Source: a candidate division WOR-3 bacterium
Lineage (GTDB): Bacteria; Hydrothermota; Tepidihabitantia; SM23-42
Direction: 5' to 3'
Length of the DNA: 46,321 bases
Assembly (NCBI GenBank): GCA_011052815.1
Contig: DRIG01000061.1
Coordinates: forward strand, 1 to 46,321
In this document: positions 1-46,321 of the stretch, piece after piece
How the letters are laid out: every line of letters begins with the position of its first letter
Position numbering within the stretch: position 1 is the stretch's first letter
The notes under the pieces: model-generated
The model's database searches: none
Seen by the model: the letters and a program-made list of their open reading frames with translations, nothing else
What the model was told of the DNA's origin: nothing
Position numbers and translations under genes: made by a program

Positions 1-285
1 GCTTCCGGTGGTAAAGTGCGTATGGGTTCAATCACCAAACAAGGCTCAAAATGGTTACGCTGGATCCTGGTCGAATGCGCCTTACATGCGATTAAAAAAT
101 CAGATCACTATCATGCCTTATATACACGAGTGGCACAAAAACATGGAAACGGAACGGCCCGGGTTGCGATCGCCCGCAGTATGCTCCGGGCAATCTACGC
201 AATGCTCAAATATAATCGAACTTATCAGGAAAAAAGACTCCGGCCAACGCCCTGGGGTCATAACCATCAAGGTTCCCAGATTTGA
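1..285 (+). CDS. IS110-family transposase, C-terminal part (cut by window edge)
   Basis: The frame is open from the first base and ends in TGA at 283-285. It reads ASGGKVRMGSITKQGSKWLR and onward. This GxITKQGxxxLRW block followed by a helical RVAxxHGxxxARVAIAR stretch is characteristic of the C-terminal domain of IS110/IS116/IS902 (DEDD, serine-dependent) transposases. The N-terminal RuvC-like catalytic half would lie left of the window, so intactness cannot be judged. The ATG at 16 is internal. IS110 elements recombine DNA using a structured non-coding bridge RNA encoded at one end of the element. I am confident of the family, not of the subgroup. Confidence 0.85.
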   Translation, partial: ASGGKVRMGSITKQGSKWLRWILVECALHAIKKSDHYHALYTRVAQKHGNGTARVAIARSMLRAIYAMLKYNRTYQEKRLRPTPWGHNHQGSQI

Positions 286-417
286 TTGCGCAACCGGAGT
301 CGTACAACATCCTGTAGCACGAGTACGCATAGGTGACTGACCTGTCTGCTGGAGCACAGGCAGACTCATGGTCCTAAAAGATTATATCAATAAATAACCC
401 GGAGGTCAATATTGACA
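286..417. other. Non-coding flank downstream of the IS110-type gene
   Basis: No convincing gene. The stretch contains an inverted repeat, GTCTGC at 342-347 and GCAGAC at 358-363, with a 10-nt loop. It probably holds the right end of the IS110-type element. In IS1111-subgroup elements the bridge RNA is encoded on this side, but I cannot prove that here. The exact element end is not visible because the left end is outside the window. Confidence 0.35.
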
Positions 418-426
418 ATTTCAATA
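418..426. repeat. Target-site duplication, left copy (ATTTCAATA)
   Basis: Nine bases are identical to 2377-2385 and directly abut the left terminal inverted repeat of the insertion sequence. Confidence 0.88.
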
Positions 427-449
427 CAGCTATGCCGAATCAAATTGTT
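427..449 (+). repeat. Left terminal inverted repeat of the insertion sequence
   Basis: Begins CAGCT and contains TGCCGAAT, both shared with the inverted right end at 2353-2376. The similarity decays after about 23 bp. Confidence 0.85.
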
Positions 450-595
450 GATTTTTGGTTTTTTAAGGTTATTGGTGGGTTAAATTGTAAGATTTTGCAG
501 GGGATAAACAAAAGGGTAGACGACTCCCTGATATTTTATATACTTATTTTATTTTAAGAGTTATTTGGGGGATAAACCCAGAGCTGAAGGCTTTA

Positions 596-1894
596 TCAAG
601 AAGTATCAAAGCGAATCTGGAATCGTTGGGTTCCAGCGGTTTCGATTTCGTGAGGCTCAAAAAGACTGGTTCTTAAATCTTCTAAGAGCCAATGGACAAT
701 ATTTCGAATACTGCCCAGAAGCTTCTTGAACTCGACTGACAACAGACTGCCTTTTTCAATTAATTGATTGATGATGTGGGCAATCTGCATCAGTAAATAA
801 AAGTTCTTCATAGCCACCAAATTGTGGCAATAGGTGTGCTCTAGGTTATATCCCCCATTCTTTTGTATATTAAATCCTTCGTTTTCAGTTTTCCATCGTA
901 AACGACCTCCTTGATTGACTAAACAAAAGATATTATCTTGACTGACACTCATATTGGTTAACCAAAGATATCGTGTCTTTTTAAGCGTTTTTTTATTGAT
1001 CGCCAGACATTCCAAGACATTAATGTAATGTCGATCTCTAAACTTATAATTAAGATCCAAAACCCAATGACAAAGCTGATGTTCTCCCTTATAATCAAAT
1101 TCTTTTGTTTGATCCAACGAACGTTTTTTCAATGATTGATATTCTTGATAGGTCTCGGGTAAAGAACCACGCTTAAAGGTAATCAAACATCGCCAATTAT
1201 ACTGTTCACACAAATCTAAAACCCGTTCATTGGCATACAAAGCATCCAGTAACAGACAAATGCGCAGTTGCGGATAGTTCTTAGCTAATCGTTTCACTAA
1301 TCGATAAAATGCCTTTAATTCACAATCCTGCCGCCGGGCACCCGGTTGATTCTCAATAAACTCGGTCTCGACACTCAGGGCAAAACCATTAGCCGTTACT
1401 AATTTGGCGTCTAATACTTGATGATAATAAATAACTTTGCCCCGCTGTTTCTTGGTTAAACAATACCGACAATGCCGCCGCTTAAAGACTAAATGACCCG
1501 TCCCATCAACCGCAATTAAATAATAACCCTCCAGGCGATACTTGGCTAAACACTTACGCCGTAATAACTGATTAATCAGCCAATAACGTACTTGCCTTAA
1601 GACCGTTTCGGCAGAACGCATCCAAAAATAAGCTAAGGTATCATTACTTAACATCCTGACCAGCTTCTGTTCGGTAAAAACGGCAAGATTCTTAAGAAAC
1701 TTCTCGGTATTAAAAGCATAATCAATCTGCCGACGGGATCCCAACTTCAATAAGAATAAAAAAACACCCACCCAAAATTGGGTGGGTAAAGAATAAGTAA
1801 TCGCATTCTTGCGCCGGGGTTCGGGTAAAGTCCTTAAAAAACTCAGTAAACCAGGAAAAAAATGATGCACGGTTTTATACAAAATCAACTTCAT
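596..1894 (-). CDS. DDE transposase of the insertion sequence
   Basis: A 432-residue transposase. The probable catalytic acids are D130 (in AVDGTG), D217 (in LLLDALYANE) and E337 or E339 (in WKTENEGFNIQKNGGY). The last block, with an E followed by FNxQKNGGYxLEH, is the C-terminal signature of IS4-like RNase H-fold transposases. A Cys/His/Lys-rich stretch (about residues 138-150) follows the first Asp. The start codon overlaps the stop of the preceding DUF6788 ORF (ATGA), so translation is probably coupled. There is no internal stop or frameshift. Its role is cutting and moving the 427-2376 element. The family is clear as DDE; the subgroup is unassigned. Confidence 0.88.
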   Translation of the reverse strand: MKLILYKTVHHFFPGLLSFLRTLPEPRRKNAITYSLPTQFWVGVFLFLLKLGSRRQIDYAFNTEKFLKNLAVFTEQKLVRMLSNDTLAYFWMRSAETVLRQVRYWLINQLLRRKCLAKYRLEGYYLIAVDGTGHLVFKRRHCRYCLTKKQRGKVIYYHQVLDAKLVTANGFALSVETEFIENQPGARRQDCELKAFYRLVKRLAKNYPQLRICLLLDALYANERVLDLCEQYNWRCLITFKRGSLPETYQEYQSLKKRSLDQTKEFDYKGEHQLCHWVLDLNYKFRDRHYINVLECLAINKKTLKKTRYLWLTNMSVSQDNIFCLVNQGGRLRWKTENEGFNIQKNGGYNLEHTYCHNLVAMKNFYLLMQIAHIINQLIEKGSLLSVEFKKLLGSIRNIVHWLLEDLRTSLFEPHEIETAGTQRFQIRFDTS

Positions 1895-2286
1895 CGCGCC
1901 CGCCGCCCAAGATACCGCTTCACACTACTTTTCGTCATCCCCTTTTCTAATTGATTAACTAACGCGATCATCTTTTGATGAATCTTAACCAAGCGGGCAC
2001 GGGCTTTACGAAAACGTATGTAATTTCCGGTTAATCGCTGATAATCAGCAACTTCAGATGGATGTAAGATTTTTAGACGAGTTTTACCACCCTCGGTCCA
2101 ATACAACCGCCAGGCAGCATGTAAAGCGCCTTCTCGAACACATTTACAATTAGGTTTGCCACAACGGCTCAAGGTCTGATACACCCCACCCTTGATTAAT
2201 ACCTTATGTGCCAACAAAATACTTAATAACTTTTCCTGCTCCTTAACACACTGACGTAACTTCTGCCGACATTGACTCAAAGTCAT
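1891..2286 (-). CDS. DUF6788-type accessory protein of the insertion sequence
   Basis: A 131-residue basic protein, first gene of the two-gene IS. The segment around residues 35-75 (QTLSRCGKPNCKCVREG followed by an aromatic WxLYWTEGGKTR) resembles the DUF6788 domain, a small Cys-containing domain with CxxxxCxC spacing often found beside transposases. The C-terminal half is helical and basic (RKARARLVKIHQK). A strong Shine-Dalgarno (AAGGAGGT, 2289-2296) precedes the start. Its role in transposition is unknown; DNA binding is an inference from charge and context. Confidence 0.75.
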   Translation of the reverse strand: MTLSQCRQKLRQCVKEQEKLLSILLAHKVLIKGGVYQTLSRCGKPNCKCVREGALHAAWRLYWTEGGKTRLKILHPSEVADYQRLTGNYIRFRKARARLVKIHQKMIALVNQLEKGMTKSSVKRYLGRRAR

Positions 2287-2307
2287 AGTTACCTCCTTCT
2301 TGATAAG

Positions 2308-2335
2308 ATTATATATATAATATCCAGATTGTCAA
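2308..2335 (-). promoter_or_regulatory. Promoter of the insertion-sequence genes
   Basis: On the minus strand, TTGACA (2330-2335), a 16-bp spacer and TATAAT (2308-2313). It is a perfect consensus pair inside the element, driving the DUF6788 and transposase genes. Confidence 0.8.
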
Positions 2336-2352
2336 GGGAAATGTTAAGTGAG

Positions 2353-2376
2353 AAAAATTTTCATTCGGCAAAGCTG
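2353..2376 (-). repeat. Right terminal inverted repeat of the insertion sequence
   Basis: The reverse complement begins CAGCTTTGCCGAAT and matches the left end at 427-449. The 9-bp duplication follows at once. Confidence 0.85.
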
Positions 2377-2385
2377 ATTTCAATA
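2377..2385. repeat. Target-site duplication, right copy (ATTTCAATA)
   Basis: Identical to 418-426 and directly adjoins the right terminal inverted repeat. The next promoter starts 20 bp further on. Confidence 0.88.
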
Positions 2386-2405
2386 GGAGGTTCCCCATAA
2401 CTCCC

Positions 2406-2433
2406 TTGACGAACTGAAATTATTTGATAAAAT
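2406..2433 (+). promoter_or_regulatory. Promoter of the TonB-dependent receptor gene
   Basis: TTGACG (2406-2411), a 16-bp spacer and TAAAAT (2428-2433). A GGAGGT ribosome site follows at 2445-2450. The insertion sequence ends only 20 bp upstream, so any upstream control elements of this promoter have been displaced by about 2 kb. Confidence 0.65.
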
Positions 2434-2455
2434 AATAAAGAAGAGGAGGTAAATA

Positions 2456-5239
2456 ATGAAGAAATGTTTCTTACTAACTCTGTTACTGATGTCGTTTGTT
2501 CTCGGCTCTAATTTGGGAAAGATTAAGGGCAAAGTCGTCGACGACACAGGCGAACCTTTGATCGGTGTAAATATAATTGTCGAGGGGACAGAATTGGGTG
2601 CATCTACTGATGAAGAAGGTGAATATCTGATTCCGTTTGTTCCCGCTGGGATGCATTCAGTGACGGCGTCATATATCGGTTATAATTCCGTCACCAAGAA
2701 AGATGTCCTTGTATATACTACCCAGACCTCGGTCGTGAACTTTCAGCTGGCACCGACTGTAATTACGATGGAGACAATCGTCATCAGCGCGGAACGGGAT
2801 ATGGTGATAAAAACCCAGACCCAGACCGAGCGAACCGTCACGGCGAAGGATATCGATATGTTGCCGATCAGCGACATAAACCAGATCATCACACTTCAGG
2901 CAGGGGTATCCACAAGTGACCGCGGTACCCATATTCGAGGAGGAAGGGCGACCGAGATTGCTTATTTCGTCGATGGAATATTGACCAAGGCACCCCATTA
3001 TGGACAGCAGTCGGTCAGGATAAACAAACAGGCTGTCGAGGAGGTGGCGATAACGACCGGTGGTTTTGATGCGGAATATGGTGAAGCGCTGTCCGGTGTG
3101 ATCAACGTCGTAACCCGTGAGGGCTCGGAGAAATTCGGCGGTCTGTTTCGTTATACCACCGACGAAGTCTTTACGACTGACAAACTGAATTTCGGCTACA
3201 ATTTTTATGAAATGAGCATGGGCGGCGGACTTCTTGCCAAATCGCGTCTGCGATATTTTCTTTCCGGAGAGGCGATGCTTACGGATGCCTATGAGGCGGC
3301 AAAATATAAAGTGCCGTCGGAAAGGACTGATTATAAAGTGCAGGGCAAGCTCTCTTACCGCCTGCCCGGAGCAAGGGGCAAGATAACCTTCACAAATTTT
3401 TATTCACGTGAACAGTTTATGCATTATCAGGACATCTGGGGTGACCTCAGTTTCATCTATCATCTGGACCATAATTACGGAGTGCTGCGCAAGAATTATC
3501 TGTCGACTGTAACCCTCAACTATATGCCTACCAAAAACACGATGCTGGAAGCGAAATTCGGATACACCAAATATACCCGTTTTCGTGCCGTGCGCGACCT
3601 TGAGGCGGAAGTCGCGGCGGATCGACAGTGGTATGAAGATTATATTTTCAAGGCGAATCATTTCCCTGATATAATCCCGACTCTGGAGGAAGATACTTTA
3701 AAGAAGAACTATCTTGTGGATTCCATGATGAATTACTACGAAGAGATGAGCAGACGAAATGCAGCCAGTTTGAGGAACAATCCTTATGGTGCAACCGGTT
3801 TCTTCTACACGGTCGGAGATCAACGTCTCTGGAGATTTGAATACAACCACGATTATCAAGGAGTCTTTTCGTTTACGAGTTCAATGGGGAAAGTACACGA
3901 AGTAAAAACGGGAGTTAATATCATAAAACAGTATGTCGGCTGGTACGACAACAATCTGCCCTGGGCGAGTCTTCCTTTCTGGGATATTTATGAAAAGGAT
4001 CCATTAAAACTCGCCGCATACGTACAGGATCGTATGGATTTTGAAGGAATAATCGCCCGCGTGGGCATACGTTTTGATTACTTCGACTCCAAGGCAAGCG
4101 GTCTGCGGAACCCCTCAGACATAACCGATTCCACCCTGGTGCAATACCCTCCGAAATGGCGCCTCTCCCCTCGTCTCGGTTTCTCGATGCCGATCACGGA
4201 AAGATCCAAGTTGAGATTCAACTACGGCCACTTTTTCCAGACCCCGACCGCTCATAATCTTTATCGTTCAACCGAGCCAATGGTTGTCTGGCTTCTTCTC
4301 CATCGATTCAACTCGGTTCTGGGTAACCCGGATCTCACAGTGGAAAAGACGATTGCTTATGAAATCGGTTATGAAAACCAGATATCAGACATCTTCGCCT
4401 TCGGGTTTATCGCTTATTACAAAGACATCTACGATTTAATCCAGACGAGGAAGGTAATCACTCTTCCCTATCCTTATTATCAGGTCACCAATGTCGATTA
4501 CGGCAACGTCAAGGGGATCGAGTTTACTTTAAAAAAGAGGTTGTATAATTACTGGAGCTTTGATCTATCGTACACCCTTCAATTCGCCAAAGGAACCGCC
4601 TCAGACGCCTGGCAGCATTATTACGACATATACAACAGTAACCAGGGACAGGATCCGATCACCGGAGAATATCGTCTGCCGAGAATCGATTACTGGCTTG
4701 ATTTTGACGAACGCCACATCGTAAATTCAAATGTCGGTTTTGCTTTTCCTGAGGACTTCTCTTTTATCCCGCTTAAAAACGTCTTTACCGATTTTATTAT
4801 CTCTTATCACTCGGGATTTCCCTACACTCCCCAGGACTTAAAAGGAAAGGCCCTCGGTGACCAGAATTCCGCCCGGCTGCCCGGGTATATAAATGTCGAT
4901 GCCAACATAACCAAAGAGATCTCTTTGTTCGGGCTTAAGTTTTCTATCTTCGGACTGTTCTATAATCTATTCAATACCGAACAGATTATCTCGGTCTACA
5001 GTGCTACGGGAAAACCCGATGACGACGGCGGTGAGGTAAGTATTCAAATCCAGGACTTTTCCTCCATTTCTATGACGAGTGCTTATTATACTCCCCAGGC
5101 AGACTACAATCATGACGGGCTGAATACTCCTGAAGAGCTCTATTCAGAATATATTGCGGCACGCCGTGTTTATTACAATAACCCATTTCACTGGAAACCC
5201 GGATTCCGTGCGCGTGTAGGTATTGGGCTGAAGTTTTAA
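2456..5239 (+). CDS. TonB-dependent outer-membrane receptor with carboxypeptidase-like N-terminal domain
   Basis: A 927-residue protein. Residues 1-18 form a signal peptide. Residues about 20-110 form a carboxypeptidase regulatory-like beta-sandwich (GKVVDDTGEPLIGVNIIVEG, then GEYLIPFVPAG), typical of SusC-like receptors. A plug domain follows (about 120-220, with LQAGVSTSDRGTHIRGGR and the GFDAEYGEALSGVINVVTREG motif), then a 22-strand-type barrel to the C-terminus, which ends in an aromatic/hydrophobic residue (GIGLKF). It probably imports a ligand such as a siderophore, peptide or glycan using TonB energy; the ligand cannot be told from sequence. No SusD partner is adjacent. The gene ends only 8 bp before the convergent 5S rRNA. 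Confidence 0.9.
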   Translation: MKKCFLLTLLLMSFVLGSNLGKIKGKVVDDTGEPLIGVNIIVEGTELGASTDEEGEYLIPFVPAGMHSVTASYIGYNSVTKKDVLVYTTQTSVVNFQLAPTVITMETIVISAERDMVIKTQTQTERTVTAKDIDMLPISDINQIITLQAGVSTSDRGTHIRGGRATEIAYFVDGILTKAPHYGQQSVRINKQAVEEVAITTGGFDAEYGEALSGVINVVTREGSEKFGGLFRYTTDEVFTTDKLNFGYNFYEMSMGGGLLAKSRLRYFLSGEAMLTDAYEAAKYKVPSERTDYKVQGKLSYRLPGARGKITFTNFYSREQFMHYQDIWGDLSFIYHLDHNYGVLRKNYLSTVTLNYMPTKNTMLEAKFGYTKYTRFRAVRDLEAEVAADRQWYEDYIFKANHFPDIIPTLEEDTLKKNYLVDSMMNYYEEMSRRNAASLRNNPYGATGFFYTVGDQRLWRFEYNHDYQGVFSFTSSMGKVHEVKTGVNIIKQYVGWYDNNLPWASLPFWDIYEKDPLKLAAYVQDRMDFEGIIARVGIRFDYFDSKASGLRNPSDITDSTLVQYPPKWRLSPRLGFSMPITERSKLRFNYGHFFQTPTAHNLYRSTEPMVVWLLLHRFNSVLGNPDLTVEKTIAYEIGYENQISDIFAFGFIAYYKDIYDLIQTRKVITLPYPYYQVTNVDYGNVKGIEFTLKKRLYNYWSFDLSYTLQFAKGTASDAWQHYYDIYNSNQGQDPITGEYRLPRIDYWLDFDERHIVNSNVGFAFPEDFSFIPLKNVFTDFIISYHSGFPYTPQDLKGKALGDQNSARLPGYINVDANITKEISLFGLKFSIFGLFYNLFNTEQIISVYSATGKPDDDGGEVSIQIQDFSSISMTSAYYTPQADYNHDGLNTPEELYSEYIAARRVYYNNPFHWKPGFRARVGIGLKF

Positions 5240-5247
5240 AACAAAAA

Positions 5248-5363
<116 letters not shown>

Positions 5364-5370
5364 AATTCTG

Positions 5371-5420
5371 TTGAGTCATTAAACCGTTCAAAATCGACTT
5401 TTGAATGGCTCAATGATCAA
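5371..5420 (-). other. Long hairpin in the 23S-5S spacer
   Basis: In the transcript, 22 bases pair with the following 23, across a 5-nt loop, with one mismatch, one bulge and a few G-U pairs. The differences between the arms are mostly transitions that keep pairing. It probably is the RNase III-type cut site that separates 23S from 5S precursors. Confidence 0.7.
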
Positions 5421-5432
5421 ATCTTATTAAAA

Positions 5433-5444
5433 GTTGGCGGAAGG
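5433..5444 (-). repeat. Pre-23S processing stem, 3' arm
   Basis: Twelve bases just after the 23S 3' end (RNA CCTTCCGCCAAC) are perfectly complementary to the leader arm at 9157-9168, closing the 23S precursor stem. Confidence 0.8.
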
Positions 5445-5593
5445 AAATCCAAGTCGCTCGACTGATTAGTACCACTCGGCTCAATGCATTACTGCACTTA
5501 CACCTGTGGCCTATCAAACCTGTCATCTCCAGGTTGTCTTGTGGCCCAGCACTTCCGAAAAAGTGCCGGGACGGGAGACCTTATCTTAGGGGG

Positions 5594-5626
<33 letters not shown>

Positions 5627-5753
5627 CTTCCGGACATAGCTACCGAGCGCTGCTGCTGGCGCAACAACTCGTAAACCAGAGGTCCGTCCATCCTGGTCCT
5701 CTCGTACTAAGGACAGCTCCCTTCAAGTCTCCTACGCCCGTGATGGATAGAGT

Positions 5754-5786
<33 letters not shown>

Positions 5787-5832
5787 ACGTACCGCTTTAA
5801 TGGGCGAACAGACCAACCCTTGGGACCTTGTC

Positions 5833-5873
<41 letters not shown>

Positions 5874-5899
5874 GGGCCGTCGATATGAACTCTCGAGCC

Positions 5900-5940
<41 letters not shown>

Positions 5941-6428
5941 TGATGGCCCTTCCACACGGAACCACCAGATCACTAGGCCCGCGTTTCCGCTCTGCTCGGC
6001 CCGTCGGCCTCACAGTCAGGCTCCCTTGTGCCCTTGCACTCACTGTCCGATTACCGACCGGACTGAGGGAACCTTTGGGCTCCTCCGTTACATTTTAGGA
6101 GGAGACCGCCCCAGTCAAACTGCCCACCTGCCACTGTCTCCGCCGCTCCACACGGCAGATTAGAACCTCTGATAAAGCAAGGGTGGTATTTCACTGACGG
6201 CTCCATCCCGGCTGGCGCCGGGATCTCAACGCCTCCCACCTATGCTACACATGCTTTACAAAAATCCAATAGCAAGCTGCAGTAAAGGTTCACGGGGTCT
6301 TTTTGTCCTATCACGGGTAGGCGGCATCTTCACCGCCACTTCAATTTCGCCGGGTCCCTCGTTGAGACAGCGCTCTAGTCGTTACACCATTCGTGCAGGA
6401 CGGAACTTACCCGCCAAGGAATTTCGCT

Positions 6429-7091
6429 CACATATTCCATAACTTTCGTTATGGTGTGGACCATCTCTTCACTTAATTCCCAGATTTTGTTTAATTTGAA
6501 GAAGCCTTTTTCGTTCAGCAGTATTCATTGTCATGGCTGTTTTAATAATCTTTACCAGACCGTCGGTGGTGAGATGTTCTCTTCGCTTCATGCATTGAAT
6601 AATCCGTCTGAACTTTCTGAAATCAACGTTTTTCTTCGTCTTCAACGGATGCCTCTCAAAGAAGTCGCAAAGAGATTCGAGACAATTGAGTTTCCGAATT
6701 CGAAAACACCATCTGTCGCCATGGTTTCGTCGTACTACACCGCATTTGAAAAACGCTTTTAATGCGTAAAGAATTTGTTTATCCCGTTCGTGTTGGACAA
6801 CTGTAAATTCAGGAAGCACTTGATATCCTGTTGTCATCTCTGGATGTCTGAGAATCGAAACATGGAAACATCCTTCTCCATCAACAAAACCTATAATCCA
6901 ATCGTCACTGATCTTCATAATACCTCCTAAGGAACTAAATGCTCAGCGTATGGCCTCTGAGGATCTTCTTTTTATAGAATTTCCTGCGGATTATCCAATC
7001 CTTGACATTTTTACGGGCTGATGTCTACCAGCTTCGTAGTCAAGGCTCTAAGGATTTTCCCGCATACAGCCGAGTTCAGGCAGCTGTTGCT
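6429..7091 (-). mobile_element. Group I intron in 23S rRNA (site L1931), 663 bp
   Basis: The exons read CCTAAGGT, then intron, then AGCGAAATTCC, which places the insertion after the base equivalent to E. coli U1931. The 5' exon ends in U and the intron ends in G, as required for group I splicing. An IGS-like GCCU near the intron start can pair with exon AGGU (P1). An R-like element (CTCAGAGGCCATA, complement of 6948-6961) and an S-like element (AAGAGATGGTCC, complement of 6458-6469) can form P7. The endonuclease gene sits between R and S, i.e. in the P8 region. Group I introns at L1931 are known from Thermotoga 23S and organelles; I-CeuI-type enzymes target this same segment. Confidence 0.88.
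6469..6918 (-). CDS. Intron-encoded LAGLIDADG homing endonuclease
   Basis: A 149-residue protein with a single LAGLIDADG-type motif near the N-terminus (WIIGFVDGEGCF, residues 7-18), so it should act as a homodimer like I-CreI. Conserved family features follow: a QVLPEFTVVQHERDKQIL strand-helix region and a C-terminal basic helical tail (NTAERKRLLQIKQNL). It has its own Shine-Dalgarno (AGGAGG) just upstream, unusual within an rRNA transcript but common for intron ORFs. Its 3' end abuts the intron S element. It would cut intronless 23S genes at the insertion site to spread the intron. The length is normal for a single-motif enzyme. Confidence 0.92.
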   Translation of the reverse strand: MKISDDWIIGFVDGEGCFHVSILRHPEMTTGYQVLPEFTVVQHERDKQILYALKAFFKCGVVRRNHGDRWCFRIRKLNCLESLCDFFERHPLKTKKNVDFRKFRRIIQCMKRREHLTTDGLVKIIKTAMTMNTAERKRLLQIKQNLGIK

Positions 7092-8589
7092 ACCTTAGGA
7101 CCGTTAGAGTTACGGCCGCCGTTTGCCAGGGCTTCAGTCGGAAGCATGATCCCGGGCTAAACCGAAGTCCATCCCGGGACTAACAACCTTCTTTAACCTT
7201 CTGGCACCGGGCAGGTGTCAGTCCCTATACTTTGCCTTACGGCTTAGCAGAGACCTGTGTTTTTGTTAAACAGTCGCTAGAGCCCTTTCACTGCGCCCTG
7301 CTATTCATCATAACAGGGACCCCTTCTCCCGAAGTTACGGGGTTAACTTGCCGAGTTCCTTAACGAGGGTTCTCCCGAGCACCTTAGGATATTCACCTCG
7401 CCCACGTGTGTCCGTTTCCGGTACGGTCATCCTGATTTCTGACATAGAGGCTTTTCTCGGCTGAATCTCGAAGCGAGTTTGTGACCTTTTGGGTCTCCCC
7501 ATCACACATCAAGGTTAAGAGACACTGGATTTTCCTGGCATCTCCCTTGAAGTGCTTAGATCCTGTATTCCAACACAGGACTCGCTTCTACCATCAGCGT
7601 CCCCCCATAGTTCATAACGAAACCAAGACGGTAGCCGAATATTAACGGCTTTCCCATCGCCTACGCCTTTCGGCCTCAGCTAAGGCACCGACTAACCCTG
7701 GGCGGATTAACCTTCCCCAGGAAACCTTGGGCTTACGGTGTCTCGGTTTTTCACCGCGATTATCGCTACTTATGCCGGCATGATCACTTCCATTTCGTCG
7801 ATTCCGACTCGCGTCGAAACTTCAACCTAACATGGAACGCTCCCCTACCTCCTTACACCTACGAATAGATGTAAGAACCGCAGCTTCGGTGATTGATTTG
7901 AGCCCCGGTATATTTTCGGCGCAAAGTGGCTCGGCTGGTGAGCTGTTACGCACTCTTTAAATGATGGCTGCCTCTGAGCCAACATCCCAGGTGTTTAAGT
8001 CACTTTACATCCTTTACCACTTAATCAATTCTTAGGGACCTTAGCTGGCGGTCAGGGTTATTCCCCTCTCGGCAATGGAGCTTATCCCCCACTGCCTCAT
8101 TCCTGGACTTATAAGTAGTAGCATTCGAAGTTTGACTGGATTTGAACCCCGAAGGGTCCTCCTCGGATCAGAGCTCTACCACTACTACTGAACATCCAAG
8201 ACTGTCCCTAAAGACATTTCGGGGAGAACCAGATATCACCCAGTTTGGTTAGCCTTTCACTCCTACCCACAGTTCATCCGAAGATATTTCAACATCCACC
8301 GGTTCGGACCTCCATTCCGTGTCACCGGAATTTCATCCTGACCATGGGTAGCTCACTGGGTTTCGGGTAATATCCCAACCTACTAAGTCGCCCTGTTCAG
8401 ACTCGGTTTCCCTACGCCTCCTCCTGATACTTTCGTAGCAGGATTAAGCTTGCAGGTCAGGGTAACTCGCCGGCTCATTATGCAAAAGGCACGCAGTCAT
8501 TCTGATTGCCCCCCGGAATTGCTTCCAGGGGATCAAAACTCCTGCTGATTGTAGACGTATAGTTTCAGGTTCTATTTCACTCCCCGCCA

Positions 8590-8634
<45 letters not shown>

Positions 8635-9156
8635 TATCTGGGAGTATTTAGCCTTACCCAGTGGTTTGGGCAGATTCCCACGAGGTTTCACCTTCCTCGC
8701 AGTACTTGGGAATTCAGTCAGTGAAGATCTTGGGAATTTCGTCTACTGGACTATCACCATCTATGGTATCCCTTTCCAGGAGATTTCAACTATTCCAAGA
8801 TTTTGTAACTTCACAACCCTCAGGGCACTCAGGTTCGACTGAACCCCACTACACCGGCTGTACAACGCTTGCCCGCTTGAACATACAGCTCGGTTTGGGC
8901 TGTTCCGATTTCGCTCGCCGCTACTTTCGGAATATCTTTTCCTCAAGGTACTGAGATGTGTCACTTCCCTTGGTTGGCCTCCTCTGCCAGAGACAGAGGA
9001 TTTCCCGTCTCTCAACGGGAAGGGTTTCCCCATTCGGCAATCGCCGGGTCAAAGGTTGTTCGCACCTATCCGACGCTTAACGCAGCCTACCACGGCCTTC
9101 ATCGCCTCCAGATACCAAGGCATCCACCATACGTCCTTAGTAACTTGGACCTCAGA

Positions 9157-9168
9157 CCTTCCGCCAAC
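9157..9168 (-). repeat. Pre-23S processing stem, 5' arm
   Basis: RNA GTTGGCGGAAGG in the leader, five bases before the 23S 5' end, is perfectly complementary to the trailer arm at 5433-5444. Confidence 0.8.
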
Positions 9169-9172
9169 AAAT

Positions 9173-9187
9173 AAGTTTTCAAAGATC
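9173..9187 (-). promoter_or_regulatory. boxA-like antitermination element in the 23S leader
   Basis: The minus strand reads GATCTTTGAAAACTT, close to the rRNA boxA consensus (TGYTCTTTGAAAAC). This is where the NusB-NusE antitermination complex would bind. A CTATCC/GGATAG hairpin (9190-9206) lies just upstream. Confidence 0.6.
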
Positions 9188-9223
9188 GACTATCCTATCA
9201 GGATAGAAATTTTAGACCCATAT

Positions 9224-9251
9224 ATTATAGTCGCAAATCGACTATTGTCAA
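9224..9251 (-). promoter_or_regulatory. rRNA promoter P2 (23S-5S unit)
   Basis: TTGACA (9246-9251), a 16-bp spacer and TATAAT (9224-9229) on the minus strand; perfect consensus hexamers. Confidence 0.88.
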
Positions 9252-9276
9252 GGGTAAAAAAGCATTACAGCTAATT

Positions 9277-9304
9277 ATTATAACCATTTTTTGTTTTTTG
9301 TCAA
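9277..9304 (-). promoter_or_regulatory. rRNA promoter P1 (23S-5S unit)
   Basis: TTGACA (9299-9304), a 16-bp spacer and TATAAT (9277-9282) on the minus strand. It begins one base after the stop codon of the upstream barrel-protein gene and lies 53 bp before P2. Confidence 0.88.
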
Positions 9305-9305
9305 G

Positions 9306-9767
9306 CTAAAAATAGAGCCTGGCGCCCAGGCCTCCTTCAAAATCAAATTCTGTTCCTGGAATGATGTCGACAACCGGATACAATTCAAGAAAGAAACCGA
9401 AGCGGGAGACCAGGTATTCTACCCCACCGCCGAGACGCAAGCCGATTTTAAAATCCGTTTCATTGTCGTCTGTATCATAGATCTTCAATCTGCCGCCTAT
9501 CCCCAGGTAGGGTACGACGTAATCTAAAGACCTCCCTTCTTCGTCTTTGATGACTCCGGGAAACAAATATTGATAGTCAGCCGTGGCGTGCATTCCAACG
9601 GTATGCCAGAAAGACCAGCCGGCGTTTACCTCTATCGCGGATTTATCGAAAAGCAGATATTTACCGGAAAACCCTGTGGGGCTGCCGATGATGATTCCCA
9701 AGCCATAACGTTCAGCAAAAAACAACGAAGGAAGGAATAGAAATAACAGTATTACTGTTTTTTTCAT
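9306..9767 (-). CDS. Small secreted beta-barrel-like protein, unknown function
   Basis: A 153-residue protein with an N-terminal signal peptide (MKKTVILLFLFLPSLFFAE). The rest is rich in alternating Gly/aromatic strands (GLGIIIGSPTGFSGKYLLF, YLGIGGRLKIY, GGGVEYLVSRFGFFLELYP) and ends in an aromatic residue (GARLYF), as in 8-stranded outer-membrane barrels. I do not recognise a named family. It starts 3 bp after dnaN ends, so it is probably cotranscribed from dnaA-dnaN, and it is followed at once by the rRNA promoters. An outer-membrane location is inferred. Confidence 0.7.
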   Translation of the reverse strand: MKKTVILLFLFLPSLFFAERYGLGIIIGSPTGFSGKYLLFDKSAIEVNAGWSFWHTVGMHATADYQYLFPGVIKDEEGRSLDYVVPYLGIGGRLKIYDTDDNETDFKIGLRLGGGVEYLVSRFGFFLELYPVVDIIPGTEFDFEGGLGARLYF

Positions 9768-9770
9768 AAA

Positions 9771-10865
9771 TCACTCCCAGTTATCTATCCGTAGCGGCAT
9801 AAGTAGATACATAAGATTTTCTTCGGCTTTCGGTTTGATGATCGCCGCGGTCGTCTGTGACGTTAATTCAAAGATTACATCACCGACGGCGATGTGACGC
9901 AGAATCTCAAGAACGAAGTTCGCGTTGAACCACACCCCCAGTTTTTCTCCTTCGTAAACACAGGGGACCTCTTCCCGTGCTTCTCCGATATCCGGAGATG
10001 AGGCGGAAAGAAGAATCCCTTTTTCATGAAAATCAAATTTTACATTCTTAATGTGCGGACTTGCAACAAGAGAAACCCGTTTCAGGGCACCGTCGAGAAT
10101 ATCTTTTTCGATTGTGCACTTACCGGTAAACTCTTTCGGAATAACACCTTCATAATTCGGATACGGTCCTTCAATGAGCCTTGCGATGACCGTCGTATCC
10201 AGAAACTTTATTCCCATCATACGTTCTTCTGTATATATCTCTATCTTTTCTTCCGGTTTACTGTAATCGATTAAATCAAAGACCTTTGTCGCGATTATCA
10301 AATCTCCGGGTGTTCCTTTCTTTTCTTTTCTGCTCATAGCAAGACGTGCTCCGTCGGTTGTGACAATACGAAATTCATTCTTCTTTAACTGAAGAAGCAT
10401 GCCGTTCATCGGTCTTCGACTCATATCACGTGCAACCATAAATACAGTCGAATTAACCATCTCTTCGATTTCACCAATGTTCAATTCAAACCATTTGTTT
10501 TCCGGAAATTTCGGTACCTCGGGAAATTCTTGATAATCGAGTGAGGGAATATTGAAGTTCGCATTTCCCGCGGATATCTTTAACTTCAATTCTTTTAATT
10601 TAAAACTGATGTCATCGGTATTCGCCTCCCGGGTTATCTCAAGAATTTTCTTTCCGGGAATCAGAACTTTACCTTCTTCTTTGATTTCAGCCGGAATTAT
10701 CTTTTTGACGAAAATATCAAGGTCGGTCGCCTGTATCAAAAGTCTGTTATCTTTGGCTTCGATTATAATATTCTGCAGAATCGTATAGGTGCTCTTCGGT
10801 GGAATTATCTTTATGACATTTGCCAAAGTCTTTGCAAAAAGTTTTCTATCAATTTTAAATTCCAT
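9771..10865 (-). CDS. dnaN: DNA polymerase III beta sliding clamp
   Basis: A 364-residue protein, close to the 366 of E. coli. It begins MEFKIDRKLFAKTLANVIKI and ends with the typical clamp tail YLLMPLRID. Three clamp domains are evident, with the usual ATDLDIFVKK, DGARLAMSR and PYPNYEGVIP segments. It forms the ring that tethers DNA polymerase III to the template. It has a clear Shine-Dalgarno (GAGGAGGT) and lies 189 bp downstream of dnaA on the same strand, the classic dnaA-dnaN order at bacterial origins. Confidence 0.97.
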   Translation of the reverse strand: MEFKIDRKLFAKTLANVIKIIPPKSTYTILQNIIIEAKDNRLLIQATDLDIFVKKIIPAEIKEEGKVLIPGKKILEITREANTDDISFKLKELKLKISAGNANFNIPSLDYQEFPEVPKFPENKWFELNIGEIEEMVNSTVFMVARDMSRRPMNGMLLQLKKNEFRIVTTDGARLAMSRKEKKGTPGDLIIATKVFDLIDYSKPEEKIEIYTEERMMGIKFLDTTVIARLIEGPYPNYEGVIPKEFTGKCTIEKDILDGALKRVSLVASPHIKNVKFDFHEKGILLSASSPDIGEAREEVPCVYEGEKLGVWFNANFVLEILRHIAVGDVIFELTSQTTAAIIKPKAEENLMYLLMPLRIDNWE

Positions 10866-10884
10866 AATACCTCCTCTTTATTAT

Positions 10885-10916
10885 AACATCAAAGATATAT
10901 AAAAACCTTTGATGTT
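10885..10916. promoter_or_regulatory. 10-bp perfect palindromic element upstream of dnaN
   Basis: AACATCAAAG (10885-10894) and CTTTGATGTT (10907-10916) form a perfect inverted repeat with a 12-nt AT-rich centre. On the minus strand the TATAAT at 10880-10885 overlaps its edge, with the dnaN start about 15 bp further on. It could be an operator overlapping a dnaN promoter or an RNA hairpin in the 5' leader. No T-run follows, so a terminator is less likely. Confidence 0.5.
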
Positions 10917-11054
10917 GTTGTATCGTGGATATGTTGAAACCCGCAAAAATCTTTTAAAATCAAATAAAAACCGAAACCATTAATGTTCTCTTTTATGTGG
11001 AAAGTTCTTGATAACTTGAAAAAATTTTTTATTGAGAAAGTTTTCAACATTTTA

Positions 11055-12371
11055 TCAACCGGTTATCTTACTGGTTATCCTCTCTAAGCGCTGGAAGTAT
11101 TCAATATTACTCTTTTTTAACTTTTCGATCTTCTCTATCGCATGGATAACCGTTGAGTGGTCTTTCCCGCCGAAAAATTCTCCGATTTCTGTTAGAGAAA
11201 GATTGAGCAGGGTCCGTATCAGGTACATTGATGTCTGTCTGGCGAGCGCCAGTTTCTGGGTGCGTTTTTTGCTCTTTAATTCTGCCTCAGAGAATCCGAA
11301 TTCATCGATAACCGTTTTTAAAATCATCTGCTTTGATATTTTACAGCGTGAACCGAGCAGGTCTTTCAGCACTTCTTCAGCAAGTTGCTCAGTAACCTCC
11401 TGGCCGGATAAGGAAGATAGTGCCAGAAGGCGGATAAGACAGCCCTCCAGTTCTCTGATATTGGACTTCACTCGAGAAGCGATATAATAAGCGACGTTCG
11501 GCGGCAGTTTTATGTTGTCGGTTTCTGCCTTCTTTTGTAAAATGGCGATTCTGGTTTCCAGGTCAGGCGGCTGGAGATCGACGACCAGTCCTCCCTGGAA
11601 ACGAGAGGTCAGACGTTCTTCAAGGGTTAAAATTTCTTTCGGTGGTCGATCCGAGGTGATGACGACCTGTTTGCCCTGGGAATACAGATAATTGAAGGTG
11701 TGAAAGATCTCTTCTTGTAAACGTTCTTTTCCATAGAGAAACTGAATGTCGTCTATCAGGAGAACATCCTTGGTGCGGTATTTCCTTTTGTATTCCATTT
11801 GCTGATTCCTCTGTATCGCTTCAATCAATTCAGTCATTATGTTCTCCGCCTGGGTATAATAGACCTTCAGGTTCTTGTGTCGGTAGATGAAGTTGCCTAT
11901 CGCCTGCATCAAGTGGGTCTTTCCCAGGCCAACACCGCCGTAGAGAAAGAGAGGATTATACGCTTCTCCCGGCGCCTCGGCGACAGCCAGTGCCGCGGCA
12001 TGAGCAAATTCGTTGTTCTTTCCCACCACAAAACTTTCGAAGGAGAAACGTTCTTGAAGCCGGGTTCCATTGTGGGAAAGAATGATTCTTTTCTTCTTTA
12101 TTCTCGGTCGATCTCCCTGTTGTTTCAACGCCTTGAAAGCAAGCCTCAGTTTATTACCGTTAAGCTGTTGCACCGCTTCCTCGAGGATGTTGTAATAATG
12201 TTCTTGGATCCAATCGATAAAGAAGCCGTTGGGAAACTCAACAAGCAAAACATCGTCTTTCAACTCTACACCCTGGCTGCTGCGGAACCAGGTGTTGAAA
12301 GACTGATTGTTTATTCTTTCTTTTATATAACTTAAGATATTTTCCCAGGTTTTTTTGGCTTTTTCATTCAT
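11055..12371 (-). CDS. dnaA: Chromosomal replication initiator protein DnaA
   Basis: A 438-residue protein with the four DnaA domains: an N-terminal helicase-loading domain (1-75), a short basic linker (about 85-100), an AAA+ ATPase domain with Walker A GGVGLGKT (145-152) and Walker B VLLIDDIQFL, and the C-terminal DNA-binding domain with the signature GGKDHSTVIHAI. It binds DnaA boxes and opens the origin. Three boxes lie immediately upstream (12379-12409), so autoregulation and origin function are both likely. The start at 12371 has no obvious Shine-Dalgarno. Confidence 0.98.
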   Translation of the reverse strand: MNEKAKKTWENILSYIKERINNQSFNTWFRSSQGVELKDDVLLVEFPNGFFIDWIQEHYYNILEEAVQQLNGNKLRLAFKALKQQGDRPRIKKKRIILSHNGTRLQERFSFESFVVGKNNEFAHAAALAVAEAPGEAYNPLFLYGGVGLGKTHLMQAIGNFIYRHKNLKVYYTQAENIMTELIEAIQRNQQMEYKRKYRTKDVLLIDDIQFLYGKERLQEEIFHTFNYLYSQGKQVVITSDRPPKEILTLEERLTSRFQGGLVVDLQPPDLETRIAILQKKAETDNIKLPPNVAYYIASRVKSNIRELEGCLIRLLALSSLSGQEVTEQLAEEVLKDLLGSRCKISKQMILKTVIDEFGFSEAELKSKKRTQKLALARQTSMYLIRTLLNLSLTEIGEFFGGKDHSTVIHAIEKIEKLKKSNIEYFQRLERITSKITG

Positions 12372-12378
12372 AATTTAT

Positions 12379-12409
12379 TTTTCCACACTAATCCACAATG
12401 TTATCCACA
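12379..12409. other. oriC: DnaA-box cluster, probable oriC core
   Basis: Three nonamers in the same orientation: TTTTCCACA (12379-12387), TAATCCACA (12389-12397) and the perfect consensus TTATCCACA (12401-12409), separated by 1 and 3 bp. They lie in the dnaA upstream region. AT-rich DNA extends to about 12627 and could serve as unwinding element. Genes on the left run minus and on the right run plus, so transcription diverges from here. Confidence 0.8.
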
Positions 12410-12592
12410 CCCCAAAAGGACAAAACTCTCGATTTTTAAAAACATTTTTTCGACACCCAATTTTTTTGTGAAAACAGAAACTAAACAGGTTCTAAGTTTA
12501 ATCAAAAAAACTAAAAAGTCAAGCAAAAATTAAAAATCAACCAGATTTTTTTGGCACAAAAATTGCAATACCTTAAAACGGATTATAAGATA
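12410..12592. other. AT-rich segment beside the DnaA boxes, candidate unwinding region
   Basis: About 180 bp without a gene, with many A/T runs (TTTTTAAAAACATTTTTT near 12435, several A7 runs). It also carries the dnaA promoter at 12495-12522. Confidence 0.5.
12495..12522 (-). promoter_or_regulatory. Probable dnaA promoter
   Basis: TTGACT (12517-12522), a 16-bp spacer and TAAACT (12495-12500) on the minus strand. The resulting leader of about 115 nt would contain the three DnaA boxes. Confidence 0.55.
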
Positions 12593-12621
12593 TTGACTTT
12601 ATCTTATTCTTTTATTATAAT
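12593..12621 (+). promoter_or_regulatory. Promoter giving a leaderless transcript for the gene at 12628
   Basis: TTGACT (12593-12598), a 17-bp spacer and TATAAT (12616-12621). The ATG begins 6 bases after the -10 box, i.e. at the expected +1. No Shine-Dalgarno is possible. Confidence 0.75.
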
Positions 12622-12627
12622 TTTACC

Positions 12628-13329
12628 ATGATAGTACTATTTTTTCTGAGTACGCTGGTTTTTCAAAAAGGAGATACTCTTTTCTTTGGAGAAAAAGACA
12701 GTGTTTTTGATAAACTTGTTCTTTTTAAGACGGAAACAGAAGAAGATTCACTCCCTGTGGTTCTGGTGAAAAAAGCCAAGGTCTCTGACGATCACAGCAT
12801 CTTTCTTCTTTTCGAAGAAAGGTACGATCAGAAAAACGATAAACTTGACTCGAAGATAACTTTTTATACCGCGGAAAAAAAGGTGCTCTGGTGCGAAGCC
12901 AGGAAAAATAAACGAAAAATTTCTTATGACCTTTCAAATATCCACGACAGCCTTTTCATCATTATTGAGACGGACATCAACGGCAGAACCCCTGAGTTAT
13001 ATATTATAAAAGACGGCAGAAAAGAGACTATTATAAAGAAAGGAACCTGGATGAGGATAGTAAACTATGCCCTTTCCGACAACAATCGGTTTCTGCTTCT
13101 TCATACCCTCAGGCAGATAAGAAAGAAGGCGTGGGACCATATTTGTTTTATCGACTTAAAGACACGGGAAACCTGGGAATACCTTTTCCCAATATGTCTT
13201 TCCTGTAAACGGACAAAAATTTTTTTAAATATCGACAACGACGGGCGATCCGAGATTGTATATAAAGGAGAACACCGAATTTTTTCAAGAGAAGGACAAA
13301 TGGTAGACCTTTTTATAAAACCGGAGTAA
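12628..13329 (+). CDS. Hypothetical protein next to the origin
   Basis: A 233-residue protein of unknown family. The first 12 residues are hydrophobic (MIVLFFLSTLVF), perhaps a short signal peptide. The remainder is strand-rich, with repeated pieces like IFLLFEERYD, LFIIIETDINGR, FLLLHTLRQ and NIDNDGRSEIVYKGEHRIF, recalling beta-propeller or FG-GAP-like blades, but no family is certain. It is the first rightward gene after the DnaA boxes. The start is fixed by the promoter, which places +1 at the ATG. Confidence 0.65.
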   Translation: MIVLFFLSTLVFQKGDTLFFGEKDSVFDKLVLFKTETEEDSLPVVLVKKAKVSDDHSIFLLFEERYDQKNDKLDSKITFYTAEKKVLWCEARKNKRKISYDLSNIHDSLFIIIETDINGRTPELYIIKDGRKETIIKKGTWMRIVNYALSDNNRFLLLHTLRQIRKKAWDHICFIDLKTRETWEYLFPICLSCKRTKIFLNIDNDGRSEIVYKGEHRIFSREGQMVDLFIKPE

Positions 13330-13365
13330 AACAGACCGCATCAGGGTCGCAGCCGCAGGTGTTCG

Positions 13366-13393
13366 TTGACTTTTTCTCAAATGATGATATAAT
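13366..13393 (+). promoter_or_regulatory. Promoter of the rlpA-ispE operon, leaderless start
   Basis: TTGACT (13366-13371), a 16-bp spacer and TATAAT (13388-13393). The ATG at 13400 lies 6 bases after the -10 box. Confidence 0.78.
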
Positions 13394-13399
13394 ACAGTG

Positions 13400-13774
13400 A
13401 TGATATTACTCCTTCTGATCTTTCTTCTCTTTAACTGGGGATGTGGTCCTTGCTGCTGCGTCGGCGGCGTGCAGACGACCGGCTATGTCCAGTACGGCCT
13501 GGCATCTTATTATGGTGATGAGTTCCACGGCAGAAAGACGGCATCGGGTGAGACCTTTAATAAATGGGCATATACCTGCGCCCACAAAAAACTGCCTTTC
13601 GGTACCAGGGTGAAGGTTACGAACCTGAAGAATAAAAAGACCGTAATCGTGAGGGTCAATGACCGGGGTCCTTTTGTAAAAGGAAGAATAATCGACCTCT
13701 CTTACGCTGCCGCCAAGAAGATAGATTTGGTAAAATACGGCGTTGTTAAAGTAAAGATCGAGGTGGTGAAATGA
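13400..13774 (+). CDS. rlpA: RlpA-like lipoprotein (double-psi beta-barrel)
   Basis: A 124-residue protein. An N-terminal hydrophobic stretch ends in WGC, a probable lipobox, giving a lipid-anchored protein. The rest is the RlpA double-psi beta-barrel: [19 protein letters not shown], then [14 protein letters not shown] and [20 protein letters not shown], with the catalytic-type Asp in NDRGP. RlpA proteins cut glycan strands lacking stem peptides at the septum or bind there. The SPOR domain is absent. I chose ATG 13400 over GTG 13397 because the promoter's +1 falls on it. The last 4 bases overlap ispE (ATGA). Confidence 0.88.
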
Positions 13775-14616
13775 TTTCACTGAAAGCCTGGGCAAAGGTT
13801 AACATCGGATTAAAAATTCTGGGAAAACGGGAGGATGGTTTTCATAATATTGAAACAACGATGACGACCATAAACTTAGCGGATATTATTCAATTTGAAA
13901 AAACTGAAGCAGGGATCTCGCTCGACGCTCCATCCCTGGATCTTCCCGTGGCGGAAAATCTATGCTATCGGGCGGCAAAGCTGTTTTTCAAGCGATTTGA
14001 AATAAAGCAGGGCGTTCACATGAAGTTGATAAAAAACATTCCTGTCGGCGGCGGCTTGGGAGGCGGTTCTTCAGACGCAGCGTGTGTGCTTAAAGGGCTG
14101 GCTCAACTTTTTGGCTTGTCTGCGTCGTATGAGGAGTTGTTTGTCCTGAGCAAAGAGCTTGGTTCAGATGTTCCGTTCTTTCTTAAAGGAGGGGCTGCGT
14201 ATGTGCGCGGCAGGGGTGATGAATTGAAATATTTCAAGCTTCCGAGAATGTCGCTGGTTATCTATTATCCCGGTTATCCGATCTCTACGAAATGGGCGTA
14301 TGAAGAGTATGATAGAATGGCATTGACACCACAGCCGGAAATGAATAGAATTATTGAAGAGCCTGAACAGAAGAAAAAAAAGAAGAGGATAGATTTTAAA
14401 ATACAGAATGATTTTGAAAAGGTTGTTTTTAATAAACATCCGGATTTGCTGGATATAAAAGCTCAACTCCTTGCCGCCGGAGCCTTTCTGATCTCTCTGT
14501 CAGGAAGCGGTTCTTGTCTTTTTACGGTTGTGGACGAGGGTATAAGAAAAAAAGTGATTAAATTTCTGGATGGAATCGGTGCCAAGTACTTTGAAGTTAA
14601 AACAATAGATTTTTGA
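13771..14616 (+). CDS. ispE: 4-diphosphocytidyl-2-C-methyl-D-erythritol kinase
   Basis: A 281-residue GHMP kinase. It starts with the substrate-binding [20 protein letters not shown] and carries the GHMP ATP loop [14 protein letters not shown] (91-104), plus the C-terminal LSGSGSCLF motif. It phosphorylates CDP-methylerythritol in the non-mevalonate isoprenoid pathway. The start overlaps the end of rlpA. A tRNA-Gln gene begins one base after its stop, and prs-rplY-pth-ychF follow, a gene order seen in many bacteria. Confidence 0.95.
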
Positions 14617-14617
14617 T

Positions 14618-14691
14618 TGGGGCGTCGTCTAAAGGTAGGACACAGGCTTTTGGAGCCTGCCGTGGGGGTTCGATTCCTCCCGCCCCAGCCA
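14618..14691 (+). tRNA. tRNA-Gln (anticodon TTG)
   Basis: A 74-nt cloverleaf. Acceptor TGGGGCG pairs with CGCCCCA, followed by G73 and an encoded CCA (14689-14691). The anticodon stem CAGGC/GCCTG encloses the loop TTTTGGA, with anticodon TTG. The T arm has GGGGGTTCGATTCCTCC. It sits one base after the ispE stop and inside the operon, so it must be processed from the messenger. Confidence 0.97.
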
Positions 14692-14731
14692 GTGTGCGGA
14701 AAAGAAAGACGATCTGCCCAAAGGGGGCTTA

Positions 14732-15682
14732 ATGAGAGAGATAAAACTGTTTGCGGGAAGCGCGAGCCAGGAATTGACTGATGATATTTCAAGGCAGATA
14801 GATGTTCCTGTGAGTAAATCCACGGTTCGGCGCTTTGCCGACGGTGAGCTGAAAATCAAAATAGAGGAAAACATTAGAGGCAGGGATGTCTTCGTTGTTC
14901 AGTCAACCTATGCTCCTGCTGATAATCTTCTGGAATTATTGTTGTTTCTTGACGCCGCAAAGAGGGCTTCAGCGGACAGAATTACAGCGGTCATTCCCTA
15001 TTTCGGCTATGCAAGACAGGACCGGAAGGACGAACCAAGGGTGCCGATATCTGCAAAGGTGATTGCGAATCTTCTGACAGTCAGCGGAGCCGATCGAATT
15101 CTGACCATGGACCTGCACGCCGAGCAGATACAGGGCTTTTTTGATATTCCGGTGGACCATTTATATGCGGCGCCGGTCTTTATAGAGTATTATCAAAAAT
15201 TTGATTTGAAAAATTTTGTTATTGTTTCTCCTGATGCCGGGCGGGTGAACCGGGTTCGGGCTTTTGCCCGTCGTCTGAGTAAAGACCTGCCAATCGCCAT
15301 CGTTGATAAACGACGTATCGGGCCGAATCAGTCTCTGGTTGCGAACGTAATCGGAGACGTCAAGGGCAAAACAGCGATAATCTATGATGATATGATTGAT
15401 ACCGGTGGAACCATGGTCGATGGAGCGAAGGCGATTCTGGACAAAGGAGCAAAAGAGATATTTGCATGTGTGGTTCATCCTCTGCTTTCGAGGAACGCCA
15501 CGGAGCGGGTGCAAAAATCCTGCATAAAGGAGTTGATCGTAACAGACACGATTCCTCTTTCTTCCTCAAAAAGAGGAGAGAAGATAAAAGTTTTGTCTGT
15601 CGCAGGACTCCTGGGAGAAGCAATTAAACGAATTCATCAAGCTGAATCCATAAGCTCTTTATTCAAGGAGGTTGAAGAATGA
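14732..15682 (+). CDS. prs: Ribose-phosphate pyrophosphokinase
   Basis: A 316-residue enzyme, standard length. It contains the N-terminal KLFAGSASQEL and FADGELKIKIEENIRG motifs, the ATP-binding PYFGYARQDRK (about 89-99), the Mg2+/ribose-phosphate motif DLHAEQIQGFFDIPVDHLYA and the PRPP loop IIYDDMIDTGGTM (216-228). It makes PRPP from ribose-5-phosphate and ATP for nucleotide, His and Trp synthesis. A GGGGG ribosome site precedes the ATG. The stop overlaps rplY by 4 bp. Confidence 0.97.
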   Translation: MREIKLFAGSASQELTDDISRQIDVPVSKSTVRRFADGELKIKIEENIRGRDVFVVQSTYAPADNLLELLLFLDAAKRASADRITAVIPYFGYARQDRKDEPRVPISAKVIANLLTVSGADRILTMDLHAEQIQGFFDIPVDHLYAAPVFIEYYQKFDLKNFVIVSPDAGRVNRVRAFARRLSKDLPIAIVDKRRIGPNQSLVANVIGDVKGKTAIIYDDMIDTGGTMVDGAKAILDKGAKEIFACVVHPLLSRNATERVQKSCIKELIVTDTIPLSSSKRGEKIKVLSVAGLLGEAIKRIHQAESISSLFKEVEE

Positions 15683-16365
15683 TAGTTAATTTACAGGCAA
15701 CACCTTATACGGCAGAGAAAAAAGGTGATGTCAAAAGAATGAGAAAAGACGGAAAACTTCCGGCTGTTCTTTACGGACACAAAGAAAAGACTCAGACAAT
15801 CTACATTGAAAAGAACGAGTTTAAAAAAGTCCTTGATGCCTTACGAAAAGAGGCTGTGACCGTTAATCTGTCGATAAAGGACAAAGAATATCTTTGCGTC
15901 ATCAAGGCGATTCAACACAATCCCATCACAGACGAGCTGCTCCATATTGATTTTCAACACATCCACAAGAGCGAGAAGATAAAGGCATTGATTCCTATTC
16001 ACATTATCGGCGAGGCTCCCGGTGTAAAACAGGGAGGGATTCTGGATCAACACCTTCATGAGGTTGTCGTCAAATGTCTTCCTGCAGACATGCCTTCGCA
16101 TATTGACGTCGATGTCTCCAATCTGGAACTCGGTCAGACAATCCATCTTTCTGACGTAGAATTACCCAGGGTTGAATATGAATTGTCGTCGGAAACTCCG
16201 ATTGTCTCCATCCTTGTACCGCGTGCCGTTGCAGCAGAGGCGAAACCAGCGGCTGAAAAAGAAGAGGTGGCAGAAGAGAAAAAAGAAGGAGAAGAGGTAA
16301 AAGAAGAAGCAAAAGAAGCGGAAAAAACTGAAGAATCCGAGCAGAAAAAAGAGAAGAAAGAATAA
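15679..16365 (+). CDS. rplY: 50S ribosomal protein L25, long (TL5/CTC) form
   Basis: A 228-residue protein. Residues 1-95 are the 5S rRNA-binding L25 fold (RKDGKLPAVLYGHKEKTQTI, IQHNPITDELLHIDFQHI). Residues about 96-185 are the TL5/CTC C-terminal domain. From about 190 the tail is almost purely Glu/Lys/Ala and disordered. It binds 5S rRNA in the large subunit. It overlaps both prs and pth by a few bases, so translation is probably coupled. Confidence 0.95.
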   Translation: MIVNLQATPYTAEKKGDVKRMRKDGKLPAVLYGHKEKTQTIYIEKNEFKKVLDALRKEAVTVNLSIKDKEYLCVIKAIQHNPITDELLHIDFQHIHKSEKIKALIPIHIIGEAPGVKQGGILDQHLHEVVVKCLPADMPSHIDVDVSNLELGQTIHLSDVELPRVEYELSSETPIVSILVPRAVAAEAKPAAEKEEVAEEKKEGEEVKEEAKEAEKTEESEQKKEKKE

Positions 16366-16940
16366 TGATTCTCTTCGGGCTCGGCAATCCGGGGTTAAGG
16401 TACCGCTCGACCCGACACAATGCCGGCTATCTTTTTCTTGATCTTTTTGCAAAAGAGCACCGAAAGAGATTCCGCACCCTGCAGGGATACCGGCTTACAA
16501 AGGTTGTTGTCAACGGGCAGAAAGTAGAACTCATTAAACCCCTATGCTGGATGAATGATTCCGGTATTGCGGTCGCCGCAATTCTGGAGAAAAGAGACGA
16601 AGATTTTTTGGTTGTGGTGGACGACATCGCTCTTCCTCTCGGTAGAATCAGATTAAGAGCCAAGGGAAGCGACGGTGGGCACCTGGGTCTTCGCTCGATC
16701 ATCAATATCCTCGGTTATTCAGATTTTCCTCGCTTACGGATCGGCGTGGGTTATAACGATGAAACCTTCGACGTCGCCTCGTATGTACTCAGTCCTTTTT
16801 CCCGTTCTGAAAAGAAGTTGTTACGGGCGGTGATGAAACAGGGAATTAAGGGTCTCAAAATGATATTTACAGACGGCTTTCTTAAAGCTCAGAACTATAT
16901 AAATTCTGTGGATCTGACAGAAAAAGGGTCCTTGGAATGA
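16365..16940 (+). CDS. pth: Peptidyl-tRNA hydrolase
   Basis: A 191-residue enzyme. The active-site segment FGLGNPGLRYRSTRHNAGY includes N8 and the catalytic H18. The motif KPLCWMNDSG and the acid in VVDDIALPLGRIRLR, followed by GSDGGHLGLRSI, complete the site. It frees tRNA from prematurely released peptidyl-tRNAs. Its ATG shares a base with the rplY stop codon (TAATG). Confidence 0.96.
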   Translation: MILFGLGNPGLRYRSTRHNAGYLFLDLFAKEHRKRFRTLQGYRLTKVVVNGQKVELIKPLCWMNDSGIAVAAILEKRDEDFLVVVDDIALPLGRIRLRAKGSDGGHLGLRSIINILGYSDFPRLRIGVGYNDETFDVASYVLSPFSRSEKKLLRAVMKQGIKGLKMIFTDGFLKAQNYINSVDLTEKGSLE

Positions 16941-16995
16941 ATCCGCCGTCAAAGGAAAATTTCTGTACAGGAAGACAAACATTAAGGGTGATTTA

Positions 16996-18000
16996 ATGAA
17001 GATCGGGATTGTCGGACTGCCCAACGTCGGAAAATCAAGCCTTTTTAATCTTCTCACCCATGCGAACGCCCAGGTCGCCAAATTCCCCTTTACCACCATC
17101 GATAGAAATCTGGGAGTTGTTTCTCTCCCGGACAGAAGACTGGAAAAGATCGTTGAAATCACAAAGTCGCCGAAGATAACTTATGGACACCTGGATTTTA
17201 TCGACATAGCAGGCTTGATAAAAGGCGCTGCCCGGGGAGAAGGACTGGGTAATAAATTCCTTTCTCATATCCGTGATGTGGATTTAATCCTGCATGTTTT
17301 GCGTTGCTTCGGTGATGCGGATATTCCACATACTGATCAGAAAATTCTGCCTCACAGAGATTATGAAATCGTGCGGACAGAACTTTTCTTGTCCGACCTG
17401 GCGATAACCGAACGCAGACTCGATAAGATAAAGAAAAAAGCCGAGTGTAGAGAAGAAGCAATTCTTTTGAAGCGGATAAAAGAAGCCCTTGAAAAAGGAG
17501 AAGTTCCTGATGAGGAAATAAAGGATTTACCCCTTCTTACGACAAAAAGAGAGATCGTTGTTTTAAACCTGGACGAAGACGGTAAGTTCAAAGACGGTCT
17601 GGAGGGATATCGATTGTCAGTGAAACTGGAGCAGGACATCCAGGAGTTTTCCGAAGAAGAAAGGCGTGCTTTAAGAAAAGATGCAGGTGTTGAGCCGGCA
17701 GGGCTGGCTGGATTGCTGGATTTGTGTTTGAAAAAACTCTCCGTCATCATTTTTTACACAATCAAAGGAGATGAAGCGCGCGCCTGGCCCGTAGTCGAGG
17801 GGACAAGTGTCCTTGATGCCGCCGGCTTGATCCATACCGATATGAAGCAGGGTTTTATCAAGGCAGAGGTTCTGGATTATGATACTTTTATCGAAACAAA
17901 GGGTTTTACATCCGCACAGCAGCAGGGTAAGACGAAGATCCAGGGCAGGGATTACATAGTAAAAGATGGCGATATCATTTTGATAAAATTCAGAAAATAG
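16996..18000 (+). CDS. ychF: OBG-family ATPase/GTPase YchF
   Basis: A 334-residue protein, slightly shorter than the usual 363. P-loop GLPNVGKS is at 7-14, the switch region is KFPFTTIDRNLGVV, and G3 is DIAGLIKGAARGEGLGNKFL. The G4 motif is NLDED rather than NKxD, in keeping with the altered base preference of YchF, which hydrolyses ATP. A coiled-coil insert (about 135-175) and a C-terminal TGS-type domain ending in VKDGDIILIKFRK follow. It associates with ribosomes and is linked to stress responses. It ends the ispE-pth operon, 55 bp after pth. Confidence 0.95.
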   Translation: MKIGIVGLPNVGKSSLFNLLTHANAQVAKFPFTTIDRNLGVVSLPDRRLEKIVEITKSPKITYGHLDFIDIAGLIKGAARGEGLGNKFLSHIRDVDLILHVLRCFGDADIPHTDQKILPHRDYEIVRTELFLSDLAITERRLDKIKKKAECREEAILLKRIKEALEKGEVPDEEIKDLPLLTTKREIVVLNLDEDGKFKDGLEGYRLSVKLEQDIQEFSEEERRALRKDAGVEPAGLAGLLDLCLKKLSVIIFYTIKGDEARAWPVVEGTSVLDAAGLIHTDMKQGFIKAEVLDYDTFIETKGFTSAQQQGKTKIQGRDYIVKDGDIILIKFRK

Positions 18001-18013
18001 GCTCAATTTCGGC

Positions 18014-18041
18014 TTGACAAAAATTTTATTGTTGATATAAT
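18014..18041 (+). promoter_or_regulatory. Promoter of the small membrane-protein gene
   Basis: TTGACA (18014-18019), a 16-bp spacer and TATAAT (18036-18041). A Shine-Dalgarno AAAGGAGG follows before the ATG at 18066. Confidence 0.85.
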
Positions 18042-18065
18042 TTATATAGAAAAGGAGGATATCTT

Positions 18066-18293
18066 ATGATTATCTGGGCTTTTATTATTTTCCTGCTGGG
18101 GTTGATCGTTTTTCTTCTCTATATATTTGGCCTCTTTGCGACTTTTGCTCCCTGGATATGGAGCATCATTCTCTTTATCATTGCGCTTGGTATGCTCAAC
18201 AGAATCTGGCACAAGGAGAAAGAGGGAGAAAAGGAAAAACTCGCTCAGATGGTGTCAGAACTCGAGGAGAAACTCAAACAGAAGAAAGATTAA
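18066..18293 (+). CDS. Small membrane protein, unknown
   Basis: A 75-residue protein. Two hydrophobic segments (about 3-25 and 30-46) are followed by a highly charged, probably coiled-coil tail (HKEKEGEKEKLAQMVSELEE). No family recognised. It has its own perfect-consensus promoter and good ribosome site. Its stop codon overlaps the convergent aldehyde dehydrogenase stop by 4 bp. Confidence 0.7.
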   Translation: MIIWAFIIFLLGLIVFLLYIFGLFATFAPWIWSIILFIIALGMLNRIWHKEKEGEKEKLAQMVSELEEKLKQKKD

Positions 18294-19699
18294 GGCATTT
18301 TGTCGAAAATAATAAGTTTTTCCTCAGTCATCTCTTTTATTGCGAACTCAGGACCTTCTCTTCCTATACCACTGCCCTTTGTTCCGCCATAGGGCATATT
18401 ATCCACCCGATAAGTCGGCAGTTCATTGATAAGCACGCCGCCGGCATCGATCCTTTCGGCACATTCCAGTGCACGGCTGATGTCTTTTGTAAAAATCCCC
18501 GCCTGAAGTCCGTATTTGGTGTTATTGACCTTTTCTATAACTTGTTCAAGGGTTGTAAATTTATTGACAACCACCATAGGAGCAAAAGCCTCTTCCTGCA
18601 CAACAAGGGCGTCTTCTGTTGAGTTGAAGATTATCGTGGGAAGGAAAAAGGTGTTTTCTCTTTTTCCTCCCAGGATGATAAGCCCTTTGTGCTTTTTCGC
18701 ATCTTCACAGAATTTCTCAGCCTTTTCCAGCGCAGCCTGGTCGATCATCGGTCCCATTTCCGTATCTTCCTTCAGCGGGTCGCCGTATTTTATTTTACCG
18801 ACTTCCATGGAGAGTTCTCTTAGAAATTCATCGCTGATTTCTTCCTCGACATAGACCCGTTGAACCGAAATACAGACCTGACCGGCGAGGGTATAGCCGC
18901 CTTTTCTTATTTTTTTCGCTACATAATCCAGGGGAGCGTCTTTGAAGACCACGACCGCCGAATTCGAACCCAGTTCCATTGTCACCCGCTTCATTCCGCA
19001 GTTTTCCATAATAAGTTTACCCACTTCCAGAGAGCCGGTGAAACTGATTTTTCGGATGTCAGGATGCTTTACAAGCAACATTCCGATCGTACCTCCTGAT
19101 CCGGTTAGTACCGAAATCCCCTGTTCAGGCAGCCCTGCTTCGATCAATGCTTCAGCAAGCATTATTCCAGAAACAGGTGTCTTGGTCGCGGGTTTATGAA
19201 TCACCGCATTGCCGGCGGCGATCGCCGGTCCAATCTTATGACAGGATAGATTGAGTGGAAAATTGAAGGGAGTGATTGCAAGGACGATTCCGAGGGGAAC
19301 ACGGATGTAAAAACCCATTTTAGACGATTCTGAAGAGAGGTCAAAACGTACGGTTTTACCGGTGAGCGCCATCGCCGCTTGAGAAGAGAGTTTCATAGTG
19401 TTAATCGCCCGTTTTACTTCTCCGCGTGCTTCATTGATTGTTTTTCCCGATTCAAGAGAAATCGTTTTTGCAAACGCTTCTTTCTTTTCTTTAATGATTT
19501 TTGCGGTGCGCTCAAGAATCCGTGCCCTCTCTCCGGCGGGCATCTTCCGTAACAGCTCAAACCCCTTATGAGCGAGTTCTACGGCTTTTGTCACATCATC
19601 TTCTTCACTCTGTGCCAGTGTTTCTATTATTTCATTATTGTAAGGAGACTTGACCGTGAAGACTTTGTTCTTTTCTATTCTTTTTCCTGATAAAAACAT
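18290..19699 (-). CDS. NAD(P)-dependent aldehyde dehydrogenase
   Basis: A 469-residue member of the ALDH superfamily. Asn in TPFNFP (N147), the general base E242 in MELGSNSA and catalytic C276 in AGQVCISVQRVYV are all present. The G-S-G-G-T segment and TGSLEVGK of the cofactor site are also seen. It oxidises an aldehyde to an acid. The MELGSNSAVVV and GQVCISVQR wording resembles lactaldehyde / glyceraldehyde-3-phosphate (non-phosphorylating) dehydrogenases, but the substrate is not certain. It is transcribed from a promoter 5 bases upstream of the ATG. Confidence 0.9.
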   Translation of the reverse strand: MFLSGKRIEKNKVFTVKSPYNNEIIETLAQSEEDDVTKAVELAHKGFELLRKMPAGERARILERTAKIIKEKKEAFAKTISLESGKTINEARGEVKRAINTMKLSSQAAMALTGKTVRFDLSSESSKMGFYIRVPLGIVLAITPFNFPLNLSCHKIGPAIAAGNAVIHKPATKTPVSGIMLAEALIEAGLPEQGISVLTGSGGTIGMLLVKHPDIRKISFTGSLEVGKLIMENCGMKRVTMELGSNSAVVVFKDAPLDYVAKKIRKGGYTLAGQVCISVQRVYVEEEISDEFLRELSMEVGKIKYGDPLKEDTEMGPMIDQAALEKAEKFCEDAKKHKGLIILGGKRENTFFLPTIIFNSTEDALVVQEEAFAPMVVVNKFTTLEQVIEKVNNTKYGLQAGIFTKDISRALECAERIDAGGVLINELPTYRVDNMPYGGTKGSGIGREGPEFAIKEMTEEKLIIFDKMP

Positions 19700-19704
19700 G
19701 AATA

Positions 19705-19732
19705 ATTATATGCAAATAGATTTATATGTAAA
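19705..19732 (-). promoter_or_regulatory. Promoter of the aldehyde dehydrogenase gene, leaderless start
   Basis: TTTACA (19727-19732), a 16-bp spacer and TATAAT (19705-19710) on the minus strand. The ATG begins 5 bases after the -10 box. Confidence 0.72.
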
Positions 19733-19753
19733 GTAGAAAAAAGGCGTTTTTGT

Positions 19754-20014
19754 TTAAAGCTTATGGAGCAGATAGATCGCCAGAAAAATAAAAATCACGG
19801 TTAACAACGTGATATTGAGACTCAACCCGATGGAAAAAGCGAAAAACCCCAGGTTGACACGCACCGTGTCAAAACCCACTTTCAGTGCACTGAAAAAAAA
19901 GTTTTTCACCGGACCTTTAGGAAAAGCCATAGCCAGGAGATAAGACAATGCCGAGCCGATGATCCCTCCGATTACGATTCCCAGGGTTATATTCGCCAAT
20001 TTTCGTCTTGCCAT
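19754..20014 (-). CDS. DUF4321-like small membrane protein
   Basis: An 86-residue protein with hydrophobic segments at about 8-28 and 60-83 and a conserved-looking centre (GFDTVRVNLGFFAFSIGLSL). It matches my recollection of the DUF4321 family of small bacterial membrane proteins. Function unknown. It lies 29 bp downstream of the radical SAM gene on the same strand, with a Shine-Dalgarno (GGGAGG) before the start, so it is probably the last gene of the apbE operon. Confidence 0.7.
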   Translation of the reverse strand: MARRKLANITLGIVIGGIIGSALSYLLAMAFPKGPVKNFFFSALKVGFDTVRVNLGFFAFSIGLSLNITLLTVIFIFLAIYLLHKL

Positions 20015-20043
20015 ATCACCTCCCTTGCGGTGGATAAACTTTT

Positions 20044-21030
20044 TTATATGACAATATTTATCTTTTCACCGCATTTTTTACATCTGTTTCCTTTTAAACC
20101 GACAATCATCGCCTGAAAAAACATCCTTTCAATCAGCAGTGAATTACACTTTGGACAATAGGTGTTTGAGCCGTCCTCAGAAGGAACATTCCCGAGATAG
20201 ACGTAATTCATTCTTTCCCGTGCTTTTGTATAGGCGTACTCCAGTTTTTTCACCGGTGTCGGAGGTTTGTCATAATTATAATTGGGATAGTAGCGGGAAA
20301 AGTGGATGGGGATGTTTGTGTCGATTGAAGCGACGTAATCGATGAGCTTATCGATATCTCTTTTTTTATCGTTCAATCCGGTCACAAGCAGATTGGTGAT
20401 TTCAAGATGACAGGAAGAAGAATGAACTATTTCTATAGTTCTCTTTACGGCGTTCAGATCGCCGTGCAATACTTTTTTATAGACTTCCTGGTCTATTGTT
20501 TTTAAATCAATGTTCATCGCGTCGATCAAGGGTAGAAGCTTTAACAACGGCTCTTCATTTATCATTCCGTTGGTCACGAGCACGTTTTTACCCCCTTCTT
20601 TGTGAATCAATTCTCCTGCATCCAGAAGATATTCAAACCACATCAACGGTTCTGTATAAGTATAGGCGATACCGAAAGAGGAATGTTCTTTGTATATCCC
20701 CACCAGGGTTTCCGGTGAGATAAATTTTGTCGGAACCGTTTCCTGAGAAATTTCCCAATTTTGACAGAAAGGGCAGCGCATATTACAGCTGTTGGGTGCA
20801 ATGGACAGAATTTTATTCCCGGGGTAAAAGTGATAGAGGGGTTTCTTCTCAATGGGATCCAGGGCGATGGACGTGGTGTCTCCGTAATTTGTCGCCCACA
20901 ATTTTCCGTCTTCGTTTTTCCGACTTCGACACAAACCGGTCTTGCCCGGCATTATTTTGCAATAATGGGGACAGAGCTGACAGAGGATTGTACTGTTCTG
21001 CTTTTCGTAATAAAGAGCCTCAATCTTCAT
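20044..21030 (-). CDS. amrS: AmmeMemoRadiSam-type radical SAM enzyme
   Basis: A 328-residue radical SAM protein. Four Cys near the N-terminus (CQLCPHYCKI, TGLCRSR) precede the SAM cluster motif CNMRCPFC (C82, C86, C89). Later come YTYTEPLMWFEYLLD, VTNGM and FSRYYPNY, all typical of AmrS, once called pyruvate formate-lyase-activating-like. A C-terminal zinc-ribbon-like pair of CPKC and CKKC follows. The family occurs with MEMO1 and AMMECR1 proteins, neither of which is in this window, and its substrate is not established. The start overlaps apbE by 4 bp. Confidence 0.88.
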   Translation of the reverse strand: MKIEALYYEKQNSTILCQLCPHYCKIMPGKTGLCRSRKNEDGKLWATNYGDTTSIALDPIEKKPLYHFYPGNKILSIAPNSCNMRCPFCQNWEISQETVPTKFISPETLVGIYKEHSSFGIAYTYTEPLMWFEYLLDAGELIHKEGGKNVLVTNGMINEEPLLKLLPLIDAMNIDLKTIDQEVYKKVLHGDLNAVKRTIEIVHSSSCHLEITNLLVTGLNDKKRDIDKLIDYVASIDTNIPIHFSRYYPNYNYDKPPTPVKKLEYAYTKARERMNYVYLGNVPSEDGSNTYCPKCNSLLIERMFFQAMIVGLKGNRCKKCGEKINIVI

Positions 21031-21989
21031 TCTGTTTCCACCCTCTGGAGTTCGCCGTTTTCTTCATAGTACATTATACCCCGAATTTTCAAAGAATCAA
21101 GAAAATTCATTCCTTTTTCCGGGCCCATAACAGCCACCGCCGTTGCGATTGCATCGGCAAAGGCGGCACTTTTTGCCAGGATCGTGACCGAGACAAAGTG
21201 CATTGCCGGAAAACCTGTTCTGGGGTCGATGATATGGGGATAACGGATGCCTTCCACCATAAAGAATTTTTCATAGTCTCCGGAAGTGGAGAGTGCTCCG
21301 TTGGTTATTTCAATCACTTCGATTATCCCTTTGCCCCGGGGATTACGGATTCCGATCCGCCAGGGTCTGTTCTTTGACGATCTGCCGAGCAAGACCATTT
21401 CTCCGCCGATGTTTATGAGTGCTGAATTTATACCGTGCCCTTTTATTATGTCAGCAACCCGATCTGCCGCATACCCCTGGGCAATGCCGCTGAGATCGAC
21501 CTTCAGCCACTGCGGAAGGATTATCGAGTCACCCCTTATCTGAATCCGCGAATAGTCGACGAGTTTTTTTACCCGTTCGATCTCCGCGGTATCCGGAATC
21601 TTGAAGTTATTTTCATAAAAACCCCACAGTTCAAGCAGAGGCGCGATTGAAATATCGAATGTTCCATCGGTTAATCGTGCAATCGAATCGCTCAACAAAA
21701 AAAGTCGGACAATGTCTTCGGGCGCCTGGATTTTCCGCTCTTTATTCAACCTGGTGATTAAACTTTTTTCCGAGAAGCGGTTCAACAACGAATCTATTCT
21801 GATAAGTTCCGTATCGATTTCTGAAATAATCCGCTTTGCTTCTTTTTCATTATGGTGGTAGAATTTCACTTCACAGAGACCGCCGACGAGAAATTTTGAA
21901 TAACTGAATTCCTTCTTTGCGCAGCTTAAACAGCAGAGGATTAAGCAGATGAAAACCATTATGTGCCGGGAAAAGAGTTTTATCTTCAT
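21027..21989 (-). CDS. apbE: FAD:protein FMN transferase (ApbE), lipoprotein
   Basis: A 320-residue protein. An N-terminal hydrophobic segment ends in CCLSC, a likely lipid-attachment site. The ApbE core includes DSLLNRFSEKSLITRLN, GTFDISIAPLLELWGF, VDLSGIAQGYAADRVAD, INIGGEMVLLG and the HIIDPRTGFPA / FADAIATAVAVMG motifs. It attaches FMN covalently to Thr of targets such as Rnf/Nqr subunits, outside the cytoplasmic membrane. A longer frame opens at GTG 22025, but that codon lies inside the promoter spacer, so ATG 21989 is the start. Confidence 0.93.
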   Translation of the reverse strand: MKIKLFSRHIMVFICLILCCLSCAKKEFSYSKFLVGGLCEVKFYHHNEKEAKRIISEIDTELIRIDSLLNRFSEKSLITRLNKERKIQAPEDIVRLFLLSDSIARLTDGTFDISIAPLLELWGFYENNFKIPDTAEIERVKKLVDYSRIQIRGDSIILPQWLKVDLSGIAQGYAADRVADIIKGHGINSALINIGGEMVLLGRSSKNRPWRIGIRNPRGKGIIEVIEITNGALSTSGDYEKFFMVEGIRYPHIIDPRTGFPAMHFVSVTILAKSAAFADAIATAVAVMGPEKGMNFLDSLKIRGIMYYEENGELQRVETE

Positions 21990-22007
21990 CTTGATAATAA
22001 TGAAGAG

Positions 22008-22036
22008 ATTGTATTCCAAAATCACCTTTTTGTCAA
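22008..22036 (-). promoter_or_regulatory. Promoter of apbE-amrS
   Basis: TTGACA (22031-22036), a 17-bp spacer and TACAAT (22008-22013) on the minus strand. Transcription would start near 22001, about 12 nt before the apbE ATG. Confidence 0.75.
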
Positions 22037-22197
22037 TCTGTTTAACACCTGACTCCTGCCGCTTTCTGTCTTGATTTTAACAACCTCTCTTCCCCCGCCA
22101 TTTTGGAGAACCCGGATTTCTATACAGCACTTGATTTTGTGTAGTTTTTGTGTAGACTAAAATAACGGGAGTGATTGACAATCACCAGGAGTGGTTT

Positions 22198-22719
22198 ATG
22201 ACTAAAAAAGAATTTATGAACTCCATAACTAAGAACAAAAAAGATATTTTGAAGGAGTTGATTACCTCACTGGAAGATCTCAAAATTGACTACTGTGTAA
22301 TCGGTGGACTGGCAGTCAATGCTTATGTGGAACCTGTGGTCAGCCTGGACCTCGATTTGGTTATTGCGGCAAAAGAAATGGAACGGTTGCTTGAATCAGT
22401 GAAAAATATTTTCCGGATTGAGAGATTTTCTCACAGCATTAACCTTACCAGCCCGGAATCTGAGCTGCGTATCCAGTTGCAGACAGATCCGCGTTATCAG
22501 TCTTTTCTTTCCCGTGCTTCTGTCAAAGAGGTTCTGGGATATAAAATGAAGGTGGCGAGCGTTGAAGATGTTCTCCAGGGCAAAGTGTGGGCGTACTTAG
22601 ACGAGCAAAGACGAAAGAGTAAACGTCAAAAGGATCTGGCGGACATTTACCGTTTAATTGAAAAATACCCCCACTTAAAAAATCTTTTACCTAAATCATT
22701 AAGGAATGAAGTAATTTGA
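22198..22719 (+). CDS. Nucleotidyltransferase-fold protein (AbiEii-like)
   Basis: A 173-residue protein. The motif CVIGGLAVNAYVEPVVSLDL followed by DLVIA gives the GG and DxD of the nucleotidyltransferase fold (about 40-60). VASVEDVLQGKVWAYLDE and RQKDLADIYRLIEKYP match the C-terminal part of small AbiEii/DUF1814-like enzymes. Some relatives are toxins that modify tRNA or proteins, but no antitoxin gene is adjacent, so that role is not supported. I chose ATG 22198 because GGAG lies 7 bases upstream, rather than the GTG at 22171. Confidence 0.75.
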   Translation: MTKKEFMNSITKNKKDILKELITSLEDLKIDYCVIGGLAVNAYVEPVVSLDLDLVIAAKEMERLLESVKNIFRIERFSHSINLTSPESELRIQLQTDPRYQSFLSRASVKEVLGYKMKVASVEDVLQGKVWAYLDEQRRKSKRQKDLADIYRLIEKYPHLKNLLPKSLRNEVI

Positions 22720-22735
22720 GGAGAAAGTTTTAATA

Positions 22736-23656
22736 TCACCCTTTATTTTTGGAGCCGAAGAGAATTATCCGTTCTGTAACGACCCGAATCACTGCCTCCC
22801 GTCCTCTGCCGATGATTTTTCTGGGGTCGAAGACATCGGGATTGTTTTTCAGAAATTCCCTGACTCCGGCGGTAAAGGCAATCCGCAGGTCGGTATCGGT
22901 GTTGATCTTTGATATCCCGTTTTTGATCGCCTGTTTTATTAAATCATCCGGCACGCCCCTGGTTCTTTTAAGTGCACCGCCGAATCTGTTTACCCGATTA
23001 ATCCAGCGGGCTTTTACCGCTGAAGCACCGTGCAGCACAAGGGGAATTTTCACCTGCCGGGCGATCTTTTTCAGGATATCAATACGTAGTTTGGGTTTCC
23101 CTTTGAACTTGTATGCGCCGTGAGATGTTCCGATCGCAACCGCCAGGGCGTCGCATTCAGATTCTTCTGCAAAGAGTTTTGCTTCCTGCGGAGAAGTGTA
23201 AACAGCCTGTTCTCTTTTGATATTGATGTCGTCCTCGATTCCGGCGAGCATTCCGAGTTCTGCTTCCACGGTTACGTTTCTTTTATGCGCATAGCGGACG
23301 ACTCGTCGGGTGAGTTGTAGATTCTCTTTAAAAGGTAAGTCAGAGGCGTCGATCATCACCGAGGTGTAGCCGAACTTAATACACTCTTTAATAAGCTCAA
23401 AAGTTTTGCCGTGGTCGAGATGGAGAACGACCGGGATTTTAATCTTTTCCGCCATTGTCCGTATCATCAGGGAAATATTTTCCATTCCAGCGTATTTTAT
23501 CGCCTTTTCGCTTGTCGCGATAATGACGGGTGAGTTCTGGGCCTGGGCTGCCGTAAGTATTGCCTGGGTTATTTCAAGGTTCGTGGTATTGAAGGCACCC
23601 ACACCATATTTCTTTTTACGCGCCCGGGGTAAGATTTCATTCAGACCAACCAGCAT
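22736..23656 (-). CDS. fba: Class II fructose-bisphosphate aldolase
   Basis: A 306-residue zinc aldolase. Zinc-site His residues are in LHLDHGK, GTSHGAYK and LVLHGAS; ELGMLAGIED and INTDTDLRIAFT are the other class II signatures. It splits or forms fructose-1,6-bisphosphate (possibly tagatose-bisphosphate) in glycolysis/gluconeogenesis. A Shine-Dalgarno (AAGGAG) is present. The neighbours are unrelated and the gene converges on the nucleotidyltransferase gene. Confidence 0.93.
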   Translation of the reverse strand: MLVGLNEILPRARKKKYGVGAFNTTNLEITQAILTAAQAQNSPVIIATSEKAIKYAGMENISLMIRTMAEKIKIPVVLHLDHGKTFELIKECIKFGYTSVMIDASDLPFKENLQLTRRVVRYAHKRNVTVEAELGMLAGIEDDINIKREQAVYTSPQEAKLFAEESECDALAVAIGTSHGAYKFKGKPKLRIDILKKIARQVKIPLVLHGASAVKARWINRVNRFGGALKRTRGVPDDLIKQAIKNGISKINTDTDLRIAFTAGVREFLKNNPDVFDPRKIIGRGREAVIRVVTERIILFGSKNKG

Positions 23657-23876
23657 TTTCTACTCCTTTTGATATCTTCTGCTGTATAATCTGCACCTGA
23701 TTTTCCATTTCATATTCATAATTATTATAATATTATTTATATAGTTATTTATATTATTATATTGACAATTATCCATAAATCAAGACTAACCCGACTTGAC
23801 TCCTCTCCCTTTTCTCATAGTATCAGCAGAACTGATTGAGTGATATTTGTCATTTTACCCGTTTCCCTTCGCCTTT

Positions 23877-23996
23877 TGTCATTCTGAAGGAGTCTGCCCT
23901 GGGCAGACGACTGAAGAATCTCCTTTTCCCCATTTCTCTGTATCTCCAATGATTGATAAAGATTCTTCGTCCGCCTTCGGCGGACTCAGAATGACA
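23877..23996. repeat. Inverted pair of GTCATTCTGA...GAATCT repeats
   Basis: The left unit (23877-23923) starts TGTCATTCTGA and ends GAAGAATCTCC. The right unit (23960-23996) is its inverse, starting AGATTCTTCG and ending CAGAATGACA. Each carries an internal GC-rich hairpin: GTCTGCCCTGGGCAGAC on the left and GTCCGCCTTCGGCGGAC on the right. The arrangement resembles REP/BIME-type or MITE-like dispersed repeats. Confidence 0.75.
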
Positions 23997-24080
23997 GGGG
24001 AAGAAGGCGGATTCAGATGTTATCATTTTCTTATTTTGTCAATTGACAAAACGTGAAAACGATAAAGGGGCGGACAGGAA

Positions 24081-24142
24081 GACATATTAAGACGCCGTGT
24101 TAATATCACGTTGATACGAAGACATGTTAAGGACATGTTAAG
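24081..24142 (+). repeat. Short 11-bp repeats GACATGTTAAG
   Basis: Two perfect copies in tandem (24121-24131, 24132-24142) and one with a single change (GACATATTAAG, 24081-24091), 3' of comF. Confidence 0.6.
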
Positions 24143-24162
24143 ATGCGTTGTTTTTACTGTTC

Positions 24163-24867
24163 TTATTCCGGGGTGATTGCGGCGACGCAGGAATAGACTT
24201 CTTTCGCCCCTGCTTGTTTCAGGACGCGGGCGCATTCGTTTATCGTCGCTCCAGTGGTCATCACATCATCAATGAGGAGCACGTTCTTTCCTTCTACTTC
24301 GCCGGACTTCAGCATAAATGCTCCGTAAACATTTTTTCTGCGGGCTTCCGTACTCAACCGGGTCTGGGTCTTTGTATCTTTGATACGTTTCAGAATGTCG
24401 GCGTATTCCATATCACATTCACGGCTGATTGTTTTCGCCAGGAGCGCGGCTTGATTATAGCCGCGCTTCAGGAATTTTGTCCAGAACAACGGTACTGGGA
24501 TAATCTTTTCCGCTTTCTTCAGTTGATGGTCGGCGAGTATGATGTTCGCCATTCCTCTGCCCAACATCGTTGCGAGGTCTGTTTTTTTACGGTACTTGAA
24601 GTGGTGAATGACGTTGTCGACCGGCGGGATGAAGAGCATCCAGGCACGACCGTGGGACACGTATTTTTCTTCTTTGCAGAAAAAGCAGGTTCTGGTTTTT
24701 TTTACAGGCCTTCCGCAGAAACGACAAACGGGTGAGTTCACCAGCGGAAGATATTCATAGCAGTTGTTGCAAAGAAAACCGTCGGTTGTTTCTTTGTCGC
24801 ACACAAGGCAGGAATGCGGAAAGAGGAAATCCCGGAACGCCGCTGTAATTTCCTTGAGAAGCCTCAA
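24163..24867 (-). CDS. comF: ComF-family phosphoribosyltransferase-like protein
   Basis: A 234-residue protein. Four Cys pairs at the N-terminus (CLVC, CNNC, CRFC, CFFC) form zinc-finger-like knuckles. The C-terminal half is a phosphoribosyltransferase fold with VLLIDDVMTTGATI, the PRPP-binding loop, and RGYNQAALLAK before it. ComF homologues are needed for DNA uptake during transformation in some bacteria and are called GntX elsewhere. It overlaps lgt by 4 bp as last gene of the run. Confidence 0.9.
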   Translation of the reverse strand: MRLLKEITAAFRDFLFPHSCLVCDKETTDGFLCNNCYEYLPLVNSPVCRFCGRPVKKTRTCFFCKEEKYVSHGRAWMLFIPPVDNVIHHFKYRKKTDLATMLGRGMANIILADHQLKKAEKIIPVPLFWTKFLKRGYNQAALLAKTISRECDMEYADILKRIKDTKTQTRLSTEARRKNVYGAFMLKSGEVEGKNVLLIDDVMTTGATINECARVLKQAGAKEVYSCVAAITPE

Positions 24868-25619
24868 CTTTTTTTCTTATACGATTTCACCAAAATCACA
24901 AATCCCAGGATTATCGTCGCCAGGGAAATTATTTGATTAATCCAGAGATTTGCGTTGTTTTCGTAGTACCGGATAAAGTCTATGCCGAAGCGGAAGCCGC
25001 CGGCGAATATCAGATAGAAAGAAAAAATTTCACCGAGGACGTGCTTTTTATAAAGTTTTCTCCAGAGAAAGAAGAAGAGCGCCAGACCGAAGAGTGATGA
25101 ATATAATTGAGTGGGATGAATCGTTGTCCCGGGGAACTGACTGCCTGCCGCACAGTTGCCCGGAAATTCCACTGCCCACGGTAGATGGGAGGGAATGCCG
25201 TAACAGCAGCCGTTCAGAAAACAGCCGATGCGGGTGAAGAATTCACCAAGTGCGATCGCCGGAGCGATGATGTCTCCGACGAGCAAGACGGATATTTTTT
25301 CTTTCTTTAAATAGATGATCCCTGCCGTCAGGCCGCCGAGAAAACCGCCGAAGAACATCATTCCGCCCCTCCAGAGGGCGAAGATTTCCAGAACGTTATG
25401 TTCGTATTGAGCCCAATGGAAAATCACATAAAGAACTCTTCCGCCGACAATGACCCCGAGCATGACATAGAAAGCAAGATTTTCGATCACCACCAAGGGG
25501 ATATTGAATTTCTTTGCGGCTTTTTTGACGAAAAATATGGCAAAGAGAAAAGAAATCACCAGCATCACTCCATAAGAGGGGATGCCGAATTCACCAATCT
25601 GAATCAGGATTGGTCTCAT
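24864..25619 (-). CDS. lgt: Prolipoprotein diacylglyceryl transferase
   Basis: A 251-residue integral membrane enzyme with about seven hydrophobic segments. Diagnostic motifs are GGRVLYVIFHW, WRGGMMFFGGFLGG and TRIGCFLNGCCYG, the last matching the Lgt signature. It transfers diacylglycerol from phosphatidylglycerol to the lipobox Cys of lipoproteins, several of which are encoded in this window (rlpA-like, apbE). It overlaps EF-G-like and comF by 4 bp at each end. Confidence 0.94.
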   Translation of the reverse strand: MRPILIQIGEFGIPSYGVMLVISFLFAIFFVKKAAKKFNIPLVVIENLAFYVMLGVIVGGRVLYVIFHWAQYEHNVLEIFALWRGGMMFFGGFLGGLTAGIIYLKKEKISVLLVGDIIAPAIALGEFFTRIGCFLNGCCYGIPSHLPWAVEFPGNCAAGSQFPGTTIHPTQLYSSLFGLALFFFLWRKLYKKHVLGEIFSFYLIFAGGFRFGIDFIRYYENNANLWINQIISLATIILGFVILVKSYKKKS

Positions 25620-27652
25620 TGTTCCTCTTTTTTAGCCTCTTCTATTATGCGTTTTGTTATCTCCTTGGGCACCTCTTCATAGTGATGGAATTTCATATTA
25701 AAATATCCCCTGCCCTGGGTGAGGGAACGCAGGCTCGTCGAATATTTATACATCTCGGCTTCAGGAACAAGGGCTTTAATCTTCTGGATTTTACCCTCTC
25801 CCTCCATTCCCATTATCTTGCCGCGGCGGCTGTTCAGGTCGCCCATTACGTCACCCATATAGGTCTCCGGGACATAAATCTCGACTTCACTGATCGGTTC
25901 GAGCAGGACCACACCGCCTTTTTCGGCATTCGCCTTGATCGCCATAGAGGCGGCTATTTTAAAGGCGATGTCCGATGAATCAACCGGATGGTATGAACCC
26001 TCATACACGGTGACTTTGACGTCGGTTATCGGATACCCGGCGAGAAACCCCTGCTGAAGTGCTTCTTTCACACCCTTTTCAACCGAAGGGATGTAGCGGG
26101 AGGGGATTTTACCGCCGACAATCGCGTTGACAAATTCAAAACCGGCACCCCGTTCTAAAGGTTCAATCCTCAACCAACAGTCACCGTATTGTCCATGGCC
26201 CCCGGTCTGTTTTTTGTATTTACCCTGTGCCTCTGATTTTTTCGTAAATGTTTCACGGTACTTAATTTTCGGTTTGGTCAAATCGACGCTCACCCCGTAT
26301 TTTCTCTTGAGGCGGGAGAGGATGATGTCGAGATGCAGTTCACCGATTCCAGAGATTATCAGCTGTTTTATTTCCGGATCAAAGGCAAAAGAGAAGGTTG
26401 GGTCTTCGTCGTGGAGGCGGGTTAAGCCGTTCGAAATTTTTTCCTCATCACCTTTCGCCTTGGGTACGATCGCCATTGAGATCGAAGGCAGAGGGAATTC
26501 TATTTTCGGCAGTACGACATTAAGTTTACTTGAAGCAAGGGTGTCACTTGTATGGCTGTCTTTTAATTTCACCAGACCGCCGATCATCCCGCAGCTGAGC
26601 TGATTGGTCTCTTTTCTTTCTTTTCCTTTGATAAGAAAGATTTGGTTGATTTTTTCATCGCTCGATTTTGTGGTATTCTTGACGACGTCGCCGCTCTTGA
26701 GTTTGCCGCTCAGCACCTTGATTAAGCACATTTCACCGAGATGCGGCTCCACGGTGGTTTTGAAGACATAGCCGAGAAACGGCGAATCTTCACTCCTTTT
26801 TATTTTTGTTCCGTCCACATCAAGTTCTGGCAGGTCTGTGGGAGCCGGCATAAAGGTCGTCACCGCCTCGATGAGGTTGTGGATACCAATCAGTTCCAGG
26901 GCGTCGCCGGCAAAACATAGGGCGATCTTCCCCTGAACAATTCCCTGTTTTACCGCATCAAGACATTCTTTGAACTCGATTTCCTGTCCTTCCACATATT
27001 TGTTCATCAAGGTTTCATCAAAATCCGCCGCCGCTTCAGTCATCTTTTCGGCATATTCTGATACTTTTTTCTCCATTTCTGCGGGCATCGCTTCTTCTTT
27101 TCCCTGAGCGCCAAAAGCCTTTTTCTTCAGCACGTCGATGACCGCCTTGAATCCCTGGGCTTCTCCGACCGGGATTGTAAGTGGAACGATACTTCGTTTG
27201 GTTATGGTCTTAAGCTCAGAGAACACTTTATAAAAGTCCGCATTCTCTTTTTTTAATTTGTTGATGAAAAATATCAGGGGAAGATTTTTTTCCTCGATCT
27301 TTTGCAGAAGACGTTCCGTGCCGACTTCAATGCCGCTGGCTGCGTCGATAACCATGACGGCATTGTCGATGGCTTCAATTCCACTGACCGCTTCTCCGAT
27401 AAAGTCAGAATAACCAGGGGTATCCACGATATTGATGAGAATGTCTTTGTATTCAAAGGTCGCCAGACCGAGATTCAGACTGCATACGCGTTCGATCTCT
27501 TCCGGGTCGTAATCGAATACCGATGTTTTCTCGGCGACTTTGCCGAATCTGTTATTCGCTCCTGTGCAGAACAGAAATGCGTCAGCGATCGTCGTCTTGC
27601 CGCAGCCTGCATGTCCGAAAAAACCTATATTTCTAACACTTTTTACCGCCAT
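25616..27652 (-). CDS. Elongation factor G-like translational GTPase
   Basis: A 678-residue EF-G homologue. P-loop GHAGCGKT is at 13-20, G3 is DTPGYSDF and G4 is NKLKKENADF. Domains II-V follow, including GGHGQYGDCWLRIEPL and the C-terminal YMGDVMGDLNSRRGKIMGM. The GHAGCGKTT and NKLxxExADF wording is typical of the EF-G-like (EF-G2) branch rather than the main translocase, whose P-loop is usually GHxDAGKT. It probably acts on ribosomes, in recycling or an auxiliary step. It lies between V-ATPase E and lgt; the usual str operon is not here. Confidence 0.9.
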   Translation of the reverse strand: MAVKSVRNIGFFGHAGCGKTTIADAFLFCTGANNRFGKVAEKTSVFDYDPEEIERVCSLNLGLATFEYKDILINIVDTPGYSDFIGEAVSGIEAIDNAVMVIDAASGIEVGTERLLQKIEEKNLPLIFFINKLKKENADFYKVFSELKTITKRSIVPLTIPVGEAQGFKAVIDVLKKKAFGAQGKEEAMPAEMEKKVSEYAEKMTEAAADFDETLMNKYVEGQEIEFKECLDAVKQGIVQGKIALCFAGDALELIGIHNLIEAVTTFMPAPTDLPELDVDGTKIKRSEDSPFLGYVFKTTVEPHLGEMCLIKVLSGKLKSGDVVKNTTKSSDEKINQIFLIKGKERKETNQLSCGMIGGLVKLKDSHTSDTLASSKLNVVLPKIEFPLPSISMAIVPKAKGDEEKISNGLTRLHDEDPTFSFAFDPEIKQLIISGIGELHLDIILSRLKRKYGVSVDLTKPKIKYRETFTKKSEAQGKYKKQTGGHGQYGDCWLRIEPLERGAGFEFVNAIVGGKIPSRYIPSVEKGVKEALQQGFLAGYPITDVKVTVYEGSYHPVDSSDIAFKIAASMAIKANAEKGGVVLLEPISEVEIYVPETYMGDVMGDLNSRRGKIMGMEGEGKIQKIKALVPEAEMYKYSTSLRSLTQGRGYFNMKFHHYEEVPKEITKRIIEEAKKEEQ

Positions 27653-27665
27653 TTTGACTCCTCCT

Positions 27666-28229
27666 TCAGAATAATTTTTTTGAGACAGCTATAGTGAGCT
27701 CATCCTTTAATAATTCACTGATTAATTCAAGTGTTCCATGATGAATGGTCTTTTCCCGTTTTACCATAACCCCGCCGATTATTTTGTCGTTTGTGTTGAT
27801 TTTATACTTCAATCCTTTTTTCTGTAGAAATTTTTTTAATGTCGCACCGTGCTTCTCCAGGTCTTTTTTATTAAGTATCAACTCTCCGTCTTTTTCTCCG
27901 CTGTTTTCTATAAGCTCTTTGAGAAAATCAAGATATTTCTTGTGCGTCGTTAATTTCTTAAGGGCTTCGGAAATAACCTCCTGGATTAATTTTCTCTTTT
28001 CAAAAACGAGGACTTTATTCAATTCTAATCTTTTCTGTGAAACGGCCCTCAATATTTCGGCTTTTTTCCGGGCATCTGCTTCCTGCTCGATCTCTTTTCT
28101 CTTTGCCGCAAGCTTTTCCTCTGAAGCCTTTTTGATCTTGGCAGCCTCTTCTTTGTATTTCTTCAGAATATTCTCAGTTTCTTTTTTCGCATCGCTGATA
28201 ATCTTTTCAGTAACGGTTTGCGTAGCCAT
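27666..28229 (-). CDS. ntpE: V/A-type ATPase subunit E (peripheral stalk)
   Basis: A 187-residue protein. The first 100 residues are a Lys/Glu/Ala coiled coil (AKKETENILKKYKEEAAKIK). The globular C-terminal part, with KIIGGVMVKREKTIHHGTLE, matches the conserved end of subunit E that contacts the catalytic head. It follows subunit K with one base between, and EF-G-like follows 13 bp later. Confidence 0.88.
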   Translation of the reverse strand: MATQTVTEKIISDAKKETENILKKYKEEAAKIKKASEEKLAAKRKEIEQEADARKKAEILRAVSQKRLELNKVLVFEKRKLIQEVISEALKKLTTHKKYLDFLKELIENSGEKDGELILNKKDLEKHGATLKKFLQKKGLKYKINTNDKIIGGVMVKREKTIHHGTLELISELLKDELTIAVSKKLF

Positions 28230-28230
28230 T

Positions 28231-28722
<492 letters not shown>

Positions 28723-28788
28723 TTATCTTCTGCTGCATTACAGCAGACAGATGCTTCTCCGCCGCAAACTGCCGGCATAAATATATCT

Positions 28789-30876
28789 TTACTCAAATTC
28801 AACATAATTGGTCTCAAAACCAAACGGTTTGAAAGGTTTACTGCCTCCATTGTAAAATCTTCCGAAGAACTCGATATATTGGAGACGCATTGTATGGATA
28901 AATCCACCCAGTGCGTTGATCACGATATTAAAGAGATGACTGGGGATAAGAATCAAGACGACCAGGATAAAACCCACAATCGGAATACCAGTAATCATCC
29001 AGGCGATTTTGTTTATCGCTATCGCGATGACACCGGTGACCATGCCCAGCGCCATAAGGCGTACATAGGAAAGTATAACCCCCAAGTAACTGGAAATTCC
29101 ATAAAGATTATACAATCCCCAGGCAATTTTTCCGAGTACTTTTTTTGCTTCTTTAAAACGGATTATTTCCACAATCAATAAAGGAATTATCAGGGCATAG
29201 ATGTACGAAGGTATCTGAATCTGGTACTTGAACCCGACCACTTTACCCATTGTGCTTGTTAACAACACCCAGACCAGGAAGATTATCGGCGCCCAGATGA
29301 GTTGATCCAGTACCGGCGGGTCTCCTTCAGGATGTGAGCCGATGATGATCCCGACCACGCAGAGCCACAGAATTATTTCGAGAATCATTTTAGCCAGGAT
29401 GGAAGAATTGAATAGTGTGAAGTAGAGTAATATCGACGGCAGGAAAATAAACCATGTCAGATTTGCAAAGACCGCCTGACCATACTCACGGTTCTTCATT
29501 GAATCATATACTTCAATGCCGATACCGAGCATCATATGGATGAATCCCAGTCCCAGTGCGATGCCGATGAAGATCATCGGATCCTTTAATGGATCAAAGA
29601 GCATCAGTGCCTGACGGAATCGAATCAACGGGGTTATACCGATGTATTCAAAAAGGTCGCCCACCCAGCCGCCGACCATTGCACCGGCGAAGATCGTGAG
29701 AATGCCGCCGACCAGTATAATCCAGATGAGACTGCGGTCGCCGGCGACTTTTTTCAGAAGATACATTGAGAAAAGGATTAACACTATGCCGTATACGGCA
29801 TCGGTTATACATAAAGCGAAAAAGACAGGGAAGAAGAATGCCAGAAACGGAGTGGGGTCGAACTCGTGTGGTTCAGGCATACTGTATAGTTTTATCAGTA
29901 TTTCGTAGGGTTGACTCCACTTCGGATTCTGAAGCGCAACCGGAGGTTTTTCGTCGGGCTCTGGTTTTACCTTTTCATAAACAGCAAGTTCTGCTTTTTC
30001 TATCAATGCGTCGAGGCGTTTTATATCCCGTTTTTTTATCCATCCTATAATGTTAACCGTGGCTGCAGTTTCAGGCAGGGACTCTGCGATTTCTTCTTTC
30101 TTCTGTTCGTTTACAAACAGATCATAGGTCAGCTCCAGGATGGAAATTTCCCTGGACAGTTCAGCTTCTCTCTTTTGCAGTACTTCAAGGCGGTTCTTGA
30201 GTTCTTTCATCTCTTTCCTTATTGACGCAAGGATATCTTCGGGCTTTCCTGTAAACTCCTTGAAATCGACTATTTCACACTCGTTTTCAATTAACAGGGC
30301 ACGGAATTGATGGCTCTGTTCTTTCTTTATAAAAAATATGTAATATAAAGTCGGACCTGTTGTATTGACCACTTCAAAGGAATAAGGGATCGCCTCGACT
30401 TTTTCCAGAAGCTTTTCCAGAATTTCCTTTGAAGGGATGATGCAGGGTACCGCCTCGGTCTGTTTAAAAGAGCGCAACAACCCGAGGTCGTATTTCATCG
30501 GCGCCCACGGTGTGAGAAGAGCGCGCTTTTCTTCGAGTGCGTGAAGGCGGACTTCACTTTTTTCTTTTTCTGTTTTTACCCTTTCGAGCTCAGCCACTGT
30601 TTTTGCATAGTCATAAGAGCGGACAGACTTTTCAAACTCTTCAAAGCGAATCGGTTTTTTTATTTTAATGAATGTTTCCAGAATGCTTCTTTTCTTATAG
30701 CCGGCGAGCTGGCTCAGGGCGTCGCTGATCTTCATCAACTGGTCAGAGCTTCTTGCTGAGGACTCTTCCAGCTCGGTAATGTGTACCAGGCCCTCTTTCT
30801 GCAACTCCTTAAGGAATTTTTCCTTGATGCTTTTATGGATGACTATATGAATCTTTTCTACCGGGATGATGGCCAT
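28789..30876 (-). CDS. ntpI: V/A-type ATPase subunit I (membrane stator)
   Basis: A 695-residue protein. The N-terminal soluble half has coiled coils (for example about 80-110 and 215-245). The C-terminal half (about 340-670) is an eight-helix membrane domain, with DPTPFLAFFFPVFFALCITD and SYVRLMALGMVTGVIAIAIN; the Arg of the latter is the stator arginine of the family. It forms the ion path beside the K ring. Its start overlaps the end of subunit H by 19 bp, and 78 bp separate it from subunit K. Confidence 0.95.
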   Translation of the reverse strand: MAIIPVEKIHIVIHKSIKEKFLKELQKEGLVHITELEESSARSSDQLMKISDALSQLAGYKKRSILETFIKIKKPIRFEEFEKSVRSYDYAKTVAELERVKTEKEKSEVRLHALEEKRALLTPWAPMKYDLGLLRSFKQTEAVPCIIPSKEILEKLLEKVEAIPYSFEVVNTTGPTLYYIFFIKKEQSHQFRALLIENECEIVDFKEFTGKPEDILASIRKEMKELKNRLEVLQKREAELSREISILELTYDLFVNEQKKEEIAESLPETAATVNIIGWIKKRDIKRLDALIEKAELAVYEKVKPEPDEKPPVALQNPKWSQPYEILIKLYSMPEPHEFDPTPFLAFFFPVFFALCITDAVYGIVLILFSMYLLKKVAGDRSLIWIILVGGILTIFAGAMVGGWVGDLFEYIGITPLIRFRQALMLFDPLKDPMIFIGIALGLGFIHMMLGIGIEVYDSMKNREYGQAVFANLTWFIFLPSILLYFTLFNSSILAKMILEIILWLCVVGIIIGSHPEGDPPVLDQLIWAPIIFLVWVLLTSTMGKVVGFKYQIQIPSYIYALIIPLLIVEIIRFKEAKKVLGKIAWGLYNLYGISSYLGVILSYVRLMALGMVTGVIAIAINKIAWMITGIPIVGFILVVLILIPSHLFNIVINALGGFIHTMRLQYIEFFGRFYNGGSKPFKPFGFETNYVEFE

Positions 30877-31178
30877 TTAAGAATTATTTCCTGGACACTT
30901 TTCAGTGCCTTTTCTTTGTTCTGCTTATACGCACCCTGTAATTTTTTTATCTCTTTATCGTGGGCTTTCTCCAGTTTTTTGATCTCTTCTTTAATTACTT
31001 CTTCGGCTTCAGACAATTTTTTGTCTATCAGTTTTTCTCTCTCGGCGTCCAGCGCATTCAATGATTCTTCGGCATGCGTCAGTTCCTGCTCCACTAATTT
31101 TTGTCCTTTAATTTCGGCATCTTTCTTTAATTTTTCGGCTTTTTCTTCGGCTTTCTTTATTTCTTCAATTAATTTCAT
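30858..31178 (-). CDS. V/A-type ATPase subunit H/G-like (peripheral stalk)
   Basis: A 106-residue, nearly all-helical charged coiled-coil protein (KAEEKAEKLKKDAEIKGQKL), as expected for the subunit pairing with E in the peripheral stalk. I assign it by position before subunit I and by composition. A longer frame opens at 31262, but that would run through the promoter at 31186-31213, so ATG 31178 is the start. Confidence 0.78.
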   Translation of the reverse strand: MKLIEEIKKAEEKAEKLKKDAEIKGQKLVEQELTHAEESLNALDAEREKLIDKKLSEAEEVIKEEIKKLEKAHDKEIKKLQGAYKQNKEKALKSVQEIILKWPSSR

Positions 31179-31185
31179 AACAGTT

Positions 31186-31213
31186 ATTTTAGCCAGAATC
31201 CAAAGAAAGTCAA
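31186..31213 (-). promoter_or_regulatory. Promoter of the V-ATPase operon, near-leaderless start
   Basis: TTGACT (31208-31213), a 16-bp spacer and TAAAAT (31186-31191) on the minus strand. The ATG of subunit H lies 7 bases after the -10 box. Confidence 0.7.
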
Positions 31214-31344
31214 GAGAAAACGGCTGTTGGCAGGTAAATATTTGAGTAACTAATGGGATCAAATCTCAACATTCAGCATTAGCCAAGAAGGAAAAGAGAA
31301 TCACAAATACATTTGCTGGTGATGGTAATTTTTTATGCGGAAAG

Positions 31345-32619
31345 TTAAGCGTTTTTATACTGTTTTTTAATACGGAAGGCAAAGAGGAGAATGAATATAC
31401 CGATCGCAACCAGTATTGTTGAAGATAAAAAAGCCATGCGATATGCAAATACCTGAGTTGAACCTGATTTTATTAAAAGATCAACTAAAGGACCGGCAAT
31501 AAGGGTGCCGGCGACTCCCCAGCTGAGGAAGAAGGTGGCATTGAAGAGGGCAAATTGTTTACCGCGGTGCTCAGGTGGTATCAATTTTGAAGCATAAGAA
31601 TATGAAGCCGCCAGAATTATTACTTCTGAGACGCCGGCGAGGAAATTGCTGAAGAATATTATCTGGAGGGTCTGTCCGAGCATAAAACCCAGCAGATTCA
31701 ATATCGCGATGATCGTTCCTGATAAAAGAAGAGCGGCGTCACTGAAGCGGCGGGCGAGTTTTGACACCAGGATGCCCATAATGAAAAGTGCTGCTGATTG
31801 CATATTGACGATATAACCCAGGAGATTGCTCGAGACATTAAATCCCTGGTCAAGGACAAGATATTGTGCCTTGATGATAGCTATTGAATTTCTTCCGAAG
31901 TTGATGAAGATCATCGCCAGGAGAAAGATAAGAAATGGTTTTGAGTAGACAAAGAGTTTGATTCCCTGTTGCGTTCCTTCTTTTTTCTCTTTTTCAGCAA
32001 TCCCTCCTTCAGGAACAAAGAACATCGGTATGGTCGAGAGGAGCATTATTCCCGATGCGATGAAGAAGAGAAGTCCTTTGTCAAAACCCCATCCTTCATA
32101 GTATCGTGACAGCCCGTCATAGGCGAGCCCGCCGATCCATACTCCCAGAATTCTTCCGAGTGCTCCGATACTTGAGAGCTTCCCCAGAATACTGGTTCGT
32201 TCCTGTTCTGGATAGAGATCAGAGATGATTGCACTCCAGCCGATATTTGACATGGACCAGAAGATTTCAATAAAGGACAACCCGAGAATGATGATGTAGC
32301 CGGCTACATATTTACTCGTGGGAAGGGTATGCAGGAACCAGACCAGTACCGTAAATAACGCCGCTAAGATTTCACCGACGATAATGAGCGTTCTTCGCTT
32401 CTGATAGCGGTCAGAGAGCACGCCCCAGATAAACGTCTGAAAGACAATATTTAGAATCATCGGAAAGGTTGCAAAGAACGTGGTTTCGGTTACACTCAGG
32501 CCGAGAAAAAATCTGAGATACACAGAGAGATAGCTGTAAAAAAGGCCCCGTCTGAACATCGCCAGAATTTGAAAGGATGCTATGCCGGGAAAGGTTTTTC
32601 TTTTATTCTTTGCTTCCAC
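31345..32619 (-). CDS. MFS transporter
   Basis: A 424-residue protein with about 12 hydrophobic segments. The loop GVLSDRYQKRRTLIIVGE between helices 2 and 3 is the MFS signature, and a long cytoplasmic loop (about residues 205-225) divides the two halves. It moves an unknown small solute or drug. The start is GTG 32619, 19 bp after the archease stop, so the two are probably cotranscribed. Confidence 0.85.
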   Translation of the reverse strand: MEAKNKRKTFPGIASFQILAMFRRGLFYSYLSVYLRFFLGLSVTETTFFATFPMILNIVFQTFIWGVLSDRYQKRRTLIIVGEILAALFTVLVWFLHTLPTSKYVAGYIIILGLSFIEIFWSMSNIGWSAIISDLYPEQERTSILGKLSSIGALGRILGVWIGGLAYDGLSRYYEGWGFDKGLLFFIASGIMLLSTIPMFFVPEGGIAEKEKKEGTQQGIKLFVYSKPFLIFLLAMIFINFGRNSIAIIKAQYLVLDQGFNVSSNLLGYIVNMQSAALFIMGILVSKLARRFSDAALLLSGTIIAILNLLGFMLGQTLQIIFFSNFLAGVSEVIILAASYSYASKLIPPEHRGKQFALFNATFFLSWGVAGTLIAGPLVDLLIKSGSTQVFAYRMAFLSSTILVAIGIFILLFAFRIKKQYKNA

Positions 32620-32638
32620 TTTCTTTCATTGAAAAATT

Positions 32639-33055
32639 TTATACATCAAAGACAATCGTGGCTTCATAACCGTTTTTCTGCTTTTTTACTGTCAGATTAT
32701 GGTAGGTGACATTTTTGATATCGGTTTTTATTTTATGCCTTTTCAAATCAAAGAGGTCGCCGTTTATCCGTGCGGAAAGTTTTAACTGCTGGAGTGAAAT
32801 ATCGTAATTCATCGGGATAAATCTGTGAACCGAAAAGTTATAGAGCAATTCCCGACACCAGTCGATAAGCAGTTCTTCAAGATTTTCGGCTTCAACTACT
32901 ATTTCGATTTCTTTCTTTATCGCCAGTTTTCCGGATATCTGGATTTCAAAGATTGCCTGAGCAGTGTTGATAAACAGTTCTTCTACGGTTGAGCCGAAAA
33001 CCCTGATGCCGAGGTCGGCCGTGTGATTGAGATATTCGAATTTTTTCCTCGCCAT
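32639..33055 (-). CDS. Archease
   Basis: A 138-residue protein. FEYLNHTADLGIRVFGSTVE at the N-terminus and LEELLIDWCRELLYNFSV contain the conserved Asp/Glu of the archease fold. It ends YEATIVFDV, matching the metal-binding C-terminal Asp of the family. Archease activates the RNA ligase RtcB by speeding guanylylation; rtcB is not in this window. I chose ATG 33055 over the longer frame from 33097 because the promoter's +1 falls at 33055. Confidence 0.9.
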   Translation of the reverse strand: MARKKFEYLNHTADLGIRVFGSTVEELFINTAQAIFEIQISGKLAIKKEIEIVVEAENLEELLIDWCRELLYNFSVHRFIPMNYDISLQQLKLSARINGDLFDLKRHKIKTDIKNVTYHNLTVKKQKNGYEATIVFDV

Positions 33056-33061
33056 TTCCAC

Positions 33062-33090
33062 AGTGTATTCAAAATAGAGTAGAATGTCAA
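33062..33090 (-). promoter_or_regulatory. Promoter of the archease gene, leaderless start
   Basis: TTGACA (33085-33090), a 17-bp spacer and TACACT (33062-33067) on the minus strand. The ATG begins 6 bases after the -10 box. Confidence 0.68.
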
Positions 33091-33169
33091 TAAACACAAT
33101 TGTTGAATTATTACACTGGGTACTTGATTCTCGATATTGGATGAAACGGAGAATAAAAGATTGTTATTG

Positions 33170-33198
33170 TTGACAGAGTGCTTGATTTATAATATAAT
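33170..33198 (+). promoter_or_regulatory. Promoter of the FTR-SelD gene
   Basis: TTGACA (33170-33175), a 17-bp spacer and TATAAT (33193-33198): perfect hexamers. The predicted +1 is near 33205, leaving about 3 nt before ATG 33208, so the messenger is effectively leaderless. The TTG at 33202 would precede +1 and is rejected as start. Confidence 0.8.
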
Positions 33199-33207
33199 AC
33201 CTTGATT

Positions 33208-34521
33208 ATGGATAGAAAAGAAAATCTCTATGAAAAAAACCTTACCCGTTTAAAGAAGATCGCCGAGAAAAAGGGTTATGTCTTCAACTCCAATGAGGAC
33301 TGGGTGAAACAGGTAATCAGGTTGATGACGAATAACTTTGAAGAGTATGGAAAATATTTTTGTCCCTGTAAACAGCACCATCCCGTGGACCCAGAGGTTG
33401 ATGTCGTCTGTCCCTGTCCGACCCTTGATAAGGAGGTTGCGGAAGAAGGTTTTTGTCACTGCCGGCTGTTTTATCGTAAAGGTTTTGAGAAGAAACAGAT
33501 GGATATTCTCAAGACCATTACCTGTCCTGGCTGAGCGTCCAAGATGTCAGCTGCGCAGTTGGCGCAGGCGCTTGCAATCCTACCGCGGCCAAAGGATAAA
33601 AACCTCCTCGTGGGCGTAAATACTGCTGATGACGCGGGTGTTTATAAAATCAGTGCAAACTCGGCTGTTGTATATACGGTTGACATTCTTACTCCGGTGG
33701 TCAGGTCTCCTTATCTGTACGGCAAGATCGTCGCCGCCAATTCTATTTCTGATATCTATGCAATGGGAGGCGACCCGAAACTCGCTCTTAATATAATAGG
33801 TTTTCCCGACAACGGAGATCCGGAGACCCTGGGTGAAATTCTAAGAGGCGGTCATGAAAAGGCTCAGGAGGCGGGTGTGACCATTCTCGGCGGACATACC
33901 TTTGTCACCAAAGAGATAAAATACGGCCTTTCGGTTATCGGCTATATTCATCCGGATAAGATCATCACGAATGCCGGAGCAAAGCCCGGTGATGTTATTG
34001 TTTTGACAAAACCGATCGGCAGCGGGCTTCTTATCCAGGCCGTTCTGGTCGGTGAAGCCGAAGGAATCGACTTCACACCGGTGGTTAATGCAATGACGGC
34101 CCTGAACCGTGATGCTTCCCTTGCAATGAGAAAAGCCGGGGTCAATGCGGCGACCGATATCACGGGATTCGGACTTATCGGACATCTGGTTGAGATGGCT
34201 GAAGCAAGCAGGGTCGGCATTGAACTGGATGCCTCCCGGTTTCCTATCCACAAAGGCGCACTGGAAATTCTCGGTAAAGGCGTGGAAGATCCCGGGATCA
34301 CCATGAACCTGACCTCATTCGATAGTCGCGTGGACAGAACCGCGGTTGATGAGTCCATTGGTAAGATAATATTCAGTTCCGAGACCTCAGGTGGTCTGGC
34401 GATCGCTCTTCCTGAGAAGAATTTAGAGGTTTTCAGAAAGCACTATACGGGTCCTGCTCCGGTGATTGGAAGGGTTACCGGAGAGAATGCGGGCCAGGTG
34501 ATTGTCAAAGACCGGTTTTGA
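33208..34521 (+). CDS. selD: FTR catalytic-type domain fused by an in-frame UGA (Sec) to selenophosphate synthetase
   Basis: One frame of 437 codons with a single TGA at codon 109 (33532-33534). Residues about 1-100 match the ferredoxin:thioredoxin reductase catalytic subunit: three Cys pairs FCPCKQH, VCPCP and FCHCRLFY, which in that family hold a [4Fe-4S] cluster and a redox disulfide. Next comes TCPG-UGA-ASKMSAAQLAQAL, aligned with the SelD active site (E. coli GAGCGCK): UGA falls on C17 and Lys on K20. The rest is a normal SelD, with LLVGVNTADDAGVYK, SDIYAMGGDPKLALNIIGFP, LGGHTFVTKEIKYGL and ATDITGFGLIGHLVEMA. So UGA is read as selenocysteine, making selenophosphate from selenide and ATP. 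Translation could alternatively also start at in-frame ATG 33499, giving SelD alone; termination at UGA would give FTR alone. Confidence 0.88.
33532..33534 (+). other. Predicted selenocysteine codon (UGA) at the SelD active site
   Basis: TGA lies between CPG and ASK codons in the selD frame, with SelD homology continuing directly after it and an SelD-like catalytic Lys three codons on. Cys or Sec is the normal residue here. Confidence 0.88.
33551..33567 (+). promoter_or_regulatory. SECIS-like hairpin after the UGA
   Basis: CTGCGC (33551-33556), loop AGTTG (33557-33561), GCGCAG (33562-33567): a perfect 6-bp stem with G/U residues in the loop, the loop starting 23 nt after the UGA. Bacterial SECIS hairpins bound by SelB lie within about 16-37 nt. 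Confidence 0.65.
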
Positions 34522-34612
34522 TCTTTATAGAGTTAGTTTATTCGATCACTAGGTGGAGTCAGACAAAGCCGAAAGATCGTTTTCTTGCGATAGATTCTGC
34601 TGTTTAATTTTG

Positions 34613-36049
34613 TTATTTATTGTGTTCGGAATTTCCTCCCCACATATACCAGCCGTCGTCATCTTTATCTCCGGTTTCAATGCCGTATAAAAGGCCGTTA
34701 TCACAGGAGACAAAGACGAATCCTTTCGCCACCGCCGGTTGAAAACTGACCGCGCCTTCGAGCTTTTCTTTCCAGAGAAGCTTTCCGTCTTTTTCCCTCA
34801 AACAGAAGATTTCTCCGTTTCCTGAGCCGATAAAGAGTTTTTTATTTGCATAAGCAGGCGGTGCAAAGACTCTGCCGCCGACACCTTCGGTGGTTAAATC
34901 ATCATACTTCTGCACCCATTTGACCTCACCGCTTTTTATATCCACGGCCTGGATTTCGTTTCCCATGGCATTATAAGAGCAGCCTCCGCGTACGACCGGC
35001 CGCGAGCCCTGATATGCCCAGCAGCCCACGACAGAATATTGCCCCACATTCGTCTTCGCCTGATCAAGCTTCGCTGCCGCCGGAGCGCTTCCGAATCCGA
35101 CACTTGCATCAAGATTTTCCTGAACGGCGGTATTCGCCGTTGTGCGTCCATACACGAGATACGGCGCTTCCCTGAGCGTCCATGGTTCTTTTTGTTCCTG
35201 CGCGCCATCTTTGTTGTTCAAGGTTGCGATACCTTCGTACTGTTTGATTGAATCCCTGCCGCTTTCCACTTCCTGACGGAGGCTGATAAAGATTCGGTCG
35301 TTGTGGATCGTGGGGGCACAGGTGGCGTTCTTTTTCTGAGACCACACAAGCTTGCCGTTGATTGTGTTGTATCTATACACGGTGCCGTCGAAACAGGTCA
35401 GATAAACAGAGTTTTTGTAAATCACGGGTGCGGATATCAAATCGCCGGCGATTTTGACATTCCAGACTTCTTTGCCGGTCTTCAACTTCATACAGGCGAG
35501 ATGGTGGAAGCCGTCGTTACCGGGATATGCCATGTATACATTTTTATCATCCACGGCAGGTTGACTCATCAATGGGTCGCCCAGCCATTTTTCCCACACC
35601 TTTTCACCGGTCTTTGCCTTAAGAACATAGATGATACAGGATTCCGTATTAAAAACCACATAGCCGTTTTTTACGACCGCGGCGGTCGGTCCGTCATCGC
35701 CGGTCTTGAACATCCAGGCGAGTTCACCGGTCTTTGCCTTGAGTGCATAGAATTCATAGCTGCCGTATCCGCCGCCGACAAAGATCAAACCGTCTTCATA
35801 TGCTACAGTAGCAAGGGGGCGGCTGCCGGGAATCAAAACCTTCCAGCCTTTTCTGCCTGAAGGGAAAGAGACTTCTTCAGCAATTAGTTCTGTCTCCGAC
35901 CTCAACCTGGGAATAAGCAGTTCATCCTGAGCCGTCATCTTTTCTTCTGACGCCGGTGCGGCACGTTGTTTTGCCTTTGGTACGTCCTCAATCTGCGACA
36001 GCCCGAAACAGAGGAGGAGTACCATAAAAGTAATCAGACGTTTGACCAT
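34613..36049 (-). CDS. Secreted PQQ-type beta-propeller protein
   Basis: A 478-residue protein with a signal peptide (ITFMVLLLCFGLSQ). Propeller blades repeat the pattern of LKAKTGELAWMFKTGDDGPT, LKAKTGEKVWEKWLGDP, MKLKTGKEVWNVKIAGDLIS, YNTINGKLVWSQ, VDIKSGEVKWVQ and REKDGKLLWKEKL, each with A/G-x-[VI]-x-x-x-Y strands. This is the PQQ/BamB repeat type. The role, whether in outer-membrane assembly, enzyme or binding, cannot be told; no BAM genes are adjacent. A Shine-Dalgarno (GGAGG) precedes the start. Confidence 0.85.
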   Translation of the reverse strand: MVKRLITFMVLLLCFGLSQIEDVPKAKQRAAPASEEKMTAQDELLIPRLRSETELIAEEVSFPSGRKGWKVLIPGSRPLATVAYEDGLIFVGGGYGSYEFYALKAKTGELAWMFKTGDDGPTAAVVKNGYVVFNTESCIIYVLKAKTGEKVWEKWLGDPLMSQPAVDDKNVYMAYPGNDGFHHLACMKLKTGKEVWNVKIAGDLISAPVIYKNSVYLTCFDGTVYRYNTINGKLVWSQKKNATCAPTIHNDRIFISLRQEVESGRDSIKQYEGIATLNNKDGAQEQKEPWTLREAPYLVYGRTTANTAVQENLDASVGFGSAPAAAKLDQAKTNVGQYSVVGCWAYQGSRPVVRGGCSYNAMGNEIQAVDIKSGEVKWVQKYDDLTTEGVGGRVFAPPAYANKKLFIGSGNGEIFCLREKDGKLLWKEKLEGAVSFQPAVAKGFVFVSCDNGLLYGIETGDKDDDGWYMWGGNSEHNK

Positions 36050-36086
36050 TATTTCCTCCTTTATTTACAAATACAGTGACAAATAG

Positions 36087-36114
36087 ATTATATTCCTGAA
36101 ATGCACAAAAGCAA
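36087..36114 (-). promoter_or_regulatory. Promoter of the propeller-protein gene
   Basis: TTGCTT (36109-36114), a 16-bp spacer and TATAAT (36087-36092) on the minus strand. Confidence 0.6.
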
Positions 36115-36127
36115 GGATAAAATATTA

Positions 36128-36155
36128 TTGACGATCCAGTGCTTTTGAATACAAT
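36128..36155 (+). promoter_or_regulatory. Promoter of the symporter gene
   Basis: TTGACG (36128-36133), a 16-bp spacer and TACAAT (36150-36155), 70 bp before the ATG, which has a GGAGG ribosome site. Confidence 0.62.
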
Positions 36156-36224
36156 AGGAGCATAAAGGGTTTTTTCAGGGTTATTTTATTGTCAAGATAA
36201 GAAAGGTATAAATCTGGAGGTTTT

Positions 36225-37679
36225 ATGAGTACCATACTGCTGGTCTTTCTGCTTTACCTTGTCGGTATGATAATCGTTGGCCTGATAACCGCCCGCCTTG
36301 CTTCAAAATCTCTGGATGATTTTATCCTGGGCGGCAGAAAGATGTGGACTCCGGTCATCGCCCTTTCAGAAAAAGGAACAGATATGTCCGCCTGGCTATT
36401 GATCGGGCTTCCAGGTCAGGCATTCAAGATGGGCCTGGGTGCAATCTGGGCCGGCATCGGAGTCTGGTTGGGAAGCATGTTCAACTGGCTGGTCATTGCA
36501 ACTCCGTTGCGCAGACTTGCGGGCAAATACAACGCCCTGACACTTCCCGATTATTTTGAATCCCGATTCAATGATGAATCACATCTTCTACGGATAACTT
36601 CCTCTGTTCTGATTGTCTTCTTCTTCACCCTTTATGTATCGGCTCAGGTCGTCGGCGCCGGAAAGATCCTTGCCGCGACATTCAATATCCATCAAGTCGT
36701 GGGAATGGTGATCGGTTTGAGTATTATCCTCTTTTATACAATGATGGGCGGATTTATCGCTGAATCATGGACCGACTTTTTTCAGGGATTGATTATGGCG
36801 GTGGCGATCGTCGTGCTCTGTATTCTCGGAGTTGTCGCTGCTGGAGGGCTCGGGAATATCATGCTTCATATAAAGGGCATTGATCCCGAGGCGGCGATTG
36901 TATCCGCCGGTAAGAGCGGAACTGCACTGTGGCTCGGTCTTATTCTCGGCGGTCTGGCGATCGGATTCGGTTATGCAGGTCAGCCCCATATCGTAATGCG
37001 TTATATGGCGTTGCAGGATGTTAAAGAGGTCAAAAAGGCGACGATTATCGCAATGACCTGGACAACAATTACGGTTGCCGGCGCGATTTTTTTGGGATTC
37101 ATCGCGATTCCGTTTCTAAGGGGAGAGATCACCGACCCGGAACACGTTACCCTTGCTTTTGCAGCGAAGATCCTGCCGGGATGGCTTGTCGGTTTTGTCC
37201 TTGCAGCAGCGACTGCAGCAATGATGTCGACTGTGGATTCCCAGCTTCTTGTAGCCGCCTCGGCGGTTACTGAAGATATTTACCGCAAGCTGATCAATCC
37301 TGACGCCTCGCAGAAATACCTTGTGAAACTGGCGAGAATCTTCACAGTGGTGATTTCTGTGGTGGCATTTATTTTAGGACTTTTCGCCAAACAACTGGTT
37401 TACTGGTTGGTCCTGTATGCCTGGGGTGGTCTGGCGGCGACTTTCGGTCCACCTTTGATCCTTTCCCTGTTATGGAAAAGGACGACAAAGATAGGTGCAT
37501 TTGTCGGAATGGTGGTTGGTGCGGTGACCATTGTGGTGTGGTATAATGTGCCGGCGCTCAAAAATTTTCTCTATGAACTTATCCCGGGGTTTATATTATC
37601 ATTCTTAGCTACCTGGCTGGTGAGTTTCTTTACGCAGAAATCAAATATCCGATCAGAACTCAGCAGCGACGCGGGATAG
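36225..37679 (+). CDS. putP: Sodium/proline-type symporter (SSF family)
   Basis: A 484-residue membrane protein with about 13 hydrophobic segments. FILGGRKMWTPVIALSEKG and SAWLLIGLPGQAFKMGL near the N-terminus, TLPDYFESRF, and the SSF signature region GYAGQPHIVMRYMALQD with a later AAATAAMMSTVDSQLLVAAS match PutP. Na+ binding Ser/Thr lie in STVDSQL. It probably takes up proline or a related amino acid with Na+, in line with the Na+-type V-ATPase. No putA or regulator is adjacent. Confidence 0.9.
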   Translation: MSTILLVFLLYLVGMIIVGLITARLASKSLDDFILGGRKMWTPVIALSEKGTDMSAWLLIGLPGQAFKMGLGAIWAGIGVWLGSMFNWLVIATPLRRLAGKYNALTLPDYFESRFNDESHLLRITSSVLIVFFFTLYVSAQVVGAGKILAATFNIHQVVGMVIGLSIILFYTMMGGFIAESWTDFFQGLIMAVAIVVLCILGVVAAGGLGNIMLHIKGIDPEAAIVSAGKSGTALWLGLILGGLAIGFGYAGQPHIVMRYMALQDVKEVKKATIIAMTWTTITVAGAIFLGFIAIPFLRGEITDPEHVTLAFAAKILPGWLVGFVLAAATAAMMSTVDSQLLVAASAVTEDIYRKLINPDASQKYLVKLARIFTVVISVVAFILGLFAKQLVYWLVLYAWGGLAATFGPPLILSLLWKRTTKIGAFVGMVVGAVTIVVWYNVPALKNFLYELIPGFILSFLATWLVSFFTQKSNIRSELSSDAG

Positions 37680-37703
37680 AGAGATTTAGTCGAGCAATAC
37701 TAC

Positions 37704-37916
37704 TTGTTTCGGGGCGAGCCGTTTAAGAGGATGTACGACCCCTGGTCAGAAAACATGCGGCGGGTGATATTGAATAAACTTGAAACCGAGGCAGTGCACT
37801 TTGCAAAGAGATGTTTGGCGTACAAAGATAAAAAGAGCGCCGAAAGAGCTCTTAAAAAGGTATTGCGGATCATCCCCGGCTCAGAAGAGGTTGCTGGAAC
37901 ACCTGGGAATTTGTAG
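37704..37916 (+). pseudogene. Truncated 3' copy of the SARP-like regulator gene
   Basis: About 60 codons (FRGEPFKRMYDPWSENMRRV and onward) that nearly repeat the end of the 41412-43637 gene; the DNA is identical over a stretch of about 35 bases (around 37740-37775 versus 43455-43490). The similarity starts abruptly at 37707, a few codons into the frame, and ends about 37890, before a different tail. No DNA-binding or promoter part remains. This is a duplicated, degraded fragment. Confidence 0.75.
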
Positions 37917-37951
37917 TATCTCTTTGGGGACTTACAATCCAATAAATATTT

Positions 37952-37980
37952 GGGCATCCGGTGTTTTATGCCGGATGCCC
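37952..37980. terminator. Strong intergenic hairpin
   Basis: GGGCATCCGG (37952-37961) and CCGGATGCCC (37971-37980) form a perfect 10-bp stem around a 9-nt loop, just after the minus-strand gene ending at 37987. No clear T-run follows on either side, so a terminator is likely but not certain; it may serve both strands. Confidence 0.6.
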
Positions 37981-37986
37981 TGTTTA

Positions 37987-38763
37987 CTATATCTTAACTA
38001 CTTTCCGACTGATTTTCCCTTCAATTTTAATGAAATAGATGCCGGGTTTTATCTTATTAGCATTAATTGCTCGACCGGAGATATCGTATACTTTGCACTT
38101 TTTACCTTCTGGAAGCTGTAAAGACCCGTAGATGACCGTTGCACTGTTCCAATCTTGCAAAGGTGTAGTAATCTCTTCTTCAATGCCAATAGGGGCATAG
38201 TAGACAATCAGCCTTGGGATCTGAGAACCATGCTCATGGGGATAGAAGAAGACCCACTCGTCCCAAAGGCCGACATACAAACTGTCATTTGAGTCATGGG
38301 GCATGAATCCCCATGGAACCACCGAGGTCATATCATCGGGGTCCTTCATCTTAATGGTGCAGAATGTATGTGAGACCTCGTAATCCCGGTTAAAGATGTC
38401 CGTCAGGTCAACCGACCTTGCCCAACCAAGATCGACACCAAAACCTGAAGCCTGGTGGGTCGAATCAGAGGTTGGAATCTGCCAAATTATGTGAGCTGAA
38501 TCATTCTCAGTCCAGGTTTGAGAGTTGACATTCCAGTAGATTACATCAGCATCCCAAAGATAACCTACCTGCCAGACATAACACTCAAGAATCACCGAAT
38601 CGATCTGTGCGTTTGATGGGATCGAGGAGATGTCAAATTTTAAGAATGGATTTCCACCCTCACCACCGCCATAGCTAACAACGTAGACATCCTCCACTGG
38701 GTTTAGGGTGTCAACATCGGCCTGAAGCATTACTACTAATCCTAACAAAACTAAAAATTTCAT
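37987..38763 (-). CDS. Secreted DNRLRE-like protein with C-terminal sorting domain
   Basis: A 258-residue protein. Signal peptide (MKFLVLLGLVVMLQA), then a jelly-roll domain resembling DNRLRE (FLKFDISSIPSNAQIDSVIL, ECYVW, then YWNVNSQTWTENDSAH). The end, CKVYDISGRAINANKIKPGI followed by YFIKIEGKISRKVVKI, is a type IX secretion/Por-type C-terminal sorting domain. It is probably exported and attached at the cell surface. ATG 38763 was chosen for its AGGAGG site; the upstream start at 38796 lacks one. Confidence 0.8.
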   Translation of the reverse strand: MKFLVLLGLVVMLQADVDTLNPVEDVYVVSYGGGEGGNPFLKFDISSIPSNAQIDSVILECYVWQVGYLWDADVIYWNVNSQTWTENDSAHIIWQIPTSDSTHQASGFGVDLGWARSVDLTDIFNRDYEVSHTFCTIKMKDPDDMTSVVPWGFMPHDSNDSLYVGLWDEWVFFYPHEHGSQIPRLIVYYAPIGIEEEITTPLQDWNSATVIYGSLQLPEGKKCKVYDISGRAINANKIKPGIYFIKIEGKISRKVVKI

Positions 38764-38856
38764 AATTCCTCCTTTCTTTACCTTGATGTAGATCATACTT
38801 AGGCTTGATAAAAGCCTATTGGCAACTTTTTACAGTTTAGTTTTTCCTAAACTTTT

Positions 38857-41211
38857 TCATTTCAATAGTAGCACCTTTGCAGTATAACTTTGCTTTGATG
38901 TTGTTAAGCGAACAAAGTAGACGCCAGTAGATAATTTACAACCAGAATCATCAGTTCCATCCCAATGGATGTGCTTAGGACGTTGAGCGTCGAGCAGAGG
39001 GCAAGAAAAATGCTTAACCAACCGACCTGCAGCATCATAAGCCTGTAACGAAATATTGTTCGTCTTATCTGTATCTGCTATCTGATATCTGATTTCTGTC
39101 ATCCGTTTAAATGGATTCGGATACAACTTCAACGTTGTCTTCAATGGTAGACCACTTAAACCCGCGTCTTCCTTAACACCTATGATAGAGCATTGAAAAA
39201 CACGAATGCCGGTTCTGGAATTAGCGGTATAGATTAGTGAATCAAGAACAAAGCAGTGTAGCATTTCATCCCATCCACCAGTGTTTGGATTGTAAAAGCC
39301 AACCTCCAATGGAGTGGTTGGGTCAGAAACATCAATTACCCGTATGCCTGAAGAAAAACATGTGACATAAGCTAAATTACCTTTAACTCTTACACTCGAT
39401 GCCGAACTGGGTGTACTGCAAGACCCAACTTCATAAGGTGATGTTGGGTCGGCAACGCTGATGATTTTTAGATATCCATCAAATGCAGAAACGTAAGCTA
39501 ATGTGTCCACTACATCAATCCCAGATGCTTGGATTGCAGAATAAAATCCAATTTCGACCGGGTTTGTGGGGGTAGCACAGCTAACTATTCTAAGTCCCGC
39601 GTGATCTGCGAGATATGCCAAGGTGTCTATGACACGAACTCTCCATGTACTGCCAGTGGTCGTCCATAAACCAATCTGATTCGGAGAAGTCGGGTCGGAA
39701 ACATTTATGATTCGTAGACCATCAGTTCGACAGGTAACGTATGCAAGGCTGTCTTTAATATCCACGTTATAAGCAAAAGCAGGATATTTACCAAGTTTGT
39801 TCGGATTTGTGGGATCTGATACATCGATACACTGAAATCCGCCACAATCATAATAAGGACAGTAATAACCACAAACATAAGCGATATCATCAATGACATA
39901 TACGCCATACACGGATTGATCAGTTGTGTCTTGATAGGTACTGATTACCTGTGGGGATGTTAAATCTGCAAAATTCACTATTTCCATGCCTTTTGTAAGA
40001 CTAGCAACATAAGCAAGTGTATCAGAGACCCAGAGACCTTCAGTTCTGAAGCCTGTGACATAGCCTCCGATTTCAATAGGTGAAGTAGGGTTGGCAACGT
40101 TGATTATCCGTACTCCCTGATATCCCGTGCCACAGGCAAGCAAGTCGCCAGTCTTATGGACCCATCTCACTCCTGCCGCCCTATTTATTGTGCAGAATCC
40201 CACAACTGTAGGATTCTGCAAGTCAGCACAGTTTAGAACCGCCACGCCGTCTCCTTCAGCCACATAGGCAAGAGTGTCTTCAACGAAGACATCGTGTACA
40301 TAGTTGCTTCCCCAGTTACTTAACTCAATCGGATTAGTTGGATCAGAAATGTCAAATATCCTCACACCACCGTCCACAACATATGCTACGCTGTCTTGAA
40401 CATAAATACCGTCAGTATAAAAATCATTGGGAATGTTCCCAATTTGTATAGGGTTTGTTGGGTCACTCACATTTAGGATCACTGTCCCATCATATGATGA
40501 AGCCATGTAGGCAATTGTATCTTTCACATGGACATCCCAATCCTGCTCAGAGGTCATAAAGGAACCAATTTCATACGGTGCCGCTGGATTGGCAATATTG
40601 ACGATTCGCAAGCCATCCGAGATGGGATTTACATTTGCAAGATACGCTAAAGTGTCTTTTATATAAACACCCATGGCACTTGCACCACTGGCGCACTGAC
40701 CAACTCTTTTGGGGTTCATGGGGTCAGCTACATTTATTATCTGGAGTCCATTCTTGCTATTTGCTATATATATCAAAGTGTCTACGAGGTAGATATCCGA
40801 AACCCATACTTCTGTGTCATAGTATCCTACTACAGTCTCGGAACCAGGGGTAGAAATATCGACGACTACCAGAGAGTGTCCAGCTGGGGTATATGCATAG
40901 TTGCCACTTATTATAGCATGTTCTGCTATGCCAAAGAGTGCTCTTCCTTTCATATACATATTCAAACTATCAGCTCTAGTCAAACTCGTTTTCTCCTCCT
41001 TCATTGCCTGACCTACTATAGGGAAACTAATCGTTTGAGTATCAGTTAATTCACCAGCGCCATATTCGCACTCGCCGCGTTGCATTTTACTATTCTTGTA
41101 TTGACTGACATGACATGGAATGTCCCACATCTGGGTTGCCGAAAAGCTATGCGCAACCAAGAGAGTCGTCAGAATCACAAAACCTCGCACCATTATGTTG
41201 CCACTTTTCAT
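38857..41211 (-). CDS. Secreted LVIVD-repeat protein with C-terminal sorting domain
   Basis: A 784-residue protein. Signal peptide (FVILTTLLVAHSFS), then about 14 LVIVD-type blades of roughly 43 residues repeating D-T-L-A-Y-[VL] and [IV]-N-V-[AS]-D-P-T-x-P. These fold as beta-propellers. The C-terminal 90 residues, with LKLYPNPFKRMTEIRYQI and GVYFVRLTTSKQSYTAKVLL, are a FlgD-like/Por sorting domain. Function is unknown; surface display is inferred. A Shine-Dalgarno (AAAGGAGG) precedes the start. Repeats have diverged, so this is not a recent tandem expansion. Confidence 0.85.
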   Translation of the reverse strand: MKSGNIMVRGFVILTTLLVAHSFSATQMWDIPCHVSQYKNSKMQRGECEYGAGELTDTQTISFPIVGQAMKEEKTSLTRADSLNMYMKGRALFGIAEHAIISGNYAYTPAGHSLVVVDISTPGSETVVGYYDTEVWVSDIYLVDTLIYIANSKNGLQIINVADPMNPKRVGQCASGASAMGVYIKDTLAYLANVNPISDGLRIVNIANPAAPYEIGSFMTSEQDWDVHVKDTIAYMASSYDGTVILNVSDPTNPIQIGNIPNDFYTDGIYVQDSVAYVVDGGVRIFDISDPTNPIELSNWGSNYVHDVFVEDTLAYVAEGDGVAVLNCADLQNPTVVGFCTINRAAGVRWVHKTGDLLACGTGYQGVRIINVANPTSPIEIGGYVTGFRTEGLWVSDTLAYVASLTKGMEIVNFADLTSPQVISTYQDTTDQSVYGVYVIDDIAYVCGYYCPYYDCGGFQCIDVSDPTNPNKLGKYPAFAYNVDIKDSLAYVTCRTDGLRIINVSDPTSPNQIGLWTTTGSTWRVRVIDTLAYLADHAGLRIVSCATPTNPVEIGFYSAIQASGIDVVDTLAYVSAFDGYLKIISVADPTSPYEVGSCSTPSSASSVRVKGNLAYVTCFSSGIRVIDVSDPTTPLEVGFYNPNTGGWDEMLHCFVLDSLIYTANSRTGIRVFQCSIIGVKEDAGLSGLPLKTTLKLYPNPFKRMTEIRYQIADTDKTNNISLQAYDAAGRLVKHFSCPLLDAQRPKHIHWDGTDDSGCKLSTGVYFVRLTTSKQSYTAKVLLLK

Positions 41212-41365
41212 TTAAACCTCCTTTCAAATTTTTGCCGGGTTAGAATATTTAATCCTATCCCAAGATTTAATCCACAAAATTATAATCATAAATATGTATT
41301 TTTTATAGCCATTTCCTGCTTCAAACGCTTGAATTTTAAAGACTTTAAAGCGTTATATTTCCTCC

Positions 41366-41394
41366 TTGACAAAATTGCAAATTTTTTATATAAT
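41366..41394 (+). promoter_or_regulatory. Promoter of the SARP-like regulator gene
   Basis: TTGACA (41366-41371), a 17-bp spacer and TATAAT (41389-41394), giving a leader of only about 11 nt without a Shine-Dalgarno. Confidence 0.78.
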
Positions 41395-41411
41395 TTTCCC
41401 GCAACCTTATT

Positions 41412-43637
41412 ATGAGAAACAATTATGAAATTATTAGACTCAAGGCAGTAAAATGCTATCTCGGTTCGGGTTTATTGAATAAATGTGCCAATTTATATAA
41501 GGTCCATCCACTCACTCTGAAACGCTGGGTTCAATGGTATAAAGAAGGTGGTGAAGAAAGTCTCAATAGGAAAAAAGCCTATTACCGAGCTTGGAATAGA
41601 ATTTCTCCTTCAGTTGAACATCAGATTGTATTATTGAAAGAGAATTACCCCTCGCTTACACTTTCTGAGGCAAAAAGACTTCTCAAAAAAAGGGGGATTA
41701 GAATTTCTGTTCATGGAATCTGGGGTGTTTGGGAAAGGTATGATTTGGTGGGTTCTTATAGAACAAATGCTCGACAAACCGAGAAAATTGAGACAGCCCC
41801 AGAACTTAATGATGGGTTAAAAAAAGCTGAGCAGGTATTGAATAAAGGAGACCCAAAAAAAGCGGCACGAATATTGAATGCTTTACCTTCCTGCACTAAT
41901 AAGGATATTCTGAAGAGAATTCCAGACAGACTTCTCTCGCTTCCAAGGAAAGTTGAGAAACTTGAGATGACATTTGGCGATAGCCCTTTTATGGAACGGT
42001 TACGGAAAGCAAAGATTCTCCGTAAAAAAGCTGAAAAAGAAGGTTTTCTTAACTTATCCATACGTGCAGGATGTATTGAACTTAACGCACTGGAATGGAT
42101 AGGAAACCCCAAAGAACAGATCAAGCTTGTAAATTCACTTCTGATGAAGATGAGGCGCAAACAAGGAAAGCGTGATAACAGTAATGCTGTTCTACGTTTC
42201 AAACTTCTTGTTTCAAAAGGAATGGCACTTGGGACTCTTGCAAAAATCAAGGCAGCTCTTTGCTGCATCAGGAAATGTAAAACTATCTGCCGATGTTTAT
42301 TAACTTCTTCTAGCTACAGGGACATCGCTACGCTCTATGCCAGAATCGGCTCATTCAGGAAATCTAATCAATGGTTATTAAAGAGCTTTAAATACGCCAA
42401 AGCAGAAGATAAGGTAATTCTGAATCTACTTCTCGCTAGTACACTTGCCAAAGCAGGAAAGTATCGCGATGCAAGAAGGAAGTTAAAAAAAGTTCATATA
42501 GAAAAAAGAGGCATTGAAACTCTTTTTTTAATCATTGAAGCGCAGTGTCTTATTGGAGAAGGAAAGATTCAGGAAGCAATGAAATCCGCCAATGAAGCCC
42601 TTCAACAATCAAAAGAGGAGATAATCCGCAACTATTTTGCTACCTCCTCCATGGTCATTAGTTGCTGCTTATGTGCCCTTGGTGATGAAAAAAAGGGGAA
42701 GAAACTCCTGAGAAAGATATTACCTGTTCTGAAGAAGTACGGCATGGAATATGATCTTCTTCTACCTCGCATTCTCCTTGGTCAAGATATCCCTCCTAAA
42801 GATACAAAGTTAAGTCCTTCTTTGAAACTCGCTTTACAATTGAAAAAGGCCTCACATTCTTTGAAGATAAGAGATTACAGAAAGGCCTTTAACTATGCTA
42901 CTGCTCAGCAACTTATGGGACTTTTTCATCGGTTACTTCTCTTCTTCCCAGAGCCGGTGAACAATCTTATTGCCAAAGGAAAATCCACCGGATTGCCCAA
43001 GGCATTATTAAAACTCCCTGTGTTTCAAAAAAATATTCCAGTTTATCATTTAAAATTCTTAGGCCCGGTGCGTATTTATCGAAATCGTATAAAACTGCGA
43101 AATGACCCAACGCCAATATCTGCAAGTCTTATTATTCACCTTGGTCTCAAAAAAAAGATAGAATTGGAATCAATATATAGAAATTTCTGGTCCACTGCAA
43201 AAGACCCAAAGGGTTCACTTTCTCAGCTTTTGTATAACCTTCGAAGATATCTCAAACTACCTCCTGATACACTTTCAATAAGACAAGGATTTCTTCATTT
43301 CAAGGGATATATTACGACCGATTATCAGGAATTTGAACAGATTCTAACGCGGGCAAAGGCACTTGAGCGTGCGGGCGAATGGGGTTTTGCAAAAAAAGAA
43401 TATTTAAGGGCTTTTAGAGTATTTCGGGGTGAGCCGTTTAAGAAGATGTACGACCCGTGGTCAGAAAACATGCGGCGGGTGATATTGAATAACTTAGAGA
43501 CTGAGACGATTCATTTTGCCAAGTCATGCCTGGAGCATCGCAATAAAAACGATGCGAAAAAAGTGCTCGAGAAAGTTTTGAAGATAATACCCGACTCAGA
43601 AGAAATAAGAAAGATGGTAAGTGAGTGTGGGAAGTGA
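41412..43637 (+). CDS. Large regulator: transposase-like HTH, TPR-like repeats, SARP/BTAD end
   Basis: A 741-residue protein. Residues 1-110 read as a homeodomain-like HTH of the IS630/IS481 transposase type (HPLTLKRWVQWYKEGGEESL, then LTLSEAKRLLKKRGIRISVH). Residues about 120-500 are helical repeats like TPRs (AEQVLNKGDPKKAARILNAL). The last 200 are a SARP-like winged helix (LGPVRIYRNRIKLRN, GSLSQLLYNLRRYLKLPPD) and a BTAD domain (FEQILTRAKALERAGEWGFA, FRGEPFKKMYDPWSENMRR). SARP/BTAD proteins activate genes, so it probably controls transcription, perhaps of the flanking surface proteins. A part-copy of its 3' end lies at 37704-37916. Confidence 0.82.
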   Translation: MRNNYEIIRLKAVKCYLGSGLLNKCANLYKVHPLTLKRWVQWYKEGGEESLNRKKAYYRAWNRISPSVEHQIVLLKENYPSLTLSEAKRLLKKRGIRISVHGIWGVWERYDLVGSYRTNARQTEKIETAPELNDGLKKAEQVLNKGDPKKAARILNALPSCTNKDILKRIPDRLLSLPRKVEKLEMTFGDSPFMERLRKAKILRKKAEKEGFLNLSIRAGCIELNALEWIGNPKEQIKLVNSLLMKMRRKQGKRDNSNAVLRFKLLVSKGMALGTLAKIKAALCCIRKCKTICRCLLTSSSYRDIATLYARIGSFRKSNQWLLKSFKYAKAEDKVILNLLLASTLAKAGKYRDARRKLKKVHIEKRGIETLFLIIEAQCLIGEGKIQEAMKSANEALQQSKEEIIRNYFATSSMVISCCLCALGDEKKGKKLLRKILPVLKKYGMEYDLLLPRILLGQDIPPKDTKLSPSLKLALQLKKASHSLKIRDYRKAFNYATAQQLMGLFHRLLLFFPEPVNNLIAKGKSTGLPKALLKLPVFQKNIPVYHLKFLGPVRIYRNRIKLRNDPTPISASLIIHLGLKKKIELESIYRNFWSTAKDPKGSLSQLLYNLRRYLKLPPDTLSIRQGFLHFKGYITTDYQEFEQILTRAKALERAGEWGFAKKEYLRAFRVFRGEPFKKMYDPWSENMRRVILNNLETETIHFAKSCLEHRNKNDAKKVLEKVLKIIPDSEEIRKMVSECGK

Positions 43638-43741
43638 CCGAGCTTCGGAGAAATGGAGACATTAATACTCCACACGATTAGTAACTACTTCAAGTTAGTA
43701 CGACATTCATCGTTTTCCCTTATCTCTCCGTTCCTTTGTCT

Positions 43742-46051
43742 CTACCGCAGTAATATTACCTTTTTGGTAAAACTCTCATCGGATGCCGTCAAACGCACAA
43801 AGTAAACACCAGTAGGAAGTTTTTTACCGAAATCATCAGTGCCCTCCCAGTTGGCTTTATAGAAACCTCTCTCTTTCCTTCCTTTGACAAGCGTTTTCAC
43901 TTTTCTACCCGTTATATCGTATATTGAAATATTTATCGTTTGAGAACTTGAAACTGAATAGGATATCACAGCACTCCTCTTGAAAGGATTTGGTGTAATA
44001 TTGCTAACAAAACTCATTATAGGTTTTCTTTCATTTTCTGTCACACCTTGAGAGGGGAATCTATACCTGTATACTCCACCTCTTGTGGTAACATAGATGG
44101 TGCTATCGTCGGGCATCACAAGCCTATTAAGATGATGATTGGGAAGACTGTCAAGCTCTGTCCAGGAGACGCCACCATTATCAGTGTAGTAAATCTTTCC
44201 GCTATCATAAGGTGCAATTTCATAGTATACATAATATGCGTGACTGGGGTTTCCTACTCCCACTACAACTCGATTTGAGATATTTGGTGCAAAGCAAACA
44301 TTGAATACTGGTTTGACAAAATTGCCTAGAAGATACCAGAAATTACCCCCATTGTCTGTTTTGTAAACATTACCACCTAAATCCCCATAAATGGCAAAAT
44401 TAGTGTCAGACTCGTATACGTCAACTGCTGAACCTGTATAGGGTCCAAGAGGGGCAAAGGTTGTATACGAATAGCCACCATCGCAGCTTTTACCAACAGC
44501 ACCAAAATGGCTTGTTGAATAAGAACCGGACATACAGAGATAGACGTTCTCGCTATCATCCATTGTGATTCCAGAATTCCAACCCACAATTGAATCCATT
44601 GGTTCAGAAAAGTTAGTGCCGAAGTCAGTACTCCGAAAAAGTTGAGCATCCCTATCGCCAAAATTACTCGTAGACTGTGAAAGAAAATAGATAGCAGAGG
44701 TTGAACCTACAAGGATTTTAGCACATCCTGTGCTACCGTAAACATGCCATACATTGGTTGTATATTCCCAGGTTAAACCCCCATCTGTGCTTCTGAAAAA
44801 CTTCGGTGTTGGCGCCCAGTATTCATGACCGGGAGAATGTGCAGTGTAAACTCTCTGTGGATTATTCGGGTCAACTGCTACATCGCTTAAACGTAAATCA
44901 GTTATCCCCTGGTGACCAAGTGTCCAGGTATCACCACCATCTGTTGTCTTGAAAACACCATTTGCCATTGAAGCAATATAGATGGTATTTTCGTCATTTG
45001 GGTCAAATGCAATACCGTCTGCGTAAACTGCCCTGAGCCCACTCTGGAATTGACTCCAGTAAAGCCCTGCATTTGTTGTTTTATAAAACCCCTGAACATT
45101 AGGTATATAATATGTGAAAGATGAATCAGGGTCCTGCACAATCTCGCAGGCATAGGGAACCTGAATACCAGAATTAGACGGATACCAGTTCAGTCCTCCA
45201 TCAGTGCTTTTATAAACACCACCCCCCACACAGGCAGCAAGCATTAAATTAGCATCATTTTTGTCTATCGACAATTCTCTTACCCAACCTGCAACACTAT
45301 CGCCAATAGCCCAACTCTCCCCTCTGTCCGTACTCTTTAACAAGTAAGAGCCATAGCCATACATATTGTAGGTGGAATAGACAATATTTGTATCTACCGG
45401 GTCAAATGCAAATGCATGGCATATACCACCGTAAGTGGGTTGAAAAACAAGTGTCCAGGTTGCACCGTAATCAGTGCTTTTGTATATCTGTGCAGCACCA
45501 CCATATCCACCACATCCTGCAAAAACGATATTGGGTGATAGTGGATGAACACCAAAGGACTGTGCATATTCACTAAAAGGTAATTGTGTCCAGGTCCCAC
45601 CACCATCCGTGCTTTTATATCCAGCACCTCCCTGTGCATCACAGGCTAAGATAAGTCTATCATTTTCCGGATGCACAAGGATAGGCCAGGTGAGAACATC
45701 AGGGTTAGAACAGGGATTCCAGGTTACACCACCATCTGTGCTCTTGTAGAGATTGGTTTCCCCATAACCCCATCCAGATAATTCAGCAGTAAGAACAAAT
45801 ATAAGATTGGGGTCTTGATGACTTGCACATATATCCCAGATGGGTGTCTCGTAAACAAAGGATGCTAAAGACCAACTGTTACCGTTATCTGTGCTTTTCC
45901 ATAATCCTGTGCCATAACCACCGGCATAGAATATCCCTGGCTGTGGGCTATCAAGTGAATAAAGTATTGCTCCTTCTGGACCCACATTCTCCCATTGCGC
46001 ACTGAGCATAACCGGGAGAAAAAACAAAATCACAAATATCAATCGTTTCAT
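43742..46051 (-). CDS. Secreted Asp-box (BNR/sortilin-like) repeat protein with sorting domain
   Basis: A 769-residue protein. Signal peptide (MKRLIFVILFFLPVMLSAQ), then a propeller with at least ten Asp-box motifs of the form S-T-D-x-G-x-[ST]-W (KSTDNGNSWS, KSTDGGVTWN, KSTDYGATWT, KTTDGGDTWT, RSTDGGLTWE). Such repeats occur in sialidases and sortilin-type VPS10 folds. I see no catalytic sialidase residues, so I make no enzyme claim. The C-terminus (ITPNPFKRSAVISYSV, GVYFVRLTASDESFTKKVIL) is a Por-type sorting domain. The ATG has a GGAGG site. It is separated by about 100 bp from the regulator gene. Confidence 0.87.
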   Translation of the reverse strand: MKRLIFVILFFLPVMLSAQWENVGPEGAILYSLDSPQPGIFYAGGYGTGLWKSTDNGNSWSLASFVYETPIWDICASHQDPNLIFVLTAELSGWGYGETNLYKSTDGGVTWNPCSNPDVLTWPILVHPENDRLILACDAQGGAGYKSTDGGGTWTQLPFSEYAQSFGVHPLSPNIVFAGCGGYGGAAQIYKSTDYGATWTLVFQPTYGGICHAFAFDPVDTNIVYSTYNMYGYGSYLLKSTDRGESWAIGDSVAGWVRELSIDKNDANLMLAACVGGGVYKSTDGGLNWYPSNSGIQVPYACEIVQDPDSSFTYYIPNVQGFYKTTNAGLYWSQFQSGLRAVYADGIAFDPNDENTIYIASMANGVFKTTDGGDTWTLGHQGITDLRLSDVAVDPNNPQRVYTAHSPGHEYWAPTPKFFRSTDGGLTWEYTTNVWHVYGSTGCAKILVGSTSAIYFLSQSTSNFGDRDAQLFRSTDFGTNFSEPMDSIVGWNSGITMDDSENVYLCMSGSYSTSHFGAVGKSCDGGYSYTTFAPLGPYTGSAVDVYESDTNFAIYGDLGGNVYKTDNGGNFWYLLGNFVKPVFNVCFAPNISNRVVVGVGNPSHAYYVYYEIAPYDSGKIYYTDNGGVSWTELDSLPNHHLNRLVMPDDSTIYVTTRGGVYRYRFPSQGVTENERKPIMSFVSNITPNPFKRSAVISYSVSSSQTINISIYDITGRKVKTLVKGRKERGFYKANWEGTDDFGKKLPTGVYFVRLTASDESFTKKVILLR

Positions 46052-46075
46052 TCCTGCCTCCTTTGCTTTTTTTCT

Positions 46076-46321
46076 TCATCTAATCTTTACTACTTTAACA
46101 GACTTATTATCCGCACCTTTGCGTTTCACAAAATACACTCCTGCGGGAAGAACATAACCAATTCTTCTCCTTTCCGAGGCTTTTAAAGATCACTGTTCTG
46201 CTTCAGATTTTCCAATCTATAGTAATAGCCAACACCAGGAATAACACTGTTATCCTCATATTTAAACCTCTCACTGTGTGGAGCACTTCCCTTAATCGGA
46301 ATGGTTGTAATACGATGGAAA
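46076..46321 (-). pseudogene. Broken secreted-protein gene, sorting-domain remnant (cut by window edge)
   Basis: The minus frame enters from the right edge and reads FHRITTIPIKGSAPHSERFK and VIPGVGYYYRLENLKQNSDL, then stops (TAA 46183-46185). The YxxRLEN wording is usual just before a Por-type sorting domain. Further on, in another frame, comes LPAGVYFVKRKGADNKSVKV followed by VKIR and a TGA at 46076-46078, the final strands of such a domain. The middle (with a YPNPF-type motif) is missing, so the gene carries a deletion and frameshift unless the assembly is wrong. Confidence 0.6.

Follow-up and report, generated by a model that had tools for sequence, protein, structure and literature searches.

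Selenophosphate synthetase (SelD) fused to a helper domain is already known, with Ndh-SelD and NifS-SelD fusions (PMC2398784, PMC4561486) and a methyltransferase fusion in Naegleria (PMC4561486) having been reported, and with SelD-like proteins of the Thermoproteales carrying acylphosphatase-like domains (PMC4210487). The N-terminal bacterial fusions in the published survey are Cys-type, except for one NifS-SelD (PMC4561486). Here we describe an FTR catalytic-type [4Fe-4S] domain as the N-terminal partner of SelD in an anaerobic bacterium of candidate division WOR-3 (GCA_011052815.1, referred to as G000), encoded in a 46,321-nucleotide stretch (contig DRIG01000061.1) that was analyzed as a whole and that we call the window. 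Our search of open-access full texts (subscription papers were outside the scope) turned up no FTR-SelD fusion, and within that literature FTR as a partner of SelD appears unreported. The first-pass annotation, made from the sequence alone, had claimed that the known fusions involve NADH-dehydrogenase-like or NifS-like domains and that no report of an N-terminal FTR-type domain was known. The former holds, with the methyltransferase and acylphosphatase-like fusions to be added, and the latter holds for the published surveys and the open-access literature searched.

The closest described systems each share part of this architecture. Ndh-SelD has an N-terminal redox domain on a SelD whose active site holds a Cys-x-x-Cys/Sec pair (PMC2398784, PMC4561486), but Ndh is an NADH-dehydrogenase-like FAD flavoprotein and the reported examples are all Cys, whereas FTR-SelD has a [4Fe-4S] domain and Sec. 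The Ndh-SelD profile TIGR04369 was not met (140 bits versus 700, with the SelD part alone matching), and no FAD or NADH-dehydrogenase-like Pfam domain was detected. NifS-SelD of Geobacter sp. FRC-32 is similar in its N-terminal partner, CxxU active site, and Sec-type SelD (PMC2398784, PMC4561486); NifS, however, is a PLP cysteine/selenocysteine lyase that mobilizes selenium, whereas the partner here is an electron-transfer domain, and Pfam detected no class-V aminotransferase/PLP domain in FTR-SelD, so that the test for NifS-SelD was not met either. The FtrB double selenoprotein (NF041072) has an FTR catalytic-type domain, a selenium context, and a similar cysteine/Sec framework, but both of its redox residues are Sec and it has no SelD, whereas the redox residues in FTR-SelD are Cys (NF041072 profile, 40 bits versus a cut-off of 160; not met). 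By sequence, the FTR domain has its nearest solved relatives in 4tpu, which was deposited under the name rubredoxin, and 7pwe; both are FTR-like and lack SelD. Standalone Sec-type SelDs of WOR-3 (CAGU/CPGU-ASK), in turn, lack the FTR domain, and in several of these genomes FTR has its own gene, located downstream of selD.

One reading frame for an FTR domain and SelD

With TGA read as U, positions 33208 to 34521 of the forward strand encode 437 residues with a single internal UGA at codon 109 (33532 to 33534) and a terminal TGA stop at 34519 to 34521. Residues 13 to 97 (33244 to 33498) meet the family test for the FTR catalytic chain (PF02943, 54.4 bits versus a cut-off of 22) and include six cysteines, C52-P-C54, C68-P-C70, and C83-H-C85 (33361 to 33462), which are invariant in the alignments. 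By reference to spinach and Synechocystis FTR, we take four of these to be cluster ligands and C54 and C85 to be the redox cysteines; FTR of plants and cyanobacteria pairs this catalytic chain with a variable chain (FtrA). Residues 104 to 404 (33517 to 34419) meet the test for SelD (TIGR00476, 320.9 bits versus 125), with the Pfam parts AIRS at residues 141 to 246 and AIRS_C at residues 259 to 434 (to 34509). The motif C106-P-G-U109 (33523 to 33534) forms the CxxU active site; in alignments with Escherichia coli and Aquifex SelD, the stretch T-C-P-G-U-A-S-K falls on their active-site region, placing UGA at the catalytic position, and the lysine that follows the catalytic Cys/Sec in SelD (UxxK) is present. 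The SelD part is complete, and the FTR domain is attached directly to its N-terminus, a few residues upstream of Sec, without an extra linker domain. The domains, frame, and coordinates of the feature are thus confirmed. An AlphaFold2 model of the full-length protein, built on an 85-row alignment, reached a pLDDT of 95 and a pTM of 0.92 (a model based on a 10-row alignment, with a pLDDT of 52, was set aside in its favor), and Foldseek matched it to Aquifex SelD (2yye, TM 0.92 by target length), meeting the test for the SelD/AIRS fold. Elsewhere in the window, an archease gene adjoins the fusion on the opposite strand (32639 to 33097; the assignment comes from a Pfam match of a relative's homologous gene), and a group I intron lies in the 23S rRNA gene (6437 to 7145, reverse strand).

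We searched 147 genomes of the WOR-3 phylum and 39 Calditrichota genomes for this architecture. Besides the window genome, 10 WOR-3 genomes carry both domains in one frame with exactly one TGA, which falls at the same codon (G066, G067, G072, G077 to G080, G091, G092, and G081, where the contig breaks off), and 7 of the 39 Calditrichota genomes have the same architecture, each with one TGA, giving 18 genomes in two phyla (11 WOR-3 and 7 Calditrichota). The 10 full-length WOR-3 fusions, window included, are 62 to 74% identical to the window protein over its full length, and in all of them the six FTR cysteines (CPC...CPC...CHC) and C106-P-G-U109-A-S-K112 are invariant. A scan of named genomes gave candidate division WOR-3/Ca. 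Stahlbacteria as hosts, with the Calditrichota records adding Ca. Hatepunaea meridiana and Calditrichaeota AABM5.125.24; no relative was found among the viral contigs searched. In 8 of the 17 fusions checked (6 of 11 in WOR-3 and 2 of 6 in Calditrichota) there is no in-frame ATG, GTG, or TTG between the FTR C-x-C motif and UGA, so that a separate Sec-type SelD could not begin there. Met98 (33499 to 33501) is a possible secondary start that is an ATG in the window, G066, and G072 and is not conserved. In those eight fusions FTR and SelD cannot be separate genes, and the conservation of the whole frame goes beyond chance. These 18 conserved Sec-type fusions compare with a single Sec-type N-terminal SelD fusion in the published survey (PMC4561486). 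The first-pass annotation had proposed an FTR-type domain joined to SelD in one frame through a UGA lying exactly at the SelD active-site position (CPG-UGA-ASK), a claim that separate FTR and SelD genes in relatives, with a stop and a new SelD start, would have refuted. Both parts held by frame, profiles, alignment, and conservation, and in the relatives FTR and SelD share a reading frame in which UGA keeps its codon position.

Reading of UGA109 as selenocysteine

The window genome (97.6% complete) encodes tRNA-Sec (77.4 bits), selB (350 bits), and selA (by PF03841), all on contig C30; the absence of SelB and tRNA-Sec, which would have counted against the earlier proposal of Sec reading, is thus not observed. 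A bSECIS stem-loop (33550 to 33569, forward strand) begins 15 nt past UGA and has AGUUG/A as its apical loop. Across 23 sequences, pairing holds in 83.9% of cells and six of seven pairs vary on both sides, with a covariation score of 0.225 versus 0.076 in shuffles (0 of 500 shuffles as high, and all slid controls lower). The leucine encoded in the loop is TTA or TTG in 22 of 22 genes, compared with 29% for leucines farther downstream, and synonymous identity is 0.70 at codons +4 to +13 past UGA versus 0.32 to 0.40 farther downstream, confirming a constraint at the RNA level. In all relatives examined (the 18 fusions as well as standalone SelDs), an in-frame UGA occupies the SelD catalytic Sec/Cys position, and the SECIS, CxxU motif, and SelD sequence are almost identical between the fusions and the standalone Sec-type SelDs of WOR-3. 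Decoding of UGA109 as selenocysteine is supported by the tRNA-Sec/selA/selB set, the covarying bSECIS, and the conserved position; incorporation of selenium itself is inferred. Matches to the FTR-SelD protein in G000 consist, besides the fusion, of one standalone FTR and of hits too weak to list, which leaves the fusion as the sole recognizable SelD of that genome. The SelD part would make selenophosphate from selenide and ATP as the selenium donor for tRNA-Sec charging, although catalysis is likewise an inference.

Two further observations on selenoprotein genes were made in these genomes. A candidate new selenoprotein of about 79 residues (MPKYLITLPK...ISS-U-KAV...; L052, G087:C1:1369487-1369723), with a weak likeness to SCO4226-like/DUF4242 proteins (PF14026, E of 7e-5), lies between selD and FTR in WOR-3 genus g10; it occurs in 19 of the 147 genomes, the window genome not being among them, and all listed copies but one have a single in-frame TGA. 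A divergent second SelD paralogue, in which AAGU takes the place of CxxU, is present at G072:C17:80174-81184 and G120:C116:20139-21098, with a CPGU-type SelD adjacent in the same genome.

Gene neighborhoods and origins of the fusion

The Calditrichota fusion lies directly downstream of selB in at least five of seven genomes (G148, G150 to G153), and its searched flanks show, beside selB, no other member of the selenium-linked cluster of WOR-3. Downstream of the fusion in the WOR-3 genomes G072 and G066 lie an SsuA/SaoX-like substrate-binding protein, a permease, an ATPase, and a second FTR. In the window genome, these transporter genes and the second, standalone FTR (C30:27309-27566) terminate a same-strand run that holds selB and selA, together with a BadF activase, URO-D methyltransferases, two HGD-D proteins, RACo, a corrinoid protein, and a SAM methyltransferase. 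The ABC transporter (G000:C30:24596-27313, reverse strand) is related to SaoA/SaoP and SsuA/SaoX and linked to selA, selB, and FTR, but its proteins score below the curated Sao cut-offs (268 versus 360, 142 versus 295, and 40 versus 300) and are therefore Sao-like rather than members of Sao. Of the 147 genomes, 15 give strong matches (E < 1e-100) to the substrate-binding protein, and every one of these also has a SelD match. In genus g10, selD is standalone and FTR lies about 0.6 to 1 kb downstream on the same strand.

Aside from the fusion, we observe that an HGD-D protein (2-hydroxyglutaryl-CoA-dehydratase-like and distantly double-cubane-like) and a BadF-type activase are embedded in sel clusters on contig C30 of G000 (L049, L050), in L051, and in L060, where the order is selD-HGD-D-BadF-selA-selB; the pair adjoins corrinoid methyltransferase genes. 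A selenium-related role for it is conceivable.

In a tree of 63 SelD domains, WOR-3 and Calditrichota fusions form two groups with standalone SelDs in between, and a single origin of all fusions is rejected (lnL difference of 83.5, p-AU of 1.65e-54), which points to a possible repeated origin of the fusion. In the tree of the short FTR domain, one group of all fusions is not rejected (p-AU of 0.113). That tree places fused FTRs in one clade (support of 100/100), the CPCKQ clade, together with the standalone FTRs from WOR-3 selenium clusters; the sampled archaeal and planctomycete FTRs fall outside it. Standalone members of this clade lie in selD/selA/selB gene clusters, beside selD in genus g10, and also next to genes for HGD-D, BadF, a corrinoid protein, and the ABC transporter. 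The SelD tree is most simply read as two fusion events, a possibility that we put forward tentatively, since an old fusion with losses or an exchange of FTR domains is not excluded. A repeated origin, if true, would argue for a functional link between FTR and SelD.

Proposed electron supply to SelD and rival readings

The reading that we favor, at a probability of roughly 0.58, is that electrons from ferredoxin pass through the FTR disulfide to the CxxU site of SelD or to its selenium; the donor, the electron flow, and selenium as target are all inferred. A single selenoprotein would be made by decoding UGA109 as Sec under control of the bSECIS. Its FTR part would take one-electron equivalents, putatively from ferredoxin, via the [4Fe-4S] cluster and the redox disulfide C54/C85, and would hand them on as a dithiol to the active-site pair C106/U109, an internal transfer for which the model gives no distance between C54/C85 and U109. 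The transfer may prevent a selenenylsulfide state of C106/U109, reduce bound selenium to the selenide level that SelD phosphorylates, or both. The intact FTR cysteines, the CxxU motif, and the linkage to sel genes support such a ferredoxin-fed mechanism, and a precedent for thiol-driven selenium supply exists in thioredoxin dithiols, which reduce selenite and support selenoprotein synthesis (PMC8538045). The earlier suggestion that FTR reduces or delivers selenium thus remains an inference, aided by gene context. Counting against this reading, standalone SelDs of this class also carry CAGU/CPGU, even in genomes without a fused FTR; a fused FTR is therefore not required for a CxxU-type SelD, and CxxU is rejected as a signature of the fusion. 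An ordinary thioredoxin reductase of the NADPH type (370 bits) is also encoded in the window genome, and its presence counts against a strict need for FTR and leaves FTR as a replacement for thioredoxin reductase unsupported.

Several other readings can be weighed against this one. The strongest, which remains possible, accepts the fusion and Sec but has FTR serve another partner, such as a thioredoxin-like protein, a selenium carrier, or the selenium-linked cluster (the Sao-like ABC transporter, corrinoid methyltransferases, and HGD-D/BadF reductase), with the tether to SelD providing only a local hand-over of selenide. The canonical FTR substrate is thioredoxin, which favors this alternative, as do the neighborhoods of the standalone FTRs of the same clade; on the other hand, FTR is joined straight to the SelD N-terminus close to Sec, and the Calditrichota fusion sits beside selB without the rest of the cluster in its searched flanks. 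Less likely, in the absence of expression data, is that UGA acts as a selenium switch, with termination at low selenium freeing a functional FTR with a role of its own and full FTR-SelD being made when selenium is present. The FTR domain does finish cleanly upstream of UGA, and UGA recoding in E. coli is only 30 to 40% and needs enough selenium (PMC4513850), so that a released FTR fragment is to be expected. However, a standalone FTR is encoded elsewhere in the window genome, and free FTR need not arise by termination; the same dependence on UGA is, moreover, common to all Sec-type SelDs. The switch had been raised in the first-pass annotation and is not shown, although it cannot be dismissed. 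Nearly ruled out is a pair of proteins in which FTR terminates with UGA and SelD begins anew from Met113, 9 nt past UGA, without the catalytic Sec. An ATG is indeed found there in the window and in several relatives, but it is absent from the G066, G072, and G077 fusions, and only G151 has one in the Calditrichota set; such a genome would keep no active SelD despite its selA, selB, and tRNA-Sec. With the start codons not conserved, the UASK motif invariant, and the SECIS covarying, we reject this two-gene reading.

A bolder version of the ferredoxin-fed reading is possible and no more than that: FTR-SelD would be the final step of a dedicated, ferredoxin-driven pathway of selenium assimilation in anaerobes. 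In it, the SaoA/SaoP/SaoX-related ABC transporter would take up an organoselenium compound, corrinoid methyltransferases and the ATP-driven HGD-D/BadF reductase would remove its methyl groups and reduce it, and electrons would be supplied at the SelD active site by the FTR clade, with the FTR-SelD fusion having arisen twice. The route of selenium delivery to SelD is incompletely known (PMC13188914), and it is an open question by what means SelD acquires selenide, of which cells tolerate only very low free levels, and how its Cys/Sec site stays reduced. The natural joining of SelD to a disulfide reductase of the ferredoxin-dependent type points to one particular source of electrons and brings the question within reach of tests on a single polypeptide.
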